A model generated the notes under the pieces. It had not been told where the DNA came from. It saw only the letters and a list, made by a program, of their open reading frames with translations, and ran no database searches. DNA of 64,000 nt from Ruminiclostridium sp. (lineage in GTDB: Bacteria; Bacillota; Clostridia; Oscillospirales; Ruminococcaceae). How positions within the stretch are numbered: the first letter of the stretch is position 1; each line of letters starts with the position of its first letter. Shown here one piece after another: positions 1 to 64,000 of the stretch. The translations under genes were made by a program, and so were the position numbers. The stretch covers positions 124,001 through 188,000 of the forward strand of contig JAGBHT010000032.1 of the NCBI GenBank assembly GCA_017935365.1, given 5' to 3'.

Positions 1-1395
1 ACAACCAATATTACAAATTCTATAGCCGAGGGAACGTTTGAAGCGACAGGTGAGCTTGATCCGTTGCTCTTCATATTCTCAACGCTTATGATACTTGGCT
101 TCGGATTACTGTTTATCCGTATCTATCCGTATCTTTTAAGACTTGTATATTATGTACTGCGTCCTTTCTGGACACCCTCGCAGTACATGGCTATAACTAC
201 AGTATGCCGTTCACAGGGCGGTAAGGAACGTTTCCTTATGCTGTTCCTTGTAATGACATTCTCATTCGGCCTGTTCTCGGCAAACACGGCAAGAGCGATA
301 AACAACAACATAAGCGACAGGATCTATTATGAAAACGGTGCTGATGTGGTGCTGACCGAATATGCGCTTTCAACATCTGATGAAGGCGGATCGAGCTCTT
401 ATGTCGAAACCGACTTTTCACGTTACGAAGCGCTTGAAGGCGTAGAAATTGCCACAAGAGTGCTTGTAAACGACAATGTAAAACTGAGAATTGCAAACAA
501 GAATGTTGCAGATCTTACGCTTATGGCTATAGAGCCTGATAAATTTGCGCAGACAGCGTGGTTCAGAAATGACCTTCTGCCTATCCACTGGTGGAACTAC
601 TGTAACGCTCTTGTTGAGAGCCGTTCGGGCGTGATCATTTCAAGCGGACTTGCCGAAAAGGCTAATGTTTCGCAGGGTGATGTGATTTCGTTCAAGTGGG
701 GCGGAAACGACAGCCTTGATACCACAGTAATGGCAATAGTTGACTACTGGCCGGGACTTAACCCTAACGAGTGCGACTTTGCGGTTATGAACTATAACTA
801 TGTCAGAGCAAGAACCGAGCTTGAACCGTATCAGATATGGCTCAAGATGAAAGACGGAGCGACAAGCGAGGCTCTTTACAAGAGCATTGAGGACGGAATG
901 TTACCGCTTGAAAGTATCAAGGACAGCTCACAGATGCTGATAAGCGAAAAGACCGATCCGTCACTCCAGGGTATGAACGGTGCGCTGACGCTCGGTTTCA
1001 TAATCATAATGGTAATGACGATAATCGGCTTCCTTATCTACTGGATACTGTCGATAAAGGGCAGAACGTTACAGTTCGGTATTTTAAGGGCTATGGGCGT
1101 ATCGTTCGGCGAGATAATAGGAATACTCGGATATGAACAGCTTCTTGTATCTGGTGTTTCGATAATCTGTGCATTTATCATAGGCGGCGTGACAAGTGAT
1201 CTGTTTGTACCGCTGTTCCAGTATATGTACAACATAAACGAGCAGATACCGCCGTACAGGGTAGCGGCAATGCAGGCTGACTACATAAAGATGTACATTC
1301 TTATAGCTATAATGCTTCTCGGCGGATTTGCGATACTCGGTGCTATTATCCGTAAGATAAACATAAACAAGGCACTGAAACTCGGCGAGGATTAA
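1..1395 (+). CDS. ABC transporter permease, FtsX/MacB family, C-terminal part (5' cut by window)
   Basis: The reading frame is open from base 1, so the gene starts upstream and about 465 codons are visible. The visible part begins just before a membrane segment (FIFSTLMILGFGLLFI), continues through a second one, then a large extracytoplasmic domain. It ends with three hydrophobic segments in the typical FtsX arrangement, with a loop reading ILRAMGVSFGEIIGIL that resembles the LKALG-type motif of FtsX domains. Such proteins are the membrane subunits of MacB-like ABC systems that act on lipids, peptides or envelope targets. The partner ATPase should lie upstream, outside the window. The next small gene follows after 24 bases and is probably co-transcribed. 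The substrate cannot be told. Confidence 0.85.
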   Translation, partial: TTNITNSIAEGTFEATGELDPLLFIFSTLMILGFGLLFIRIYPYLLRLVYYVLRPFWTPSQYMAITTVCRSQGGKERFLMLFLVMTFSFGLFSANTARAINNNISDRIYYENGADVVLTEYALSTSDEGGSSSYVETDFSRYEALEGVEIATRVLVNDNVKLRIANKNVADLTLMAIEPDKFAQTAWFRNDLLPIHWWNYCNALVESRSGVIISSGLAEKANVSQGDVISFKWGGNDSLDTTVMAIVDYWPGLNPNECDFAVMNYNYVRARTELEPYQIWLKMKDGATSEALYKSIEDGMLPLESIKDSSQMLISEKTDPSLQGMNGALTLGFIIIMVMTIIGFLIYWILSIKGRTLQFGILRAMGVSFGEIIGILGYEQLLVSGVSIICAFIIGGVTSDLFVPLFQYMYNINEQIPPYRVAAMQADYIKMYILIAIMLLGGFAILGAIIRKININKALKLGED

Positions 1396-1419
1396 TGCCG
1401 GTATAAAGGAGGACTGTTT

Positions 1420-1662
1420 TTGGAGCTTGCTCTGGGAATATTCAAAAAGACACGTTTTCTGTTTGCACTGATCGCGGCTGCGGCGGCAGGCGTCGGTATA
1501 GCAATGAATAATGATAAGGCTTATGTCGTGTGCATAATTTTCATTGCGCTGACAATTGCGGCGGACGCAACCGTAATGGTGCTGAGCAGAAAGCTCAATA
1601 TACCGATAAAGTACCGCGAGAATTACTTCAGATTCGGCAAAAACAAGAAGGATAAGAAGTAA
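1420..1662 (+). CDS. small two-helix membrane protein, unknown
   Basis: An 80-residue protein with a TTG start chosen because an AAAGGAGG ribosome site (1406-1413) sits 6 bases ahead of it. Two hydrophobic stretches (about residues 11-30 and 35-53) are followed by a basic tail ending KNKKDKK, which suggests two membrane helices with a cytoplasmic C-terminus. The stop codon overlaps the start of the next gene by one base (TAATG), so translation is probably coupled with the tRNA thiolation gene. I do not recognise the family. Confidence 0.7.
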   Translation: MELALGIFKKTRFLFALIAAAAAGVGIAMNNDKAYVVCIIFIALTIAADATVMVLSRKLNIPIKYRENYFRFGKNKKDKK

Positions 1663-2387
1663 TGCAGAAGATACTTGGATATATCAGAAAAGCGGTACAG
1701 GAATTTGACCTGATAGAAAAGGGCGATAAGATAGCGGTAGGCATATCGGGCGGAAAGGACAGTCTTGTGCTTCTTAATGGTCTTGCCCGTATGAGGCAGT
1801 TTGCCGAGTTCGACTATGATATAGTCGCTGTCACGATCGATCCCGGCTTTAACGGCGTGCCGAACAACTATGAGGCGGTGGCAAAGCTTTGCGAAAAGCT
1901 GGACGTGCCATTCAGCCTTGTACATACGCAGATAGGCGAGATAGTATTTGATATAAGGAAAGAGCCTAATCCGTGTTCGCTTTGTGCAAATATGAGAAGA
2001 GGGGCGCTCCACGATGCGGCAAAGGCGGCAGGCTGTAACAAGCTCGCTCTCGGACATCACAATGACGATGTAATTGAAACGTTCATAATGAATCTTTTCA
2101 ATGAGGGCAGAATAGGCTGTTTTTCGCCAAAGACGCACCTTGACCGCAAGGATATAACCGTTATACGTCCGCTGGTGCTTGCTCCCGAATCGCAGATAAT
2201 ATCTGCCTGCAACCGCAATAATCTTGAGGTCGTAAAGTCGGTATGTCCTGCCGATAAGACTACTGCAAGGCAGAAAACCAAAGAATTTTTAAGGGACATG
2301 GAGCATAACGACAAAGGCTTCAAGCTCAGAATGTTCACAGCACTCAGAAAGAGCGGTGTGGACGGCTGGGGATATAAACAGAAATAA
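1662..2387 (+). CDS. TtcA/TtuA-family tRNA 2-thiolation ATPase
   Basis: A 241-residue N-type ATP pyrophosphatase. The PP-loop SGGKDS is at residues 29-34. A CSLC pair (C105, C108) and a later Cys (C195, VCPADK) match the three cysteines that hold the iron-sulfur cluster in TtcA. LGHHNDDVIET is the conserved nucleotide-site motif. TtcA adenylates and thiolates cytidine 32 of certain tRNAs. Related subfamilies thiolate other positions, so the exact target is inferred. It sits between a small membrane protein and a tRNA nucleotidyltransferase-like gene; the latter fits a tRNA-modification theme. The ATG start overlaps the upstream stop by one base. Confidence 0.82.
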   Translation: MQKILGYIRKAVQEFDLIEKGDKIAVGISGGKDSLVLLNGLARMRQFAEFDYDIVAVTIDPGFNGVPNNYEAVAKLCEKLDVPFSLVHTQIGEIVFDIRKEPNPCSLCANMRRGALHDAAKAAGCNKLALGHHNDDVIETFIMNLFNEGRIGCFSPKTHLDRKDITVIRPLVLAPESQIISACNRNNLEVVKSVCPADKTTARQKTKEFLRDMEHNDKGFKLRMFTALRKSGVDGWGYKQK

Positions 2388-2405
2388 AACGAGAGGTGAC
2401 CGTAC

Positions 2406-3803
2406 TTGGCTGTTAAAAGACAGACGCTGAATATTCCCGAACAGGCATTGCAGGTGCTAAAACTGCTTGAACGTGCAGGGAATAAAGCGTACTTTGTCGG
2501 ACAGTGTGTAGCTGAACTGCTGAGGGGCGGTACACCTATGGATTATGATATAATCACAACAGCGGATTTCAGCGAAATGCTGTATGTGTTCAGTGATATG
2601 CGTATCGTATCGCAGAACGAGGATATGAGCAGTGTTATGGTTTCGTCGCTCGGACTTGTGATACAGGTGTCAAGCTATTGCAGTGAGGTAAAAAACGGCA
2701 AGGCAGTTTACACCGACAATTATATTTTTGACCTTGCAAGGCACGATTTTTCGGCATTCGCAATTGCATATCACCCACGCAAGGGCTTCAAGGATCCGTT
2801 TGACGGAATGCCTTGCATAAAGGACGGAGTGATAACACTAAAGGCGATAGGTGAATATCCCGTTGTAATGTGGCACGAAAACGACCTTGACGAAAACGAG
2901 CTGACGCTAAAACTTGAACCGCAGTCCAGTCTTGTTACTGACCCGTTCAATATGCTGACAGCGCTCGAACTGCTCGGCGGCGAGAATTACGAGATAGACA
3001 GCGTTACGGCAGACGCGATAAAGGCAAATGCACATCTGCTGTGTGAAACAGACAAGCGTGAACTGCTCAGACGTTTTACAAAGTTACTGCTTACAAGAAA
3101 CATTTCGGTGGTCATGACGCGCTTTCCGGAAGTGTTTGCGGTAATAGAGCCGGAGCTTCTCAAAACGCAGAGATATAAGGACAGATATTATGACTGTACA
3201 CTCTGGGAACATATTTCAAAGAGCGTTGAGTTTGCACCTCCGCAGGCAGATTTAAGGTATGCGATGCTGTTTCATAATGTCGGCATTCCCGACTGCAAAT
3301 GCCGTGATTCGCACGGCAACACATATTTTTACGGTCACGGCGAATACGGCAGGATAACCGCGGAAAATTTCTTCGAGAAGTATAAAGCGGATCTTAAACT
3401 GAGAAGTGACACCGATATGCTGATCGAATCGCACGATGTTGCTTTTAAAGAGGACAGGGTAGCGCTTAAACGTCTGCTCTGCGAGTATTCGTATGACGAG
3501 CTGAAAAAACTGCTCAAATTGCGGATAGCCGATGATACGGCAAAGACTACTGTACATGAGGGCGTTATAGCAATGTACCGCAGGACGGTTACAATGCTTG
3601 ATGATATAATAGCGTCTGGCGAATGCTACAGCGTATCTCAGCTTGCTGTAAAGGAAAATGATCTTATCACGCACCGTCTTGTCGCCAACAAAGCGCAGGC
3701 GAGGGCTGTTATAAATTCACTGTATGAGGCGGTACTGGCTGAGCCTTCTCTGAATGTTGCGCCGATACTTCTTGATATGGTGAGAAAAAGCGTACACCGC
3801 TGA
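2406..3803 (+). CDS. CCA-adding-enzyme-like protein with degenerate motifs
   Basis: A 465-residue protein (TTG start, GAGAGGTGA ahead of it) with the overall order of a class II tRNA nucleotidyltransferase: a head domain with AYFVGQCVAELL and DYDIIT (residues 29-51), an RHDFSAFAIAYHP segment, a TDPFNMLTALEL segment, and a C-terminal HD-like region (LFHNVGIP). The order and length fit CCA-adding enzymes or poly(A) polymerases. Several normally invariant residues differ: the GG-x-x-R-D signature reads GQCVAE, the EDPLRMLRA segment reads TDPFNMLTA, and the HD pair reads HN. The DxD metal pair is kept (D46, D48). The protein may have altered or lost activity, or be a paralog of a true Cca elsewhere. 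It follows the TtcA-like gene by 18 bases. Confidence 0.72.
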   Translation: MAVKRQTLNIPEQALQVLKLLERAGNKAYFVGQCVAELLRGGTPMDYDIITTADFSEMLYVFSDMRIVSQNEDMSSVMVSSLGLVIQVSSYCSEVKNGKAVYTDNYIFDLARHDFSAFAIAYHPRKGFKDPFDGMPCIKDGVITLKAIGEYPVVMWHENDLDENELTLKLEPQSSLVTDPFNMLTALELLGGENYEIDSVTADAIKANAHLLCETDKRELLRRFTKLLLTRNISVVMTRFPEVFAVIEPELLKTQRYKDRYYDCTLWEHISKSVEFAPPQADLRYAMLFHNVGIPDCKCRDSHGNTYFYGHGEYGRITAENFFEKYKADLKLRSDTDMLIESHDVAFKEDRVALKRLLCEYSYDELKKLLKLRIADDTAKTTVHEGVIAMYRRTVTMLDDIIASGECYSVSQLAVKENDLITHRLVANKAQARAVINSLYEAVLAEPSLNVAPILLDMVRKSVHR

Positions 3804-3835
3804 AAAGTGTGTATGCTTACGAAAGGATTGATGTT

Positions 3836-4465
3836 ATGCAGAACTGTTGTCTTTGGATAGGCGGAGTGAAAGTATCCGACCTTGACGGCATAAAAGACAA
3901 TTTCAATATAGCCGATGTTAAAGGTTATTATCTCGGCGGCAGACTTGCCGACTGGCTCAGAATGGGCGGTTATGATACCGAGGCAACAAAAATCGACAGC
4001 ATCGATAAAAACAGCGATATAGACAAGGCGCTTGAAGATATATTTACAGGTAATGACGAAGAGCCCGACAGCGATAATATAAGCGGGGAGTACGGCGACT
4101 ATTGCTTTCTGACTGTAACTCCGCCGTTTTTAAAGCGTGACGCGGGCACGATCGTTTTATCTGCCGACGGCTCTTTCAGAGCGCCGGTAATAGCGGACAG
4201 CTCTTTTGCGGGTTCGTCTTTTGCAGGCTCTTATGGTTCTTTAGGCTCGTTCAGGTACAGCTATCAATATGAATATGAGTATGGATCGGGAAAAACAAGC
4301 TTCGGCTCGTTCAATCTCGGAAGCTTTGACATTTCAAGCTTTCTTTCGGGTAGTTTTTCGTATGACGAGCTGTGCGAGGGTGGAAGCTTTACACCGCAGG
4401 CGCTTATGCTTTTCTTTTCGTCCGAACCGCTTAACCGCTACGGATACGGTATTCATCTGATATGA
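3836..4465 (+). CDS. unknown protein with Ser/Gly/Phe-rich C-terminal half
   Basis: The ATG at 3836 is preferred over an in-frame GTG at 3809 because GAAAGGA (3821-3827) is well spaced for it. This gives 209 residues. The N-terminal third is globular in look (GYYLGGRLADWLRMGGY) and acidic. From about residue 120 the sequence becomes low-complexity, with repeated GSF, SFGS, SYGS and YEYEYGS elements rich in Ser, Gly, Phe and Tyr. There is no signal peptide or membrane segment. Its last four bases overlap the start of the next gene (ATGA), so the two are translationally coupled. I do not recognise a named family. The aromatic low-complexity tail is unusual for a cytoplasmic bacterial protein. 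Confidence 0.75.
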   Translation: MQNCCLWIGGVKVSDLDGIKDNFNIADVKGYYLGGRLADWLRMGGYDTEATKIDSIDKNSDIDKALEDIFTGNDEEPDSDNISGEYGDYCFLTVTPPFLKRDAGTIVLSADGSFRAPVIADSSFAGSSFAGSYGSLGSFRYSYQYEYEYGSGKTSFGSFNLGSFDISSFLSGSFSYDELCEGGSFTPQALMLFFSSEPLNRYGYGIHLI

Positions 4466-5286
4466 ACGGATTTCATTCTTTTTCATCGGCGGCTTTTTTC
4501 GCCAAAAATCCGGGTAAAAAGCTTGGTATGAGCCTTCCCGACATATACTGCACAGTGATTTCGGCTTTGCAATGGCGCAAGAACGGCAACAGCATAACAA
4601 TGCTTACCGACAGCGCAGGAGCAGAGCTTTTTTCCGCTCTTGGGATAAACGATATATGGAACGATATAAGAGTGGTTATTCCCGATGATCTTGACGGGAT
4701 AGATCCCGTTATGTTCTGGGCAGGGGGCAAGCTTATCGCATTACAGCAGTTTCCCGCTCCGTGCGCTATGATCGATACGGATTTCATAGTATGGGAAGAC
4801 CCGCCGTTTGAGGATAAGATAATAGCGGCGCATGAAGAGGATCTTATGCCGTCTGTCTATCCCGATGTATCAACATTCAGGCTCAAAGGCAAGGTGCTTG
4901 ACGAGGGGCTTGATTATAACACACTGCCGCTGAACACGGCGTTTTTGTATATACCCGATGAGGATTTCAAGCAGTATTACACTTCACGGTCAATAGCGTT
5001 TATGAAGTCGGCGGTGTACGGAGGCGATTATCTTACATATATGGTTTTCGCCGAACAGAGATTGCTACCGATGCTTGCGAAAAGATGCGGTATTGAATAT
5101 ACAACACTGCTTGATAAGGACAGACTTTTTTTGCCGCAGAATAAGTATACTCACCTGTGGGGCGCAAAGCAGAAAATGCGTGACGATAAGGCACAGCTTG
5201 ATAAGTTCTGTGAGCGTTGCAGGCAAAGGATAAGAAAATCGTACCTCGAGTATGGGTATATTGTTGACAATATTGAGAATAGGTAA
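4462..5286 (+). CDS. unknown protein, possibly glycosyltransferase-like
   Basis: A 274-residue soluble protein starting in a four-base ATGA overlap with the upstream gene. A PCAMIDTDFIVW segment resembles the hydrophobic-DxD core by which many GT-A glycosyltransferases bind a metal-nucleotide sugar. The preceding part (GNSITMLTDSAGAEL) could be a nucleotide-fold strand. No signal peptide or membrane segment is seen, and the C-terminus is basic and helical. The function is only suggested by the DTD motif; I am confident that this is a gene but not of its activity. Transcription stops at the hairpin at 5291. Confidence 0.7.
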   Translation: MNGFHSFSSAAFFAKNPGKKLGMSLPDIYCTVISALQWRKNGNSITMLTDSAGAELFSALGINDIWNDIRVVIPDDLDGIDPVMFWAGGKLIALQQFPAPCAMIDTDFIVWEDPPFEDKIIAAHEEDLMPSVYPDVSTFRLKGKVLDEGLDYNTLPLNTAFLYIPDEDFKQYYTSRSIAFMKSAVYGGDYLTYMVFAEQRLLPMLAKRCGIEYTTLLDKDRLFLPQNKYTHLWGAKQKMRDDKAQLDKFCERCRQRIRKSYLEYGYIVDNIENR

Positions 5287-5290
5287 GATG

Positions 5291-5325
5291 AAAAGCCGGG
5301 CGTTGAAAGCGTCCGGCTTTTGTAT
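5291..5325 (+). terminator. intrinsic terminator after 4462-5286
   Basis: A 12-bp stem with one G-U pair (AAAAGCCGGGCG with CGTCCGGCTTTT) and a 7-base loop, ending in a T run. It closes the operon that begins upstream of the window. Confidence 0.85.
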
Positions 5326-5394
5326 ATTGTTTTTTTCTTAATCCGGGCGTACCGAATCGTGACGTTTTACCGGACTTTTACCGAAAAAAATCTA

Positions 5395-5444
5395 TTGACA
5401 AGAAACAAGATAATTGATATAATTGTGTATAGTGTATATATACA
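5395..5444 (+). promoter_or_regulatory. promoter and likely GntR operator of the exporter operon
   Basis: TTGACA at 5395-5400 and TATAAT at 5418-5423 are separated by 17 bases, a consensus sigma-A promoter. Immediately downstream is a perfect 12-bp palindrome, TGTATATATACA (5433-5444), overlapping the expected transcription start. YtrA-type GntR regulators bind TATA-rich palindromes of this kind, so autorepression by the next gene product is likely. Confidence 0.8.
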
Positions 5445-5462
5445 ATATCTGAGGAGAAGTTC

Positions 5463-5837
5463 ATGAACATATTTATAAGCAACTCGTCGGATGAGCCAAT
5501 CTATGAGCAGATAGTACGGCAGGTGAAAGCGCTTATCATGGCGGGAAAACTGTCGGAAGGCGAGGCTCTTCCTTCGATGAGGACACTTGCACAGCAACTC
5601 AGGATAAGTGTGATCACTACAAAGAGAGCATATGAGGAGCTGGAGCGTGACGGTTTTATCGAGTCGTGCACAGGCAGGGGCAGTTTTGTAAAGCGGCAAA
5701 ATCCTGAGCTTTACCGTGAGGATACACTGAGGAAAATTGAGGCTCAGCTAACATCGGTCTGCAATATGGCAAAAACGGCAGGGGTTGAGCCGGAAGAGCT
5801 TTGCGAAATAATCAACTTGCTTTATAACGGCGAATAA
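5463..5837 (+). CDS. GntR-family transcriptional regulator, YtrA type
   Basis: A 124-residue protein: an N-terminal winged helix (YEQIVRQVKALIMAGKLSEG, then SMRTLAQQL and TTKRAYEEL, about residues 12-75) and a short helical tail of about 50 residues. That length and the lack of a large ligand domain are typical of the YtrA subfamily, which usually represses an adjacent ABC-2 exporter operon. GAGGAGAAG precedes the ATG. The palindrome at 5433-5444 in its own leader is the probable operator. The inducer is unknown; relatives respond to cell-wall antibiotics, but nothing here shows that directly. Confidence 0.9.
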   Translation: MNIFISNSSDEPIYEQIVRQVKALIMAGKLSEGEALPSMRTLAQQLRISVITTKRAYEELERDGFIESCTGRGSFVKRQNPELYREDTLRKIEAQLTSVCNMAKTAGVEPEELCEIINLLYNGE

Positions 5838-5858
5838 AACCAGAAAGGATATGAGGAT

Positions 5859-6737
5859 ATGTCACAGGAAAATGCACTGGAACTGCGTGGGGTAACGCAC
5901 CGCTTTGACGGATTTACACTGGATAATGTAAGCTTTGATGTGCCTAAGGGCAGTATAATGGGCTTTGTAGGACAAAACGGGGCAGGAAAGACAACTACAA
6001 TACGTTCCATACTGAATATTCTTCACAATGACAGCGGTACGATAAAGATATATGGATTTGACAGTGTTAACGACGAAATGAAGATAAAAGAGGATATTGC
6101 GGTGGTATTTGACGAACTGCCGTTTCCTGATATGCTGACACCGTCAAGCCTTGAAAAGGTTCTGAAAGGATTGTATAAAAAGTGGGACGGCACGCGATAT
6201 TACGAACTGCTTGACAGGTTTTCACTGCCGCGTAAAAAGAAGATACATGACTTTTCACGGGGAATGAAGATGAAACTTCAGATATGTGCGGCGTTGTCGC
6301 ACGGCGCAAAGCTCCTTATTATGGACGAGGCAACAAGTGGTCTTGACCCGGTGGTGCGCAGTGAGATGCTGGATATATTCCTTGAATTTATCGGAGATGA
6401 GGAGCATACTGTGCTTATGTCATCACATATTACGAGTGATATTGAAAAGATCGCTGACAGTGTGACTTTTATTGACGGCGGAAAAATACTGCTGTCGGGG
6501 TATACAAGCGATATACTGGCAGACCATGCGGTGCTGAAATGCTCAGAAGAAGATATAAGCAAGATAGCGGACGAGGATATTGTAAGTGTAAGGCTGTGTG
6601 ATTTCGGGGCTGATGTGATGCTCAGAAACCGCACTGTGTCGGAAGAAAATTATGACGGGTATGTCATTAACAGGACTACGCTTGACGAGATACTTCTTTT
6701 CTATGTAAAAAGAAACAGCGGAAAGGAGTGGCGGTGA
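5859..6737 (+). CDS. ABC transporter ATP-binding protein (ABC-2 exporter)
   Basis: A 292-residue ATPase. Walker A GQNGAGKTT is near residue 38, the signature reads FSRGMKMKL instead of LSGGQ, and Walker B is LLIMDEATSGLDP, followed by the switch histidine in SSHITSD. The degenerate signature and the C-terminal extension of about 70 residues are usual for YtrB/CcmA-like exporters. It should energise the two membrane proteins that follow. It overlaps the next gene by one base if the ATG at 6737 is used. Confidence 0.92.
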   Translation: MSQENALELRGVTHRFDGFTLDNVSFDVPKGSIMGFVGQNGAGKTTTIRSILNILHNDSGTIKIYGFDSVNDEMKIKEDIAVVFDELPFPDMLTPSSLEKVLKGLYKKWDGTRYYELLDRFSLPRKKKIHDFSRGMKMKLQICAALSHGAKLLIMDEATSGLDPVVRSEMLDIFLEFIGDEEHTVLMSSHITSDIEKIADSVTFIDGGKILLSGYTSDILADHAVLKCSEEDISKIADEDIVSVRLCDFGADVMLRNRTVSEENYDGYVINRTTLDEILLFYVKRNSGKEWR

Positions 6738-7471
6738 TGAGATATGCCGTTGCTTTTATCCGAAAAGATATTTATTATCTCAGAAAACAGCTTATTATAG
6801 CGGCGTGTTCTGTAGTGGGGTTTACGATATTCGGTGTGCTGTTCTGCGGCAGTTACAAATACGGAAACCTTGCAAAACTGCTTGAGAATGATTGCAATGA
6901 TACATATATGACAGCGACCTCGTTGTTCGGCGTATTGCCCGGTGTGTTGTGTCTGCTGTCGCTCGGCGTGATATTTTGGGGAACTGTAAGCAACGACCGC
7001 AGGAACGGATGGTATATGTTCACGTCAACATTGCCTGTCAGCAAAAGGCTGATCGCGGTGACCAAGCTCGGTGAGATTGCGGCAGTATTTGTTATATCGG
7101 GCGTTATTGGTGTTGTCGGCATTTTAAGCTGTTATACTGTTTCGGGCAGGGATATTGCAGTGAATGATATTTTTATAATGGCGGACGTATTGCTTTTCCT
7201 GCTGATTTTTCTGCTTCTCCCTACGTTCTATTTTTTCAAAGGCAGGGAAACGGCTTCGTTCTTTACGTTTTTTCTAATGTATATTACGGCTGATATTGCG
7301 ACTGCGGTAATAATGCTGAGTATGAAATCCGATCTGGACTTGCAGAAGGCAATGACATTTTTACAGGACAATGCGGCAGTGATAAGTTTTATACTGATCG
7401 CAGTGAATATTGCGGTGTTCGCGGTATCGGCGGCGGTTTCGGCAAAAATACTCGGTAAAGACGTAAGGTAG
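6737..7471 (+). CDS. ABC-2 type permease, first subunit
   Basis: About 244 residues and six hydrophobic segments, with no large extracytoplasmic domain: the ABC-2 membrane protein pattern. The ATG at 6737 is favoured over the GTG at 6728 because AAAGGAG lies at 6722-6727, too close to the GTG. It forms a TGATG junction with the ATPase gene. It probably dimerises with the following permease. The substrate is unknown. Confidence 0.85.
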   Translation: MRYAVAFIRKDIYYLRKQLIIAACSVVGFTIFGVLFCGSYKYGNLAKLLENDCNDTYMTATSLFGVLPGVLCLLSLGVIFWGTVSNDRRNGWYMFTSTLPVSKRLIAVTKLGEIAAVFVISGVIGVVGILSCYTVSGRDIAVNDIFIMADVLLFLLIFLLLPTFYFFKGRETASFFTFFLMYITADIATAVIMLSMKSDLDLQKAMTFLQDNAAVISFILIAVNIAVFAVSAAVSAKILGKDVR

Positions 7472-8209
7472 GTGATTTTCTTGTCGGGGATTATCAGACT
7501 GTTATATAAAAATCTTATAGAATGCAAAAATGATCTTATTATCGGGATCATAAGCGCGGTTTTCTTCAACGCTGTTGTTATCACCGGTACAGCGGTGCTT
7601 GATACATCGGATATGTTTGGCAGATTTATAATACAGGCGGGGTTTGTAATAGGAGCAGTGCTTACATATCTTGTTGTCGGGGAGGCACAGTCGGCGGTTA
7701 TCGGCTGTGACAGAACATCAAGGTTTTACAGCTTTGCAAGCAGTGTGCCTTATGGAGTATTAAAGCTGGTTATATCAAAATATCTGCTTGTTTTTATGAT
7801 ATCGGCTGTTGAAACGCTGTTGTTTTCGCTGTTATCATGTGTTATCGGGTGTGGATTAAGTCCTGCTTTACCGCTTGTACTTATGATAATACAGCTGTTT
7901 ATGAGAGCGGTTGAAATTCCGCTTATGCTGCTCTTCGGCGTAAGGTCGGGCAAGGCGGTGAAAGGCTCGGTGTTTGGTGCGGCTATGATGGCGATTATAA
8001 TATACATGCTTTACGGTGATATATCGTGGCTGAATGGGGATCTTATCGCTTCGGCGATGAATTTTGCAGAGGATATAATAAACAATATCGGTATGCAGAC
8101 TATGTTGCTCGGTATTGTCGGTGCAGGGGTGACGGTGCTTTATGCAGTATCGCTTTTAGTATCGGCAACAGTGGCAAGGAGAATTTTTGTCAGGTTTGAA
8201 ACAAGATAG
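7472..8209 (+). CDS. ABC-2 type permease, second subunit
   Basis: A membrane protein of up to 245 residues with about six hydrophobic segments. It begins directly after the upstream stop. A GTG at 7472 and a TTG at 7481 are both possible; AAGGTAGGTG lies just upstream of the TTG, so the true start may be 7481. It is similar in size and layout to the preceding permease, so the exporter is probably a heterodimer with a single ATPase type. Transcription ends at the hairpin at 8216. Confidence 0.82.
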   Translation: MIFLSGIIRLLYKNLIECKNDLIIGIISAVFFNAVVITGTAVLDTSDMFGRFIIQAGFVIGAVLTYLVVGEAQSAVIGCDRTSRFYSFASSVPYGVLKLVISKYLLVFMISAVETLLFSLLSCVIGCGLSPALPLVLMIIQLFMRAVEIPLMLLFGVRSGKAVKGSVFGAAMMAIIIYMLYGDISWLNGDLIASAMNFAEDIINNIGMQTMLLGIVGAGVTVLYAVSLLVSATVARRIFVRFETR

Positions 8210-8215
8210 ATAAGA

Positions 8216-8250
8216 AAAAGCCGTGCATCGGGTGTGATGCACGGCTTTTA
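8216..8250. terminator. bidirectional terminator between convergent genes
   Basis: A long stem, AAAAGCCGTGCATC with GATGCACGGCTTTT, with A-rich sequence on the left and T-rich on the right. It can stop both the exporter operon (plus) and the CotH gene (minus). Confidence 0.85.
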
Positions 8251-8254
8251 TGCT

Positions 8255-10654
8255 TTATTGACTGTTCTTTTCAAAGGTCGGAGTGCCCTTTGCATAGCTT
8301 CCGTCACGCTGACGGACAAGCGATTCGTTCTCGTCACAATCGATTATTGCGACCCTGCCGAGAATTTCTCCGCTTTCATTGCTGAGTATCAGCGTTTCGC
8401 CTGTTTTAAGGCTGAAATTCGTCTGCATCTTCATCAGCGTATTTTCAGACTTGTTGTTCTTGCATACTATCGTGAGCGTTGAGTGGGGCTTAACGTTGAC
8501 TGTCGGTATCTTATAGCGGTTGAGTTGATCTTCCTTGTCGGTCAGATAAAGACCTCTTGTCGATACGTCGTTGTCATTTGGATTGTAAAGCTCTATCCAG
8601 TCGGCATCTCCGCCTGTGTAGACTTCGCTTATATACAGCAGATCGCCTGTAGACGATGTTTTTTCACTGCGTGCATTTATTGTGATCTTGCCCTTTTTAG
8701 CCATTGAGCTGTCGATCGTTATCTCACGGTCGGTGTATGTGGTTCCGTTTATTTCCCAGCTTGTAAAGGTGTAACCTGACATATCCTCGGCGGTAAGCTT
8801 CACCTTGTAGGGGGTGAAATACTCTGCGCTTATTGTATTGGTGTCCTTGACGGTCTGAATGTTCATGGTGACCTTAAGACCTTTTGCACCGTTCAGCTTT
8901 ACTTTATAGGTATCGTCCTTGTCGATCTCAAAGTTACGGCAGATATCGCTGAGTATTATTTTTGCACGTTTGTCGGCAAACTCTCTTATTTCGTTTCTGC
9001 TGTTTTCAAATGTACCCTCGTTTGCCCATGTGGACGTTATGCCCTTGTTAAGAGCGTACATCTGTTCCTTATCGCTGTCGGCAAGCTTCTGCTCAAGCGT
9101 TGCAAGGATATTTTCGGTGCTGAATGCACCGCCGATAAGGTCGCAGATATTGTTTGCCAGTTTTTCACGCATATCCGCACGTTCCATAAGCGCCGATATG
9201 AGCACCGAGCCGCCTGCGGGGTGAGTTCCGTTAAGTATCTTTGTAAGCGTTTTGTTCGCATATCCGTCAGAATAAAGACCCCATGCAAACTCGGCGTCAT
9301 AGAAGAAATATCTCCACTTGCCGTCCTGATACTTGCTTGTGACTTCTTCACCCTCGGAAGCAACATAGCGCCATGCCTTGTAATTGTTTCCGGGCCAGTC
9401 ACGGTTGTCGATGAACAACTGCATTGCAAGGTAGTGCATATAGTTGTCTATATCGATCATAGAGCAGAACTGCTCGAATTTCTTGTCATCGGTAAGTCCG
9501 CTTTCTGCAAGCTCAAGCATCTTGTTATAATCTGCTATCGCACCCTCTGCGTTTTCGCTGTCAAGATCGCCCTCTGCCTTGCCGACTACCTGATAGTTGT
9601 CCTTTGTGCCGCCGTAGCGTTCTTCGAGATATGCACGGCTGAAATTCTGGTGGAGCCAGGCAAAACCGTAATATTTTCCGTTAAGGAATACTGCCGCAGG
9701 GGCGGTTGACTGCGCATCGGGATAACCCGACTGCTTTGCAAGCGACATTGAAAGCTCATCGCGCACTCCTGCAAATTCACGGTCGTTTGCGCCGTTACGC
9801 AGAACTATGCGGTCTATCTTTGTCAGTATTGCACCGCTCTCATCGGTAGCGTCACTGAAAAACGGATAGCTGAATTTACCTTTGTCGGGGGTATACATAG
9901 TTCTTGCTATAAGTTTCCATGATTTCTGATCGACGCCGGCAGAATATGCGCCTGCTACTCTTGCACCTGCCTGCTGTGAAACAAGAGCGTCACCGCTGCT
10001 TGAGAACACCTCGACATACATCGGACGTTCGCCGTCCATTCCGACCTGATTCCAGTTGGCAGGGTCATTGGGATTTACGTCCCTTGAGCCGTCATATTCG
10101 TTTGCAAGCCAGTCGTCACGGATCTTTCCGGCTACGGCGATACCTTTTTCATAATCGTACAGGTTTACATCGTCTGTAGACAGCACGAATACATACGTTC
10201 CGTCCTCAAAACGTTCCACTACGTCATCGCCTGTAATATAGCTTTTGGTGAACACTTCGGAAGTGCCGTCCTCGCTAACTGCTATCGCTTTTATGGTTTC
10301 GGCTGTGACGTCTTTGCCGCTCCGTACCTTTATCGGTGAAGAGTATGCCGGTGATTTTTCGGTGGGTGTACTGCCGTCCGTTGTGTAGTAGATCTTGGCA
10401 TTCTTGTCCTTTGCCGTAAGCTCAACGGTTATATCCTCGCTGAAAAAGCTACCCTCGGGGGAAAAGGCAATATCGGTTTTCTGCTTTACCTCGCCGTCAT
10501 CATCCTTTGCTATGGGCTGAAGTGGAGAGAGCACCTCAGGCAGTCCGCTGTCCGATGACAGAAATGTATTATAGGTTATGGCGGTGGCTGCGCCGACAGC
10601 AACTACTGCGGCGAGCAGTCCCACACGTTTTAATGTTCCGTTTTGAATAAACAT
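8255..10654 (-). CDS. membrane-anchored CotH-family protein with lamin-tail domain
   Basis: A 799-residue protein. It has an N-terminal signal anchor (about residues 10-30), then a chitobiase C-terminal-type beta domain (KIYYTTDGSTPTE, residues about 60-130). A CotH domain spans about 220-580, including YFFYDAEFAWGLY and FAWLHQNFSRAYLEERY. A small beta repeat (GYTFTSWEINGTTY) and a lamin-tail domain (LYISEVYTGGDADWIELYNPND) complete the C-terminus. CotH proteins include spore-coat kinases and, in gut clostridia, large secreted proteins of unclear role. The domain set suggests a surface protein binding glycans or other ligands. GGAGAAA precedes the ATG. No dockerin or sortase motif is present. 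Confidence 0.88.
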   Translation of the reverse strand: MFIQNGTLKRVGLLAAVVAVGAATAITYNTFLSSDSGLPEVLSPLQPIAKDDDGEVKQKTDIAFSPEGSFFSEDITVELTAKDKNAKIYYTTDGSTPTEKSPAYSSPIKVRSGKDVTAETIKAIAVSEDGTSEVFTKSYITGDDVVERFEDGTYVFVLSTDDVNLYDYEKGIAVAGKIRDDWLANEYDGSRDVNPNDPANWNQVGMDGERPMYVEVFSSSGDALVSQQAGARVAGAYSAGVDQKSWKLIARTMYTPDKGKFSYPFFSDATDESGAILTKIDRIVLRNGANDREFAGVRDELSMSLAKQSGYPDAQSTAPAAVFLNGKYYGFAWLHQNFSRAYLEERYGGTKDNYQVVGKAEGDLDSENAEGAIADYNKMLELAESGLTDDKKFEQFCSMIDIDNYMHYLAMQLFIDNRDWPGNNYKAWRYVASEGEEVTSKYQDGKWRYFFYDAEFAWGLYSDGYANKTLTKILNGTHPAGGSVLISALMERADMREKLANNICDLIGGAFSTENILATLEQKLADSDKEQMYALNKGITSTWANEGTFENSRNEIREFADKRAKIILSDICRNFEIDKDDTYKVKLNGAKGLKVTMNIQTVKDTNTISAEYFTPYKVKLTAEDMSGYTFTSWEINGTTYTDREITIDSSMAKKGKITINARSEKTSSTGDLLYISEVYTGGDADWIELYNPNDNDVSTRGLYLTDKEDQLNRYKIPTVNVKPHSTLTIVCKNNKSENTLMKMQTNFSLKTGETLILSNESGEILGRVAIIDCDENESLVRQRDGSYAKGTPTFEKNSQ

Positions 10655-10707
10655 GGTTTCTCCGTTCAGATTCAGGGTTCATGGCGCACTGCGCCTCTAT
10701 AGATTCT

Positions 10708-10736
10708 ATTGTATCAGAAAAACTTGTTAAAATCAA
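10708..10736 (-). promoter_or_regulatory. promoter of the CotH gene
   Basis: On the minus strand TTGATT (10736-10731) and TACAAT (10713-10708) are 17 bases apart, about 55 bases ahead of the CotH start codon. Confidence 0.65.
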
Positions 10737-10865
10737 CGATAATTATTGGAATTTCATCAGAAAATCTGTAGAAATTGAATTGCAGATCCGTATTAACATA
10801 TTCGGGGGATAACTTTCATAAACTGGTAAAAAAGAAATCAAAACGAGGAAGGATCGGTATTTCAA

Positions 10866-11795
10866 ATGACGGAATTTTTACCTGAGGGAAGAAGGCTTGC
10901 GGACAGAGAGAACACGATAGCTCTGCAATCGGCAAAAACGCTTATGCAATCGGCAGTGTCGGGGGCGATACTTGAAGCGCCGTGTACCGTATGCGACGCT
11001 GAGCATAATATGCACGTTGATCTTGGCTGTATGAAAGGAATTATCCCTCGCAGTGAGGGTGCTATCGGCATTGAAAGCGGGGCTACAAGGGATATTGCGC
11101 TTATATCGAGAGTGGGAAAGCCTGTATGCTTCAAGATAACGGGGATAGATGAAACGGGCAGTGAGCCTGTAGCGATCCTGTCAAGGAAAGCGGCTCAGGA
11201 GGATGCGGAAAGCAGGTACATATCAAAGCTTGAACCGGGTGATGTTATCGGGGCGAGAGTGACGCACCTTGAACAGTTCGGGTGCTTTGTGGATATAGGT
11301 TGCGGTATAGCTTCAATGATACCGATAGACGCTATTTCAGTGTCGAGGATAGTTCATCCTGCGGACAGATTTTCGGTAGGTGATGATATATTTGCGGTGG
11401 TCAAGGGAAGAGATGAGGGACATATCTGCCTTACTCACAAGGAACTGCTCGGAACGTGGCAGCAGAATGCCGAGCGTTTTGCGGTAGGGGAAACAGTCCC
11501 CGGTATTGTAAGGTCGATAGAAGAGTACGGAATTTTCATCGAGCTTGCACCAAACCTTGCGGGGCTTGCGGAGCTCAAGAGCGGGATAAAGGTCGGGGAC
11601 TGTGCCTGTGTTTATATCAAGGCGATAATTCCCGAAAAGATGAAGATAAAGCTGATAATAGTAAACTGCTGTGACGGCGGTTGTGTGCCGCTTGAAGCGC
11701 CGTATTTCATAACCGAGGGGCATATAGACAGGTGGGTCTATTCTACGCCGGGTGCACCGAAGTATATAGTGAGTGAGTTCAGCGGGCGGCTGTAA
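10866..11795 (+). CDS. S1-domain RNA-binding protein
   Basis: A 309-residue protein made of three S1-type beta-barrel repeats. The first is divergent (about residues 33-100). The second is a good match (GDVIGARVTHLEQFGCFVDIG, residues about 119-190), and the third (GETVPGIVRSIEEYGIFIEL) spans residues about 202-265. These repeats bind single-stranded RNA. The protein resembles short RpsA-like proteins of Firmicutes that affect translation or mRNA stability, but it is not a full ribosomal protein S1. GAGGAAGGA sits 12 bases before the ATG. It is monocistronic. Its last codons lie inside the tandem repeat at 11783. Confidence 0.85.
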   Translation: MTEFLPEGRRLADRENTIALQSAKTLMQSAVSGAILEAPCTVCDAEHNMHVDLGCMKGIIPRSEGAIGIESGATRDIALISRVGKPVCFKITGIDETGSEPVAILSRKAAQEDAESRYISKLEPGDVIGARVTHLEQFGCFVDIGCGIASMIPIDAISVSRIVHPADRFSVGDDIFAVVKGRDEGHICLTHKELLGTWQQNAERFAVGETVPGIVRSIEEYGIFIELAPNLAGLAELKSGIKVGDCACVYIKAIIPEKMKIKLIIVNCCDGGCVPLEAPYFITEGHIDRWVYSTPGAPKYIVSEFSGRL

Positions 11796-11943
11796 GCCGC
11801 GTGGCGTGTCGCCACTCCCATTTCGCCGTTCTAAATGATAGCAATATGCGTGACTTACGCTACCGGCGGGCGGCTGTGAGCCGCTTCATATTCCGCCTAT
11901 CTGAATGATAGCAATATGCGTGACTTGCGTTGACGGCGGGCGG
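11783..11943. repeat. imperfect tandem repeat with small hairpins
   Basis: The motif CGGGCGGCTGT(A/G)AGCCGC occurs at 11783 and 11867, and a third partial copy (CGGGCGG) at 11937. Between copies the block TGATAGCAATATGCGTGACTT is repeated at 11836 and 11906. The units are 84 and 70 bp, the first carrying 14 extra bases. Each head motif can fold (GCGGCT...AGCCGC). The first copy supplies the stop codon region of the S1-domain gene. Confidence 0.75.
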
Positions 11944-11960
11944 ATATGTTGGACTTTTGC

Positions 11961-11998
11961 AAAAAAATAAAGCCGTTGCGGTGTTCCGTAACGGCTTT
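11961..11998 (-). terminator. terminator of metK
   Basis: The stem AAAGCCGTTGCG / CGTAACGGCTTT (11969-11998) with a 6-base loop is followed on the minus strand by a T run (the A run at 11961-11967). Confidence 0.85.
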
Positions 11999-12014
11999 AA
12001 TGCTATTCTTATGA

Positions 12015-13196
12015 TTACTTTATGCCAAGTGCGGCTTTAAGCTCGTCAACCTTGTCTGTCTTTTCCCAGGCAACGTCAAGGTCTGTACGTCCCATATGAC
12101 CGTAAGCGGCAAGGGGTCTGTACTTTGTGTTTCTTAAGTTCAGAGCGCTGATTATTGCGCTGGGGCGAAGGTCGAATACCTTGCTTACAGCGGCTGAAAT
12201 TTCGGTGTCGGGTTTGATGCCTGTGCCGAACGTATCAACAAAGATAGATACAGGCTGAGCAACGCCGATAGCGTATGCAAGCTCTACTTCACAGCGCTTT
12301 GCTATACCTGCGGCTACAATGTTCTTTGCAACGTGTCTTGCGGCATATGCGGCTGAACGGTCAACCTTTGTGGGATCCTTGCCTGAGAATGCGCCGCCGC
12401 CGTGTCTGCCGACACCGCCGTAGGTATCTACTATTATCTTTCTGCCTGTAAGTCCGCTGTCGCCTTGAGGTCCGCCTACCACAAAACGTCCTGTGGGGTT
12501 GATGAGTATCTTTGTGTTTTCGTCAAGAAGTGAAGCGGGAACTGTAGTTTTTATCACTTTTTCGATTATATCGGTTCTGAGCTGTTCCTGTGTAGCCTCC
12601 GCCTTGTGCTGAGAGGAAACAACGATAGTATCTATTCTTGAGGGTGTGCCGTCCTCGTTGTATTCAATGGTCACCTGTGTCTTTCCGTCGGGGAGAAGAT
12701 AGGGGATCTCGCCTGATTTTCTTACAGCTGTGAGCTTCTTTGAAAGAGCGTGAGCAAGTGAAATTGTGAGTGGCATAAGCTCTTCTGTTTCATCGCACGC
12801 ATAACCGAACATCATACCCTGGTCGCCGGCACCAGTGTCAAACTCGTTCTTATCTCTGCCCTCAAGAGCGTTGTCAACGCCCATTGCGATATCGGGGCTC
12901 TGCTTGTCAAGGGTTGTGAGAATAGCGCAGGTCTTGTAGTCAAAACCGTAATCGCTGTTGTCGTAGCCTGTTTCCTTTATAACATCTCTTGCGATAGCGG
13001 GGATATCAACGTTTGCAGTTGTTGTGATCTCGCCCATTATCAGTACCATACCTGTTGTAGCGCAGGTTTCGCAGGCAACACGGGCGTTCTTGTCCTGCTC
13101 CAGTATTGCGTCGAGTACACCGTCTGAAATTCTGTCACAGATCTTGTCGGGGTGACCTTCTGTAACACTTTCGGAAGTGAATAAGTATTTTGCCAT
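12015..13196 (-). CDS. metK: S-adenosylmethionine synthetase
   Basis: A 393-residue MetK, which makes S-adenosylmethionine from methionine and ATP in the cytoplasm. It has the family signatures [12 protein letters not shown] and GGGAFSGKD, the N-terminal [13 protein letters not shown] and a full-length C-terminus. GAAAGGATAA precedes the ATG. It is a single-gene unit: its own promoter, S-box leader and terminator are all visible, so SAM should repress it by transcription attenuation. Confidence 0.98.
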
Positions 13197-13264
13197 TGAT
13201 TTATCCTTTCATATAGCGGCTTTATGCCGCATTCCATACGCATTTTCACTGCGTAAAACTGCAT

Positions 13265-13452
13265 GAAAAAAAGCCCCTTTCGGAGCTTGCTGACTGCCTG
13301 CTCCTCATCTTTCGGTCACAGCCCTTGCCGTGCCGTAGGAATTAGCACCATTTTTCGTAAGGCAAAAGCTTACGAAACGGTTGCTGGGTTTACGGAGCCT
13401 GACTCCCGATCCGCATAATTATGCGGAAAATGTAAACCACTCTTGATAAGGG
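13265..13452 (-). ncRNA. SAM-I (S-box) riboswitch with terminator
   Basis: Read on the minus strand, the leader contains CTTATCAAGAGTGG (from 13451), GGGAGTCAGGCTCC, AAACCCAGCAACC, GGTGCTAATTCC and GAAAGATGAG in the order of the S-box aptamer. It is followed by a hairpin AAGCTCC-GAAA-GGGGCTT and a T run (13288-13265). Binding of SAM should favour the terminator and switch metK off. The start codon lies about 70 bases further on. Confidence 0.95.
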
Positions 13453-13467
13453 ATTTTTCCGTAAGAT

Positions 13468-13496
13468 ATTGTAGCATACACTAAAGAGTTTGTCAA
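13468..13496 (-). promoter_or_regulatory. promoter of the metK S-box transcript
   Basis: On the minus strand TTGACA (13496-13491) and TACAAT (13473-13468) are 17 bases apart, with the aptamer starting about 16 bases downstream of the -10. Confidence 0.85.
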
Positions 13497-13590
13497 GTAA
13501 ATTGAGAATAATTTTTATTTCTGATTTTTTCCTGTTTGGGCTTTGAATTAAAACGGGGTTAAAATTGTCGGAATACGCTATAAATAAATG

Positions 13591-13619
13591 TTGAATTGCA
13601 CCGTGGAAAATGGTATAAT
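13591..13619 (+). promoter_or_regulatory. promoter of the long-stalk ABC operon
   Basis: TTGAAT (13591-13596) and TATAAT (13614-13619) with a 17-base spacer, 61 bases ahead of the ATPase start codon. Together with the metK promoter and S-box this accounts for the stretch 13197-13679. Confidence 0.75.
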
Positions 13620-13679
13620 TTAATAGAATAACGATTTTTGAAATTATAAGCGGCGATGAAAGGGCAGTAAGGAATCATA

Positions 13680-14381
13680 ATGAGTTTTGTTACGCTGAAT
13701 GACATTACAAAGCAGTACCATATGGGCGATATAATAATCAACGCAAACGATAAGGTGAGCTTTGACATTGAAAAGGGAGAATTTGCGATAATAGTAGGTC
13801 CGAGCGGTTCGGGCAAGACGACTGTGCTTAATATACTCGGCGGTATGGACACGCCGACGTCGGGCAGTTTCTATGTCGATGGCAGTAAGATAAGCGGATA
13901 TAACAGAAAAGAGCTTATCGACTACAGAAGATACGATATAGGTTTTATCTTCCAGTTCTATAACCTTATCCCGAACCTGACGGCAAAGGAAAATATAGAG
14001 CTTTCGACCCAGACGGTACAGGACTATATCCCGGCTGTCGAGATACTCGAAAAGGTAGGCCTTACCGACAGGATAAATAACTTCCCGGCTCAGCTTTCGG
14101 GCGGCGAACAGCAGAGAGTTGCCATTGCGAGAGCGCTTGCGAAAAAGCCGAAATTATTGCTGTGCGACGAGCCGACCGGTGCGCTTGACTACAACACGGG
14201 CAAGATGATACTGAAATTATTGCAGGACACCTGCCGCAGTGACAATATGACAGTTATACTTGTAACACACAACACGGCTATATGCCCTATGGCTGACAGA
14301 GTTATACATATGAAGAGCAGTAAGGTGAGCGAGATAGTTGTAAACGAACATCCCACACCCGTTGAAGAAATTGAGTGGTAA
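13680..14381 (+). CDS. ABC transporter ATP-binding protein, MacB/LolD type
   Basis: A 233-residue ATPase with Walker [11 protein letters not shown]-loop in [11 protein letters not shown], signature [15 protein letters not shown], Walker [13 protein letters not shown] and switch His in VTHN. The FQFYNLIP and LSGGEQQR forms are typical of ATPases paired with FtsX-type permeases. It lies 18 bases before the 1200-residue permease and surely works with it. Such mechanotransmission ABC systems use ATP to move an extracytoplasmic stalk rather than to transport through the membrane. Confidence 0.95.
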
Positions 14382-14399
14382 ACGGGAGAGGGAACGGAT

Positions 14400-17300
14400 A
14401 TGAAGAATGCAATGCTGAAAAACGCATTTGCCGAGATGAGAAAAACGAAAAGCCGTTTTCTTTCGATATTCGGCATAATTGCTATCGGCACGGGATTTTT
14501 TGCGGGGCTGTTGCAGAGTGCGCCTACAATGAAGGAATCATCGGATCATTATTACGACAGGACCTCACTGCTTGACTACAGGCTGGTATCTACTTACGGC
14601 TTTGATGATAACGATATAAAGGCGATGAAGGACGGACTTTCGGACGTTGATATCTATCCCGGATATTTCACGGACGCTTATGTAAATACGAATGCCGGCG
14701 AGAAGAAGGTCGCAAGGGTGTATTCGCTTGACAACACAGGCGAGAACAACCCGTACAGTTCCTTGCAGATAATAGACGGCAGACTGCCCGAAAAAGAAAA
14801 CGAGTGTGTGATAGACAGCAGTAAAATGCTTACCCAGTACAAAGTCGGGGACAAGCTTACGCTGTGCGGCGATGAAGATACAGATATAGATGATACGCTT
14901 TCGGTAAAGGAATTTACTATAGTGGGAAAATTCGAGTCGCCGATGTATATATCCGATGTAGAGCGCGGAAACACGACTATAGGCAGCGGTTCGGTTTATA
15001 TGCTTTGCTATATTCCGCAGAGCTGTTTCAAGACTGAGGTCTACACTCAGGTTGTGATAACCTCCGACAAGCTTAAGGAGTACAACTGCTACAGCGATGA
15101 ATATGAAAATGCGCGCGATGAGCTCGGCGAGCGCATTCAGCAGATAGCGGACAGCCGGGAACAGGGCAGATATGACGAGATAACCGAAGAGGCACAGAGC
15201 AAGATCAATGACGGCCAGAAAGAGCTTGATGAAAAGAAAGCCGATGCGTACAAGGAAATAGATGATAACGAGAAGAAGCTCAGCGATGCCAAAAAGGAGC
15301 TTGACGATGCGAAAGTTCAGCTTGCTGACGGCAAAGCACAGCTTGCAGACAGTAAAAAGCAGCTTGATGACGCCAAAAAGCAACTCGATGAAAATGAGCC
15401 TGTACTTGCGGACAGTAAAAAACAGCTCGACGACAGCAAAAAACAGCTTGACGACAGCAAGAAGCTTCTTGATGACACTAAAGCACAGTTAGACAGCTCA
15501 AAATCTCAGCTCGACAGCTCGGCACAACAGCTTGACGATACAAAAACACAGCTTGACAGCACAAAAAATCAGCTTGACAGTACTTCGTCACAGCTCGACC
15601 GTGCTAAATCACAGCTTGACAGCGCCAAGGCTCAGCTCGATGAGAGCAAGGCAACGCTTGACGCTACAGACAAACAGCTCAACGACAGTCAGAAGGACAT
15701 TGATAATTCAAGAGCGCAGATAAACACTGCGGTCGCGGCCGGTATGATGACAAGTGATGAAGCCGCTGTAAAGCTTGCGCAGCTTGATGCCGCACAGGAA
15801 CAGGTAAACGCGGGCAGAGCACAGTATGAAAGCGGACTTGCTCAGTATAATGCGGGACTTAGTGCATATGAAAAGTCAAAGGCAGAGTATGACGCGGGTT
15901 ATACGCAGTACAGCACGGCAAAGGCTCAGTACGAAAGTGGACTTGCACGGTATAATGACGGTAAGGCGCAGTATGAGAGCGGACTTGACCGGTACAATGA
16001 CGGTAAAAAGCAGTACGAAGAGGGTCTTGTGCAGTATAACGAAGGCAAAAAGCAATACGAGGATGGGCTTGCAAAATACGAAAAGGGAAAATCCGAATAC
16101 GACAACGGCAGGAAGCAGTATGAGGATGGGCTTGCAAAATACAATGACGGCGCAGCGGAGTACGAAAGGAATTATGCCTCATACGAAGACGGTCTTAAGG
16201 AATATAACGACGGTGTAAAAAAGCTCAGTGACGCAAAGTCGGAGGCTGATAAAGAATTTGCGGATGCACAGAAAGAGATAGATGATAACAAAAAGAAGCT
16301 TGATGATATCGAAAAGCCGGAATGGTATCTTTTTACCCGTGAGGACGACCCCGGATACAGCGAGTACGGACAGAACTCAGAAAGAATAAGCAATATCGCT
16401 ATGGTGTTCCCGCTGTTCTTTGTAATGGTGGCGGCGCTCGTATGCCTTACCACTATGACACGAATGGTAGAGGAACAGCGTACACAGATAGGAACGCTGA
16501 AAGCACTCGGATATAAAAACGGTTCTATTATGTTCAAGTATATGTTCTATGCGCTGACAGCGGCGATCTGCGGTGCGGTGTTCGGTATGCTTGTCGGTAT
16601 GAAGATATTCCCGGCGATTATTATAAAGGCATACGCGATGATGTATACGATACCCGATATGCTGTTGCCGTATGACTTTGTCCTGATGATATGCACGGTA
16701 GCGGCGGCTATACTGCTGACGGCGGTAACGGTGTACTTCTCGTGCAGCGGTATACTTCATGACTGCCCGGCAACGCTTATGCGGCCGAAAACTCCTAAGA
16801 GCGGTAAGAAGATACTGCTTGAGCGTATAGGCTTTATATGGAACAGACTGTCGTTCAGCCATAAGGTGACAATGCGTAACATATTCCGCTATAAGAGAAG
16901 AATGCTTATGACGATAGTAGGCATAGCAGGCTGTACGGCACTCGTGCTGACTGGATTCGGCGTTTATGACAGCGTAAACGACATTATACAAAAGCAATTC
17001 GGCGAGATAAGCAACTACACCGGTATAGTTGCTTACGGCGATAAGCAGACAGATGAACAGATCGCAGAAATAGCCGATAAGCTTGCCGGATACAGCTGTA
17101 AGGGCGATAAGATCTATCAAAAGCAGATAACCGTAGCAAGCGGCAAAAACAGCACAGATGCTTATATATTCGGTGCAAAGGATAATGATACGATCACGCA
17201 GTTTGTAACTGTCAAGGACAGACGTACAGGAGAGCACTACACGGTGACCGATGACGGCGTTATAATCAACAAAAAGCTTGCTACACTGCTCGGCGGAATA

Positions 17301-18002
17301 AAAAAAGGTGACGAGATCACATTGTCACTGTCGGAGACCAAGCGTGTAAACGCAAAGGTAACGGAGATATGCGAAAACTATGCGCATCATTATGTTTATA
17401 TAACGGAAAATCTCTATAAGAAGTTAAGCGGCGAGGATTCACTCCCGTACAACTGCTATTTCTTCAACTCCGACGAAGGCGACGATATGCCCGAAAGCGA
17501 CAGGGACGAGCTGGCAAACGAGCTTATGAAGATTGACGGCGTTATGGGCGTAAGCTTCAAGACGAGCGTTGAGGGAACATTCAGAACAATGCTGAATTCT
17601 CTGCTCCTTGTAATAATAGTGCTAATAGTGAGCGCGGGTGCGCTTGCATTCATAGTGCTTTACAATCTTACAAATATCAATATCAACGAGAGAATAAGAG
17701 AGATCGCATCACTTAAGGTACTCGGTTTCTATGATAAGGAAGTATCAATGTATGTATTCAGAGAAACGGTGATACTTACGCTTATCGGAACGGTGACGGG
17801 TATGGTATTCGGCAGATTCCTTGTTGATTTTGTCGTAAGGACGGCAGAGATCGATATGGTCATGTTCGGCAGAACAGTTCACCCGATGAGTTTCCTTATT
17901 TCGGGACTTATCACGATATGCTTTGCGGTGATAGTAATGCTGTTTATGCACAGACGGCTTATGAAAGTCGATATGGTTGAAGCACTCAAGAGCGTTGAAT
18001 AA
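14400..18002 (+). CDS. FtsX-family ABC permease with a giant heptad-repeat stalk
   Basis: A 1200-residue protein. A first membrane segment is near residues 18-40, then an extracytoplasmic domain (about 45-240) and about 395 residues of continuous heptads (240-636). A first FtsX membrane unit follows (about 660-790, with GTLKALGYKNGSIM), a short cytoplasmic link, a second extracytoplasmic domain, and a second FtsX unit (about 1060-1195, with ASLKVLGFYDKEVSM). The stalk has two kinds of heptad: first QLDDSKK-like units with Leu at the core, then QYESGLA/KYNDGKA-like units with Tyr at the core. They are joined by a non-repeating bridge (INTAVAAGMMTSDEAA). Firmicute relatives with coiled-coil insertions are known. 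The substrate is unknown. Confidence 0.93.
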   Translation: MKNAMLKNAFAEMRKTKSRFLSIFGIIAIGTGFFAGLLQSAPTMKESSDHYYDRTSLLDYRLVSTYGFDDNDIKAMKDGLSDVDIYPGYFTDAYVNTNAGEKKVARVYSLDNTGENNPYSSLQIIDGRLPEKENECVIDSSKMLTQYKVGDKLTLCGDEDTDIDDTLSVKEFTIVGKFESPMYISDVERGNTTIGSGSVYMLCYIPQSCFKTEVYTQVVITSDKLKEYNCYSDEYENARDELGERIQQIADSREQGRYDEITEEAQSKINDGQKELDEKKADAYKEIDDNEKKLSDAKKELDDAKVQLADGKAQLADSKKQLDDAKKQLDENEPVLADSKKQLDDSKKQLDDSKKLLDDTKAQLDSSKSQLDSSAQQLDDTKTQLDSTKNQLDSTSSQLDRAKSQLDSAKAQLDESKATLDATDKQLNDSQKDIDNSRAQINTAVAAGMMTSDEAAVKLAQLDAAQEQVNAGRAQYESGLAQYNAGLSAYEKSKAEYDAGYTQYSTAKAQYESGLARYNDGKAQYESGLDRYNDGKKQYEEGLVQYNEGKKQYEDGLAKYEKGKSEYDNGRKQYEDGLAKYNDGAAEYERNYASYEDGLKEYNDGVKKLSDAKSEADKEFADAQKEIDDNKKKLDDIEKPEWYLFTREDDPGYSEYGQNSERISNIAMVFPLFFVMVAALVCLTTMTRMVEEQRTQIGTLKALGYKNGSIMFKYMFYALTAAICGAVFGMLVGMKIFPAIIIKAYAMMYTIPDMLLPYDFVLMICTVAAAILLTAVTVYFSCSGILHDCPATLMRPKTPKSGKKILLERIGFIWNRLSFSHKVTMRNIFRYKRRMLMTIVGIAGCTALVLTGFGVYDSVNDIIQKQFGEISNYTGIVAYGDKQTDEQIAEIADKLAGYSCKGDKIYQKQITVASGKNSTDAYIFGAKDNDTITQFVTVKDRRTGEHYTVTDDGVIINKKLATLLGGIKKGDEITLSLSETKRVNAKVTEICENYAHHYVYITENLYKKLSGEDSLPYNCYFFNSDEGDDMPESDRDELANELMKIDGVMGVSFKTSVEGTFRTMLNSLLLVIIVLIVSAGALAFIVLYNLTNININERIREIASLKVLGFYDKEVSMYVFRETVILTLIGTVTGMVFGRFLVDFVVRTAEIDMVMFGRTVHPMSFLISGLITICFAVIVMLFMHRRLMKVDMVEALKSVE

Positions 18003-18035
18003 TAATTTCGGCAATAGCCGGGAGGTTGGTAATAT

Positions 18036-20627
18036 ATGAAACTTGTAAAAGCAATTGCGGCGGCAGTAGGTACAGCGGCGGCAGTAGGTGCGGCAGTCTA
18101 TGCCAAGAGAAGACTTGACGAAACACAGACCCCGCTCAAAAAGCAAAGAAGCGTTACTGTATGGAAAAGCGGCGGCGAGGTACAGCACAAAGAGGTAATA
18201 AAAAATCCCGTAAGCGATACCGAACAGACGGATATACTGAAAAGCAGGATCGAAAAAGCTACACGGCAGTATGAATCACTTGCTGACAGGGATAACGACA
18301 AGGAAAATGAACCGGAAATTGCCCCTGTAAATTTCACTTTTGTTCAGTCGGAAGAGGAAAGCAATACCGGGGTAAGTTTTGACCGTGTATTTGACCATTT
18401 TAACAGACTGGAAAAGCCGTTTGAAGAAGAAAACAACAATGCCGATAATGATAATAGTAATAGTATAGTTGATACAATACCGGCAAACCCGTCAAATACG
18501 GCGGTTGACGAAGAAGCCGTTTCTCAGACGGAAGCAGTCGGTGAAACAACGGAAGATGTTGCTACAGATGACGGGTGTGAAGCCGCCGCTATAGCCGCAG
18601 TTATGACTATGCAAGAAGAACAGGATAGTGAAACTGAGCCAAAGCAGATGAAGCTCGAAAAGGGAATAATGACGCCTGAGCCGATCGTAAGCGCAGTCCG
18701 TGAGCTTGCCGATATACAGTCTGTTTCAGATGGTATGAATGTTGAAAGCGTTGAAAGTATACCGGTTGACGAGAACATTTTTGATCTTTCGGTAAGCGAA
18801 CCTGTCGAAGAAGCAGTAAAGGCGTTTGAAGAAATGTCGGAACAGACAGAAGCAGAGGAACAGCCCGAAGATGTCACTGAAACGTCAGAATCGGCAAGTA
18901 CGCTTGAAGAAGAGTTCGCTCAGGCAATGGCTGAGAATGCCCCCGTAAGCGAACCTGTTGAAGAGGCAGTAAAGGCGCTTGAAGAAATATCAGAGCAGAC
19001 AGAAGCGGAGGAACAGTCTGAAACCGCCGAAGAAAAGGCAGAAGCTGTAAGCACGCTTGAAGAAGAGTTTGCACAGGCGATGGTTGAAAACACTCCTGTA
19101 AGCGAACCTGTCGAAGAAGCGGCAAAAGAGCTTGAAGAAATATCGGAACAGACAGAAGCAGAGGAACAGCCCGAAACCGCCGAAGAAACAGCAGAAGCCG
19201 TAAGCACGCTTGAAGAAGAATTTGCACAGGCGATGGCTGAGAACGTTTCTGTAAGCGAACCTGTTGAAGAAGCAGTCAAGGCATTTGAAGAGATTGCAGA
19301 ACCGGAGGCAACCGAAATAGCCGAAAGCCAAACGGAAGATATGTCTTTTGAAAATATCGATGATTTAAACGATGATATGGCATCTGTCCGTACAGCCGAA
19401 TCGGTTGAGGATGCTGTAAAAGAGTTCAGCGACCTTATCGGTGAGCCGGAAGCCGCACAGAGTATGCTCAATGACGATAACGAATATGATGATGACCTTG
19501 AGCAGACGGGAGATATTCTGTCGGAAGAAAGCGGCATAGCCAAAGAACAGCCCGTAATTCAGACAGTGCCGGAAGAGCAGGCGGAAAAGCCGAGAACTGT
19601 GGACTTCTTTGATCTTCCCGATGAGGCATATGCCCCCGTACAAGTCGCAGAAGAAAAGCATGACGATAATGTTGCCGAGGTTGAGGACCTGTTCGGCGAT
19701 CTGCTTGTAGATGATGAGCCTGTGGAAAAGAAAACATTCACCGATCCGTCAGAAGTGTTCTCGATGTTTGACACGGCAGACGCAGGACAGGACGACTTTG
19801 ATAAGTATAACGATGAAAAGATAGAAGAGGAAACCGAAAAGAAGAAAACTTCGGACACAAAAAAGTACATAGCTCAGGATATTGCGGACAATATAGCGTC
19901 GTTTGCACAGCTTCTTGAACCGTTGAACGCCATAAAGGAAAATAAGATACGCAGTAAAAGCGGCATTCTGTTTGACTGGGAAATGAGGATACAGTCGCTT
20001 ATAGGTGATCTGCCTATAAAGACTTACTGGAGAAATAATTTCCGCAATTATGAGATATGGACCGATGAAAAGTGCATGGAAAAGGCAGGCGAGCTTTTAT
20101 CGATGCTTGAGCTTGTCGGCATAGTCCGCGACAAGGCAAAGGAAGTTGTTATCGATAAGGATACGCTTGATTTCTATTCGGCACAGAGCGAGCATCTGAA
20201 CAATGACTTCCATATAGGCGAAACGGTAGTAGTTACACGTCCGTGCTGGAGAATAAACGGCAAGCCCGCAAGAAAGGGCGAGATAGCAAAGAAAGCGCCG
20301 TTCGCAGAGTTCAGCCGTAAGAAAGTATCACCTCTTGAAACTATGCTGAGAGAAAACAGCTGTTCTGACGGAGATGTGAATATTCCGGTTACCGAGGACA
20401 ATTTCTGTACATATGACCGCGAGATACCTTATGTAAAGCAGGCCATAGCGGATGGATTCTGCAAGTGCGCCGTAAGACGCATGGAGGACGGCGGTGCGCT
20501 GGCATTCTTCTATGAGGTTATCGCCGAGGGTGAAAACGAGCATTATTCGCCCTGCACACTGAGATTCGAGGTCAATATCGATAAGAATGCAAAGGTCGTA
20601 GGAAGATTCAGAAGCGAGAAGGTTTAA
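18036..20627 (+). CDS. acidic repeat protein with N-terminal anchor, unknown
   Basis: An 863-residue protein with an Ala/Val-rich hydrophobic N-terminus (residues 5-24) followed by KRR, probably a membrane anchor. Residues about 90-600 are strongly acidic and low in hydrophobics. Within them are three full 51-residue tandem repeats and a fourth partial one, each starting SEPVEEA. From about residue 605 there is a well-structured C-terminal domain (SFAQLLEPLNAIKENK, LFDWEMRIQSLIGDLP, TYWRNNFRNYEIW, HIGETVVVTRPCWRINGK). I cannot assign that domain. The gene is 33 bases after the long-stalk permease, in the same direction and probably in the same transcript, so a role near that complex is possible. 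Confidence 0.85.
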   Translation: MKLVKAIAAAVGTAAAVGAAVYAKRRLDETQTPLKKQRSVTVWKSGGEVQHKEVIKNPVSDTEQTDILKSRIEKATRQYESLADRDNDKENEPEIAPVNFTFVQSEEESNTGVSFDRVFDHFNRLEKPFEEENNNADNDNSNSIVDTIPANPSNTAVDEEAVSQTEAVGETTEDVATDDGCEAAAIAAVMTMQEEQDSETEPKQMKLEKGIMTPEPIVSAVRELADIQSVSDGMNVESVESIPVDENIFDLSVSEPVEEAVKAFEEMSEQTEAEEQPEDVTETSESASTLEEEFAQAMAENAPVSEPVEEAVKALEEISEQTEAEEQSETAEEKAEAVSTLEEEFAQAMVENTPVSEPVEEAAKELEEISEQTEAEEQPETAEETAEAVSTLEEEFAQAMAENVSVSEPVEEAVKAFEEIAEPEATEIAESQTEDMSFENIDDLNDDMASVRTAESVEDAVKEFSDLIGEPEAAQSMLNDDNEYDDDLEQTGDILSEESGIAKEQPVIQTVPEEQAEKPRTVDFFDLPDEAYAPVQVAEEKHDDNVAEVEDLFGDLLVDDEPVEKKTFTDPSEVFSMFDTADAGQDDFDKYNDEKIEEETEKKKTSDTKKYIAQDIADNIASFAQLLEPLNAIKENKIRSKSGILFDWEMRIQSLIGDLPIKTYWRNNFRNYEIWTDEKCMEKAGELLSMLELVGIVRDKAKEVVIDKDTLDFYSAQSEHLNNDFHIGETVVVTRPCWRINGKPARKGEIAKKAPFAEFSRKKVSPLETMLRENSCSDGDVNIPVTEDNFCTYDREIPYVKQAIADGFCKCAVRRMEDGGALAFFYEVIAEGENEHYSPCTLRFEVNIDKNAKVVGRFRSEKV
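18792..19290 (+). repeat. 153-bp in-frame tandem repeat
   Basis: GTAAGCGAACCTGT recurs at 18792, 18945, 19098 and 19251, exactly 153 bp apart, encoding 51-residue units that begin SEPVEEA and include EQTEAEEQ and TLEEEFAQAM. Three units are complete; the fourth decays after about 13 codons. Copy number is likely to vary between strains. Confidence 0.9.
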
Positions 20628-20645
20628 AAAAGAATAATAGCGGAG

Positions 20646-20867
20646 GGCACTGTGTAAAAGCAGTGCCTTCAGTCTGTCGAAAAACCTATATAACTTTTTA
20701 AAAAGAGGTTTGGGGCGAAGCCCCAAGGCAGGTCGCAGGGATGCCAGTCCCCGTATTTATCCCCCTTTCCTGGGGAAAGGGGGCAGGGGGATAGGGATAA
20801 TAAATTCGAAGTTTATTTCAAAAGCAGGCTTTTTCTACAAACTGAGGCACTGTGTAAAAGCAGTGCC
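20646..20867. mobile_element. MITE-like noncoding inverted-repeat element
   Basis: The 24-base palindromic block GGCACTG-N8-CAGTGCC plus TT occurs at 20646 and again at 20846, exactly 200 bp apart. The flanking bases match in inverted orientation: after the left block, CAGTCTGTCGAAAAACCT; before the right block, the complement of CAGTTTGTAGAAAAAGCCT. This gives imperfect terminal inverted repeats of about 42 bp around a 222-bp element. Inside is a stem TTGGGGC-GAA-GCCCCAA and a C-rich/G-rich pair (CCCCCTTTCC / GGAAAGGGGG). There is no open frame of note. The right hairpin plus TTTTC may also act as a terminator for the upstream operon. With the GH130 promoter it fills 20628-21029. Confidence 0.6.
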
Positions 20868-20939
20868 TTTTCTGATAAATTTTACTCTCATTTTAGTTTA
20901 TTAGCCTAAAAATTAAGTAAAAAATTTTAACAAAAACTA

Positions 20940-20968
20940 TTGCAATTAAAAAAAGGTTATGATATACT
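20940..20968 (+). promoter_or_regulatory. promoter of the GH130 gene
   Basis: TTGCAA (20940-20945) and TATACT (20963-20968) with a 17-base spacer, about 62 bases ahead of the start codon. Confidence 0.75.
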
Positions 20969-21029
20969 TAATACAAAGAGCGTTTTGCGCTTCTTAACGG
21001 AAATATGACATTATCAAGGAGAATCAAGT

Positions 21030-22037
21030 ATGAACGTAAAAGTTATCAACGGTACATCTTTACCGAACATCCCTTGGCAGGATCGTCCCGCAGGCTGCAA
21101 GGACGTTATCTGGCGTGCAGATAACAACCCCATAATCCCCCGTGATCTTCTTCCCACAAGCAACTCAATCTTCAACAGCGCAGTTGTTCCTTTTGAGAGC
21201 GAAAAGGGCAAGTTCGCAGGTGTTTTCCGTGTTGACGACAAGGAAAGAAACATGGCTATCCATGCAGGCTTCTCTGAGGACGGCGTACACTGGAACCTCA
21301 ACGAAGAAAAGGTTGAATGGATAAACGACGATCCCGAAACAGCAGAAGCTAACCCCTGGCAGTACGGTTACGACCCCAGATGCGTATGGATCGAGGACAG
21401 ATTCTGGATCACATGGTGCAACGCATACGGCTGGAAGCCTACAATCGGTGTGGGCTGGACAAAGGACTTCAAGGAGTTCCACCAGTGTGAAAACGCATTC
21501 CTTCCCTTTAACAGAAACGGTGTTCTGTTCCCCCGTAAGATAAACGGCAAGTACGTTATGTTCAGCCGTCCTTCAGACAGCGGTCACACACCTTTCGGCG
21601 ATATGTACCTTTCACAGTCGCCCGATATGAAGTACTGGGGCGAGCACAGACACGTTATGGCTCCTATGAAGGGCTGGGAATCACTCAAGATCGGTGCAGG
21701 TCCTATCCCGATAGAAACAAGCGAAGGCTGGCTGGTATTCTACCACGGCGTTCTCCAGAGCTGCAACGGCTATGTATACAGCTTCTCAGCTGCTATTCTC
21801 GACATCGACAAGCCCTGGAAGGTTAAGTATCGTTGCGCTGAGTACCTTCTCAACCCCAGAGAGTACTATGAGTGCGTAGGCGACGTTCAGAACGTTACAT
21901 TCCCCTGCGCAGCACTCTGCGACGCTGATACAGGCAGAATCGCTATCTACTACGGTTGCGCTGATACCTGCGTAAGCATGGCATTCACAACTGTTGACGA
22001 GGTTGTAGACTACGTTAAGAAGCACAGCAGTGTCTGA
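21030..22037 (+). CDS. GH130 glycoside phosphorylase (beta-mannoside type)
   Basis: A 335-residue cytoplasmic protein without signal peptide. The five-bladed propeller pattern of GH130 is seen in [10 protein letters not shown], the catalytic-region [18 protein letters not shown] with its conserved Asp, [17 protein letters not shown] and [12 protein letters not shown]130 enzymes split beta-mannosides with phosphate to give mannose 1-phosphate. The length and motifs suggest the short type acting on mannooligosaccharides or mannosylglucose, but the exact substrate is inferred. AAGGAG precedes the ATG. Codon use is strongly biased (many CTC, AAG, GGC), a sign of high expression. No transporter or other mannan gene is adjacent. 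Confidence 0.88.
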
Positions 22038-22059
22038 TTGACCGACAAAGCATAAAACT

Positions 22060-22089
22060 ATCCCCTCCGCTTTTGCGGAGGGGATTTTT
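22060..22089 (+). terminator. terminator of the GH130 gene
   Basis: A perfect 11-bp stem ATCCCCTCCGC / GCGGAGGGGAT with a TTTT loop and a TTTT tail. Confidence 0.92.
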
Positions 22090-22117
22090 GCGTTATATGC
22101 GGCTTGAGTCCTGCGGA

Positions 22118-22606
22118 TTATATACCGAGCATTGCTTTTTCTTCGGCGGTGAGCTTTGAAGCGTATACGGAATACCCTTCTTCTCCGTAACTGTTCAGAA
22201 CTATATCCATAACCTCACGGAAAATGTACCGCCTTGCTTTTTCGGAATTTAAAAACAGCTTTTTGTCAAGCGTTTCGCCGCCAACCGTGTGACAGCATAC
22301 ATAAAATATAAATTCACGTTCCGCCGTTATCGTGAAATGTTCGCAGTAGCAATTACCCGTGAACGAATAAACCGGCGGAATATCAAGCTCCCGAAAACGT
22401 TCTTCGAGAGCCTTTAATTTTTTCGGAACACTTTTATGCTTGGCAGGCTTATCTGTACCGTAAATTTCACGGCACATACTTCTGTCTGAAATATGATTTT
22501 TGTAAATCTGAATGATGACACAGACAAGCGCCATAACCGCTATGACCGAGCCGATTATAAGCAGTACAGCGCCTATCGGTGAATCGGTTATCCTTGAGCT
22601 GTTCAT
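22118..22606 (-). CDS. small single-pass membrane protein, unknown
   Basis: The ATG at 22606 is preferred; the longer frame would begin with a TTG that is part of the ribosome site (TTGAGG). This gives 162 residues: one membrane helix (about 15-38, AVLLIIGSVIAVMALVCVII), then a soluble domain with a Cys-rich stretch (GNCYCEHF, FYVCCHTVGGE). It starts 18 bases after the end of the larger minus-strand gene at 22625 and is probably co-transcribed with it. I do not recognise the family. Confidence 0.7.
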   Translation of the reverse strand: MNSSRITDSPIGAVLLIIGSVIAVMALVCVIIQIYKNHISDRSMCREIYGTDKPAKHKSVPKKLKALEERFRELDIPPVYSFTGNCYCEHFTITAEREFIFYVCCHTVGGETLDKKLFLNSEKARRYIFREVMDIVLNSYGEEGYSVYASKLTAEEKAMLGI

Positions 22607-22624
22607 ATTATACCTCAATGATTG

Positions 22625-23692
22625 TTAATGCGTGTTTGTGCCTGTGGTACTTGTGCCGTTATGCACAGGAACAGTGTAATCCTGCGGCTGAATAGGTGCG
22701 CCGCAGTGAGGGCAGGCGTTGCAGCTGCCTACGGTATAAACGCCTCCGCAGTATTCGCAGGATGCCTGCTTCATTACGACAGATTGCGGCTGCGGTGCAG
22801 TCTGCTGAGGAGGAGCATAGTAGCCGTCAAGAGGCACTTCCTTTGCACCTTTATATTTCTTTGCGTCAGGTCGGAAGAATACCATAAAGAATGCGTGTAT
22901 GCAAACGAATATCAGTATAAACAAGCCTATTCCGAAAATTTCGCCGTCAAATTTGAAACTCATTATTGTAGGCGTAAGGGCTTTGAAGCTGTCGGTTATG
23001 GCGTCATTTACCGATGTTCCCTCTATAAGCAGCCGCTTGTGCAGATCGTCCGTAAAGTCGTAAGCGACCGATGATGTGATAACGTCATCGGTATCATCGC
23101 CCTGCATACCCTCCCAGTACCAGTTGTTGAATTCATCATCGGGATCTTTCGGCTGAGAATACACTATCAGCCAGTGCTTTTCGTCATAGAACCGGTTTAC
23201 ATAAAGCTCATAAGCGTACTTCTCAAGGTCGGTATAGTTATCCTCCCAGTCGGAGTTGTACACAGTCATTACCGCAGGAGAAATACCCGTTGTGTTGAAG
23301 AAATCCTCAAGTGCGTCACTGAGCTTTGTTGTATCTCCGAGTACGTTAGCGTCGTCCTGTATAACTATCTGCGAGTTATAATCTACCTTCAGCTTTTTCG
23401 GTATGCTGAATGCAGAAACCATCATAAGCACTGCCGACAGTACAAACGGTATGTATATTATAAGTAAGAGAAATCTGAGTTTGCTCGGACCTTTTGATAA
23501 GTCGGTATCAGAGTAAACGTAGTTCGGAACTCCGTTAGTATAGTATACAAATCTTCTTGCGCCGGGGAAATATGTGCGCGAAGTCCTTACTCTGCTTGAG
23601 CTTCCTCCCGATGATGAATGATGTGATGAGCTGTGCGAGGAAGAGTGGTGGCTTCCGCCGCCGTGCGAGCCTCCGCCTGATGAGTGTGGCAT
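22625..23692 (-). CDS. membrane protein with His/Ser-rich N-terminus and C-terminal zinc ribbon
   Basis: A 355-residue protein. The first 35 residues are almost only Ser, His and Gly (many SHHSS units). A membrane helix lies near 72-93, an extracytoplasmic domain at about 100-250 (DDANVLGDTTKLSDALEDFF, AVMTVYNSDW, KHWLIVYSQP), and a second helix near 253-275. A Pro/Gln linker and a zinc ribbon follow (CEYCGG ... CPHCGAPI, about residues 312-333). The middle domain resembles TPM-type domains (DDANVL is a typical start), though this is from motif memory only. The start lies opposite pstS, with three TTTACA boxes reading toward it. GAAGGTAG precedes the ATG. Confidence 0.78.
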   Translation of the reverse strand: MPHSSGGGSHGGGSHHSSSHSSSHHSSSGGSSSRVRTSRTYFPGARRFVYYTNGVPNYVYSDTDLSKGPSKLRFLLLIIYIPFVLSAVLMMVSAFSIPKKLKVDYNSQIVIQDDANVLGDTTKLSDALEDFFNTTGISPAVMTVYNSDWEDNYTDLEKYAYELYVNRFYDEKHWLIVYSQPKDPDDEFNNWYWEGMQGDDTDDVITSSVAYDFTDDLHKRLLIEGTSVNDAITDSFKALTPTIMSFKFDGEIFGIGLFILIFVCIHAFFMVFFRPDAKKYKGAKEVPLDGYYAPPQQTAPQPQSVVMKQASCEYCGGVYTVGSCNACPHCGAPIQPQDYTVPVHNGTSTTGTNTH

Positions 23693-23787
23693 AATCTACC
23701 TTCTTTCATATAATCTCTGGTATTATTCTATCATAAATTAAGCGTCAAATCAAGACATAAAGACGTCCATACAGGCAACATAAAAAT

Positions 23788-23941
23788 GTAAAATGACCAG
23801 AGAAGAAATGTAAAGTCGTGTGCCGCAAATGTAAAATCAATAATATAAACGGCTTTGTTATGCGGAAAATACGACTTTACAAAAACTTTACCGACATTAT
23901 ACCATTCCTTGCTTTAATGTAAAGCCCGTTATGACTATAAT
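23788..23941. promoter_or_regulatory. phased PhoP-box-like hexamers and pstS promoter
   Basis: Plus strand: TTTACA (23876), TTTACC (23887) and TATACC (23898) are direct repeats exactly 11 bp apart, like Firmicute PhoP boxes, with a weak TTGCTT in phase at 23909. They sit just upstream of a promoter with a poor -35 (TTTAAT, 23913) and a perfect -10 (TATAAT, 23936-23941), as expected for an activated promoter. Minus strand: TTTACA lies at 23793-23788, 23814-23809 and 23835-23830, exactly 21 bp apart, facing the divergent gene. These elements are the main content of 23693-24047. Confidence 0.7.
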
Positions 23942-24047
23942 ATGAAATGTAGTCGGGAGGAACACCGAACGACAGATAAAAATTGTACATAACATTATGG
24001 AGTATCAGAAACTCCGGGGGATTACCCCTTTAAGAAAGGAAAACAAC

Positions 24048-24944
24048 ATGAACAAGAAGTTAATATCACTTATCGCAGGGGTAGCTTTAGTAGCTACAAC
24101 AACAGGATGTTCAAACAGCGCAACAAGCAGCACAGCAGACGCAAGCTCGACAGCAGGCAACACATCATCAGCATCTGACACAACAAAGGCTGACGATTCT
24201 TCAGCAACAGAAGAACTCAGCGGCACACTGTCAATGAACGGTTCTACATCAATGGAAAAGGTTATCAAGGCAGTTAACGGCGCATTCATGGAAAAGAACA
24301 AGGGTGTAACAGTTAACTTAAACCTCACAGGTTCAGGTACAGGTATCCAGGAAGCCTCAGAGGGCAAGTGTGACATCGGTAACTCTTCAAGAAAGCTCAA
24401 GGACGATGAGGCTGAAAAGCTCGACGCTACAGTGATCGGTCTTGATGGTATCGCTCTTGTAGTTAACCCCACTAACAAGCTCGAAGACATCACAATTGAG
24501 GATCTCGCAAAGGTTTACTCAGGCGAGATCACAAACTGGAAGGATCTCGGCGGCGACGATAAGGCTATCGTAGTGATCGGACGTGAGGACGGTTCAGGTA
24601 CAAGAGACGGTTTTGAATCGATCGTAATGGGTGACAAACAGCCTCAGTACGCACAGGAACTTGAATCTACAGGTTCTGTAATCAACGCAGTTGCTACAAC
24701 AGACGGTGCAATCGGTTACGCTTCACTTGCAAACGTTGACGAAACAGTAAAGGCACTCAAGATCGGCGGCGTTGAAGCTACAGAAGAGAACGTTAAGAGC
24801 GGTGCTTACGAAGTACAGAGACCTTTCATCTGCGCAACACTCAAGGACTCAGACAACAAGCTCGTTAAGGCTTACCTCGACTTCATTCTCTCAGAAGAAG
24901 GTCAGGCTCTCGTACTTGCACAGGGTGCAGTTCCCGTAAAGTAA
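24048..24944 (+). CDS. pstS: phosphate ABC transporter substrate-binding lipoprotein
   Basis: 298 residues from the ATG at 24048, chosen because AAGAAAGGA lies 7 bases ahead; an upstream in-frame ATG (23997) lacks one. A lipoprotein signal ends in TTTGC-S, so the mature protein is lipid-anchored outside the membrane. SMNGSTSMEKV, NLTGSGTGIQ, DIGNSSR and IGREDGSGTRDGFE are phosphate-binding loops of PstS. The linker after the lipid Cys is Ser/Thr/Ala-rich. Codon bias indicates high expression. It heads the pst operon behind the putative Pho boxes. Confidence 0.96.
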   Translation: MNKKLISLIAGVALVATTTGCSNSATSSTADASSTAGNTSSASDTTKADDSSATEELSGTLSMNGSTSMEKVIKAVNGAFMEKNKGVTVNLNLTGSGTGIQEASEGKCDIGNSSRKLKDDEAEKLDATVIGLDGIALVVNPTNKLEDITIEDLAKVYSGEITNWKDLGGDDKAIVVIGREDGSGTRDGFESIVMGDKQPQYAQELESTGSVINAVATTDGAIGYASLANVDETVKALKIGGVEATEENVKSGAYEVQRPFICATLKDSDNKLVKAYLDFILSEEGQALVLAQGAVPVK

Positions 24945-24969
24945 TTGAAAATATGTTGATAATTCCTAT

Positions 24970-25018
24970 ACAGTAAATGGCTTTTCCGGTAGCAACCCGT
25001 TACCGGAATTTGCTGTAT
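24970..25018 (+). promoter_or_regulatory. intercistronic hairpin between pstS and pstC
   Basis: The stem TTCCGGTA / TACCGGAA is extended by TACAGTAAA / TTTGCTGTA. It lacks a T run, so it is more likely an mRNA-stabilising or attenuating hairpin that keeps pstS more abundant than the rest of the operon. Confidence 0.6.
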
Positions 25019-25050
25019 AAGGCTGTATAAGCCCTGAAAGGATGGTTTAC

Positions 25051-26046
25051 TTGGAAAAGACAAGCGACGCAATTGTTGCGGTAGGCTCGGTTGGAAAACA
25101 GAAATCTGCAATAAGAAGCAAAAAATCAGGATTTACGAATGTAACGGAACGCATAATGAAATACATATTCACGGTATGCGGCATAACTGCCGTGGCGTGC
25201 GTTCTGATGATAACAATATATATGATAATATCGGGAGCGCCCGCCATCGGAAAGATCGGAATCACCGACTTTCTGTTCGGCGACACCTGGTATGCAAAGA
25301 AAGAACAGTTCGGTATACTTCCGCTGATACTCACATCGATATTCGGTACTCTCGGCGCTATAGTGATCGGCGTACCGATAGGACTTCTTACAGCGGTGTT
25401 CTTATCGGAGCTTGCACCAAAGGCTTTAAAGAATATTGTAAAACCTGCGGTTGAGCTTCTTGCCGGTATTCCGTCTGTTATATACGGTCTGCTCGGCGCA
25501 AACCTTGTAAAACCGCTTATGTACGGACTGGAAGAGATCATCTATGCGAATGACCCTACACATCAGTTTACAGGCGGTGCAAACCTTGCAAGTGCGATAG
25601 TGGTACTTGCTATAATGATACTCCCCACTATCATAAACATTTCCGAAAATGCGATCAGCGCCGTTCCCTCTGAGTACAGAGAGGCAAGCTACGGACTGGG
25701 TGCTACCAAGATACAGACTATCTTCAAAGTAGTAATTCCCGCCGCAAAGTCTGGTATAGCGTCTGGTGTCGTTCTCGGTGTCGGCAGAGCAATAGGTGAA
25801 GCAATGGCTATTATCCTTGTCGCAGGCAACAGCGCAAATATGCCTGAATTGTTCTCATCGGTCAAGTTCCTTACAACAGGTATCGTTGCCGAATTTCCGT
25901 ATTCAAGCGGACTTCACAGAGAAGCGCTCTTCGCGATCGGTCTTGTGCTGTTCGTGTTCATAATGATAATTAATCTGATACTCAACGGCATACTCAAAAA
26001 GGGTGGCAAGAAAGAAAAAACGGCTAAAACCGCAGGAAAGGCGTGA
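25051..26046 (+). CDS. pstC: phosphate ABC transporter permease PstC
   Basis: About 331 residues. A TTG at 25051 is favoured because GAAAGGA directly abuts the ATG at 25042, leaving no spacing. It has six hydrophobic segments with the binding-protein-dependent transport loop EYREASYGLGATKIQTI (EAA motif) and the PstC-type ISGAPAIGKIGITDFL region between helices 1 and 2. It pairs with PstA to form the channel. Its stop is 6 bases before pstA. Confidence 0.94.
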   Translation: MEKTSDAIVAVGSVGKQKSAIRSKKSGFTNVTERIMKYIFTVCGITAVACVLMITIYMIISGAPAIGKIGITDFLFGDTWYAKKEQFGILPLILTSIFGTLGAIVIGVPIGLLTAVFLSELAPKALKNIVKPAVELLAGIPSVIYGLLGANLVKPLMYGLEEIIYANDPTHQFTGGANLASAIVVLAIMILPTIINISENAISAVPSEYREASYGLGATKIQTIFKVVIPAAKSGIASGVVLGVGRAIGEAMAIILVAGNSANMPELFSSVKFLTTGIVAEFPYSSGLHREALFAIGLVLFVFIMIINLILNGILKKGGKKEKTAKTAGKA

Positions 26047-26052
26047 TAGACT

Positions 26053-26961
26053 ATGGCGAAAACTACGGCAAAAGAAGTTACAAATTCTCTTACAAGAAAG
26101 CGCAGAAGAGTAAGCGATATCATGCTGAAGGTGCTTATCTTCCTGTCATCGGGCATAGTTGTTGCGCTGACGCTCGGTATGATAATATATATAGTGATAA
26201 AGGGCACGGAGGGTATGAGCTGGAACTTCCTTTCAACTCCCGCATTCTCTTATCCTTATGAGAATTACGGTGTTCTCGGTAATATAATCAATACGTTTTA
26301 TCTTGTTCTGATAACGCTTGTAGTCGCAACGCCTATCGGTGTCGGTGCGGCTATATACCTAACAGAATACGCAAAGCAGGGCAAGCTCACAAGAATAATC
26401 GAGTTTACGACCGAAACGCTTGCAGGCATCCCCTCGATCATATACGGACTTTTCGGAAGCGTATTCTTCTACAACATTTTCAAGGTAAACTACTCACTGC
26501 TTACAGGTGCGCTGACGCTTTCGATAATGGTACTGCCCACTATAATCCGTACCACACAGGAAGCTATAAAGACAGTTCCGATGGGCTACAGAGAGGGTTC
26601 TATAGGTCTTGGCGCTCCCAAGTGGCACATGATAAGAACAGTTGTTCTCCCCAGCTGTATAGACGGTATACTGACATCGGTAATTCTGTCTATAGGACGT
26701 ATAGTAGGCGAATCTGCGGCTCTTATCTTCACGGCAGGTATTGCGGCTGAGGTCGGTATCAACTCGATCTGCGACATATTCGGCAAGGTCATGAACCAGG
26801 GCGGTTCGCTCACGGTTCAGCTTTACCAGTACGCACAGCGTGGCGGTGCAGAAATGAAGTACGCGTTCTCAACAGCGCTCGTACTGCTTGTAACAGTACT
26901 TATAATCAACATCTGCGCTAAGCTTGTAGCTTACAGGATAAGAAGGAAACGTTCGGTATAA
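26053..26961 (+). CDS. pstA: phosphate ABC transporter permease PstA
   Basis: A 302-residue membrane protein with six hydrophobic segments. The EAA loop reads GYREGSIGLGAPKWHMI, and SWNFLSTPAFSYPY and FTTETLAGIPSIIYGLFG are PstA signatures. It forms the second half of the phosphate channel. Confidence 0.94.
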   Translation: MAKTTAKEVTNSLTRKRRRVSDIMLKVLIFLSSGIVVALTLGMIIYIVIKGTEGMSWNFLSTPAFSYPYENYGVLGNIINTFYLVLITLVVATPIGVGAAIYLTEYAKQGKLTRIIEFTTETLAGIPSIIYGLFGSVFFYNIFKVNYSLLTGALTLSIMVLPTIIRTTQEAIKTVPMGYREGSIGLGAPKWHMIRTVVLPSCIDGILTSVILSIGRIVGESAALIFTAGIAAEVGINSICDIFGKVMNQGGSLTVQLYQYAQRGGAEMKYAFSTALVLLVTVLIINICAKLVAYRIRRKRSV

Positions 26962-26990
26962 ATTCAGAAATCAAGAAAAGAGGATAAACA

Positions 26991-27770
26991 ATGTCAGATA
27001 TAATCGTACCTCAGAGCGATGTAAAGCTCTGTACAAGAAACGTAAATCTCTATTACGGCGAAAATCACGCACTGAAAGACATAAACCTTGATATAAAGAC
27101 AAATAAGATCACCGCATTCATAGGACCTTCGGGTTGCGGTAAATCTACATATCTCAAAAGCCTTAACCGTATGAACGACCTTGTACCCGATTGTAAGATT
27201 ACAGGTCAGTTCCTGCTTGACGGCGAGGATATATATGCGGACGGCGTTGATACAAACGTACTGCGCCGCAGGATAGGAATGGTGTTCCAGAAGCCTAATC
27301 CCTTCCCGATGAGCATATACGACAATATCGCATACGGACCGAGAGTACACGGCATCAAGAGCAAGGCAAAGCTTGACAGAATAGTTGAGGAAAGCCTTAT
27401 CGGTGCGGCTGTATTCGATGAAGTCAAGGACAGACTGCATAAATCCGCGCTCAGCCTTTCGGGCGGTCAGCAGCAGAGAATATGTATAGCAAGAGCAATC
27501 GCGGTCCAGCCGGAAGTAATTCTTATGGACGAACCTACATCGGCGCTTGACCCTGTATCAACGTTAAAGATCGAAGAGCTTATGAATACACTGAAAGAAA
27601 AGTACACTGTTGCAATAGTAACGCACAATATGCAACAAGCAACCAGAATTTCCGACTTTACCGCATTTTTCTTAGTCGGCGAAATGGTTGAGTATGCCCC
27701 TACAGATGAGCTGTTCTCACGTCCTAAGGATAAGCGTACAGAGGACTACATCACGGGACGTTTCGGTTGA
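26991..27770 (+). CDS. pstB: phosphate ABC transporter ATPase PstB
   Basis: 259 residues. Walker [21 protein letters not shown] (a PstB-specific stretch), signature [14 protein letters not shown], Walker [14 protein letters not shown] and the C-terminal [10 protein letters not shown] typical of PstB. It powers phosphate import by PstCA. AAGAGGATAAAC precedes the ATG. Confidence 0.97.
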
Positions 27771-27815
27771 TTTTGCAAATTATATGTGATATTATATTAG
27801 AAAGGGCAAAAAGAA

Positions 27816-28472
27816 ATGAGAGAAACATTTGAACATAAGCTCGGAAAGCTGAATAACGACCTTATCCGTATGGGCGGAATGATAGAAGAGGCGATAGCTT
27901 CGTCGATAACTGCGCTTCGTGACAGTGACGCCGAGCTTGCGCAGAAAGTCGTTGACGGCGACAGACAGGTAGATGAGGAAGAAAAGAACATTGAGAGCCA
28001 GTGTCTGTCGATAATACTGCGTGAACAGCCGGTCGCAAAAGACCTGCGTAAGGTGTCTGCGGCGCTTAAAATGGTAACCGATATGGAGCGTATAGCGGAT
28101 AACGCCGCCGATATTGCGGAGATCAGCCTTACAGCCGATGTATCGACTATCATGCACATAGTAAAAGAGATCCAGACTATGAGCGAAAAGGTCATAATAA
28201 TGGTTTCACACTCTATAGATTCATTCGTAACTACCGATATGGAGCTTGCAAATGAAACGATAAAGGCGGACGATGAGGTCGACGAGCTGTTTATTTCGAT
28301 AAGAAACCGCATAGTAGAGCTTATAAAGAGCGAGCATTGCAGCGGAGAGGTTGCGGTTGACGCTCTTATGATAGTAAAATATCTTGAAAGAATAGCTGAC
28401 CACGCAGTAAATATCTGCGAGTGGGTCGAGTTCTTCAAGACGGGAGAATACAAGAATACCCGTATTATTTAA
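27816..28472 (+). CDS. phoU: phosphate signalling protein PhoU
   Basis: A 218-residue all-helical protein with two copies of the PhoU three-helix motif. VDEEEKNIE and the EREPVA-like REQPVAKDLR occur in the first half; ADDEVDELF and VKYLERIADHAVNICEWVEF in the second. PhoU links Pst transport to the histidine kinase and keeps the Pho response off when phosphate is ample. Its place between pstB and the two-component genes fits that role. Confidence 0.95.
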   Translation: MRETFEHKLGKLNNDLIRMGGMIEEAIASSITALRDSDAELAQKVVDGDRQVDEEEKNIESQCLSIILREQPVAKDLRKVSAALKMVTDMERIADNAADIAEISLTADVSTIMHIVKEIQTMSEKVIIMVSHSIDSFVTTDMELANETIKADDEVDELFISIRNRIVELIKSEHCSGEVAVDALMIVKYLERIADHAVNICEWVEFFKTGEYKNTRII

Positions 28473-28486
28473 ACGGAGGAAATATA

Positions 28487-29185
28487 ATGGCTGAACGTGT
28501 CTATATAACCGAGGATGATGACAGTATAAGAGAGCTTGTAACAGTGGCTCTTTCCGCATATTCATACGAGGTGGAGAGCTTTGTGAGCGCCGAGGACTGC
28601 CTTGCCGCAACGGAAAAACAGGTACCGGATATATTCCTGTTTGACATAATGTTACCTGGTATGGACGGAGTGCAGGCAGTCAAGATCCTGCGTGAACGGG
28701 AAGAAACAAAGAATACGCCTATACTTATGCTGACAGCAAAATCCGCTGAGATAGACAAGGTTTTCGGGCTTGAAAACGGCGCCGATGATTATCTGACAAA
28801 GCCGTTCGGAATTATGGAGCTTGCCGCAAGAATAAAGGCTCTGCTCAGACGTGCGGGAAGAGGTTCATCCGACAGCAGTTCCGAGAAAATTACCGCAGGC
28901 GGTATCACGATAAATACTGCGCTCAGAGAAGTAAGCCGTGACGGAAAGCCGGTCGAGCTGACGCTTAAAGAATATGAACTTCTTTTGTATCTTTTAAAGA
29001 ACCGCTCAAGGGTCGTAAGCCGTGAAGAACTTCTGACAAAGGTCTGGGGCATTGATTTTGTCGGTGAAACAAGAACGCTTGATATGCACATAGGAACGCT
29101 CAGAAAAAAGCTCAGCGACGACGCGGAGAACGCTCATCTTATCAAGACGGTAAGAGGTATCGGCTACAGATTTATAGGAGAATAA
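28487..29185 (+). CDS. phoP: OmpR-family response regulator, PhoP/PhoB type
   Basis: 232 residues from the ATG at 28487, preceded by CGGAGGAAA; a longer in-frame start inside phoU has no ribosome site. The receiver domain has the acidic pair in TEDDD, phospho-acceptor D53 (LFDIMLPG), the MLTAK Thr and the TKPF Lys. A winged-helix effector follows (LTLKEYELLLYLLKN, SREELLTKVWG, TLDMHIGTLRKKL). Direct repeats with 11-bp spacing, as upstream of pstS, are what regulators of this class bind. The phosphate role is inferred from context. Confidence 0.92.
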   Translation: MAERVYITEDDDSIRELVTVALSAYSYEVESFVSAEDCLAATEKQVPDIFLFDIMLPGMDGVQAVKILREREETKNTPILMLTAKSAEIDKVFGLENGADDYLTKPFGIMELAARIKALLRRAGRGSSDSSSEKITAGGITINTALREVSRDGKPVELTLKEYELLLYLLKNRSRVVSREELLTKVWGIDFVGETRTLDMHIGTLRKKLSDDAENAHLIKTVRGIGYRFIGE

Positions 29186-29200
29186 CAGGAGGACGTACAG

Positions 29201-30946
29201 ATGAAGAAAGCGCTTATAGTACGTTTCCTTATAGTAATTGCAATTGTCATGTCGGTGTGCGTGGTATCTGCTACCGCACTCCTTTCAAGCACGGAGCAGA
29301 ACGTCAGAAAAAGCGATATGCTGACTTCTCTCGGACTTATCCGTGAAATATACGAGGACGAACCAAACCACGACTATGACCTTGCAAACAGATTAAGCTC
29401 ACTTATCGGCAATGCCAGAGTGAGCTTTATCAATAAGGAAGGCACTGTATTTGTAGATACTTATATTGACGGTGAGCCTAATGACAATCACAACAACCGT
29501 GAGGAAATAAAGCAGGCAGAGCTGACCGGAAGCGGAGTAGCGGTAAGATACTCAAAGACGCTCGGTAAAAATCAGATCTATGCCGCAATGAAGGTAAAGG
29601 ACGACGACATAATCAGAATAAGCTACAACATAAACAGCTATATGGATTTTGCGTCAATGTTCATAGCGCCCATGCTGATCGCCGCCGCAATAGGTATAAT
29701 CACAGGGCTTATAGCGGTAAGCAGTGTGGCACGTCAGATAATGAAACCGATAAACAGCATATCCGAGGCCATGAGCAGTATGAAGTATGTCGGCGATGAT
29801 AAAGTGACAGCGGAACTTGAAGAGATACCCGCACACAAGTACCCCGAACTTGACGAATTTGTCACTATGTTCAACTTCATGCGCAAGAGCATACAGGACA
29901 ATATGAAAACGCTTGAGAACGAGCGTGAAAAGGAACGTTTCATACTTGAAAGCTTACAGGACGGTGTCATACTCTATGGCAACGATCTGTCGGTAATATC
30001 TATCAACCGTGCGGGACTTAAACTTCTCGGCGCGTCTGCAGACAGCCGCATTTCGACTATCCCCGAGCTTGCAAGAAAGCCTGAGATAATCAGCGGAGCG
30101 GAGAAAGCGGCAAACGAGGACAAGACGGTAACTATCGACAGCACCGTTGACGGCAGGATTCTGCTCGTACAGGTATTCCCCGTATCGAAGAGCGGAATAG
30201 ACGCTATGCACGGTGGACTTATGGTTATCCGTGACGTTACCGACAAGCGTATGTCTGAACAGCTCAAAGCCGATTTCTTTGCAAATGCGGGACATGAGCT
30301 TAAAACGCCGCTGACAGCAATTTCCGGCTTTGCGGAGCTTCTTGAAAACGGGCTTGTACCTAAGGACAAAAAGGATTATTATATCGGTAAGATCCTTACC
30401 GAGGCAAAGAGAATGTCAACGATAATCAGCGACATTCTTGAGATATCCTCACTTGAAAACAAGACGGCAGCCGAGGAAGTGACCGACTGCAAGCTGCTTG
30501 AAATCTGCACCGCCGTAAAGGAATGCCTTGAACCTACTGCGGCGGCAAAGAATGTTACTATCGATTTATCGGGTGACGGTTTTACCGTCCGTGCCGCGTA
30601 CAAGCACATATACGAATTGGTTGAAAACATAGTCAGCAACGCCATAAAATACAACAAGGACGGAGGCAAGGTAGAAATTAAGCTGCACGACGTCGGAGAG
30701 ATAGGCTGTATCTATGTAAAGGATAACGGCATAGGAATCCCGAAAGAATCGCTGAGCCGTGTGTTTGAACGTTTCTATCGCGTTGACAAGGGCAGAAGCA
30801 CCAAAGAGGGAAGCACGGGACTGGGCTTATCTATAGTAAAGCATATCGTCAACTGTTACGGAGGTACGGTAACTATAGACAGCGAGCTTGGCAAAGGAAC
30901 GCTTGTCTGCGTAAAACTGCCAATCGCTAAGGGAATAGAAGAGTAA
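29201..30946 (+). CDS. phoR: sensor histidine kinase, PhoR type
   Basis: 581 residues: a helix at about 5-27, an extracytoplasmic sensor of about 120 residues, a second helix near 150-173, HAMP (KPINSISEAM), a PAS-like region (SLQDGVILYGNDLSVISINRA), HisKA with H365 (GHELKTPLTAISGF), then the ATPase with ENIVSNAIKYNKDG, DNGIGIP and GSTGLGLSIVKH. It should phosphorylate the regulator 15 bases upstream. The domain order is the usual PhoR one with a periplasmic-type loop, as in Bacillus rather than E. coli. Confidence 0.93.
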   Translation: MKKALIVRFLIVIAIVMSVCVVSATALLSSTEQNVRKSDMLTSLGLIREIYEDEPNHDYDLANRLSSLIGNARVSFINKEGTVFVDTYIDGEPNDNHNNREEIKQAELTGSGVAVRYSKTLGKNQIYAAMKVKDDDIIRISYNINSYMDFASMFIAPMLIAAAIGIITGLIAVSSVARQIMKPINSISEAMSSMKYVGDDKVTAELEEIPAHKYPELDEFVTMFNFMRKSIQDNMKTLENEREKERFILESLQDGVILYGNDLSVISINRAGLKLLGASADSRISTIPELARKPEIISGAEKAANEDKTVTIDSTVDGRILLVQVFPVSKSGIDAMHGGLMVIRDVTDKRMSEQLKADFFANAGHELKTPLTAISGFAELLENGLVPKDKKDYYIGKILTEAKRMSTIISDILEISSLENKTAAEEVTDCKLLEICTAVKECLEPTAAAKNVTIDLSGDGFTVRAAYKHIYELVENIVSNAIKYNKDGGKVEIKLHDVGEIGCIYVKDNGIGIPKESLSRVFERFYRVDKGRSTKEGSTGLGLSIVKHIVNCYGGTVTIDSELGKGTLVCVKLPIAKGIEE

Positions 30947-30971
30947 GTTTTTCTGTTTCATATTTTTCCGC

Positions 30972-31000
30972 TTGACACGGCGGTACATTTATGATACACT
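30972..31000 (+). promoter_or_regulatory. promoter of the cysE-cysS T-box transcript
   Basis: TTGACA (30972-30977) and TACACT (30995-31000) are separated by 17 bases. It begins only 25 bases after phoR, with no clear terminator between, so some read-through from the pst-pho operon is possible. Confidence 0.7.
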
Positions 31001-31009
31001 AAGCATATA

Positions 31010-31276
31010 GTAAAACATAAGTGTAAAGACCGTGTACGGCAAGAGTACCTGGAAAATGAAGTCTTACAGAGAGCCGTGTCAGGTGAAAGACGGCAGACGG
31101 ATTTACGGCGAAGTGCGGCTGTACGGATATTTTTATCCGGGTCGGCAGAGGGAAAATTTCAAGTATCTCTGTCCGTTTTGTCTGCGTTAAAGACATAAAG
31201 GGAGTGTAAGCTCCGAATCGAAGTGGAACCGTGGTATATACCGCCTTCGTCTGCAATGCAGAAGAAGGCTTTTTTA
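31010..31276 (+). ncRNA. T-box riboswitch, probably tRNA-Cys
   Basis: Stem I landmarks appear in order: AGTA (31044), AGAGA (about 31068), GGTG (31082) and a GAA-containing specifier loop with TGC at 31114-31116, a Cys codon. The T-box core AGTGGAACCGTGG is at 31222-31234 and the terminator GCCTTC-TCTGC / GCAGA-GAAGGC plus T run at 31243-31276. Uncharged tRNA-Cys should allow read-through into cysE-cysS. The core and terminator are certain; the specifier choice rests on position and on the downstream genes. Confidence 0.92.
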
Positions 31277-31311
31277 TTTTGTGATTTTGTTTTGTGAAAG
31301 GTAGGAAATGA

Positions 31312-31974
31312 ATGTTCGATAAGATAAAAGCGGATATCAAATCGGTCAGAGAACGAGATCCTGCCGTTAAGAGCGACCTTGAGGTATTTTTCCTCTATCC
31401 CAGTTTCAAGGCAGTCAGGGCATACCGCAGGGCGCATAAATGGTATCTTAAGAAGCACTATTTCATAGCAAGATGGATCTCACAGCGCGCTTTACGCAAG
31501 ACGGGTATTGAGATCCACCCCGGTGCAACGATAGGAAAGGGCTTGTTCATTGACCACGGAAGCGGTGTTGTAATAGGTGAGACCACCGAGATAGGCGACT
31601 ATTGCACGCTGTATCAGAACGTTACGCTCGGCGGTACGGGTAAGGACACGGGAAAACGTCACCCGACGCTCGGTAACAACGTAATGGTAGGCTCGGGCGC
31701 AAGGGTACTCGGACCGTTCAAGGTAGGCGATAACGCAAAGATAGCCGCAAATGCGGTAGTTCTGTCCGAAGTTCCGCCTAACTCAACGGCAGTCGGTGTT
31801 CCTGCAAGGGTAGTACGCCGTGACGGGCAGAAGGTCAACGCCTGCGACCTTGACCAGATACACATTCCCGACCCTGTGGCACAGCAGATATGTGCCTTAC
31901 AGAGCAAGCTGGAAACAATGCAGAGCGAGATAGATCTGCTGAGAGAAGAACTCAAAGAGAACAATATTAAATAA
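31312..31974 (+). CDS. cysE: serine O-acetyltransferase
   Basis: A 220-residue CysE, which makes O-acetylserine from serine and acetyl-CoA, the first step of cysteine synthesis. It has a left-handed beta helix of hexapeptide repeats (IHPGATIGKGLFIDHGSG, VVIGETTEIGDYCTLYQNV), the catalytic-loop GGTGKDTGKRHP and VGVPARVV at the end. The C-terminal 40 residues are a predicted coiled coil (ALQSKLETMQSEIDLLREEL). AAAGGTAGG precedes the ATG. It is controlled by the T-box leader. Confidence 0.96.
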   Translation: MFDKIKADIKSVRERDPAVKSDLEVFFLYPSFKAVRAYRRAHKWYLKKHYFIARWISQRALRKTGIEIHPGATIGKGLFIDHGSGVVIGETTEIGDYCTLYQNVTLGGTGKDTGKRHPTLGNNVMVGSGARVLGPFKVGDNAKIAANAVVLSEVPPNSTAVGVPARVVRRDGQKVNACDLDQIHIPDPVAQQICALQSKLETMQSEIDLLREELKENNIK

Positions 31975-31992
31975 AAAAGCGAGGATAAGAAA

Positions 31993-33411
31993 ATGCAGTT
32001 ATATAATTCATTATCACACAAAAAAGAAGAATTTGTACCGAATGTCGAGGGCAAGGTAAATATGTACACCTGCGGTCCTACCGTGTATCATTTTGCGCAT
32101 ATCGGCAACCTCCGCAGTTATATCATGGAGGACGTACTCGAAAAGTATCTGCGCTATGTCGGCTATGACGTAAAGCGTGTTATGAACATTACCGATGTAG
32201 GACACCTGACAAGCGACGGCGACACGGGCGACGACAAGATGTTAAAGGGCGCAAAGCGTGAGCATAAGACGGTTATGGAGATAGCAAAGTACTACACCGA
32301 CGCTTTCTTTGAGGACTGCAAGAAGCTGAATATCAAGCGCCCCGACGTTGTTGAACCTGCCACACATTGCATTGCCGACTTCATCAAGGTGATTTCCGCC
32401 CTTATCGAAAAGGGCTATGCTTATGAAGCAGGCGGAAACATCTACTTTGATACCTCAAAGCTTGAAAAGTACTATGTGTTCAACGACTTCAAGGAAGAAG
32501 ATCTTGCGGTAGGCGTCCGTGAGGGCGTTGAAGAGGACGGCAACAAGAGAAACAAGGCTGACTTCGTTCTGTGGTTCACAAAGTCAAAGTTTGACGATCA
32601 GGAACTCAAGTGGGACAGCCCGTGGGGAGTAGGCTACCCCGGCTGGCATATCGAGTGCAGCTGCATAAGTATGAAGCATCTCGGTGAATATCTTGACATC
32701 CACTGCGGCGGCATCGACAACGCATTCCCCCACCACACAAATGAGATAGCACAGAGCGAGGCTTATCTCGGTCATAAGTGGTGCAACTACTGGTTCCACG
32801 TTCACCACCTCAATACAAACAGCGGCAAGATGAGCAAGTCGAAGGGCGAGTTCCTGACAGTATCTCTGCTTGAAAGCAAGGGCTATGATCCTGTGATATA
32901 TCGTTTCTTCTGCCTGCTGTCACACTACAGAAAGTCGCTCGTATTCTCTTATGAAAACCTTGACAATGCAAAGGGTGCATACGAAAAGCTGGTCGCTAAG
33001 ATAGCACAGCTTTTAAAGGCAGAGCAGGGCGAGGTCGACAAGGCGGCTTACGACAAGCTCCGCGAGGGCTTCACTGCCGCTATGGATAACGATATAAATA
33101 CATCGCTTGCAATCACTGCACTGTATGACGTGTTAAAGGCTGACACTACACCTGCCACAAAGCTTGCGCTTATCGCAGACTACGACAAGGTGCTTTCGCT
33201 GTCGCTTATTGAAAAGGCTAAGGCTGTAAACGAAAAGCCTGCCGATACAGCGGAAGAGCTTCCTGCCGAAATTCTTGAGCTTGCCGAGCAGAGAAAGCAG
33301 GCAAGAAAGGATAAGAACTTCGCACTTGCCGATGAGCTTAGAGATAAGATAACCGCAATGGGCTACACCGTCGAGGAAACAAGACAGGGAACGGTTATAA
33401 AGAAGAAGTAA
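31993..33411 (+). CDS. cysS: cysteinyl-tRNA synthetase
   Basis: A 472-residue class I synthetase: the HIGH motif as HIGN in [14 protein letters not shown], the zinc-binding Cys and His residues ([24 protein letters not shown]), KMSKS in [11 protein letters not shown] and the C-terminal helical domain ending [13 protein letters not shown]. It charges tRNA-Cys, the molecule sensed by the T-box. It lies 18 bases after cysE, so cysteine synthesis and use are co-regulated. Confidence 0.97.
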
Positions 33412-33419
33412 GATAATTA

Positions 33420-33445
33420 AACGGGAGGTTGTTGCCTCCCGTTTT
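33420..33445 (+). terminator. terminator of cysE-cysS
   Basis: The stem AACGGGAGG / CCTCCCGTT with a TTGTTG loop and a TTTTG tail. Confidence 0.88.
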
Positions 33446-33464
33446 GTGTTATTATGTATGTTTG

Positions 33465-33890
33465 TCACTCCCCGATTATCGTTTTACCAACCTCATACTG
33501 TTCGGGAAAAGCTTTGTCAAGATCTATTTTTTCACCGTATGATCTTTCAAATGTGTTGTTGGAATTAGTTGTACTTGATGTTTGATGATAGGAGGATTTT
33601 CCTGCAATCATTTCTAGGTAGTTGTTGATTGAATAGCAAAATTCGGTTATTTTAATTTCATTTTTAATTTGCTCAGCTTTAGCGTCCAACAAAAATGTAA
33701 TTACAAGCGTTGAAACGATTTCCAAAAAAGTAACAACCAGTGTTATTATGATAGTAGTTATCATCACCCCCGATGTAGCGTTAGTATTGAAGTTGCCGGC
33801 TAAAAGCATACCTGCTATAAATAAAACGATTGCGCCTATTATGCCTATAGTAAGTATCACCGTTGATAAAGTTCTGAGTTTTGATTCCAT
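33465..33890 (-). CDS. small two-helix membrane protein, unknown
   Basis: A 141-residue protein with two hydrophobic helices (about residues 9-31 and 41-67) and a soluble C-terminal half rich in Ser, Thr and Asn, ending KAFPEQYEVGKTIIGE. GGAGGT precedes the ATG. A promoter is visible on the minus strand (TTGACA 33951-33946, TATATG 33928-33923, 17-base spacer). Its base composition is more AT-rich than that of neighbouring genes. I do not recognise the family. Confidence 0.75.
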   Translation of the reverse strand: MESKLRTLSTVILTIGIIGAIVLFIAGMLLAGNFNTNATSGVMITTIIITLVVTFLEIVSTLVITFLLDAKAEQIKNEIKITEFCYSINNYLEMIAGKSSYHQTSSTTNSNNTFERSYGEKIDLDKAFPEQYEVGKTIIGE

Positions 33891-33999
33891 GTTTATACCT
33901 CCGTATTTTCAACAAATTATCGCATATAATTCTTTTGCGGAATTTTGTCAAGCGTTTTTCCATTATAATTCTAATTAAGAATATAAGGGGGAACGGCGC

Positions 34000-34254
34000 A
34001 TGAAAATCCGCAAGAAAGAATACGGCACGGCAAATATGGTTGGCAGAAATATTGAGCATTTACGCAAGCAAAAGGGTATAAAGCAGAAAGATTTCATTGC
34101 TCGTATGCAGGTGTGCGGCTGTGACATTAATTCTTCAAGCTATTCAAAGCTCGAGGGTCAGCTCCGCTTTGCGAATGATAAAGAGCTGTATGTCATTGCC
34201 AAAATTCTCGGCATCAGTGTTGATGAGCTTTTTGAATGTACAAACGAAGAATAA
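34000..34254 (+). CDS. small XRE-family DNA-binding protein
   Basis: 84 residues, nearly all helix-turn-helix (NIEHLRKQKGIKQKDFIARMQ, then SSSYSKLEGQLRF and ELYVIAKILGISVDELFE). Residues 14-75 form the Cro/C1-type domain. AAGGGGGAA precedes the ATG. It is divergent from the small membrane protein gene and is the obvious candidate regulator for it. Confidence 0.88.
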   Translation: MKIRKKEYGTANMVGRNIEHLRKQKGIKQKDFIARMQVCGCDINSSSYSKLEGQLRFANDKELYVIAKILGISVDELFECTNEE

Positions 34255-34315
34255 ATTCGGTTTGATAAGCTCTGCTAACGGTTATCCCCATACAACAAGG
34301 ATTGTATTATATAAC

Positions 34316-34343
34316 AAAGGCACCGATTGTTCGGTGCCTTTTG
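34316..34343 (+). terminator. terminator after the XRE gene
   Basis: The stem AAAGGCACCGA / TCGGTGCCTTT with a TTGT loop. It could also help end the convergent solute-binding gene. Confidence 0.85.
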
Positions 34344-34378
34344 TCGTATTGTTATTCTGTTGTAAAACCGTCCGGAAC

Positions 34379-35920
34379 TCAGTTCTGCTGCATTAAAGCT
34401 CTGTAGGGTTCAAGGTATGATTCTACAGTACCGAAGTAAGAATCACGGAGGCTTGTGTAGGATTCACCCATCTTGAAAGGTCCGCCGAGGACGCAGCCTG
34501 CGCCTTCGCTGTCACCCTGCTGGAGCATTGTTGTAAGGTCAGTTGAGAAACCGAAGCAATCATCAAAGAGGAATGTGAACTTGTCGGTTGTTGTGTCCTT
34601 AAGATCTGAATAGATCTGATAAAGATCTTCTGACATAGCGGCGTGCTTCTTGTTTGCACGGCGCTCAGCACCACAGTTGGGGCACTTCTCAATTGTCTTG
34701 TCAGCAGTAGAAACACCGCATTCGGGGCATTTGGGATAGTAGAGCTTTTCAGCTGTCATTTCAGCCTTTGACTGTGCGATCTTTTCGGGGTCGATTTCGT
34801 TAAGACGGCAGATTTCCATATACTTGAGAGCTGCCTTTATGTTCTGTGCACCTGCGGGAACGAGATAACCGAATGTATCGGTATTCATGTAGTATGCGTC
34901 AGCCTGATCATCTCTGGGTATCGGAACAAATCTGATATCCTGGTCGAGAGCGGCGCACTGAGCTGATGTCCAGCCCCAGTCAAGACCGAATTCTGCGAAC
35001 AGTGTCTTTGTATCTGAAAGGCAAGTGCTGGGATCTGCATATTCTGCATTTACCATGCCCTGCTTAGCAAGATCGGCAAGGAAGTCCTGGCATCTCTGAA
35101 CGTTGGCGTCCTTCATATTGTTGATGATCTGCTTGTTGGGACCGTCAACATCGATAAGTGTTGTACCTGTTGAAACGATGAAAGGCATTGCAACGAAGCC
35201 TGTGGGCATTACACCGTAATATTCATCACCGATGTTGCACCATTCGGTCATTATATCCTTCCATGCTGTCCATGTCCACTTACCTTCCTTGTAGAGCTCC
35301 AGCGGGTCTGTCTTAATACCCTCATCGTCAAGAGCTGTCTGGTTGTAGATGAGAACAACACCTGCGTTTACACGGTAAGGCAGATAGTAGTGCTTGCCGC
35401 CGTAGTTGAAGTTTTCGATCATATCCTTCATACCTGACCATGTATCGCTGTCAAAGTCAACATAATCATCAAGTGATGTATAAAGGTTGTTTGCTACGCC
35501 GTGGGGGTATGACTGCCACTCGTAACGTACCATATCGGGAGAGTCTGATGAAGCAACGAGCTGAGCGAGCTTTGTGAAGTATTCACCTGAGCTTGTCGAA
35601 ATATATTCTACAGTATAACCTTCATCTGCAAACTTATCAACAATTTCCTTGTCGTCTGTGTTAAGGTCATAGTAACCGAGCCACTTGAGCGTAGTTCCGT
35701 TAGAGGGAGCTTCTACAACATTGCCGCCATTGCCGCCTGTTGAAGAATTGTCCGAAGTGCCGGGGTTCTCGTTGTTGCCGGCTGTTGTTGAATTAGCCTG
35801 TGATGATCCGTCACTGTTTGTTGTGCCGCTTGTTGTGCTTGAACCGTTGCAGGCGGAAAGCATTGATGTTGCCATAGCCGCTGTAACTGCACAAGCGAGT
35901 ATTCTCTTTGAGAGTTTCAT
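34379..35920 (-). CDS. extracellular solute-binding lipoprotein with a zinc-ribbon motif
   Basis: A 513-residue protein with a lipoprotein signal ending LSAC (C24), a Ser/Thr/Asn/Gly linker and a family 1-type sugar-binding fold (LKWLGYYDLNTDD, EYFTKLAQLVASSDSPDMVRY, ALDDEGIKTDP, FGYLVPAGAQNIKAALKYM). Oddly, a CPEC ... CPNC pair (C398, C401, C413, C416; 11 residues between) forms a rubredoxin/zinc-ribbon-like knuckle near the C-terminal lobe. No permease or ATPase gene is adjacent, so the transporter partners must be elsewhere. AGGAGGACT precedes the ATG. Confidence 0.88.
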   Translation of the reverse strand: MKLSKRILACAVTAAMATSMLSACNGSSTTSGTTNSDGSSQANSTTAGNNENPGTSDNSSTGGNGGNVVEAPSNGTTLKWLGYYDLNTDDKEIVDKFADEGYTVEYISTSSGEYFTKLAQLVASSDSPDMVRYEWQSYPHGVANNLYTSLDDYVDFDSDTWSGMKDMIENFNYGGKHYYLPYRVNAGVVLIYNQTALDDEGIKTDPLELYKEGKWTWTAWKDIMTEWCNIGDEYYGVMPTGFVAMPFIVSTGTTLIDVDGPNKQIINNMKDANVQRCQDFLADLAKQGMVNAEYADPSTCLSDTKTLFAEFGLDWGWTSAQCAALDQDIRFVPIPRDDQADAYYMNTDTFGYLVPAGAQNIKAALKYMEICRLNEIDPEKIAQSKAEMTAEKLYYPKCPECGVSTADKTIEKCPNCGAERRANKKHAAMSEDLYQIYSDLKDTTTDKFTFLFDDCFGFSTDLTTMLQQGDSEGAGCVLGGPFKMGESYTSLRDSYFGTVESYLEPYRALMQQN

Positions 35921-35975
35921 TTTAGTCCTCCTTTAAGTTGTGCTTGTATGTATTCGTTTACATCAAGATATTTAT

Positions 35976-36004
35976 ATTATAACCGAAATCAAATTAAATT
36001 TCAA
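35976..36004 (-). promoter_or_regulatory. promoter of the solute-binding lipoprotein gene
   Basis: On the minus strand TTGAAA (36004-35999) and TATAAT (35981-35976) are 17 bases apart. The rest of the AT-rich stretch 36005-36330 shows no gene or convincing structure. Confidence 0.75.
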
Positions 36005-36335
36005 TTCACTATTTCTACAGTTTATTGTGCTTGGTTTTGGTTAAAGTGTACAAACAGAATAGCGAATATATGTGAATAATTAATCAAAACAGTGCAATTT
36101 TAAGTAGGTTTATTAAGCTGTTTTAAGTGAATTACTTAAATAAAGTGCAAATAGAAAAGAGAAAAATTCAGATAATTATATGAAAAAATGCGTTATTTTT
36201 CGGCTTTGAAATGCACAATTTGTTATCTGACGACTGTTCATCTTGTAATGCGTAATTAAGGGTTACAAGTTAATATTGTATGATTGAAAATTGATACGGT
36301 ACACGAGTTGCCTGAAAACAGTGCCGATATAATAA

Positions 36336-36364
36336 AAAGGCTGACGTGTTGTGCGTCAGCCTTT
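36336..36364 (-). terminator. terminator of the nfn operon
   Basis: The stem AAAGGCTGACG / CGTCAGCCTTT, followed on the minus strand by TTATTATA. Confidence 0.85.
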
Positions 36365-36384
36365 GTTATATTTACGAATTGTTA

Positions 36385-37773
36385 TCAGTTCTTGCTCAGA
36401 TATTCGTCAATGCTCTTGGCAGCCTGCTTACCGGCACCCATAGCGAGAATAACTGTAGCGGCGCCTGTAACTGCGTCACCGCCGGCATAAACGCCCTCAC
36501 GGGTTGTCTGCATTGTGTCTTCGTTAACTACGAGGCAACCTCTCTTGTTTGTATCAAGACCGGGAGTTGTGCTTCTGATGAGGGGGTTGGGTGATGTACC
36601 GATCGACATGATAACTGTGTCAACGGGAAGCTCAAAGTTGCTTCCTTCCTTAGCGATAGGCTTGCGTCTGCCGCTTGCATCGGGCTCGCCGAGTTCCATC
36701 TCAATGCACTCCATAGCTCTTACTCTGCCGTTCTCGTCGCCGAGGATCTTGACAGGGTTGTTGAGGTTCTTGAAGATGATGCCCTCTTCCATAGCGTGGT
36801 GAACTTCTTCCTTACGGGCAGGCATTTCTTCCATACCTCTACGGTAAACTATGTATACATTTTCAGCACCAAGACGCTTAGCGCATCTTGCGGCATCCAT
36901 TGCAACGTTACCGCCGCCGACAACTGCTACGGACTTGCTCTTTATAATAGGTGTATCATAATCTTCGAGATAAGCCTTCATGAGGTTTGTTCTTGTGAGG
37001 TACTCGTTAGCTGAGTAAACACCGATCAGATCCTCGCCCTCGATACCCATGAATGAGGGAAGACCTGCACCTGAACCGATGAATATAGCCTTGTAACCCA
37101 TCTCGAACAGTTCGTCAACTGACAGAACACGACCGATAACCATGTTTGTCTTTACTTCAACGCCGAGATCCTGGAGGTTTTCAACTTCCTTCTTAACGAT
37201 AGCCTTAGGAAGTCTGAATTCGGGGATACCGTAAACCAGAACGCCGCCTGCTGTGTGGAAAGCTTCAAATACTGTTACTTCGTAACCCTTCTTTGCAAGG
37301 TCGCCTGCACAGGTAAGACCTGAAGGACCTGCACCTACAACAGCGACTTTCTTGCCGTTTGACTGGGGCTTAACTGCCTTTGCATCGCTGTGCTTCATAT
37401 GGTAATCAGCGCAGAAACGCTCAAGACGTCCGATCGAAACGCTTTCGCCCTTGATACCTCTTACGCACTTGCCTTCGCACTGGTTTTCCTGAGGACAAAC
37501 ACGACCGCTGATAGCAGGGAGGCTGTTTGTGCTTGTGATTATCTCATAAGCTTCTTCAAACTTACCTTCTGCAACCTTAGCTACAAATTCGGGTATTCTT
37601 ACGTTAACGGGGCAACCGCTTACGCAGGGCTTATGCTTACAGTTAAGGCAACGTGATGCTTCTTCCATTGCCATTTCTTCTGTATATCCCATTGAAACTT
37701 CGAGGAAGTTCTTATTTCTTACGTTAGGGTCCTGTTCGGGCATAGGAACCTTAGTTAATGACATATTAGGCAT
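36385..37773 (-). CDS. nfnB: NfnB / GltA-like NADPH-flavin subunit of ferredoxin:NADP transhydrogenase
   Basis: A 462-residue flavoprotein. The N-terminal iron-sulfur region has CLNCKHKPCVSGCPV and CPQENQCEGKCV; the FAD site is VVGAGPSGLTCAGDL; a second nucleotide site is VVGGGNVAMDAARCAKRLG; the C-terminal GDAVTGAATVILAMGAGK completes the FAD domain. It belongs to the glutamate synthase small subunit family, but no large GltB subunit is present. The partner encoded just upstream is the NfnA type. NfnAB couples NADH and reduced ferredoxin to NADPH by electron bifurcation in anaerobes. An alternative name is sulfide dehydrogenase SudA. Confidence 0.9.
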   Translation of the reverse strand: MPNMSLTKVPMPEQDPNVRNKNFLEVSMGYTEEMAMEEASRCLNCKHKPCVSGCPVNVRIPEFVAKVAEGKFEEAYEIITSTNSLPAISGRVCPQENQCEGKCVRGIKGESVSIGRLERFCADYHMKHSDAKAVKPQSNGKKVAVVGAGPSGLTCAGDLAKKGYEVTVFEAFHTAGGVLVYGIPEFRLPKAIVKKEVENLQDLGVEVKTNMVIGRVLSVDELFEMGYKAIFIGSGAGLPSFMGIEGEDLIGVYSANEYLTRTNLMKAYLEDYDTPIIKSKSVAVVGGGNVAMDAARCAKRLGAENVYIVYRRGMEEMPARKEEVHHAMEEGIIFKNLNNPVKILGDENGRVRAMECIEMELGEPDASGRRKPIAKEGSNFELPVDTVIMSIGTSPNPLIRSTTPGLDTNKRGCLVVNEDTMQTTREGVYAGGDAVTGAATVILAMGAGKQAAKSIDEYLSKN

Positions 37774-37791
37774 TTTCTTGTCGTCCTTTCC

Positions 37792-38628
37792 TTACTGCTC
37801 AGCCTTGTAGAGTCTGCAGTGCTCTCTGTCGTGGGCTTCTTTTTCCTTGTATGTTGAATTACGCTTCATCAGTTCGTCAAAGTTTACTAAGTGACCGTCA
37901 AAGTCAGGACCGTCAACGCACGCAAACTTGATCTCTCCGCCGACATTTACACGGCAACCGCCGCACATACCTGTACCGTCGATCATAATGGGGTTGAGTG
38001 ATACAAGTGTCTTTATGCCGTAAGGACGGGTAACCTCACAGACAAACTTCATCATAGGAACAGGTCCTATTGCAACTACGAGGTCGTACTTGTTGCCTGC
38101 GTCGATAAGGCTCTGGAGCTTGTTTGTTACAAAGCCCTTTTCGCCGTATGAACCGTCATCTGTTGTAATATAGAAATTGGTGCTTGCTTTCTTGAATTCG
38201 TCTTCAAGAATAACGATATCCTTGTTTCTGAAGCCTGCGATTACGTCAACTTCAACGCCTTCGTTGAATAACTGCTTTGCAGAAGGATAAGCGATAGCGT
38301 TACCTACGCCGCCGCCGATAACACATACTTTCTTGGCACCCTCAAAGTCTGTTGCCTTGCCGAGAGGTCCTACAAAGTCGAGCAGAGCGTCGCCTTCTTT
38401 GAGCTGTGATAACAGCATTGTTGTCTGACCAACTATCTGGAATATAATTGTGATAGTACCCTTTTCTCTGTCATAGTCGGAAATAGTAAGAGGTATTCTC
38501 TCACCCTTTTCATCAACACGGAGAATGATGAACTGACCTGCCAACGCCTTCTTCGCAATGAAGGGAGCGTCTACCTCCATCAGTACAACGTTTTCGTTGA
38601 GCTGACGTCTTTTGAGTATTTTATACAT
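37792..38628 (-). CDS. nfnA: NfnA / ferredoxin-NADP reductase-like subunit
   Basis: 278 residues: an FAD domain (GERIPLTISDYDREKGTI), an NAD domain (VCVIGGGVGNAIAYPSAKQL) and a C-terminal [2Fe-2S] site (GTGMCGGCRVNVGGEIKFACVDGP) of the dihydroorotate dehydrogenase electron-transfer subunit type. No pyrD lies nearby and the gene is 18 bases ahead of the NfnB gene, so the transhydrogenase role is much more likely than pyrimidine synthesis. AAAGGAAAGGG precedes the ATG. Confidence 0.9.
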   Translation of the reverse strand: MYKILKRRQLNENVVLMEVDAPFIAKKALAGQFIILRVDEKGERIPLTISDYDREKGTITIIFQIVGQTTMLLSQLKEGDALLDFVGPLGKATDFEGAKKVCVIGGGVGNAIAYPSAKQLFNEGVEVDVIAGFRNKDIVILEDEFKKASTNFYITTDDGSYGEKGFVTNKLQSLIDAGNKYDLVVAIGPVPMMKFVCEVTRPYGIKTLVSLNPIMIDGTGMCGGCRVNVGGEIKFACVDGPDFDGHLVNFDELMKRNSTYKEKEAHDREHCRLYKAEQ

Positions 38629-38703
38629 TGTAAAAACCCTTTCCTTTCATTATGTGTGGAAACTTCTGTAAAATTATTGAAAGTTCCGATCCGTCATCGT
38701 ATA

Positions 38704-38732
38704 GTATAGCAGATTGTAACACAAAATTCAAG
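38704..38732 (-). promoter_or_regulatory. promoter of the nfn operon
   Basis: On the minus strand TTGAAT (38732-38727) and TATACT (38709-38704) have a 17-base spacer, 75 bases ahead of nfnA. Confidence 0.78.
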
Positions 38733-38850
38733 CATTTTCGGTATTTTTTTATCGAATAACACCATTACTTAAAGTGATAACGGTTGAAAAAGAACAGAAT
38801 ATGAATTGATTTTGATATTAATCTTTGCGTGGTGTTAAACGATTTTCCGA

Positions 38851-38909
38851 TTGACAAGGCGTTTGTCGACCCTTTTCACGTTGACAAAATCATTATTTTG
38901 CGTTATAAT
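38851..38909 (+). promoter_or_regulatory. promoter and possible operator of the flippase-like gene
   Basis: TTGACA (38881-38886) and TATAAT (38904-38909) with a 17-base spacer. About 12 bp upstream of the -35 is an imperfect inverted repeat, TTGACAAGGCGTTTGTCGA (38851-38869), which may bind a regulator. With the nfn promoter this explains most of 38629-38985. Confidence 0.75.
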
Positions 38910-38985
38910 CATAGCGTTACTGTAAAATGGGAAAAAGCGGTGTAAAATCACTGTATAATGCCTTTGCTTAAAAACGGGAGGGCGA

Positions 38986-40101
38986 ATGAAAAAGAAAAAA
39001 TCTAACAAGATAAACCTTATTATCTGCGCGGTAGCGTTTGTATTCATGATTTTCTACGTTTATTTTGTGGACGGGTTTGACAACCTGGTAAATTCCATTC
39101 AGAAAATAAACGTCGGATTTCTGTTCATTGCGATGGGTCTTATGATAGTATACTGGTTGCTTGAGGCGATGGGCGTCCATGCGGCACTGAGGACTACATA
39201 TCCCAAGGCAAAGTTCAGCAGAACGTTTATGACTACACTTCTCGGTCAGTACTTCAACTGCATTACTCCGTCCTCAACCGGCGGTCAGCCTATGCAGTTG
39301 TACTATTTTACAAAGTTCGGCGTACCTATGTCGCACGCAATGACGGCATTGCTGAGTAAATTCATAATGTATCAGTTTGTGCTGACGGGATATTCCGCCG
39401 TGGTACTGATCGCACGTTTCAAGAATTTCTCGACAGATTATGCGCCGTTGATGGCGCTCGTAATGCTCGGATTCGTGATCAACACGATAGTAATTATACT
39501 GCTGTTCATGCTGGCTTTCTTTAAGAAACCCGTCAAGAAACTTGCTGTGTGGTGCGTGAAGCTCCTTGCAAAGATACACATTTTCAAGTTCCGATTTATA
39601 AAGAGCGAAGAGGACAAGATCAAGAAAATACAGTCCGTTGAGAAAATTGTAGACGAATATCATGATAATTTCGTGTTCATAAAGAAAAAACCGTGGCTTA
39701 TCATCCGACTGATCATTTACAATATAATTCAGCTTACGGCTTATTTCTCGATTTCCTATGTCATCTATCTCGGCTTCGGACTGAGCGGCACGGATTATCT
39801 GACGATCATTTCCTGTCAGGCATTCGTATTGATGATCTCCGCATTTATGCCTTTACCGGGTGCGCTTGGTGCGGCAGAGGGCAGTTACACACTGTTCTTC
39901 AGCAATATATTCATCGGCTCTGACGGAACAAAGTATGTCGGAATCTCAACGTTTATATGGAGATTCCTTACGTTCTATCTGCCGATAATCGCAGGACTTA
40001 TACTTTCAACATTTGTGGGCAAGTTTATGAATGTCGGTGTTCCCAATAAGACGGCTCTTGAGCTTACCGAAGAAGAACTGAAGGGCGATCCGATAGATTG
40101 A
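38986..40101 (+). CDS. flippase-like membrane protein (LPG synthase TM / UPF0104 family)
   Basis: 371 residues, seven to eight hydrophobic segments. TPSSTGGQPMQLYYFTKFGV and PLPGALGAAEGSYTLFF are the signatures of the membrane half of lysylphosphatidylglycerol synthases. The soluble aminoacyl-transferase domain of MprF is missing, so this is the stand-alone flippase-like type, thought to move lipids or lipid-linked molecules. GGGAGGGCG precedes the ATG. It is monocistronic, with a hairpin at 40125. Confidence 0.88.
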   Translation: MKKKKSNKINLIICAVAFVFMIFYVYFVDGFDNLVNSIQKINVGFLFIAMGLMIVYWLLEAMGVHAALRTTYPKAKFSRTFMTTLLGQYFNCITPSSTGGQPMQLYYFTKFGVPMSHAMTALLSKFIMYQFVLTGYSAVVLIARFKNFSTDYAPLMALVMLGFVINTIVIILLFMLAFFKKPVKKLAVWCVKLLAKIHIFKFRFIKSEEDKIKKIQSVEKIVDEYHDNFVFIKKKPWLIIRLIIYNIIQLTAYFSISYVIYLGFGLSGTDYLTIISCQAFVLMISAFMPLPGALGAAEGSYTLFFSNIFIGSDGTKYVGISTFIWRFLTFYLPIIAGLILSTFVGKFMNVGVPNKTALELTEEELKGDPID

Positions 40102-40124
40102 TTTTTGAAACAATCGAATAATAT

Positions 40125-40158
40125 ACGGCAGAGGGCATTCTTCTGCCGTTTGCTTTAT
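40125..40158 (+). terminator. probable terminator after 38986-40101
   Basis: The stem ACGGCAGA / TCTGCCGT with a GGGCATTCT loop, followed by TTGCTTT; the T run is imperfect. Confidence 0.65.
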
Positions 40159-40314
40159 CCGAAAACTTCAATGCGCTTTAAACGGCTCTGTTAAGCCGAT
40201 GCAACCGCAAATTTACATAGAAATATTCAAAAGCAACACGAAGTTTATAGACCTTACAAGACGATTATGATAGCATATTATCAGACAGAAAACTGTCGGA
40301 AAGGATATGTATAT

Positions 40315-41220
40315 ATGAGCTTAGGAACAAATATTCAGTTTTACAGAAAGCAGAAAAATATGACGCAGGAGGGGCTGGCGGAGTTTATGAACGTGTCACG
40401 TCAGACCGTATCAAAGTGGGAATCGGACACGGCTTTCCCCGAAACGGATAAGCTTATCACACTGAGCGAATATTTCGATTGTACTCTTGACGAGCTTATA
40501 AAGGGCAGTGCCGAAGAGAGTTTCACGGAGGATACAGCCGGATACGATAAGGAGATGAACAGCTTCACAAGGTCGATATGCCTCGGCACGGCGACTGTTC
40601 TCGCAGGTGTTACCGCACTGCTTCTGACGACAGGATTAGGACTTGATGAAGCAATAGCGACAGCAATATTCATGCTGTTTGTGGCTGTCGGTGCGGCAAT
40701 TTTCATCGTCAGCGGTATCAGACACGGAAACTATGTAAAGGAAAATCCCAATATCAAACCGTTTTACAGTGAAGAGCGGATAAAGGCTTTCAGAAATAAA
40801 TTCCCCGTATTCATTGCAAGCGGTACTGTGCTTGTTCTGCTTGGCGTTATTACATTGACGGTAATGCAGAGCTTTGTCGGTAAGGTAGTACCCGATGTTA
40901 TGACGGAGGAAAGTTTTGACGCACTGTGTACGGCGCTATTACTGCTGTGCGTTACCGTTGCGGCACCGCTGTTCATATACGGCGGTATGCAGTATGCAAA
41001 GTACGATGTTGAAGGATACAACAGGGAAAATAATCCCGACAAGCCGTTTGCTGAAAAGCTGATGTCGGCTATATCGGGCGGAATAATGCTTGCGGCGACT
41101 ATCGTGCTTTTTATAATGGGATTTTGTTTTGATAACTGGGAACTGTGCTGGATAGGCTATGCGATAGGCGGCGTTCTCATCGGAATTGTAAGCTGTATAT
41201 TAAATGTCGTAAAAAAATAA
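40315..41220 (+). CDS. XRE-family regulator with four membrane helices
   Basis: 301 residues from the ATG at 40315 (GAAAGGA ahead; the frame opens earlier without a site). The N-terminal Cro/C1 domain (NIQFYRKQKNMTQEGLAEFM, SRQTVSKWESDTAFP, TLDELI) covers about residues 1-66. Then come two pairs of hydrophobic helices, in each case separated by polar loops. Such membrane-tethered XRE proteins are common in Clostridia and usually act near their own gene, but no target operator is obvious. The signal is unknown. Confidence 0.88.
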   Translation: MSLGTNIQFYRKQKNMTQEGLAEFMNVSRQTVSKWESDTAFPETDKLITLSEYFDCTLDELIKGSAEESFTEDTAGYDKEMNSFTRSICLGTATVLAGVTALLLTTGLGLDEAIATAIFMLFVAVGAAIFIVSGIRHGNYVKENPNIKPFYSEERIKAFRNKFPVFIASGTVLVLLGVITLTVMQSFVGKVVPDVMTEESFDALCTALLLLCVTVAAPLFIYGGMQYAKYDVEGYNRENNPDKPFAEKLMSAISGGIMLAATIVLFIMGFCFDNWELCWIGYAIGGVLIGIVSCILNVVKK

Positions 41221-41314
41221 GCGGATGCTTGCATAATTTTTGTGAATATGGTACAATTAATTAACGGTAACTGTTACAATTGCTACCGTAATAAAAGATT
41301 TGAGGATTTTTACC

Positions 41315-42799
41315 GTGAACCCTTTATTAATTGTACTGTATGTTTTACTCGGACTTCTTGCGGTGTATGCCGTACTGTTTCTGATTGCGGTGTTCCGTGC
41401 CGTATTTATGAAGAAAGAATTTGCGGATGACAAGCCGTTTGATCTGTATAAGGACGGAATTGACTGCGACACGCACGCAGAACATCTGTCGAAGATCATA
41501 CAGGTGCCTACTGTCAGTATCCGCGGAAACACCGATATGACGCAGATATACAAGTTCCACGACCTGCTTGAACAGCAGTACCCGAATATCCACAGAGTAT
41601 GCGAGCGTGTGGATATAGACGGTGCATTGCTGTTTATCTGGCGCGGAAAGGATAAAAGCAGAAACCCGATATGCCTTATGTCGCACCAGGACGTTGTTCC
41701 GGCGGACAGCGAAAAGTGGAAGTATGACGCTTTTTCCGGAAAGATCGCCGATGGCAAGATATGGGGAAGAGGTACGGTAGATACCAAGGGCGCACTATGT
41801 GCGATACTCGAAAGTATAGAGGAGCTTATAAAAGAGGGATTCACGCCTGTATGCGACGTATATGTCGGAAGCTCGAACAACGAGGAGATAACGGGTGACG
41901 GTGCAGTAAAGACGGTAGAATATCTTTACGAAAAAGGCATACATTTTGACCTTGTTATGGACGAGGGCGGCTCGGTGATGTCATATGAGGACAGCACAAA
42001 AGGCAGAATGGTGGCGCACAACGCCATGATAGGCATACTTGAAAAGGGCAGAGCCAATATCAAGTTTACCGCAAGGAGCAAAGGCGGACACGCAAGCGTT
42101 CCGTTCAACAACAATCCGTTTGCAAAGCTGTCAAAGCTGATGTACATAATCGAACACAGAAATCCGTTCAAGAAGAGGATAACTCACCCTGCAAGAGTGC
42201 AGTATCACGCAATGGCACCGTATATGCACCATTTCAGACACCGCCTGCTGTACGGTAATCTGTGGCTGTTTGCTCCGATCGCACCGTACATAATGCACAG
42301 GATAGGCGGACCTGCCGGAGCGGTGGTAAAGACTACCTGCATATTCACTATGGCGGAGGGGAGTAAGGGCGCAAATGTAATCCCCGAAAAGGCAAGCGTT
42401 ACCGCAAACTGCCGTTTCATGGTTCACGAACCGTTACCGCAGTCTTATAAGAAGCTCGGAAAGATATGCCACAAGCTCGGCATATCTATGGAAATGCTGG
42501 CAGGCTTTGATGTTCCGCCCGTTGCGGATATGAACTGCTATGCGTACAAATATGTAAACAAGAGAATTGCGGAAACGTTCGGCGATATACCGAGGATACC
42601 TTATATAATGCTTGCAGGTACGGATTCACGCCACTATACGAAAATATGCGATTGCGTACTGAGATTTGTTCCGCTTATGATGACGGGCACACAGCTCAAC
42701 AGCGCACATGCAATAAACGAAAACCTTAATGTAGAATCGCTCGAAAGAGGAATCGTATTCTATCACGATTTTATAAAGAACTACGGTTTGGAGCTTTAA
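41315..42799 (+). CDS. M20-family metallopeptidase with N-terminal membrane helix
   Basis: 494 residues from a GTG at 41315; TGAGGA lies 8 bases upstream, and the TTG at 41300 would sit within that site. A membrane helix covers residues about 3-25. The catalytic domain has CLMSHQDVVP, WGRGTVDTKGALCAILE, SSNNEEITGDGAV and DEGGSV, giving the metal ligands His, Asp and Glu. A dimerisation domain (AKGGHAS-like SKGGHASVP) follows. It most likely cleaves short peptides or N-acyl amino acids. The next gene starts immediately after its stop. Confidence 0.92.
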   Translation: MNPLLIVLYVLLGLLAVYAVLFLIAVFRAVFMKKEFADDKPFDLYKDGIDCDTHAEHLSKIIQVPTVSIRGNTDMTQIYKFHDLLEQQYPNIHRVCERVDIDGALLFIWRGKDKSRNPICLMSHQDVVPADSEKWKYDAFSGKIADGKIWGRGTVDTKGALCAILESIEELIKEGFTPVCDVYVGSSNNEEITGDGAVKTVEYLYEKGIHFDLVMDEGGSVMSYEDSTKGRMVAHNAMIGILEKGRANIKFTARSKGGHASVPFNNNPFAKLSKLMYIIEHRNPFKKRITHPARVQYHAMAPYMHHFRHRLLYGNLWLFAPIAPYIMHRIGGPAGAVVKTTCIFTMAEGSKGANVIPEKASVTANCRFMVHEPLPQSYKKLGKICHKLGISMEMLAGFDVPPVADMNCYAYKYVNKRIAETFGDIPRIPYIMLAGTDSRHYTKICDCVLRFVPLMMTGTQLNSAHAINENLNVESLERGIVFYHDFIKNYGLEL

Positions 42800-43309
42800 A
42801 TGGACATAGTAGCGTTCGGAAAGATCGGCAATGAGCAAAAAGAGCTGTATTATGCTTTCTGCGCAGAGTATCTGCCCGGCAGTGAGCCCGAAAAGATGAA
42901 GCGTTACGAAGAGCTGTTTCCCGAGGCTTTTCTTGCCGCGACCGAGAATGATGAAATTATCGGTGCGGTGTTCGGCTGGAGCAGGAAAATTGAATTTTCC
43001 GAAGATGAATCTTTCGCACTTGACGGAATTGCGGTAAGATATGACTGTCAGAAAAACGGCATAGGAAGCAGGCTTCTTGAACGCTTTGAAAAGGCGGCTG
43101 AATCGTACGGTGCAGAAACTGTTTCGGTAGGCTCTGCAGGCGGATATGTCGAGAAATTTTATATCGACAGGGGATATATACCGCAGTGCTATAAACTGTG
43201 GATAGACGACAAGCCGGTGATCGCAAAGGAATTTAGCGCTATTGCGGATTATTATTCGTATGAACGGGAAGATGACGGCGGCTTTGTCATGATGGAAAAG
43301 AGTATATAA
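42800..43309 (+). CDS. GNAT-family N-acetyltransferase
   Basis: 169 residues with the acetyl-CoA-binding GNAT core: IAVRYDCQKNGIGSRLLERFEKAAE (motif A, with the NGIGSRLL pyrophosphate loop) and GYVEKFYIDRGY (motif B). The start codon directly follows the peptidase stop codon, so the two are coupled. The acceptor is unknown. Confidence 0.88.
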   Translation: MDIVAFGKIGNEQKELYYAFCAEYLPGSEPEKMKRYEELFPEAFLAATENDEIIGAVFGWSRKIEFSEDESFALDGIAVRYDCQKNGIGSRLLERFEKAAESYGAETVSVGSAGGYVEKFYIDRGYIPQCYKLWIDDKPVIAKEFSAIADYYSYEREDDGGFVMMEKSI

Positions 43310-43339
43310 ACGTCGGCGGATCGCTCCGCCGCCGTTTTA
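43308..43339 (+). terminator. terminator after the GNAT gene
   Basis: AAACGTCGGCGGA pairs with TCCGCCGCCGTTT (one mismatch), loop TCGC, followed by TAT. Confidence 0.78.
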
Positions 43340-43393
43340 TATTACCCACTCGGCATTTTTGACGAAAAAACTGCGTCCGACTTGCAAAAGTCA

Positions 43394-43422
43394 TTGACAA
43401 TAGCCAAATTAGATAGTATAAT
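43394..43422 (+). promoter_or_regulatory. promoter of serC-serA
   Basis: TTGACA (43394-43399) and TATAAT (43417-43422) with a 17-base spacer. The roughly 75-base leader has a short hairpin, ACGGT-ATTTC-ACCGT, but no T-box. Confidence 0.85.
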
Positions 43423-43505
43423 AATATAGTACGCAGGCGAAAATCGCCATAGCGGAATTCGGAAACACGGTATTTCACCGTAATATAACATGGAGGCTTT
43501 TGGTA

Positions 43506-44585
43506 ATGAGAGTTTATAACTTTAGCGCAGGTCCTGCGGTACTTCCCGAAGAAGTACTTAAAGAAGCAGCAGATGAAATGCTTGACTATAAGGGCACCGG
43601 TATGTCCGTTATGGAGATGTCACACCGCTCAAAGGCATACGACGCAATTATAAAGGAAGCAGAAAAGGATATCCGTGATCTTATGAATATCCCCGACAAC
43701 TACAAGGTTCTGTTCTTACAGGGCGGTGCGTCACAGCAGTTCGCCGCAGTTCCCATGAACCTTATGAAGAACGGCAAGGCTGCTTACATAATCACAGGTC
43801 AGTGGGCTAAGAAGGCATATCAGGAAGCACAGAAGTACGGCGAGGCTGTAGCTGTTGCATCATCGGCAGATAAGACATTCTCTTATATCCCCGATTGTTC
43901 CGATCTTGATATCCCCGAAGATGCAGACTATGTTTACATCTGCGAAAACAATACAATTTACGGCACAAAGTTCTGGCAGTTACCCAATACAAAGGGTAAG
44001 GATCTTGTAGCCGATGTATCTTCGTGCTTCTTATCAGAGCCTGTAGACGTAACAAAGTACGGCGTTATCTACGGCGGCGTTCAGAAGAACGTTGGTCCTG
44101 CCGGCGTTGTTATCGCTATAATTCGTGAGGACCTCATCAGAGATGACGTTAACCCCGCAACTCCCACAATGCTCAAGTGGAAGACACAGGCTGACGCTGA
44201 TTCTCTTTACAATACACCTCCCTGCTACGGTATCTATATCTGCGGCAAGGTATTCAAGTGGATAAAGAAGATGGGCGGCCTTGAGGCTATGAAGGCTCAC
44301 AACGAGAAGAAGGCTAAGATCCTTTATGACTTCCTCGACCAGTCAAAGCTGTTCAAGGGAACAGTTGAGAAGAAGGATCGTTCGCTCATGAACGTACCTT
44401 TCGTAACAGGCAATGAAGAGCTTGACGCTAAGTTTGTAAAGGAAGCTACAGCAGCAGGTTTTGTAAACCTCAAGGGTCACAGAACAGTAGGCGGTATGAG
44501 AGCTTCTATCTACAACGCTATGCCTATTGAGGGCGTTGAAAAGCTCGTTGAGTTCATGAAGAAGTTTGAAGCTGAAAACGCATAA
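43506..44585 (+). CDS. serC: phosphoserine aminotransferase
   Basis: 359 residues from the ATG at 43506, with GGAGG at 43493-43497; a TTG at 43500 is too close to that site. VYNFSAGPAVLPEEV is the family start. The pyridoxal-phosphate lysine is in GGVQKNVGPAG, and GHRTVGGMRASIYNAMP binds the phosphate of the substrate. It converts 3-phosphohydroxypyruvate to phosphoserine, with serA downstream supplying the substrate. Codon use points to high expression. Confidence 0.96.
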   Translation: MRVYNFSAGPAVLPEEVLKEAADEMLDYKGTGMSVMEMSHRSKAYDAIIKEAEKDIRDLMNIPDNYKVLFLQGGASQQFAAVPMNLMKNGKAAYIITGQWAKKAYQEAQKYGEAVAVASSADKTFSYIPDCSDLDIPEDADYVYICENNTIYGTKFWQLPNTKGKDLVADVSSCFLSEPVDVTKYGVIYGGVQKNVGPAGVVIAIIREDLIRDDVNPATPTMLKWKTQADADSLYNTPPCYGIYICGKVFKWIKKMGGLEAMKAHNEKKAKILYDFLDQSKLFKGTVEKKDRSLMNVPFVTGNEELDAKFVKEATAAGFVNLKGHRTVGGMRASIYNAMPIEGVEKLVEFMKKFEAENA

Positions 44586-44621
44586 TCACACAGTCAGATA
44601 AAGGTACAGGAGGATATACCA

Positions 44622-45785
44622 ATGTACAATGTAAAGACACTAAATAAGATCGCCGCTTGCGGTACTGATCTTCTCGACAGAAGCAAGTACACAGTAGGCG
44701 ATGACATAGACAATCCCCAGGCTATACTCGTTCGTTCAGCATCTATGCACGAAATGGAGCTTGGCAATGATTTACTTGCTATCGCAAGAGCAGGCGCAGG
44801 CGTCAACAATATTCCCGTTGACAAGTGCAGTGAAAAGGGTATCGTAGTATTCAATACTCCCGGTGCAAATGCAAACGCAGTCAAGGAACTAGTAATACTC
44901 GGTCTTCTCATCAGCAGTCGTAAGGTTACTGCCGCTATCGACTGGGCAAAGACATTAAAGGGCAAGGGCGACGAGGTAGGCAAGCTTGTTGAAAAAGGCA
45001 AGAGCCAGTTCGTAGGTCCCGAAATAAAGGGGAAGAAGCTCGGTGTTATTGGTCTTGGCGCAATCGGTGCTTTAGTTGCAAACGCTGCCGCTGAGCTCGG
45101 TATGGAAGTTATCGGCGCCGATCCTTTCCTTTCAGTACAGGGCGCGCTTAACCTTTCAAACAAGGTAAAGTATGTAAAGAGCAACAAGGAGATCTTTGAA
45201 ACCTGCGATTATATCACAGTTCACGTTCCGCTCACTCCCGATACAAAGGATATGATAAATGCAGACGTTATCAAGACAATGAAGAAGAACGTCCGCATAA
45301 TGAACTTCGCAAGAGGCGGCCTTGTAAACGAGGATGCAGTTGTTGAGGCTCTCGCAAACGGCGGTATGGCGGCTTATGTTACAGACTTCCCCGGCGACAA
45401 GATCCTCGGCGTTGACGGCGTTGTAGCACTTCCTCACCTCGGCGCTTCTACTCCCGAGAGTGAAGATAACTGTGCTGTTATGGCTGCAAACGAGATCAAG
45501 GATTACCTTGAGAACGGCAACATTGTAAACAGCGTTAACCTTCCCAACGTTTCAATGGCTATGACAGGCGACGCTAAGATTTGCGTTATCCACAAGAATG
45601 TTGAAGGTCTTATCGCAAAGATTACGACCTGCATCACTGAGGCAGGTATGAACATTGAGAATATGGAGAGCAAGTCTAAGAAGAACTATGCTTACACAGT
45701 TCTTGACGTTAAGGGCAATGCAGACAGCGTAGCTGATAAGATCAGAGCAGGAGAAGCTGTGATTTCTGTAAGAGTTATCAAGTAA
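44622..45785 (+). CDS. serA: D-3-phosphoglycerate dehydrogenase with ACT domain
   Basis: 387 residues. NAD-binding GVIGLGAIGALVA, catalytic Arg in FARGGLVNEDAVVEAL, and catalytic His in LPHLGASTPESEDN. A C-terminal ACT domain (about residues 315-387, VIHKNVEGLIAKITTCITEAGMN) suggests feedback by serine. The intervening domain of the long SerA forms is absent. It makes 3-phosphohydroxypyruvate. The partner serB phosphatase is not in the window. CAGGAGG precedes the ATG. Confidence 0.96.
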   Translation: MYNVKTLNKIAACGTDLLDRSKYTVGDDIDNPQAILVRSASMHEMELGNDLLAIARAGAGVNNIPVDKCSEKGIVVFNTPGANANAVKELVILGLLISSRKVTAAIDWAKTLKGKGDEVGKLVEKGKSQFVGPEIKGKKLGVIGLGAIGALVANAAAELGMEVIGADPFLSVQGALNLSNKVKYVKSNKEIFETCDYITVHVPLTPDTKDMINADVIKTMKKNVRIMNFARGGLVNEDAVVEALANGGMAAYVTDFPGDKILGVDGVVALPHLGASTPESEDNCAVMAANEIKDYLENGNIVNSVNLPNVSMAMTGDAKICVIHKNVEGLIAKITTCITEAGMNIENMESKSKKNYAYTVLDVKGNADSVADKIRAGEAVISVRVIK

Positions 45786-45840
45786 TTGAAAGCAATTGAA
45801 TATGCAACTAAGGGGTTGTGACACAATCCCGTAAATAAAA

Positions 45841-45878
45841 GTGAGCCTTGCACAAAATCTGCGCAAGGCTCACTTTTT
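45841..45878 (+). terminator. terminator of serC-serA
   Basis: The stem GTGAGCCTTGC / GCAAGGCTCAC with an ACAAAATCTGC loop and a TTTTTG tail. Confidence 0.92.
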
Positions 45879-45918
45879 GTATAATGCACCATCAAAGAGA
45901 TAAATGAGAATCAACCCT

Positions 45919-46010
45919 AAAGGTTACAAACCGGTAACAAAACAGTTACAGTTTTGTCATAAATATTGACTTACCTTTTTTTGCATGATATATTGAAATC
46001 AGGAAAAAGA
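45919..46010 (+). promoter_or_regulatory. operator/promoter cassette, copy 1
   Basis: Four hexamers in exact 11-bp steps: GTTACA (45923), GTAACA (45934), GTTACA (45945) and GTCATA (45956). A further step leads to the -35 TTGACT (45966-45971); the -10 is TATATT (45989-45994) after 17 bases. The first 54 bases match the cassette at 47107 with a single difference, and similarity continues past the -10 (ATCAGGAAA). Such direct repeats next to a -35 are typical of OmpR/PhoB-type activators. Confidence 0.75.
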
Positions 46011-46066
46011 ACATATCTTACAGATGCTATACTATCTGATTCAACCTCGACAGACAGGAGGATCAA

Positions 46067-46480
46067 ATGAAGATTGCAAAAAACATAAGTTTAGGTATCG
46101 GGATGCAAGTATTGGTGTTGCTAATGCATATACTTATTCATTTTATGGACGATATGAACGGCAGTTTTGGTGACATCCAAGACATCCAGATAGCTTGCTC
46201 ATTCGCTGCGGCAATACTTATAACGTATCTGGCGGTTCTTTGTTTTGATTTGCCCGTATACGCAATATTCTGCGGTGCGGTTATTACATTTCTGTTTGTC
46301 TTGATATTTGAAAACGAAGGGGTGTATTTATTGTACTATCTCCATAGGGGAAGCTCCCAATTTTTTAATCCCGATGTTTTTACCGATGCGGTAATTATAG
46401 TATTAGAAATGCTTGTTGTACAATTGCCGTCTTTCGCTCTGGCGAAATTAACTAGATTGGTCTGCAAAAAACAAAACTAA
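46067..46480 (+). CDS. small polytopic membrane protein, unknown
   Basis: 137 residues with about four hydrophobic segments (ISLGIGMQVLVLLMHILIHF, ACSFAAAILITYLAVLCF, LPVYAIFCGAVITFLFVLIF, AVIIVLEMLVVQLPSFAL) and a basic end (KKQN). CAGGAGG precedes the ATG. It is first in a two-gene unit behind operator cassette 1. I do not recognise the family. Confidence 0.75.
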   Translation: MKIAKNISLGIGMQVLVLLMHILIHFMDDMNGSFGDIQDIQIACSFAAAILITYLAVLCFDLPVYAIFCGAVITFLFVLIFENEGVYLLYYLHRGSSQFFNPDVFTDAVIIVLEMLVVQLPSFALAKLTRLVCKKQN

Positions 46481-46508
46481 ACTGTAGTGTTCCGGTATAG
46501 GAGGCTTC

Positions 46509-46970
46509 ATTAAGCATAATTTTACAAGCAGAAAGATTATCGGTTCTTTGTTTTTCCCGATATTAATATGTCTGATATTCGGAACTTCTTTTGTCATTTT
46601 TTCTATTGGCAAAGAATTAAACGCTTTAAGGCTCGGTTGTTTGTTCAGCGCTTCACTTGGCGGATTTCTTCCGATAGTAATTACGCTGATCACCAAAACC
46701 GATACAAGCTTTTATCTTAAAGACAGGGCTATCGTGCCGGCAATTTCTTTAGTTTTTATCTTTATTGCTTGTCTTCTGAACGAACTGTTGGATTCTATCT
46801 ATTATGCATGGTGTGCTATTTTCTTGTTCGTTATTTTATCAACATTTTATTTTCTACGAAAGTGCAGAACGGGTTTAGAACGGTTAATTGTCATTATTTC
46901 AAATCCGATTCTGTATATAGCGGTGTGTCTGATATGCTTCGGTTATGATTTAACTGTATTGCTTGATTAA
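46509..46970 (+). CDS. small polytopic membrane protein, unknown; probable ATT start
   Basis: About 154 residues and four hydrophobic segments. The only ribosome site is TAGGAGG at 46498-46504; the sole in-frame codon at proper distance is ATT at 46509. This gives a basic start (KHNFTSRK) leading into the first helix. The first conventional start, TTG at 46548, has no ribosome site and would remove the basic lead. It lies 28 bases after the preceding gene and is probably made with it. No family recognised. Confidence 0.65.
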   Translation: MKHNFTSRKIIGSLFFPILICLIFGTSFVIFSIGKELNALRLGCLFSASLGGFLPIVITLITKTDTSFYLKDRAIVPAISLVFIFIACLLNELLDSIYYAWCAIFLFVILSTFYFLRKCRTGLERLIVIISNPILYIAVCLICFGYDLTVLLD

Positions 46971-47106
46971 TAATGTATATACGGGTTATACAATTATATC
47001 TGTTATGCGGCTGATGCCTTTTAGGGCTGTCAGTCGCTTTTCTGTATAATGAAACATTCGTCGCAGGTAAATGTTCGGCAGTTGATGCGCTTGCCGAACA
47101 GCCGAA

Positions 47107-47195
47107 AAAGGTTACAAACCGGTAACAAAATAGTTACAGTTTTGTCATAAATATTGACTTGCAGTTTTTATGTGATATACTAAAATCAGGAAAGA
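47107..47195 (+). promoter_or_regulatory. operator/promoter cassette, copy 2
   Basis: GTTACA (47111), GTAACA (47122), GTTACA (47133) and GTCATA (47144), each 11 bp apart, followed by TTGACT (47154-47159) and TATACT (47176-47181; 16-base spacer). It is the near-identical twin of the cassette at 45919, shifted by 1188 bp. Confidence 0.75.
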
Positions 47196-47250
47196 AAATA
47201 CACCTTACACTACATCAATGAAACGTAAAACTATGAAAGGACTGAAAATT

Positions 47251-47526
47251 ATGACAAAACTATTAAAAACAATCACTACAATAGCTGCACTTGCAACTAC
47301 ATTAATCACGGTAAGCATTTATGCGTCCGCTCAATCGCCCGTTGACAACGGCAGTAATGCAAGAGCAGAAATGACTAAGAACGGACTTATTGCAGGGCAG
47401 ACAGCGGAAAGCAATGCGTTCCCCGGTTGGATAGTTCTCAGCAGTGTGGGAGCAACAGTCCTTGTAGGTGGAATTGTTGCAGGCTCTGTCATCAGCAACA
47501 GAAAGTCGAAGGACGACAAGCAGTAA
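47251..47526 (+). CDS. small exported protein with C-terminal membrane helix, unknown
   Basis: 91 residues from the ATG at 47251, chosen because GAAAGGA lies 9 bases ahead; an ATG at 47218 lacks a site. A signal peptide (TKLLKTITTIAALATTLITVSIYASAQS) is followed by a short Asn/Ala-rich exported segment, then a membrane helix (WIVLSSVGATVLVGGIVAGSVI) and a charged tail NRKSKDDKQ. If the signal is cleaved, this is a type I single-pass protein exposing about 40 residues outside. It is the only gene behind operator cassette 2. Function unknown. Confidence 0.78.
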   Translation: MTKLLKTITTIAALATTLITVSIYASAQSPVDNGSNARAEMTKNGLIAGQTAESNAFPGWIVLSSVGATVLVGGIVAGSVISNRKSKDDKQ

Positions 47527-47573
47527 TCGTAATAATATGAACAGAATTATATGAACGGAATTATATGAATAGT

Positions 47574-47602
47574 ACGGACAGTCGGAAGGCTGTCCGTTTT
47601 TT
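47574..47602 (+). terminator. terminator after the small exported protein gene
   Basis: The stem ACGGACAG / CTGTCCGT with a TCGGAAGG loop and a TTTTTT tail. Confidence 0.92.
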
Positions 47603-47685
47603 GTACCTTTTCATCTTGAAACTTGACGCAAGATATGATAAAATCAACTTAACAGTACGGCAGACCGGATTTCAAGGAGTAATTT

Positions 47686-49761
47686 ATGGAAAGATATAAG
47701 GATAAACAATTATCAGCTTACGAGAGAGCGGCGGCACTTGCCGATACGCTGAGTACGGAGGAACAGGCACAGCAGCTGAAATATGACGCACCTGCCATAG
47801 AAAAGGCAGGACTTCCGTCTTATAACTGGTGGAACGAGGGGCTTCACGGCGTGGCAAGGGCAGGAACGGCTACGGTTTTTCCGCAGGCTATCGCACTTGC
47901 GGCGGCTTTTGACAAGGATATGATGTATCGTGTCGGTGAGGTGATTTCCACAGAAGCAAGGGCAATGTACAACAGCGCCGCAAAACACGGCGATACCGAC
48001 ATATATAAAGGCCTTACATTATGGGCGCCGAATATAAACATATTCCGTGACCCACGCTGGGGCAGAGGTCACGAAACATACGGTGAAGATCCGTACCTTA
48101 CTTCACGGCTCGGCGTGAACTTTGTAAAGGGAATACAGGGAGAAGAGAAGTATCTGCGTGCCGCCGCCTGCGCAAAGCATTTTGCGGTTCACAGCGGTCC
48201 GGAGTCGCTACGTCACGAGTTTGACGCGAAAGTAAGCGAAAAGGATCTTGAAGAAACATATCTGCCTGCGTTTAAAGCGCTGGTGACAGAAGCTAATGTA
48301 GAGGGCGTAATGGGCGCTTATAACCGGGTGAACGGCGAGCCTGCGTGTGCTTCGCAAATGCTTATGGGAATACTTCGCGAGTGGGGATTTGACGGTTATT
48401 TTGTGTCGGATTGCTGGGCGATAAGGGATTTTCATACTACACACAAAATCACCGATACAGCACCGCAGTCTGCGGCTATGGCACTGAAAGCAGGCTGTGA
48501 TGTCAACTGCGGAAACACTTATCTTCATATTCTGGCGGCGCTTGAAGAGGGACTTGTAACAAAGGAAAATATCCGTGCGGCGTGCATTCGCGCTTTGCGG
48601 ACAAGAATAAGGCTCGGACAGCTTGACGACAATGAGTTTGACGAGATACCGTTTGATGTTATAGCTTGCGACGAAAATAAGGCTATGTCACTTGAAGCGG
48701 CAGAAAAGTCAATGGTACTTTTGCATAATGACGGAATATTACCGCTTGACAGGGAAAAGGTAAATTCTATAGCCGTGATCGGTCCGAATGCGGACAGCCG
48801 TGCGGCACTGCTTGGAAATTATAACGGCACACCCGACAGGAGCATAACTTTCCTTGAGGGAATACAGGACGCTTTTGACGGAAGAGTTTATTATGCCGAG
48901 GGCTGTCAGCTGTTCCGTGACAAGACGCAGGGGCTTGCACTGCCAGGTGACAGATATGCCGAGGCGATTGCGGCTTGTGAGGCGGCAGATGTTACTGTAG
49001 TCTGTGTCGGACTTGACGCAACGCTTGAGGGTGAAGAGGGCGACACCGGCAACGAGTTTGCATCGGGTGATAAACCGGATTTAAGACTGCCGGAGGTTCA
49101 GCGTGTACTGCTTAAGAAACTGAAAAATACGGGCAAGCCGATTATAGTTGTTCTTGCGGCAGGAAGCAGTGTAAATACGGAGTTTGAGGGCAACGCTCTT
49201 ATCAATGCGTGGTACCCCGGTCAGTACGGCGGAAAGGCGCTTGCCGAGATACTTTTCGGTGAGGTTTCACCGTCCGGCAAGCTTCCTGTTACATTCTATA
49301 AATCGGCGGATATGCTACCCGATTTCACCGATTACTCAATGAAAAACAGGACATACCGCTTTTGTGAGGATGAAAGCAATGTACTTTATCCTTTCGGCTA
49401 CGGACTTACATATTCGCATTTTGAATGTTCGGATATTTCCTATAAAGACAATACGCTGAAAGTCAAAGTGGCAAATACGGGAAAGAGAAGTGCAGAGGAC
49501 GTTTTACAGGTTTATATAAAGAGTGAAAACGGAGTGAGAAATCACAGCCTATGTGCTTTTGAACGTGTTTCCTTGTTTGACGGCGAAAACACGGAAATCA
49601 GCATTGACATTCCCGAAAGCGCATTTGAAACAGTTGACGATAACGGCGTAAGAGCGGTAAGAAGCGGCAGATATACGCTGTACGCAGGCTTCACACAGCC
49701 GACAAAGCTAAGCGAGAAGCTGTACGGCGGAAGGTGCATATCGGTAGAAGTGAGCATATAA
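47686..49761 (+). CDS. GH3 family beta-glycosidase (beta-glucosidase or beta-xylosidase)
   Basis: 691 residues without signal peptide, so intracellular. The N-terminal TIM barrel (YNWWNEGLHGVARAG, DPRWGRGHETYGEDPYLTSR, CAKHFAVHSGPE) carries the nucleophile Asp in YFVSDCWAI. The second domain has VVCVGLDATLEGEEGD and NAWYPGQYGGKALAEILFG, and a fibronectin III-like C-terminal domain follows (FGYGLTYSHFE onward). The WWNEGLHGVAR form is common in xylosidase-like GH3 enzymes. Exact specificity is inferred. A weak promoter (TTGAAA 47616, TAAAAT 47639) precedes it. It would hydrolyse imported plant-wall oligosaccharides. Confidence 0.92.
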   Translation: MERYKDKQLSAYERAAALADTLSTEEQAQQLKYDAPAIEKAGLPSYNWWNEGLHGVARAGTATVFPQAIALAAAFDKDMMYRVGEVISTEARAMYNSAAKHGDTDIYKGLTLWAPNINIFRDPRWGRGHETYGEDPYLTSRLGVNFVKGIQGEEKYLRAAACAKHFAVHSGPESLRHEFDAKVSEKDLEETYLPAFKALVTEANVEGVMGAYNRVNGEPACASQMLMGILREWGFDGYFVSDCWAIRDFHTTHKITDTAPQSAAMALKAGCDVNCGNTYLHILAALEEGLVTKENIRAACIRALRTRIRLGQLDDNEFDEIPFDVIACDENKAMSLEAAEKSMVLLHNDGILPLDREKVNSIAVIGPNADSRAALLGNYNGTPDRSITFLEGIQDAFDGRVYYAEGCQLFRDKTQGLALPGDRYAEAIAACEAADVTVVCVGLDATLEGEEGDTGNEFASGDKPDLRLPEVQRVLLKKLKNTGKPIIVVLAAGSSVNTEFEGNALINAWYPGQYGGKALAEILFGEVSPSGKLPVTFYKSADMLPDFTDYSMKNRTYRFCEDESNVLYPFGYGLTYSHFECSDISYKDNTLKVKVANTGKRSAEDVLQVYIKSENGVRNHSLCAFERVSLFDGENTEISIDIPESAFETVDDNGVRAVRSGRYTLYAGFTQPTKLSEKLYGGRCISVEVSI

Positions 49762-49768
49762 AATAATG

Positions 49769-49798
49769 ACGGCGGAAGAGCTTTTGCTTTCCCGCCGT
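49769..49798. terminator. terminator between convergent GH3 and kinase genes
   Basis: ACGGCGG pairs with CCGCCGT, extended by AGC/GCT near the loop. The sequences on both sides are AT-rich enough for either direction. Confidence 0.65.
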
Positions 49799-49801
49799 AT
49801 T

Positions 49802-50596
49802 TCAATATCTGAATCCTCCGATGAACGAAAGTGTTTGTGCGGCTGTCTGCGAGCCTTTACTCATAGCCGTTTCTATGTTCCCGTCAGCAAGATAGCTTGC
49901 TATAAAGCCTGCCTGATAGCTGTCACCGCAACCGGTGGTATCTGTTACTTCGGATACCTCAGCGGCGGCACAATGATAAGCCGTGCCTTTTGAAAAGGCG
50001 GTGCTTCCGTTTTCTCCGAGCGTTACGATAAAGACCGTGTCGGGATATTTTGCGGAAAGCCGTTTTGCTTTTTCAAGCGTAGGTTCATCTCCGCTTATAA
50101 ACAAAAGCGATATGCAGTCAAGGTATTTTTCTATCGTGTCAAAATCCCTGCAAATATCAAAATCAACGCTCAGCGGAAAACGCTTTTCACGGCAGCAGTC
50201 TATTACATCGTTGAAATTCGGTCCGGAAAAGGTGGTATGCACCATATCCGACGAATGCAATAATTCCCTGTCAGACGCAGACATGGCAAAGTTTGAGAAC
50301 ACTCCGCCGTTCCACGAATCGTCTTTATAATAACGGTCGCCGTCGGGGGTAAGGTAGGTGCGGTTCGAGGCGGTATCTCCGTTTTCAATTCTTATATGAG
50401 TTTTATCGATGTTGAAATCTTTTATGCTGTCAAGGACGGTTTTACCGTAACTGTCATTTCCCACAGCGCCGATTATATAGACCTGTGCATCTGTAAGCCG
50501 TGATATTGTTGCGGCGAAATTAAGCGATTCGCCTCCGGGCATTACCGTATTGTCGAATATGTCGACACACATACAGGTAAGAGTTGTTATTATCAT
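49802..50596 (-). CDS. PfkB-family carbohydrate kinase
   Basis: 264 residues. The C-terminal PfkB signature DTTGCGDSYQAGF holds the anion hole and the catalytic Asp, and an N-terminal GGESLNFAATISRL segment corresponds to the substrate-binding GG motif. It phosphorylates a sugar or sugar-like substrate with ATP. At 264 residues it is shorter than ribokinase or fructokinase, near the size of fructosamine-kinase (FrlD)-type members, but the substrate is not visible. AAGGAGC precedes the ATG. Confidence 0.88.
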   Translation of the reverse strand: MIITTLTCMCVDIFDNTVMPGGESLNFAATISRLTDAQVYIIGAVGNDSYGKTVLDSIKDFNIDKTHIRIENGDTASNRTYLTPDGDRYYKDDSWNGGVFSNFAMSASDRELLHSSDMVHTTFSGPNFNDVIDCCREKRFPLSVDFDICRDFDTIEKYLDCISLLFISGDEPTLEKAKRLSAKYPDTVFIVTLGENGSTAFSKGTAYHCAAAEVSEVTDTTGCGDSYQAGFIASYLADGNIETAMSKGSQTAAQTLSFIGGFRY

Positions 50597-50682
50597 AATG
50601 AATGCTCCTTGTCGGTTATGAGTATATAATACCGTTAAATCGGTTTGCAGTCAAGTATTTATGAGAAATTTTCACATTTTAC

Positions 50683-50859
50683 TTGACAACGGCCCGTTCT
50701 TTGTGTATAATATATCAGGTGGGTGTAAACCAAAACAGCATTACACCGCTTGAAACGGCACAACAAAAGGGTTTGTGAGATTTACGGCTTATGCCGCGCT
50801 GCATATTTGCATGGCTATGGACTGTCGGACAAAACGGCAGTCAGACGAAGGAGCGTCAG
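50683..50859 (+). promoter_or_regulatory. promoter and long structured leader of ylxM-ffh
   Basis: TTGACA (50683-50688) and TATAAT (50706-50711), 17-base spacer. The transcript would carry a leader of about 140 bases before ylxM. It contains a hairpin GGTGTAA / TTACACC (50722-50747) and a second, GACTGTCG / CGGCAGTC (about 50820-50843), close to the ribosome site. It does not match a riboswitch class that I know. Confidence 0.7.
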
Positions 50860-51198
50860 ATGTCAAAGAATATCGAAACAGCAATACTGCTTGATACCTA
50901 CGGCAGTATGCTTACTGAAAAGCAATATGATACGCTCAGCCTTTATTATGACGAGGACTTGTCGCTGTCGGAGATTGCCGAGAACATGGGCATTACAAGA
51001 CAGGGCGTTCACAAGTGCATACGCACCGCCGAGGAATATCTCACACAGCTTGAGGAAACGCTCGGTTTCGCAGAAAAGTACCGCAAGATCTGCGATATAT
51101 GCGAAAAACTGACAGCCCTTACGGATGATAATGTAAGCGGTGCCGCTGAAAAAGAGAAAATGAAAACTCTTATTGAAGATATAAAGAATACGATATAA
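50860..51198 (+). CDS. ylxM: YlxM/p13-like DNA-binding protein (UPF0122)
   Basis: 112 residues from the ATG at 50860 (GAAGGAGCG ahead). It reads as a sigma-factor region 4-like helix-turn-helix (LTEKQYDTLSLYYDEDLSLSEIAENMG, TRQGVHKCIRTAEEYL). YlxM is regularly encoded just before ffh and is thought to modulate the SRP system. It is 33 bases upstream of ffh here. Confidence 0.94.
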   Translation: MSKNIETAILLDTYGSMLTEKQYDTLSLYYDEDLSLSEIAENMGITRQGVHKCIRTAEEYLTQLEETLGFAEKYRKICDICEKLTALTDDNVSGAAEKEKMKTLIEDIKNTI

Positions 51199-51231
51199 AG
51201 ATCACAGTAAAAGTTGCAAGGAGGTTGGCTG

Positions 51232-52608
51232 ATGGCATTTGAAGGACTTTCGGACAAGCTCGGAAAGGTATTCAGCAAGCTGAAAAATCACGGCAAGCTG
51301 AATGAAAAAGACGTAAAGGAAGCCATGCGTGAGGTCAAGATGGCTCTGCTCGAAGCGGATGTCAGCTTTCCTGTCGTAAAGGATTTCGTAGCAAAGGTAA
51401 GCGAACGTGCTGTAGGCAGTGAGGTTATGAACAGCCTTACGCCCGCACAGCAGGTAATTGATATAGTACACGATGAGCTGATACAGCTTATGGGTACGGA
51501 CGCGGCAAGAATTGATTTTCCGTCAAAGCCGCCGTGCGTTATTATGATGTGCGGTCTTCAGGGTGCCGGTAAAACAACACATACCGCAAAGCTTGCAAAG
51601 TATCTGAAAAAGCAGAACAGAAGACCTCTTCTCGTAGCTTGCGATATCTACCGTCCTGCCGCTATCGATCAGTTGAAGGTAGTCGGCGCGTCGGTTGACG
51701 CTCATGTATTTGAAATGGGACAGACAAATCCCGTAAAGATTGCAAAAGAATCTATCAAATACGCAAAGGACAACGGTTTTGATGTTGTTATCCTTGATAC
51801 GGCAGGCCGTCTGCATATAGACGAAGATCTGATGAATGAGCTTAAGGATATCAAGGCTGAGGTTCAGCCGAATGAGATCTTGCTCGTTGTTGACTCGATG
51901 ACAGGTCAGGACGCAGTAAACGTTGCAAAATCGTTCAACGATATGCTCGATATCACGGGTGTAATCCTTACAAAGCTCGACGGCGATACACGAGGCGGTG
52001 CGGCTCTGTCCGTTCTCTCAGTCACAGGCAAGCCGATAAAGTTTGCAGGTGTCGGTGAAAAGATGGACGACCTTGAGCAGTTCCATCCCAACCGTATGGC
52101 TGACAGGATACTCGGTATGGGCGATGTGCTTTCGCTTATCGAAAAGGCAAAGGTCACGGTAGACGAGAAGGAAACACAGAAGCTTGCGAAGCGCCTTCAG
52201 GAAAACAAGTTCGATATGAACGACCTGTATGCGCAGTTTGAACAGATAGAGAAGATGGGAAGTATCTCATCTCTTATAAAAATGATCCCCGGTGTAGCAG
52301 GAAAGGTCAAGGAAGAGGACATAGACGAGCGCAGAATGTACCGCACAAAGGCTATTATCTCTTCAATGACGAAAAAAGAGCGTGAAAAGCCCTCTATCAT
52401 CGACGCTAAGCGCAAGCGCAGAATTGCGGCAGGCAGCGGCACAAAGGTCGAAGATGTAAATCAGCTTCTCAAGCAGTTTGACAGTATGCAGAAGATGATG
52501 AAGCAGATGGGACTGAAGGGCGGCAAGAAACGCAAATTCCCGAAGTTCCCCATGGGCAGCATGGGCGGAATGAACGGTATGGGAGGCATGGGCGGATTCC
52601 CTATGTAA
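51232..52608 (+). CDS. ffh: signal recognition particle protein Ffh
   Basis: 458 residues from the ATG at 51232 (AAGGAGG ahead). N domain (residues about 1-85), GTPase G domain with GLQGAGKTT, DTAGR, TKLDGDTRGG and the M domain with Met-rich helices (FDSMQKMMKQMG), ending in a Gly/Met-rich tail. It binds 4.5S-type RNA and signal sequences of nascent membrane proteins and docks to FtsY. Confidence 0.98.
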   Translation: MAFEGLSDKLGKVFSKLKNHGKLNEKDVKEAMREVKMALLEADVSFPVVKDFVAKVSERAVGSEVMNSLTPAQQVIDIVHDELIQLMGTDAARIDFPSKPPCVIMMCGLQGAGKTTHTAKLAKYLKKQNRRPLLVACDIYRPAAIDQLKVVGASVDAHVFEMGQTNPVKIAKESIKYAKDNGFDVVILDTAGRLHIDEDLMNELKDIKAEVQPNEILLVVDSMTGQDAVNVAKSFNDMLDITGVILTKLDGDTRGGAALSVLSVTGKPIKFAGVGEKMDDLEQFHPNRMADRILGMGDVLSLIEKAKVTVDEKETQKLAKRLQENKFDMNDLYAQFEQIEKMGSISSLIKMIPGVAGKVKEEDIDERRMYRTKAIISSMTKKEREKPSIIDAKRKRRIAAGSGTKVEDVNQLLKQFDSMQKMMKQMGLKGGKKRKFPKFPMGSMGGMNGMGGMGGFPM

Positions 52609-52721
52609 TCCCGATGTAATCCCGCCGTAAATACGGTAATTCATAGTGGTTGACAATTACAGTTTGACAATACACTTTGATTATAAAAACTAAAACTTTA
52701 AATTTTTATGAGGTGAACAAA

Positions 52722-52961
52722 ATGGTAAAGATCAGATTAAGACGTATGGGCGCTAAGAAGGCTCCTTTCTACAGAGTTGTAGTTGCAGATTCACGTTACC
52801 CCAGAGACGGACGTTTCATTGAGGAAATCGGTTACTATGATCCTACAAAGGAACCCTCTGTTGTATCAATCGACAAGGAAAAGGCTGACAAGTGGCTCGC
52901 TAACGGCGCTCAGCCCACAGATACAGTCAAGAAGCTCCTCAAGATCGCTGCTGAAAAGTAA
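52722..52961 (+). CDS. rpsP: 30S ribosomal protein S16
   Basis: 79 residues from the ATG at 52722, preceded by GAGGTG; the frame opens earlier without a site. [20 protein letters not shown] and [19 protein letters not shown] are S16 hallmarks. It is needed for 30S assembly. It lies in the expected ffh-rpsP order. Confidence 0.98.
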
Positions 52962-52986
52962 TCGCTGTTTCTGAAAGGAAATCAAA

Positions 52987-53220
52987 ATGGAAAAATTGCT
53001 TATCGCTATGGTGGAAGACCTTGTAGATGACAAGTCCGCCATCCGGGTAACAGTTGACGAACCCAAAGAGGACGGAACTGTTGTTTATCATCTGCACGTT
53101 GCTCCCGATGATATGGGACGTGTAATAGGCAAGCAGGGAAGAATAGCTAAGGCTATCCGCACCATTATGCGTGCAGGCGCAGTAAGATACAACCAGAAGG
53201 TTATGGTTGAGATCGACTGA
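52987..53220 (+). CDS. khpA: KH-domain RNA-binding protein KhpA
   Basis: 77 residues with a KH domain carrying the GKQGRIAKAIRTIMRA loop (GxxG motif as GKQG). KhpA partners with KhpB/Jag and affects cell division and small-RNA functions in Firmicutes. It is 25 bases after rpsP. The usual followers rimM, trmD and rplS are absent; a terminator comes next. Confidence 0.95.
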   Translation: MEKLLIAMVEDLVDDKSAIRVTVDEPKEDGTVVYHLHVAPDDMGRVIGKQGRIAKAIRTIMRAGAVRYNQKVMVEID

Positions 53221-53241
53221 TGCACACATTAAAAGACAAGA

Positions 53242-53290
53242 AGAAGCTGTGACGAAATGCAAAAATTTCATCACAGCTTCTCTGTTTATC
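53242..53290 (+). terminator. terminator of ylxM-ffh-rpsP-khpA
   Basis: AGAAGCTGTGA pairs with TCACAGCTTCT, continued inward by GAAAT / ATTTC, followed by CTGTTTATC. The same TCACAGCTTCT reappears at 53857. Confidence 0.82.
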
Positions 53291-53595
53291 ATAGTTTCAT
53301 TGAAATTGCAGTGCAACATATTGTAAAAAAGTTATAGCAATAAATATACAGCCAACAACGCTGAAAACATCTTCCGTACTTACAAGGTGTTAATAATTTC
53401 GTGAGTATATCAGTGCAACTGCACTATCACCGACTATCCAAAAAGAACGCTACTATCCTGAGATATCTGTACTAAAATGGGACTAAGTGAGCGTCAGCGA
53501 CCCGCTTATACAAACTTTTAAAACACAGTCGTTTGTGTGTCTTATCGCCAACACCCTAGCGGGGTGTGGGGTGTGGGTAAGGAAAGAGGGAGCCA

Positions 53596-53670
53596 CGAGG
53601 GAGAAAACCTAAGGGACAGGGAGAGGGGCTGCCAAGTCCCTTGCCCTGTTCCCTTTGGTTGTCTCCCTCG
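53596..53670. repeat. large imperfect palindrome in a noncoding region
   Basis: CGAGGGAG, AACC, GGGACAGGG and a GGG block on the left pair with CCC, CCCTGTTCCC, GGTT and CTCCCTCG on the right, around a GCTGCCAAG loop: a hairpin of about 75 bases. It lies in the gene-free stretch 53221-54101, which also has a G-rich tract (GGGGTGTGGGGTGTGGG, about 53561) and no plausible ORF. Confidence 0.7.
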
Positions 53671-53978
53671 TTAATAGCAGCAACGTTATCACACAGAATA
53701 ACGAACCCGAGAAGTGCTGTCCTGCAAAAAGCACTATCGGTAGCCTGCTATCGATGTTAATTACTAAAACGGTATAATAGAAGCGAATTATACATAAAGT
53801 GAGCCGTGCGCACTATTTTTAGCGATTCGACGCACTTTTCCCTTTTTGTGTTGTGTCACAGCTTCTTTTCGTTTATTAACTGAATGTTAACTTTACCGAT
53901 TTTTGTTCCGACAAGTTATTCTCATTTAACAGTTCTCACAAAAAATCAGGCTCGCTTATAAAACAGTTAATTATTTAA

Positions 53979-54007
53979 TTGACTTTAATTAACAAATATT
54001 ATATAAT
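53979..54007 (+). promoter_or_regulatory. promoter of the CmpB-like gene
   Basis: TTGACT (53979-53984) and TATAAT (54002-54007) with a 17-base spacer. The leader contains a hairpin GGATAC...GGCGAA / TTCGCC...ATCC (54021-54047). Confidence 0.75.
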
Positions 54008-54101
54008 AAACTCGGAGAATAGGATACTTTGGCGAATTTCGCCGTATCCTGCGTAAAGAATTTTTTGCAGAACTGCGTCATACTATAAATCGGAGAAAAT
54101 T

Positions 54102-54779
54102 ATGGAACATTTCGGAATTGAACATTTGTTATTTACGTTCTGTATGTACTGTATGATAGGCTGGGTACAGGAGTCTACCATTGAGTCGCTGTATCACAGA
54201 CACCCTATAAACAGGGGCTTTCTCAAAGGTCCGTATATTCCGATATACGGAGTCGGCGGGCTGCTTCTCCTGTTTATCTGCCACCCATTCAGGGACAACG
54301 GCTTCAGGGTGTTTTTTGTCGCTTTGATTGCGTGCACGGCGCTTGAATATTTCACAGGCTGGCTTATGGAAACAATATTCGGTAAACAGTTCTGGGACTA
54401 CAGTATGTTCAGAATAGCTTATAAAAACAGAATATCGCTTGTATCTTCGCTATTCTGGGGCGTAATGGGTTTGTTCGTAACTTATGTTATTTCGGACATT
54501 ACCATGTTCGTGCTGAACAATCTTCCGCACCAGTTCATCTGCGCGGCAGGTGCTATAGTATCGCTTATAATGGCGATCGATTTCCTGAATACAGCAAGAA
54601 AGCAGATAGATGTAGATAAATTAAGAAGCACATTCAGCATATCGAATATCAGCTCTCACATTGTCCGCTTTGATGTCATTGCATCGCGTATGCCGAGGCT
54701 CAGAGCGAGAAATGCCGAAAAGAACATTGATGATACAGATGCGTCCGAATATAATGGCAACGAGGAACAAGATGACTGA
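54102..54779 (+). CDS. CmpB-like putative ABC-transporter type IV membrane protein
   Basis: 225 residues, about five hydrophobic segments. CMIGWVQESTIESLYHR, NRGFLKGPYIPIYGVGGLLLL and LEYFTGWLMETIFGKQFWDYS are strong signatures of the CmpB family (annotated as ABC-transporter type IV), whose real function is unclear. The C-terminal 60 residues are polar and acidic. It overlaps the next gene by 8 bases. Confidence 0.88.
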   Translation: MEHFGIEHLLFTFCMYCMIGWVQESTIESLYHRHPINRGFLKGPYIPIYGVGGLLLLFICHPFRDNGFRVFFVALIACTALEYFTGWLMETIFGKQFWDYSMFRIAYKNRISLVSSLFWGVMGLFVTYVISDITMFVLNNLPHQFICAAGAIVSLIMAIDFLNTARKQIDVDKLRSTFSISNISSHIVRFDVIASRMPRLRARNAEKNIDDTDASEYNGNEEQDD

Positions 54780-55254
54780 TAAGAATATGTTTGTACTTAC
54801 AGATGATGACCGTAAGTTTATAAAAACGGCAAGGAAGATCCTTGCCAACGAAAAGGTACAGCAGATGAAGCAGTACACTCAGCATGGTGATGTTTCTACT
54901 TATGAACACTGCCTTATGGTCTGCCTTTATGCCTATATGTATTCTAAAAAACTCAGAATGAAGATAAATGTTGAAGCGCTTGTAAAAGGCGCTTTGTTGC
55001 ACGATTTCTTCCTTTATGACTGGCATGACGGCGCATTTACAAGGGACGGACTGCACGGCTTTTCACATCCCGTAACCGCCGAGCGCAACGCAAGAAACAC
55101 GTTCCCGCTGACTGTAAAAGAACGCGGCATAATCATAAACCATATGTGGCCGCTGACGCTTACAAGACTTCCGAGAAGTAAGGAAGCGTGGCTTGTATGC
55201 TGGGCGGATAAGTATTGTTCGCTGAAAGAAACGTTGCTTAAAAAGCCGTATTGA
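54772..55254 (+). CDS. HD-domain phosphohydrolase-like protein
   Basis: 160 residues from the ATG at 54772 (ACGAGGAAC ahead). The HD signature is seen as STYEHCLMV, LLHDFFLYDWH (the HD pair), HPVTAERNA and NHMWPL, giving the metal ligands in order. Such proteins are nucleotide or phosphate-ester hydrolases; the substrate is unknown. The 8-base overlap with the CmpB-like gene suggests coupled expression. Confidence 0.88.
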   Translation: MTDKNMFVLTDDDRKFIKTARKILANEKVQQMKQYTQHGDVSTYEHCLMVCLYAYMYSKKLRMKINVEALVKGALLHDFFLYDWHDGAFTRDGLHGFSHPVTAERNARNTFPLTVKERGIIINHMWPLTLTRLPRSKEAWLVCWADKYCSLKETLLKKPY

Positions 55255-55270
55255 GATGAATATTATAAGA

Positions 55271-55305
55271 GCCTGCACGGAATGATTTTTTCGTGCAGGC
55301 TTGTT
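55271..55305 (+). terminator. terminator after the HD gene
   Basis: The stem GCCTGCACG / CGTGCAGGC, followed by TTGTTTT. Confidence 0.85.
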
Positions 55306-55349
55306 TTAGTTATCTGATTTTATTTGAAAAATTAAAATCATAATTATGA

Positions 55350-55461
55350 ATTTTAAAATAACGACAGAATTTTTTTAATTAGAAGAGATTTTTTTAAAAT
55401 TTGAGTTTAAATTTTAAAAATTAGGGTGATAATTTTAAAATTCACCCCGAAATTTTAAAAT
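55350..55461. repeat. phased TTTTAAAA palindromes
   Basis: ATTTTAAAAT or close variants begin at 55350, 55391, 55411, 55432 and 55452; the last four steps are 20, 21 and 20 bp, about two helical turns. The array is framed by the terminators of two convergent operons. Confidence 0.7.
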
Positions 55462-55463
55462 TA

Positions 55464-55493
55464 AAAGCCTGCACATTTCAATCTGTGCAGGCT
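55464..55493 (-). terminator. terminator of the lon-aroB operon
   Basis: AGCCTGCACA pairs with TGTGCAGGCT; the minus strand continues into TTTAATTTTAAAA. Confidence 0.88.
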
Positions 55494-55497
55494 GATT

Positions 55498-56607
55498 TTA
55501 CATTTCATTAATTACTTCCGCAATTTCCGGCTCGGTGATCTTCTTTGCGTAATCATTATCGCCAAAGCACATTACATCGCCGATCTCCTTCTGGAATACC
55601 ATTCTTAGCTTGCCGTCACGGACCTTTTTATCGGTGTACAGCTTCTTCACAAGAGCGGCTTTATCAATATAATCGGGAATTGTCACGGGGAGCTTTGCAC
55701 GCTCGCAAAGGCTGATCACACGCTGAACGTTTTCAGGTGAAATATAACCGTACTTCTCGCCGAGTTTTGCCTGTGCGATAAGTCCGATCGATACCGCCTC
55801 GCCGTGAAGAAGTCGGTAGTCGCTGACCGTTTCGATTGCTCTGCCGACAGTGTGACCAAGATTCAGCACTTCACGCAGTCCCGATTCGCGCTCGTCCTTC
55901 ATTACAACCTTGTACTTAACTGCACAGTTGTGCTCTGCTATGTATTCGCAGGCATCCTTGTCGTTTAAAAGTATCTTTTCAATATTCTTTTCAAGATAAC
56001 CGAACATCTCGCTGTCCGCAAGGCAGGCGTGCTTTATCGTTTCGGCAAGTCCGCTTGAAAGCTGTCTTTCAGGGAGCGTTTTCCAGGTTTCGATATCAAG
56101 ATATACCTTTTCGGGCTGATTGAAAAGTCCGATAAGGTTAGTCGCAAGAGGAGTATCGACCGCCGTTTTTCCGCCTACCGATGCGTCAGCGGCGGCAAGA
56201 AGAGTAGTAGCGTAATTTATAAACGGAACGCCTCTGCCGAATGTACCGGCAACAAAGCCTGCAAGGTCGCTTACAACGCCTCCGCCTACTGCAATAACAC
56301 AGCAGTCACGGCGATAGCCCTTTTCAAGCATTGCGTCCTCGACAAACTCTTTCATAGCTCTGGTCTTTGACTTTTCGCCCTCAGGGATAACAAACATATC
56401 GGCGCTGTAGCCTGCCGCAATAAGCTTGTCGTATATTCCCTTTGCATAAAGCGGCTCAACGATGCTGTCGGTCACAACGGCAAACTTCTTTATTTTTCCG
56501 CAAAGACCGCCTTTTATATCGTTTATCAGCGTGTCCGAAAGACCTCTGCCGATTTCAATGTCGTATGAATCGTCTACTACCTTCTTCAGTTCACAGTAAA
56601 ATTTCAT
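55498..56607 (-). CDS. aroB: 3-dehydroquinate synthase
   Basis: 369 residues. NAD-binding region AVGGGVVSDLAGFVAGTFGRG, phosphate/zinc region TTLLAAADASVGGKTAVD, and zinc ligands in LNLGHTVGRAIE and LLHGEAVSIGL. It converts DAHP to 3-dehydroquinate in the shikimate pathway. It is last in the lon-engB-rlmN/cfr-like operon, 12 bases after the radical SAM gene. No other shikimate gene is in the window. Confidence 0.97.
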   Translation of the reverse strand: MKFYCELKKVVDDSYDIEIGRGLSDTLINDIKGGLCGKIKKFAVVTDSIVEPLYAKGIYDKLIAAGYSADMFVIPEGEKSKTRAMKEFVEDAMLEKGYRRDCCVIAVGGGVVSDLAGFVAGTFGRGVPFINYATTLLAAADASVGGKTAVDTPLATNLIGLFNQPEKVYLDIETWKTLPERQLSSGLAETIKHACLADSEMFGYLEKNIEKILLNDKDACEYIAEHNCAVKYKVVMKDERESGLREVLNLGHTVGRAIETVSDYRLLHGEAVSIGLIAQAKLGEKYGYISPENVQRVISLCERAKLPVTIPDYIDKAALVKKLYTDKKVRDGKLRMVFQKEIGDVMCFGDNDYAKKITEPEIAEVINEM

Positions 56608-56619
56608 CTGCTGTTCCTC

Positions 56620-57648
56620 TCACTTGTCGCCTGTTATTCTGTCGCTTCTGAGTTGACCGCAGGCGGCGGATAACTCAGTACCGAATTCTTTTCGCCTTGT
56701 AACGTTTATCCTGTTCTTTTTAAGCTCGTCATAGAACGCCGTGATATTTTCCTCACTGCTTCTTTTAAACTCACTGTCAGGTGACGGATTGTAAGGTATA
56801 AGATTTACAAACAGCCGTGCATTGCCGATAAGCTCAGCTAACTGCCGTGCATTTGCCCTGCTGTCGTTTATTCCGTCAAGCATTATGTATTCGAGTAACA
56901 CCTTGCGGTTTGTCTTTTGAACATAGTACTTAGCCGATCCTATAACCTCAGCTATGCCGTATTTATGATTTATCGGCATAAGCGTGTTTCTGATTTCATC
57001 ATCAGGAGCGTGCAGGCTTACCGCAAGATTGCACGGCTCTTTGCGCTCAGCAAATAATTTCATCTTGTCACACAGTCCGCAAGTCGATACAGTAATATGC
57101 TTTGTTCCTGTTTCAATTCCACCCGGAACAGTTGCTATATCAAGAAAGTCACAAAGCGCATTATAATTGTCGAACGGCTCGCCGATTCCCATTACAGTTA
57201 TATTACCAATCGTTATATTCTGATGCTTTTCGACAGTAAGTATCTGATTTATCATCTCTCCTGCGGTGAGATCACGCTGTTTTTTCAGCTTTCCGCTGCA
57301 ACAGAACTTACAGCCCATATTGCAACCACTCTGTGTAGAGATACAGATACTGTTGCCGAATTTCTGCCGCATAAGCACCGTTTCAACTTTGCAGCCATCT
57401 GACAGCTCGAAAAGATATTTAACTGTATCTACAGATTGTAATATCTCGTCGATTTTTAACTTTCCGAAGAAAAATCTGTCGGATAACAGCGACTTTATGT
57501 CGGCTGATGTCAGCGTCATTTCATCAAAATCAGTCGCTCTGCGCTTGTATATATCACGGAAGATATTGGCGCACTGCGTTGTCCTGAAGCCGTTTTCGGT
57601 GAGCAGGCGTTCTGCTTGTTCATATGTCAGCGAATATATGTCCGTCAC
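56620..57648 (-). CDS. RlmN/Cfr-family radical SAM rRNA methyltransferase
   Basis: 342 residues. The radical SAM cluster motif CNMGCKFCC follows the family's conserved SICISTQSG stretch. MGIGEPFDNY is the GEP motif, TVSTCGLCDKM, LAVSLHAPDDEIRN and INHKYGI follow, and the methyl-carrying Cys is in SAACGQL near the end. It should methylate A2503 of 23S rRNA, at C2 if RlmN or C8 if Cfr-like. CCSG replaces the usual C-x-TG after the cluster, so it is a divergent member. It overlaps engB by 4 bases. Confidence 0.85.
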   Translation of the reverse strand: MTDIYSLTYEQAERLLTENGFRTTQCANIFRDIYKRRATDFDEMTLTSADIKSLLSDRFFFGKLKIDEILQSVDTVKYLFELSDGCKVETVLMRQKFGNSICISTQSGCNMGCKFCCSGKLKKQRDLTAGEMINQILTVEKHQNITIGNITVMGIGEPFDNYNALCDFLDIATVPGGIETGTKHITVSTCGLCDKMKLFAERKEPCNLAVSLHAPDDEIRNTLMPINHKYGIAEVIGSAKYYVQKTNRKVLLEYIMLDGINDSRANARQLAELIGNARLFVNLIPYNPSPDSEFKRSSEENITAFYDELKKNRINVTRRKEFGTELSAACGQLRSDRITGDK

Positions 57649-58271
57649 TGTTGGCCGCCCGATTCTTCGGAATTATCGCTTTCAATCGCTTCCTGCTCGA
57701 TATTCTCAATTATCTCACGGATCTCTTCAACGCCCTCGCCGTTCATAGCAGAAAACTCTATCATGTGTATATCCTCGGCGCAGGGAATCTCGTCCATAAG
57801 TGCCTTTCTGCGCTGCGCACGTTCTTTCTTTGAAAGCTTGTCCGCCTTTGTAAGAACGACAACAAACGGTATCTCGTTGTCAATAAGGAAGTTTATCATC
57901 ATGGTGTCATCAGCCGTGGGCGGGTGTCTGAAATCAACCAGCTGGAACACGAGCGTCAGGTTTCTGTCATCGGCGAGATAGCCCTCGACAAGTCCTGCCC
58001 AACGCTGTTTTTCCGACTTTGATACTTTTGCATATCCGTAACCCGGCAGATCTGCAAAGTATACATCATCTACCGAGTAGAAGTTGATAGTCACCGTCTT
58101 GCCCGGCATCGAGCTGACGCGGGCAAGCGACTTTCTGTTAAGTATCTTGTTTATCAGAGAAGATTTTCCTACGTTACTTCTTCCCGAAAATGCGATCTCG
58201 GCTTTTTCGGATTTCGGTATCTGGCTGAACAGACCGTAGGAGGTGTAAAACTCTGCCTTGTTAAAATTCAT
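57645..58271 (-). CDS. engB: ribosome biogenesis GTPase YsxC/EngB
   Basis: 208 residues. G1 [13 protein letters not shown]3 [11 protein letters not shown]4 TKADKLSK and G5 SAMNGEG. It helps assemble the 50S subunit. It starts one base after the lon stop, the classical lon-engB pairing of Firmicutes. Confidence 0.97.
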
Positions 58272-58272
58272 A

Positions 58273-60690
58273 TTATATTTCCTTTACGGCATTCTTGCCT
58301 GTCTTGCGCGCTGCACGGGGCTTTGCTGACGGGAGCTTTTCATCGCTTTTCTTGGTTGCGGTGACATTGGACTTTACAAGCGCCGTATTAAGCACCGTGT
58401 CAATGTTATCTGCAAGCACGAAATTAATGTTGTTTAAAATAACCTCGTCGAGCTCTTTCATATCAGCTTTGTTTTCATCGGGGATAACTACCGTCTTTAC
58501 GCCTGCGGAATATGCCGCCATTGTCTTTTCACGCAGTCCGCCGATAGGAAGTACCTTGCCGCGGAGTGTAATTTCACCTGTCATGGCAACATCTCTGCGG
58601 ACAGGTATACCCGACAAAGCGGAAACAAGCGCTGTAGTCATAGTTACGCCGGCAGAAGGACCGTCCTTAGGAACTGCACCCTCGGGAGCGTGTATATGGA
58701 TATCCTTGTTCTTGTAGAACTCAGGATCGATCTCATACTTGCGTGAAAGTGAACGCGTAAGGCTGACTGCTATCTTTGCGGATTCTTTCATGACATCGCC
58801 GAGCGAGCCTGTAAGCTCGATCTTACCCGTGCCCTCCATTACAAGCACTTCAAGCGGTAAAAGAGTACCGCCGACAGAAGTCCACGCAAGGCCGTTCACA
58901 GCACCGACCTCGTCCTGTTTTGAGATAACTTCGCCGGTGAATTTTCTTGCGCCGAGGTAACTCTCAATATCCTTTGCCTTGATGTTTATCTTTTCGGCTT
59001 CACCCGAAGCAAGCTTTTTAAGTGTCATACGGCAGATCTTAGCTATGCTTCTTTCAAGCTTTCTGACGCCGGCTTCCTTTGTGTAGAAGTCGATTATCGA
59101 ATATATAGCGTCGTTTGCAAAGTGTACCTGCGACTTGATGCCGTGCTTTTTGAGCTGTTTCGGTACAAGATGTTCCTTTGCAATATGGAATTTTTCCTCT
59201 CTTGTATAACTGCCAAGCTCGATTATATCCATTCTGTCGAGCAGGGGAGCGGGGATAGTATCGAGCGTGTTTGCAGTTGTGATGAACAGTACCTCGCTTA
59301 AATCTATCGGTATTTCAAGATAGTGATCCCTGAATGCTACATTCTGTTCACTGTCGAGAACCTCAAGCATTGCACTTGCGGGATCGCCCTTATAGTCAGT
59401 GCCCATCTTGTCTATCTCATCGAACAGGATAACGGGGTTCATTGACTTTGCCTGTTTTAACGCATTGACAATTCTACCGGGCATCGCACCTATGTATGTC
59501 TTTCTGTGACCTCTTATATCAGCCTCGTCACGCACACCGCCGAGCGAAACTCTTGCATATTTTCTGCCGAGAGCAGTCGCAATTGATTTAGCGACAGAAG
59601 TCTTACCTACTCCGGGAGGACCGACAAGGCAGATTATCTGACCTTTCTTGTCTGCGTCCTTCCACTGATTGAGTGCAACTATTTCAAGTATGCGATCTTT
59701 TACCTTCTTCATGCCGTAATGGTCACGGTCGAGCTGTTTTTCAGCCTTTGCAATGTCAGTCTTTCCGTGTGTATACACATTCCACGGCATATCGAGTACG
59801 GTATCGAGATATGTTCTTACAACAGCAGCCTCCTGTGAGCCGGGGGAGAGATGCATCAGTTTTTCGCACTCTTTGATAAGCTTTTCTTCCGTGTCCTCGT
59901 CAAAACCGCATTCGTCAATTCTGTCCATATATTCAAATGCTTCAGACTGCGGATCGTCACTGTCGCCAAGCTGACGTGATATAGCTCTCATCTGTTCGCG
60001 CAGATAGAACTCACGCTGGTTCTTGTCAAGCGCTTCCTTGACTTCCTCGTTGATATCCTGCTCAAGACGTACAATGTCAACTTCTTTTGCAAGGAACTTT
60101 ACAAGCAGTTCGGCACGTTTACGCAGTGACAGGCAGGAGAGAAGAGCCTGCTTGTCTTCAACCCGTAAATACACGTTGAAAACGATAAGATCAATAAGTC
60201 TAGACAGATCCTTTTCTCCGATTATACCACGGTAAAGTTCGATAGGCATTCTGGGTGACATTTCGCTGTACTGCCTGAATTCGTTGTTGATCGAGCGTAC
60301 AAAAGCCGTCTTTTCTGCGGCTGTAAGCGTATCGCTGAGCTTAGGCAAAGGAGTTATATCCGCAACGAGATACGGTTCTTCCTGCGTGATACCGCAGAGC
60401 TTTGCAGTGTAAAGTCCCTGTACAAGCACACGTCTTGCACCGTCGGGAGTGTTGAGTGTCTGTCTTATCTCGGCTACTACACCTGTCTTGTAGAGATTAT
60501 CCGCTGTAACCTCGTCAATTTCTTCATCTATCTGCGTTACAAGGAATATCTTTCTGTCGTTGTTTTCTATTGCTTCTTCAACTGCATTTATTGAGCGTTC
60601 TCTCGCTACATCAAAGTGCAGTATCATTTCCGGAAATATTACAAGTCCGCGCAGTGCAAGTGCCGGTATTGTTATATGTTGATTTTTCAT
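58273..60690 (-). CDS. lon: ATP-dependent protease Lon
   Basis: 805 residues: N-terminal substrate domain (about 1-210), coiled region, AAA+ module with Walker [10 protein letters not shown] and Walker [11 protein letters not shown], and the Ser-Lys protease domain (Ser in [11 protein letters not shown], Lys in [12 protein letters not shown]). It degrades damaged and regulatory proteins. The C-terminus has a Lys/Ala-rich extension ([16 protein letters not shown]). GGAAAGGAC precedes the ATG. Confidence 0.98.
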
Positions 60691-60761
60691 ATTCGTCTGT
60701 CCTTTCCTGTAGTTCTGTTCTATATTTTTCTGATTTATCTTTATTATGAGGGGTTCTTATT

Positions 60762-60790
60762 ATTATACTATATCCTGCGTGATTTTGCAA
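60762..60790 (-). promoter_or_regulatory. promoter of the lon operon
   Basis: On the minus strand TTGCAA (60790-60785) and TATAAT (60767-60762) are 17 bases apart. No CIRCE or CtsR-type heat-shock operator is seen nearby. Confidence 0.78.
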
Positions 60791-60804
60791 GTATACGGGA
60801 CTGT

Positions 60805-60838
60805 AAATAAAAACCGCCGTACATTTCTGTACGGCGGT
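60805..60838 (-). terminator. terminator of ilvB-ilvN-ilvC
   Basis: A perfect 11-bp stem ACCGCCGTACA / TGTACGGCGGT with a TTTC loop and, on the minus strand, TTTTATTTAC after it. Confidence 0.92.
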
Positions 60839-60873
60839 CGATGATTAATATCCTTTTTTCGAAAGCAGTAGGC

Positions 60874-61911
60874 TTACTTGCTGAACTTAGCGTCTGCAAT
60901 TTCGTCCATAGACTTGCCTGCATCGTCATTCCATGCATACAGCTTACGGATTTCCTTACCAACCTGTTCAAGCTGCTGTTCGCCTTCGATACGTCTTACA
61001 GCGTTGAAGTGTGAACGACCCATCTTGTTCTCCATGATCCAGTTGCGAGCGAATGTACCGTCCTGGATCTCGCCGAGAACCTTCTTCATTTCCTTCTTTG
61101 TTTCGTCTGTGATAAGTCTCTTACCAACTTCGTAGTCACCGAACTCAGCTGTATCTGAGATAGAGTATCTCATCATCTGGAAACCACCCTTGTAGATAAG
61201 GTCAACGATGAGCTTCATCTCGTGGATGCACTCGAAGTAAGCGTTCTGAGGATCGTAGCCTGCTTCAACCAGAGTCTCGAAACCTGCCTTCATTAAGGCT
61301 GTAACACCGCCGCAGAGAACGCACTGTTCGCCGAAGAGGTCTGTTTCTGTTTCCATCTTGAATGTTGTCATAAGTACGCCGGCTCTTGAACCACCGATAC
61401 CTGCAGCATAAGCAAGACCTGTATCAAGTGCTCTGCCTGTAGCGTCCTGATGAACTGCAACTAAGCAGGGAACGCCTCTGCCGATTGTGTACTCTGAACG
61501 TACTGTGTGACCCGGTCCCTTAGGAGCAACCATGATAACGTCAACATCTTTGGGAGGTACGATCTGACCGAAGTGGATGTTGAAGCCGTGAGCGAATGCG
61601 AGTGTCTTACCTGCTGTGAGGTTGGGCTCGATGCTTTGCTTGTAAAGGTCAGCCTGTCTTTCATCGTTGATAAGGATCATGATGATGTCAGCCTTAGCTG
61701 CTGCCTCTGCTGCTGTGTATACTTCAAAACCTGCTGCCTCAGCCTTAGCCCATGACTTTGAGCCGTTGTAAAGACCGATGATTACCTTAACGCCGCTGTC
61801 CTTTAAGTTAAGAGCGTGAGCGTGTCCCTGGCTGCCGTAACCGATTATTGCAACTGTCTTGCCATCGAGCAGAGAAAGGTTGCAGTCTTCCTGATGATAA
61901 AGTTTTGCCAT
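60874..61911 (-). CDS. ilvC: ketol-acid reductoisomerase
   Basis: 345 residues, class I. Rossmann motif [15 protein letters not shown], cofactor loop [13 protein letters not shown], catalytic region [10 protein letters not shown] and the knotted C-terminal domain with [19 protein letters not shown] and the metal-ligand Asp/Glu residues. It converts acetolactate to dihydroxyisovalerate. The position that is usually Arg in NADPH enzymes (GLRxGSxSW) is Tyr, so cofactor preference may differ. AAAGGAGAT precedes the ATG. Codon bias indicates high expression. Confidence 0.97.
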
Positions 61912-61972
61912 TTTAAAGATCTCCTTTAAATTTGTTTTCGGAGTTTTTGCTCCGTATATTAAAGCGCGGCTT

Positions 61973-62464
61973 TTACAGCTTCATAGAAGCCCCGCCTTTT
62001 TGCATTGCTATTGAGCCTGTACGGACTGTTTCCTTTATTCCGTACGGACGTAAAAGTTCCTCAAACGTCTTTATACGCGGAACGCTGTCGGATAACTCAA
62101 GCGTCATTGTATTTACCGTTATATCGGAAATTTTTGCTTTTGCTATCTCGGCAAGCGAGATAAGTTCAGCCCTCTGTGACGGCAGACAAGCTACCTTTAT
62201 AAGAACAAGCTCTCTTGATAAAAGCTCTTCTGCGGGCAGATGACGTACCTTGATAACGTCGATAAGCTTGTTGAGCTGTTTTTCTATCTGCTCTAAGGTA
62301 TAAGCCGTTCCATCTGCGATTATCGTTATACGGGAGATCTTTTCATCTTCCGTAACGCCTACCGCAAGGCTGTCTATATTGAAACCGCGTCTTGCGAAAA
62401 GTCCCGCAACTCTTGCGAGAACACCTGCGTGGTTTTCTACAAGTATTGATATAGTATGCTTCAT
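61973..62464 (-). CDS. ilvN: acetolactate synthase small (regulatory) subunit
   Basis: 163 residues: an N-terminal ACT domain ([27 protein letters not shown]) that binds valine, and the C-terminal ALS_ss domain (LVLIKVACL onward). It stabilises the large subunit and confers feedback inhibition. It is 11 bases after ilvB and 61 bases ahead of ilvC; that gap has a small hairpin (CGGAG-TTTTTG-CTCCG). Confidence 0.96.
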
Positions 62465-62475
62465 AGGCTCACCCT

Positions 62476-64000
62476 TTACAGTATAGTCTTTTCGTTTTCG
62501 GCTACTCTGACCTCAAGCAGATAACAGCCCTTTGACGAGAGCATCTCGTCAATTGCCTTGTCCGCGTCTGCTATATCGGTTACTCTTCTTGCCGGTATGC
62601 CGTAGCTGTCCGCAAGCTTTATGAAGTCGGGACTTCCGTCAAGGAATACCGCCGTCAGCCTGTTGTCGTAACCGTTTGTCTGAAGCTCTCTTACCATACC
62701 CAGACGATTGTTAGTCATGACGATCACCTTTACCGCAATGTCATGCTGTATCATTGTTGCAAGCTCCATGAACTGCATCTGGAAACTGCCGTCGCCGCAT
62801 ATCGCAACGACCTCGCTGTCGGGGCGTGCCGCCTTTGCGCCGAGCGCCGCAGGAACGGAATAACCCATTGTTCCCATACCGCCCGATGTGATGAATCTGC
62901 CGTTTTTAAGTCCTATGTTGTTGACAGTCCATATCTGGTTCTGTCCTACATCGGCGCTTACAACGGAGTTATCGGGGAGTTTCTGTCCGAGAAGTCTGAT
63001 GAACGCCTTGGGGTTTACACAGCCCTCAGGTTCTGCTTCTATCGGCTTGTCCTGCGTTTTTCTTATCTCATTGAGTTCCTGTTTCCAGTCGTAATGGTCG
63101 TAATTCTGAGCGCAGGATATCAGCTGTTCGAGTATATTCTTTACATCGCCTACAACGGGTATAGTTGCGGCAAGGTTCTTGCCTATTTCCGCAGGGTCAA
63201 CATCTATATGTATTACAGTTGCGCCCTCAAGTCTGCTTATTGCGGTGACCGCTCTGTCTCCTACTCTCGCACCGAGAAGTATCAGCAGGTCGCAGTTGTT
63301 GATAGCGTAGTTCGCACTCTTTACGCCGTGCATACCTATCATTCCGTAGAACAGAGGATCGTCAGCCGGAACACTGCTCATACCCATCATTGTGTTTACA
63401 ACGGGTATATCGGTAAGCCTCATGAACTGTCTGAGCAGATTTTCCGCGCCTGCCGTAAATATACCACCGCCTGCACAGATAAGGGGCTTTTTGCTCTTTT
63501 CAATAGCGGCTATCGCACGCTTTATCTGGAGCTTGTTTCCCTGAACACTGGGCTTGTATGAGCGTATATCCACCGTTTCGGGATATTCAAAATCTATCTC
63601 TGCCTTCTGTACGTCAAAAGGCATATCTATAAGTACAGGACCGGGTCTGCCGGAGCCTGCAATGTAAAATGCGTTCTTGAAGATAACCGGCATTTTCTCA
63701 GGATCTTTTACAAGGTAGCTGTGCTTTACAAACGGCTCAGCCGAACCTGTGATATCCGCCTCCTGGAAAACGTCGCGTCCTATCTGTTCACAGCTTACCT
63801 GTCCTGTGATAAGCACCATAGGTATGCTGTCCATGTGGGCGGTAGCAATTGCCGTGATAAGGTTTGTCGCACCGGGTCCCGATGTCGCAATAGCAACTGC
63901 GGGCTTTCCCGTCATACGGGCATAGCCGCTTGCGGCGTGTCCGCCGTTTACTTCGTGGCGTACAAGCACATGGCGTATACCCGAGCCTATAAGCTCATCA
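62476..64000 (-). CDS. ilvB: acetolactate synthase large subunit (N-terminus cut by window)
   Basis: The frame is open to base 64000, about 508 codons. The first visible part includes the catalytic Glu in VRHEVNGGHAASGYARMTG, where the common RHEQGA is RHEVNG. The ThDP-binding GDGSFQMQFMEL and NNRLGMVRE, and the FAD-region VGDRAVTAISRLEGATVIHID, are clear. It condenses two pyruvates to acetolactate. The start, promoter and any leader lie outside the window. Confidence 0.97.
   Translation of the reverse strand, partial: DELIGSGIRHVLVRHEVNGGHAASGYARMTGKPAVAIATSGPGATNLITAIATAHMDSIPMVLITGQVSCEQIGRDVFQEADITGSAEPFVKHSYLVKDPEKMPVIFKNAFYIAGSGRPGPVLIDMPFDVQKAEIDFEYPETVDIRSYKPSVQGNKLQIKRAIAAIEKSKKPLICAGGGIFTAGAENLLRQFMRLTDIPVVNTMMGMSSVPADDPLFYGMIGMHGVKSANYAINNCDLLILLGARVGDRAVTAISRLEGATVIHIDVDPAEIGKNLAATIPVVGDVKNILEQLISCAQNYDHYDWKQELNEIRKTQDKPIEAEPEGCVNPKAFIRLLGQKLPDNSVVSADVGQNQIWTVNNIGLKNGRFITSGGMGTMGYSVPAALGAKAARPDSEVVAICGDGSFQMQFMELATMIQHDIAVKVIVMTNNRLGMVRELQTNGYDNRLTAVFLDGSPDFIKLADSYGIPARRVTDIADADKAIDEMLSSKGCYLLEVRVAENEKTIL

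Follow-up and report, generated by a model that had tools for sequence, protein, structure and literature searches.

A duplicated promoter with four putative regulator boxes in Ruminiclostridium sp. and a predicted genus-wide cell-wall regulon

The window, a stretch of 64,000 nucleotides of Ruminiclostridium sp. (contig JAGBHT010000032.1, positions 124,001 to 188,000), contains a repeated block that, judged from its sequence, is a genuine bacterial promoter; it is conserved and has four putative regulator boxes at even spacing. The block is not a private operator of the two units that it precedes, because the three-box pattern occurred 69 times across 71 genomes of the genus (0 times for the reversed control). 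By the position of their sites, the arrays are assigned to a genus-wide regulon of cell-wall remodelling genes. With a probability of about 0.7, each copy would act as an activator array for a WalR-like regulator of the OmpR/PhoB family that governs peptidoglycan remodelling in the genus.

The duplicated promoter and its conservation

A repeat search of the window paired two 63-nt copies with 94% identity, located 1188 bp apart (Table 1), and the likeness extended over another 45 nt at 78%. As the preliminary description had noted, the first 54 nt differed at one position only (53/54 identical; C/T at 45943/47131). Each copy contained GTTACA, GTAACA, GTTACA and GTCATA in this order and in exact 11-bp steps, so the four hexamers described earlier were confirmed in both copies. 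On the opposite strand, both copies read TGTAAC-N5-TGTTAC-N5-TGTAAC. The array had also been said to end at the -35. A consensus -35 does follow it, but the step from the start of box 4 to the start of the -35 was 10 bp in both copies, not 11.

Table 1. Features of the duplicated promoter region, in window positions
Feature	Position	Strand	Evidence or remark
Promoter cassette copy 1, probable duplicate	45919..45981	+	upstream of ORF1-ORF2; same boxes in G132
Box 1 GTTACA, copy 1	45923..45928	+	sequence
Box 2 GTAACA, copy 1	45934..45939	+	sequence
Box 3 GTTACA, copy 1	45945..45950	+	sequence
Box 4 GTCATA, degenerate, copy 1	45956..45961	+	sequence; register kept in ORF3 orthologues
Sigma-A promoter, copy 1	45966..45994	+	-35 TTGACT 45966-45971, 17-bp spacer, -10 TATATT 45989-45994
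Possible 3'-end remnant of a VWA-Lipase_3 gene	46020..46058	+	between promoter copy 1 and ORF1 ribosome-binding site; aligned to L091 lipase
ORF1, 137 aa, hydrophobic, probably multi-TM, immunity-like	46067..46480	+	orthologue in G132; 79-81% homologue in L091
ORF2, 153 aa, hydrophobic protein	46509..46970	+	no Pfam match
Intrinsic-terminator-like hairpin	47007..47045	+	behind ORF2; homologous to hairpin behind ORF1 homologue in L091
Promoter cassette copy 2, probably ancestral	47107..47169	+	upstream of ORF3; 9/9 ORF3 orthologues keep cassette
Four boxes, copy 2	starts 47111, 47122, 47133, 47144	+	sequence
Sigma-A promoter, copy 2	47154..47181	+	-35 TTGACT 47154-47159, 16-bp spacer, -10 TATACT 47176-47181
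ORF3, 91 aa	47251..47526	+	start supported by orthologues in 9/71 genus genomes

When up to two mismatches were allowed, the window contained the three-box pattern 4 times, against 0.09 expected from shuffles. Across the whole genome, the two-box form GTWACA-N5-GTWACA occurred 19 times, compared with 0 for the reversed control. Because of these shuffles and of the reversed controls in genome and genus, a chance origin was excluded.

The ORF3 orthologues carried an array of four or more boxes in all nine cases, despite low protein identity. The last box was located 10 bp upstream of the -35, with a 16-bp spacer, in 9/9, and the most distant orthologue (G210) had 17 of 20 in that register with a degenerate fourth box. 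The ancestral ORF3 promoter is probably copy 2, of which copy 1 would be the duplicate, because the array has an unchanged register in the orthologues, because copy 2 has a CCGAAAAGG-like flank in common with the site in genome G221, which belongs to an ORF3 orthologue, and because ORF1 is rare. Both copies were also present in G132, where they are 1184 bp apart and the proteins are 92% identical. Outside the module, the flanking DNA of G132 and of the window was unrelated on both sides, and the module ends were sharp. In G132, a PadR-like regulator gene and two more genes, absent in the window, lay between serA and the module (L082 5607-7616).

Cell-wall targets and promoter classes

This genome contains further arrays near genes of cell-wall remodelling. 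One exact three-box site separates an M23/LysM/G5 gene from a CAP gene, a seven-box array stands upstream of an NlpC/P60 gene, and a three-box site with a fourth box ATTACA stands upstream of a G5/3D RpfB-like gene. Genus-wide, the targets were M23/LysM/G5, G5/3D RpfB-like and NlpC/P60 genes, lipoproteins, an Ig-like-domain exported protein and small exported proteins; each site was assigned to the open reading frame closest to it, with errors possible in some cases. The preliminary description had proposed a dedicated stress response acting on two units and had called four-site repeats longer than most Firmicute operators. A dedicated response was not supported: across the genus, arrays of this kind stand before cell-wall hydrolases and lipoproteins. 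Four or more boxes are usual among them, and the target set agrees better with cell-wall homeostasis than with a stress response.

The distance from the array to the -35 was read from 55 promoters and was fixed within each class of targets. It was +5/+6 in 12/12 promoters of the M23 class, +15 in 5/5 of the ORF1/ORF3 class, and +44 to +46 in the G5/3D class, with one exception at 57 because the array there is one box longer. The class with the motif on the opposite strand was mostly at +10, and an additional TGTAAT box usually abutted its -35. The M23 promoters displayed an additional TGTAACC or TGTTACC between the -35 and the -10.

In the wider family, the strict three-box search found almost nothing beyond the genus, and only the two-box form was seen there. 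In other genera, 9/26 genomes had the two-box form ahead of a G5/3D gene at p<=0.05 (binomial p about 3e-6), a count obtained with a lenient mononucleotide-shuffle control and with the scoring loosened from three boxes to two; the stricter three-box scoring gave 2/26. Since the two-box form precedes G5/3D genes elsewhere, these counts are suggestive of a link between arrays and RpfB-like genes that is older than the genus, while long arrays would be a feature of the genus itself.

Some matches were set aside. The two-box matches at C5 and C9 both lie inside genes and were attributed to chance, and GTTACACCTTTGTAACA at C4:9262 and C36:21117 is a palindrome that was treated as a different site. 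It lies, in identical form, in two intergenic regions of this genome (L065 5018-5034 and L066 5063-5079) and is probably a different operator; its neighbourhoods contain a sugar ABC transporter and purE, and a Na-Pi cotransporter.

ORF1, ORF2 and the secreted-lipase locus

ORF1, ORF2 and ORF3 gave nothing reliable in Pfam or NCBIfam, and the AlphaFold model of ORF1 was unusable (mean pLDDT 48). ORF1 and ORF2 were considered as paralogues, for which likeness was not detectable. The start codon of ORF2 (46509-46511) is ATT in the window and ATG in G132; because of this ATT, ORF2 may be poorly translated here or begun at a later start. ORF3 reads as a signal-peptide-like N-terminus, an outside segment of about 30 aa, a single C-terminal TM helix and a charged tail.

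Relatives of ORF1 were found only in G132 and L091, a MAG contig labelled as an uncultured Clostridia bacterium, with no other in a family sample of 198 genomes; a relative was not found in viral contigs. The L091 homologue is located 13 bp behind a gene for a secreted TSP3-VWA-Lipase_3 protein of 1276 aa, with AgrB and LytTR genes nearby, and is without a box array. The 39-nt match of the possible lipase remnant in the window is weak alone, as 19/500 shuffles reach its score, and it is contiguous with the homologous ORF1. The alignment of the terminator-like hairpins of the window and L091 scored 63, which 0/500 shuffles reached. A small membrane gene directly behind a secreted effector, the arrangement used as a mark of toxin-immunity pairs, was found for the ORF1 homologue in L091 only and not in the window. 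This position of the homologue directly behind the VWA-Lipase_3 gene suggests that ORF1 may be an immunity gene captured from a secreted-lipase locus.

A similar order was observed elsewhere. A gene of VWA-Lipase_3 type in G212 is overlapped at its end by a multi-TM gene, an unrelated example of this arrangement, and L093 468-3087 has a Lipase_3-bearing gene whose end overlaps the gene for an unrelated multi-TM protein. The region L091 2157-6399, with genes for the lipase and the small membrane protein beside those for AgrB and a LytTR regulator, is a candidate quorum-controlled lipase-immunity locus.

The candidate regulator and the direction of control

The genome contains seven full-length OmpR-type regulators, none of which passes any equivalog cut-off. 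The best regulator reached 209 bits for YycF/WalR (cut-off 340). For MtrA, the C46 regulator and the PhoB-like regulator of the window reached 188 and 210 bits (cut-off 300). The C46 kinase scored 238 bits against a WalK cut-off of 725, with the best stretch only in its C-terminal, catalytic part. Since the YycF/WalR cut-off was not reached, we describe a regulator that works like WalR, not one that is WalR.

Of these seven, only the C46 and C29 regulators gave reciprocal best hits in each of the four motif-bearing genomes compared (G132, G215, G263 and G265). Three of the genomes in this test are drafts and 30 of 42 matches were read, so an absence may be an assembly or sampling gap; all seven matches were read for G263, and absence there is firmer than in G265. 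The C46 response regulator (G000:C46:74196-74879) forms a pair with its kinase outside the window and is present in 68/71 genus genomes. The closest matches of its DNA-binding domain are RegX3, WalR, VicR and YycF, and the domain was aligned with that of S. aureus WalR as VDVNIRRLRMKIEEDPSNP versus VDVTIRRLREKIEDDPSHP. The recognition helix is identical also in genus members without three-box sites, and the helices did not separate motif-bearing from motif-free members; therefore, the presence of C46 alone does not predict arrays. We infer from sequence comparison that the C46 regulator is the best candidate binder, favoured about 3 to 1 over C29.

The boxes were compared with known systems. 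On the opposite strand, they agree with the WalR consensus TGTWAH-N5-TGTWAH (PMC9210968). The earlier reading of a twice-used operator and promoter cassette of predicted OmpR/PhoB type was supported. As for WalRK (YycFG/VicRK) of Bacillota, the targets by position are peptidoglycan hydrolases and exported proteins, and the candidate C46 regulator is an OmpR-family protein with a similar recognition helix. In contrast to WalRK, the arrays consist of three to seven boxes and not of a single pair, the phase classes relative to the -35 are fixed, the kinase resembles WalK in its catalytic part only, no regulator reaches the equivalog cut-off, and the neighbours of the candidate operon are DUF1385-like and prmC-like genes (named by eye from sequence). 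MtrAB of Actinobacteria binds direct repeats of about six bases of GTNAC type with 5-bp gaps and controls cell-wall genes including rpfB (PMC5650626). Repeat form and rpfB-type cell-wall targets are as here, but the phylum differs and C46 remains under the MtrA cut-off.

In the proposed mechanism, the phosphorylated regulator would bind the 11-bp direct repeats head to tail on one helix face just upstream of the -35, and would bring in sigma-A RNA polymerase for the transcription of two units, ORF1-ORF2 and ORF3. The duplication of copy 1 would have put a captured immunity-like membrane gene pair under ORF3-type control. In S. aureus, the effect of WalR depends on where its site lies, irrespective of orientation: upstream of the -35 it activates, and between or downstream of the -35 and -10 it represses (PMC10746227). 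Because all boxes here are located upstream of the -35, ORF1 and ORF3 would be activated according to this rule, and control of the M23 promoters may be mixed or negative.

The binder of the same regulon could instead be the C29 regulator (G000:C29:83294-83953), whose reciprocal best hits in the four motif-bearing genomes show 85-100% identity, better conserved than C46, and which scored 203 bits to the YycF model, near C46. This seems unlikely in view of its recognition helix TIDTHIKMLRNNL, which is without the RRLR common to C46 and WalR, and of its best solved relatives, which are other OmpR-family regulators with WalR lower in the list. Repression of ORF1 and ORF3 by the same cell-wall regulator would be in line with the repression of some targets by WalR and with the extra boxes inside the M23 promoters. 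Since every box here lies where WalR sites activate in S. aureus, we give repression a low probability.

PhoB, like PhoP of B. subtilis, recognises direct repeats in 11-bp steps, often four of them, head to tail upstream of the -35. The arrays share this form, box 4 (GTCATA) is like a PhoB half-site, and the PhoB-like regulator that had been suggested as the binder is encoded in the same window, behind pstS-pstC-pstA-pstB-phoU (28421-29185). A phosphate-type operator is nevertheless very improbable. The targets are cell-wall and envelope genes, not phosphate genes, no strict site was found in window positions 24000-34000 around the pst-phoU genes, and, among the matches read, the window regulator had no orthologue in the motif-bearing G263 and G265, with six and two three-box sites, respectively. 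A recent segmental duplication or mobile repeat with no regulatory meaning would explain the near-identical copies and the sharp module ends against G132, but can hardly be credited, since all nine ORF3 orthologues keep the array at low protein identity and unrelated genes also have it in fixed phase with the -35. A search of the genome and its relatives, as proposed in the preliminary description, found the pattern conserved upstream of orthologues and contradicted a mobile repeat without promoter association.

For the activator arrays of a WalR-like regulator, a broader reading is offered tentatively, at somewhat less than even odds: the genus would have expanded the paired WalR-type box to arrays with three to seven boxes, distinct promoter classes being set by the distance and orientation of these arrays to the -35, and would have captured an immunity-like pair of a lipase locus under a duplicated promoter, tying membrane protection to cell-wall homeostasis. 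The results provide a predicted cell-wall regulon and name a candidate regulator for it in a group of Clostridia to which no WalR is assigned by family models. Furthermore, the same boxes in varying number, orientation and phase form a natural promoter series in which the relationship between operator geometry and the direction of regulation is testable. The case of ORF1 suggests a route by which promoter duplication brings an immunity-like gene under envelope control.
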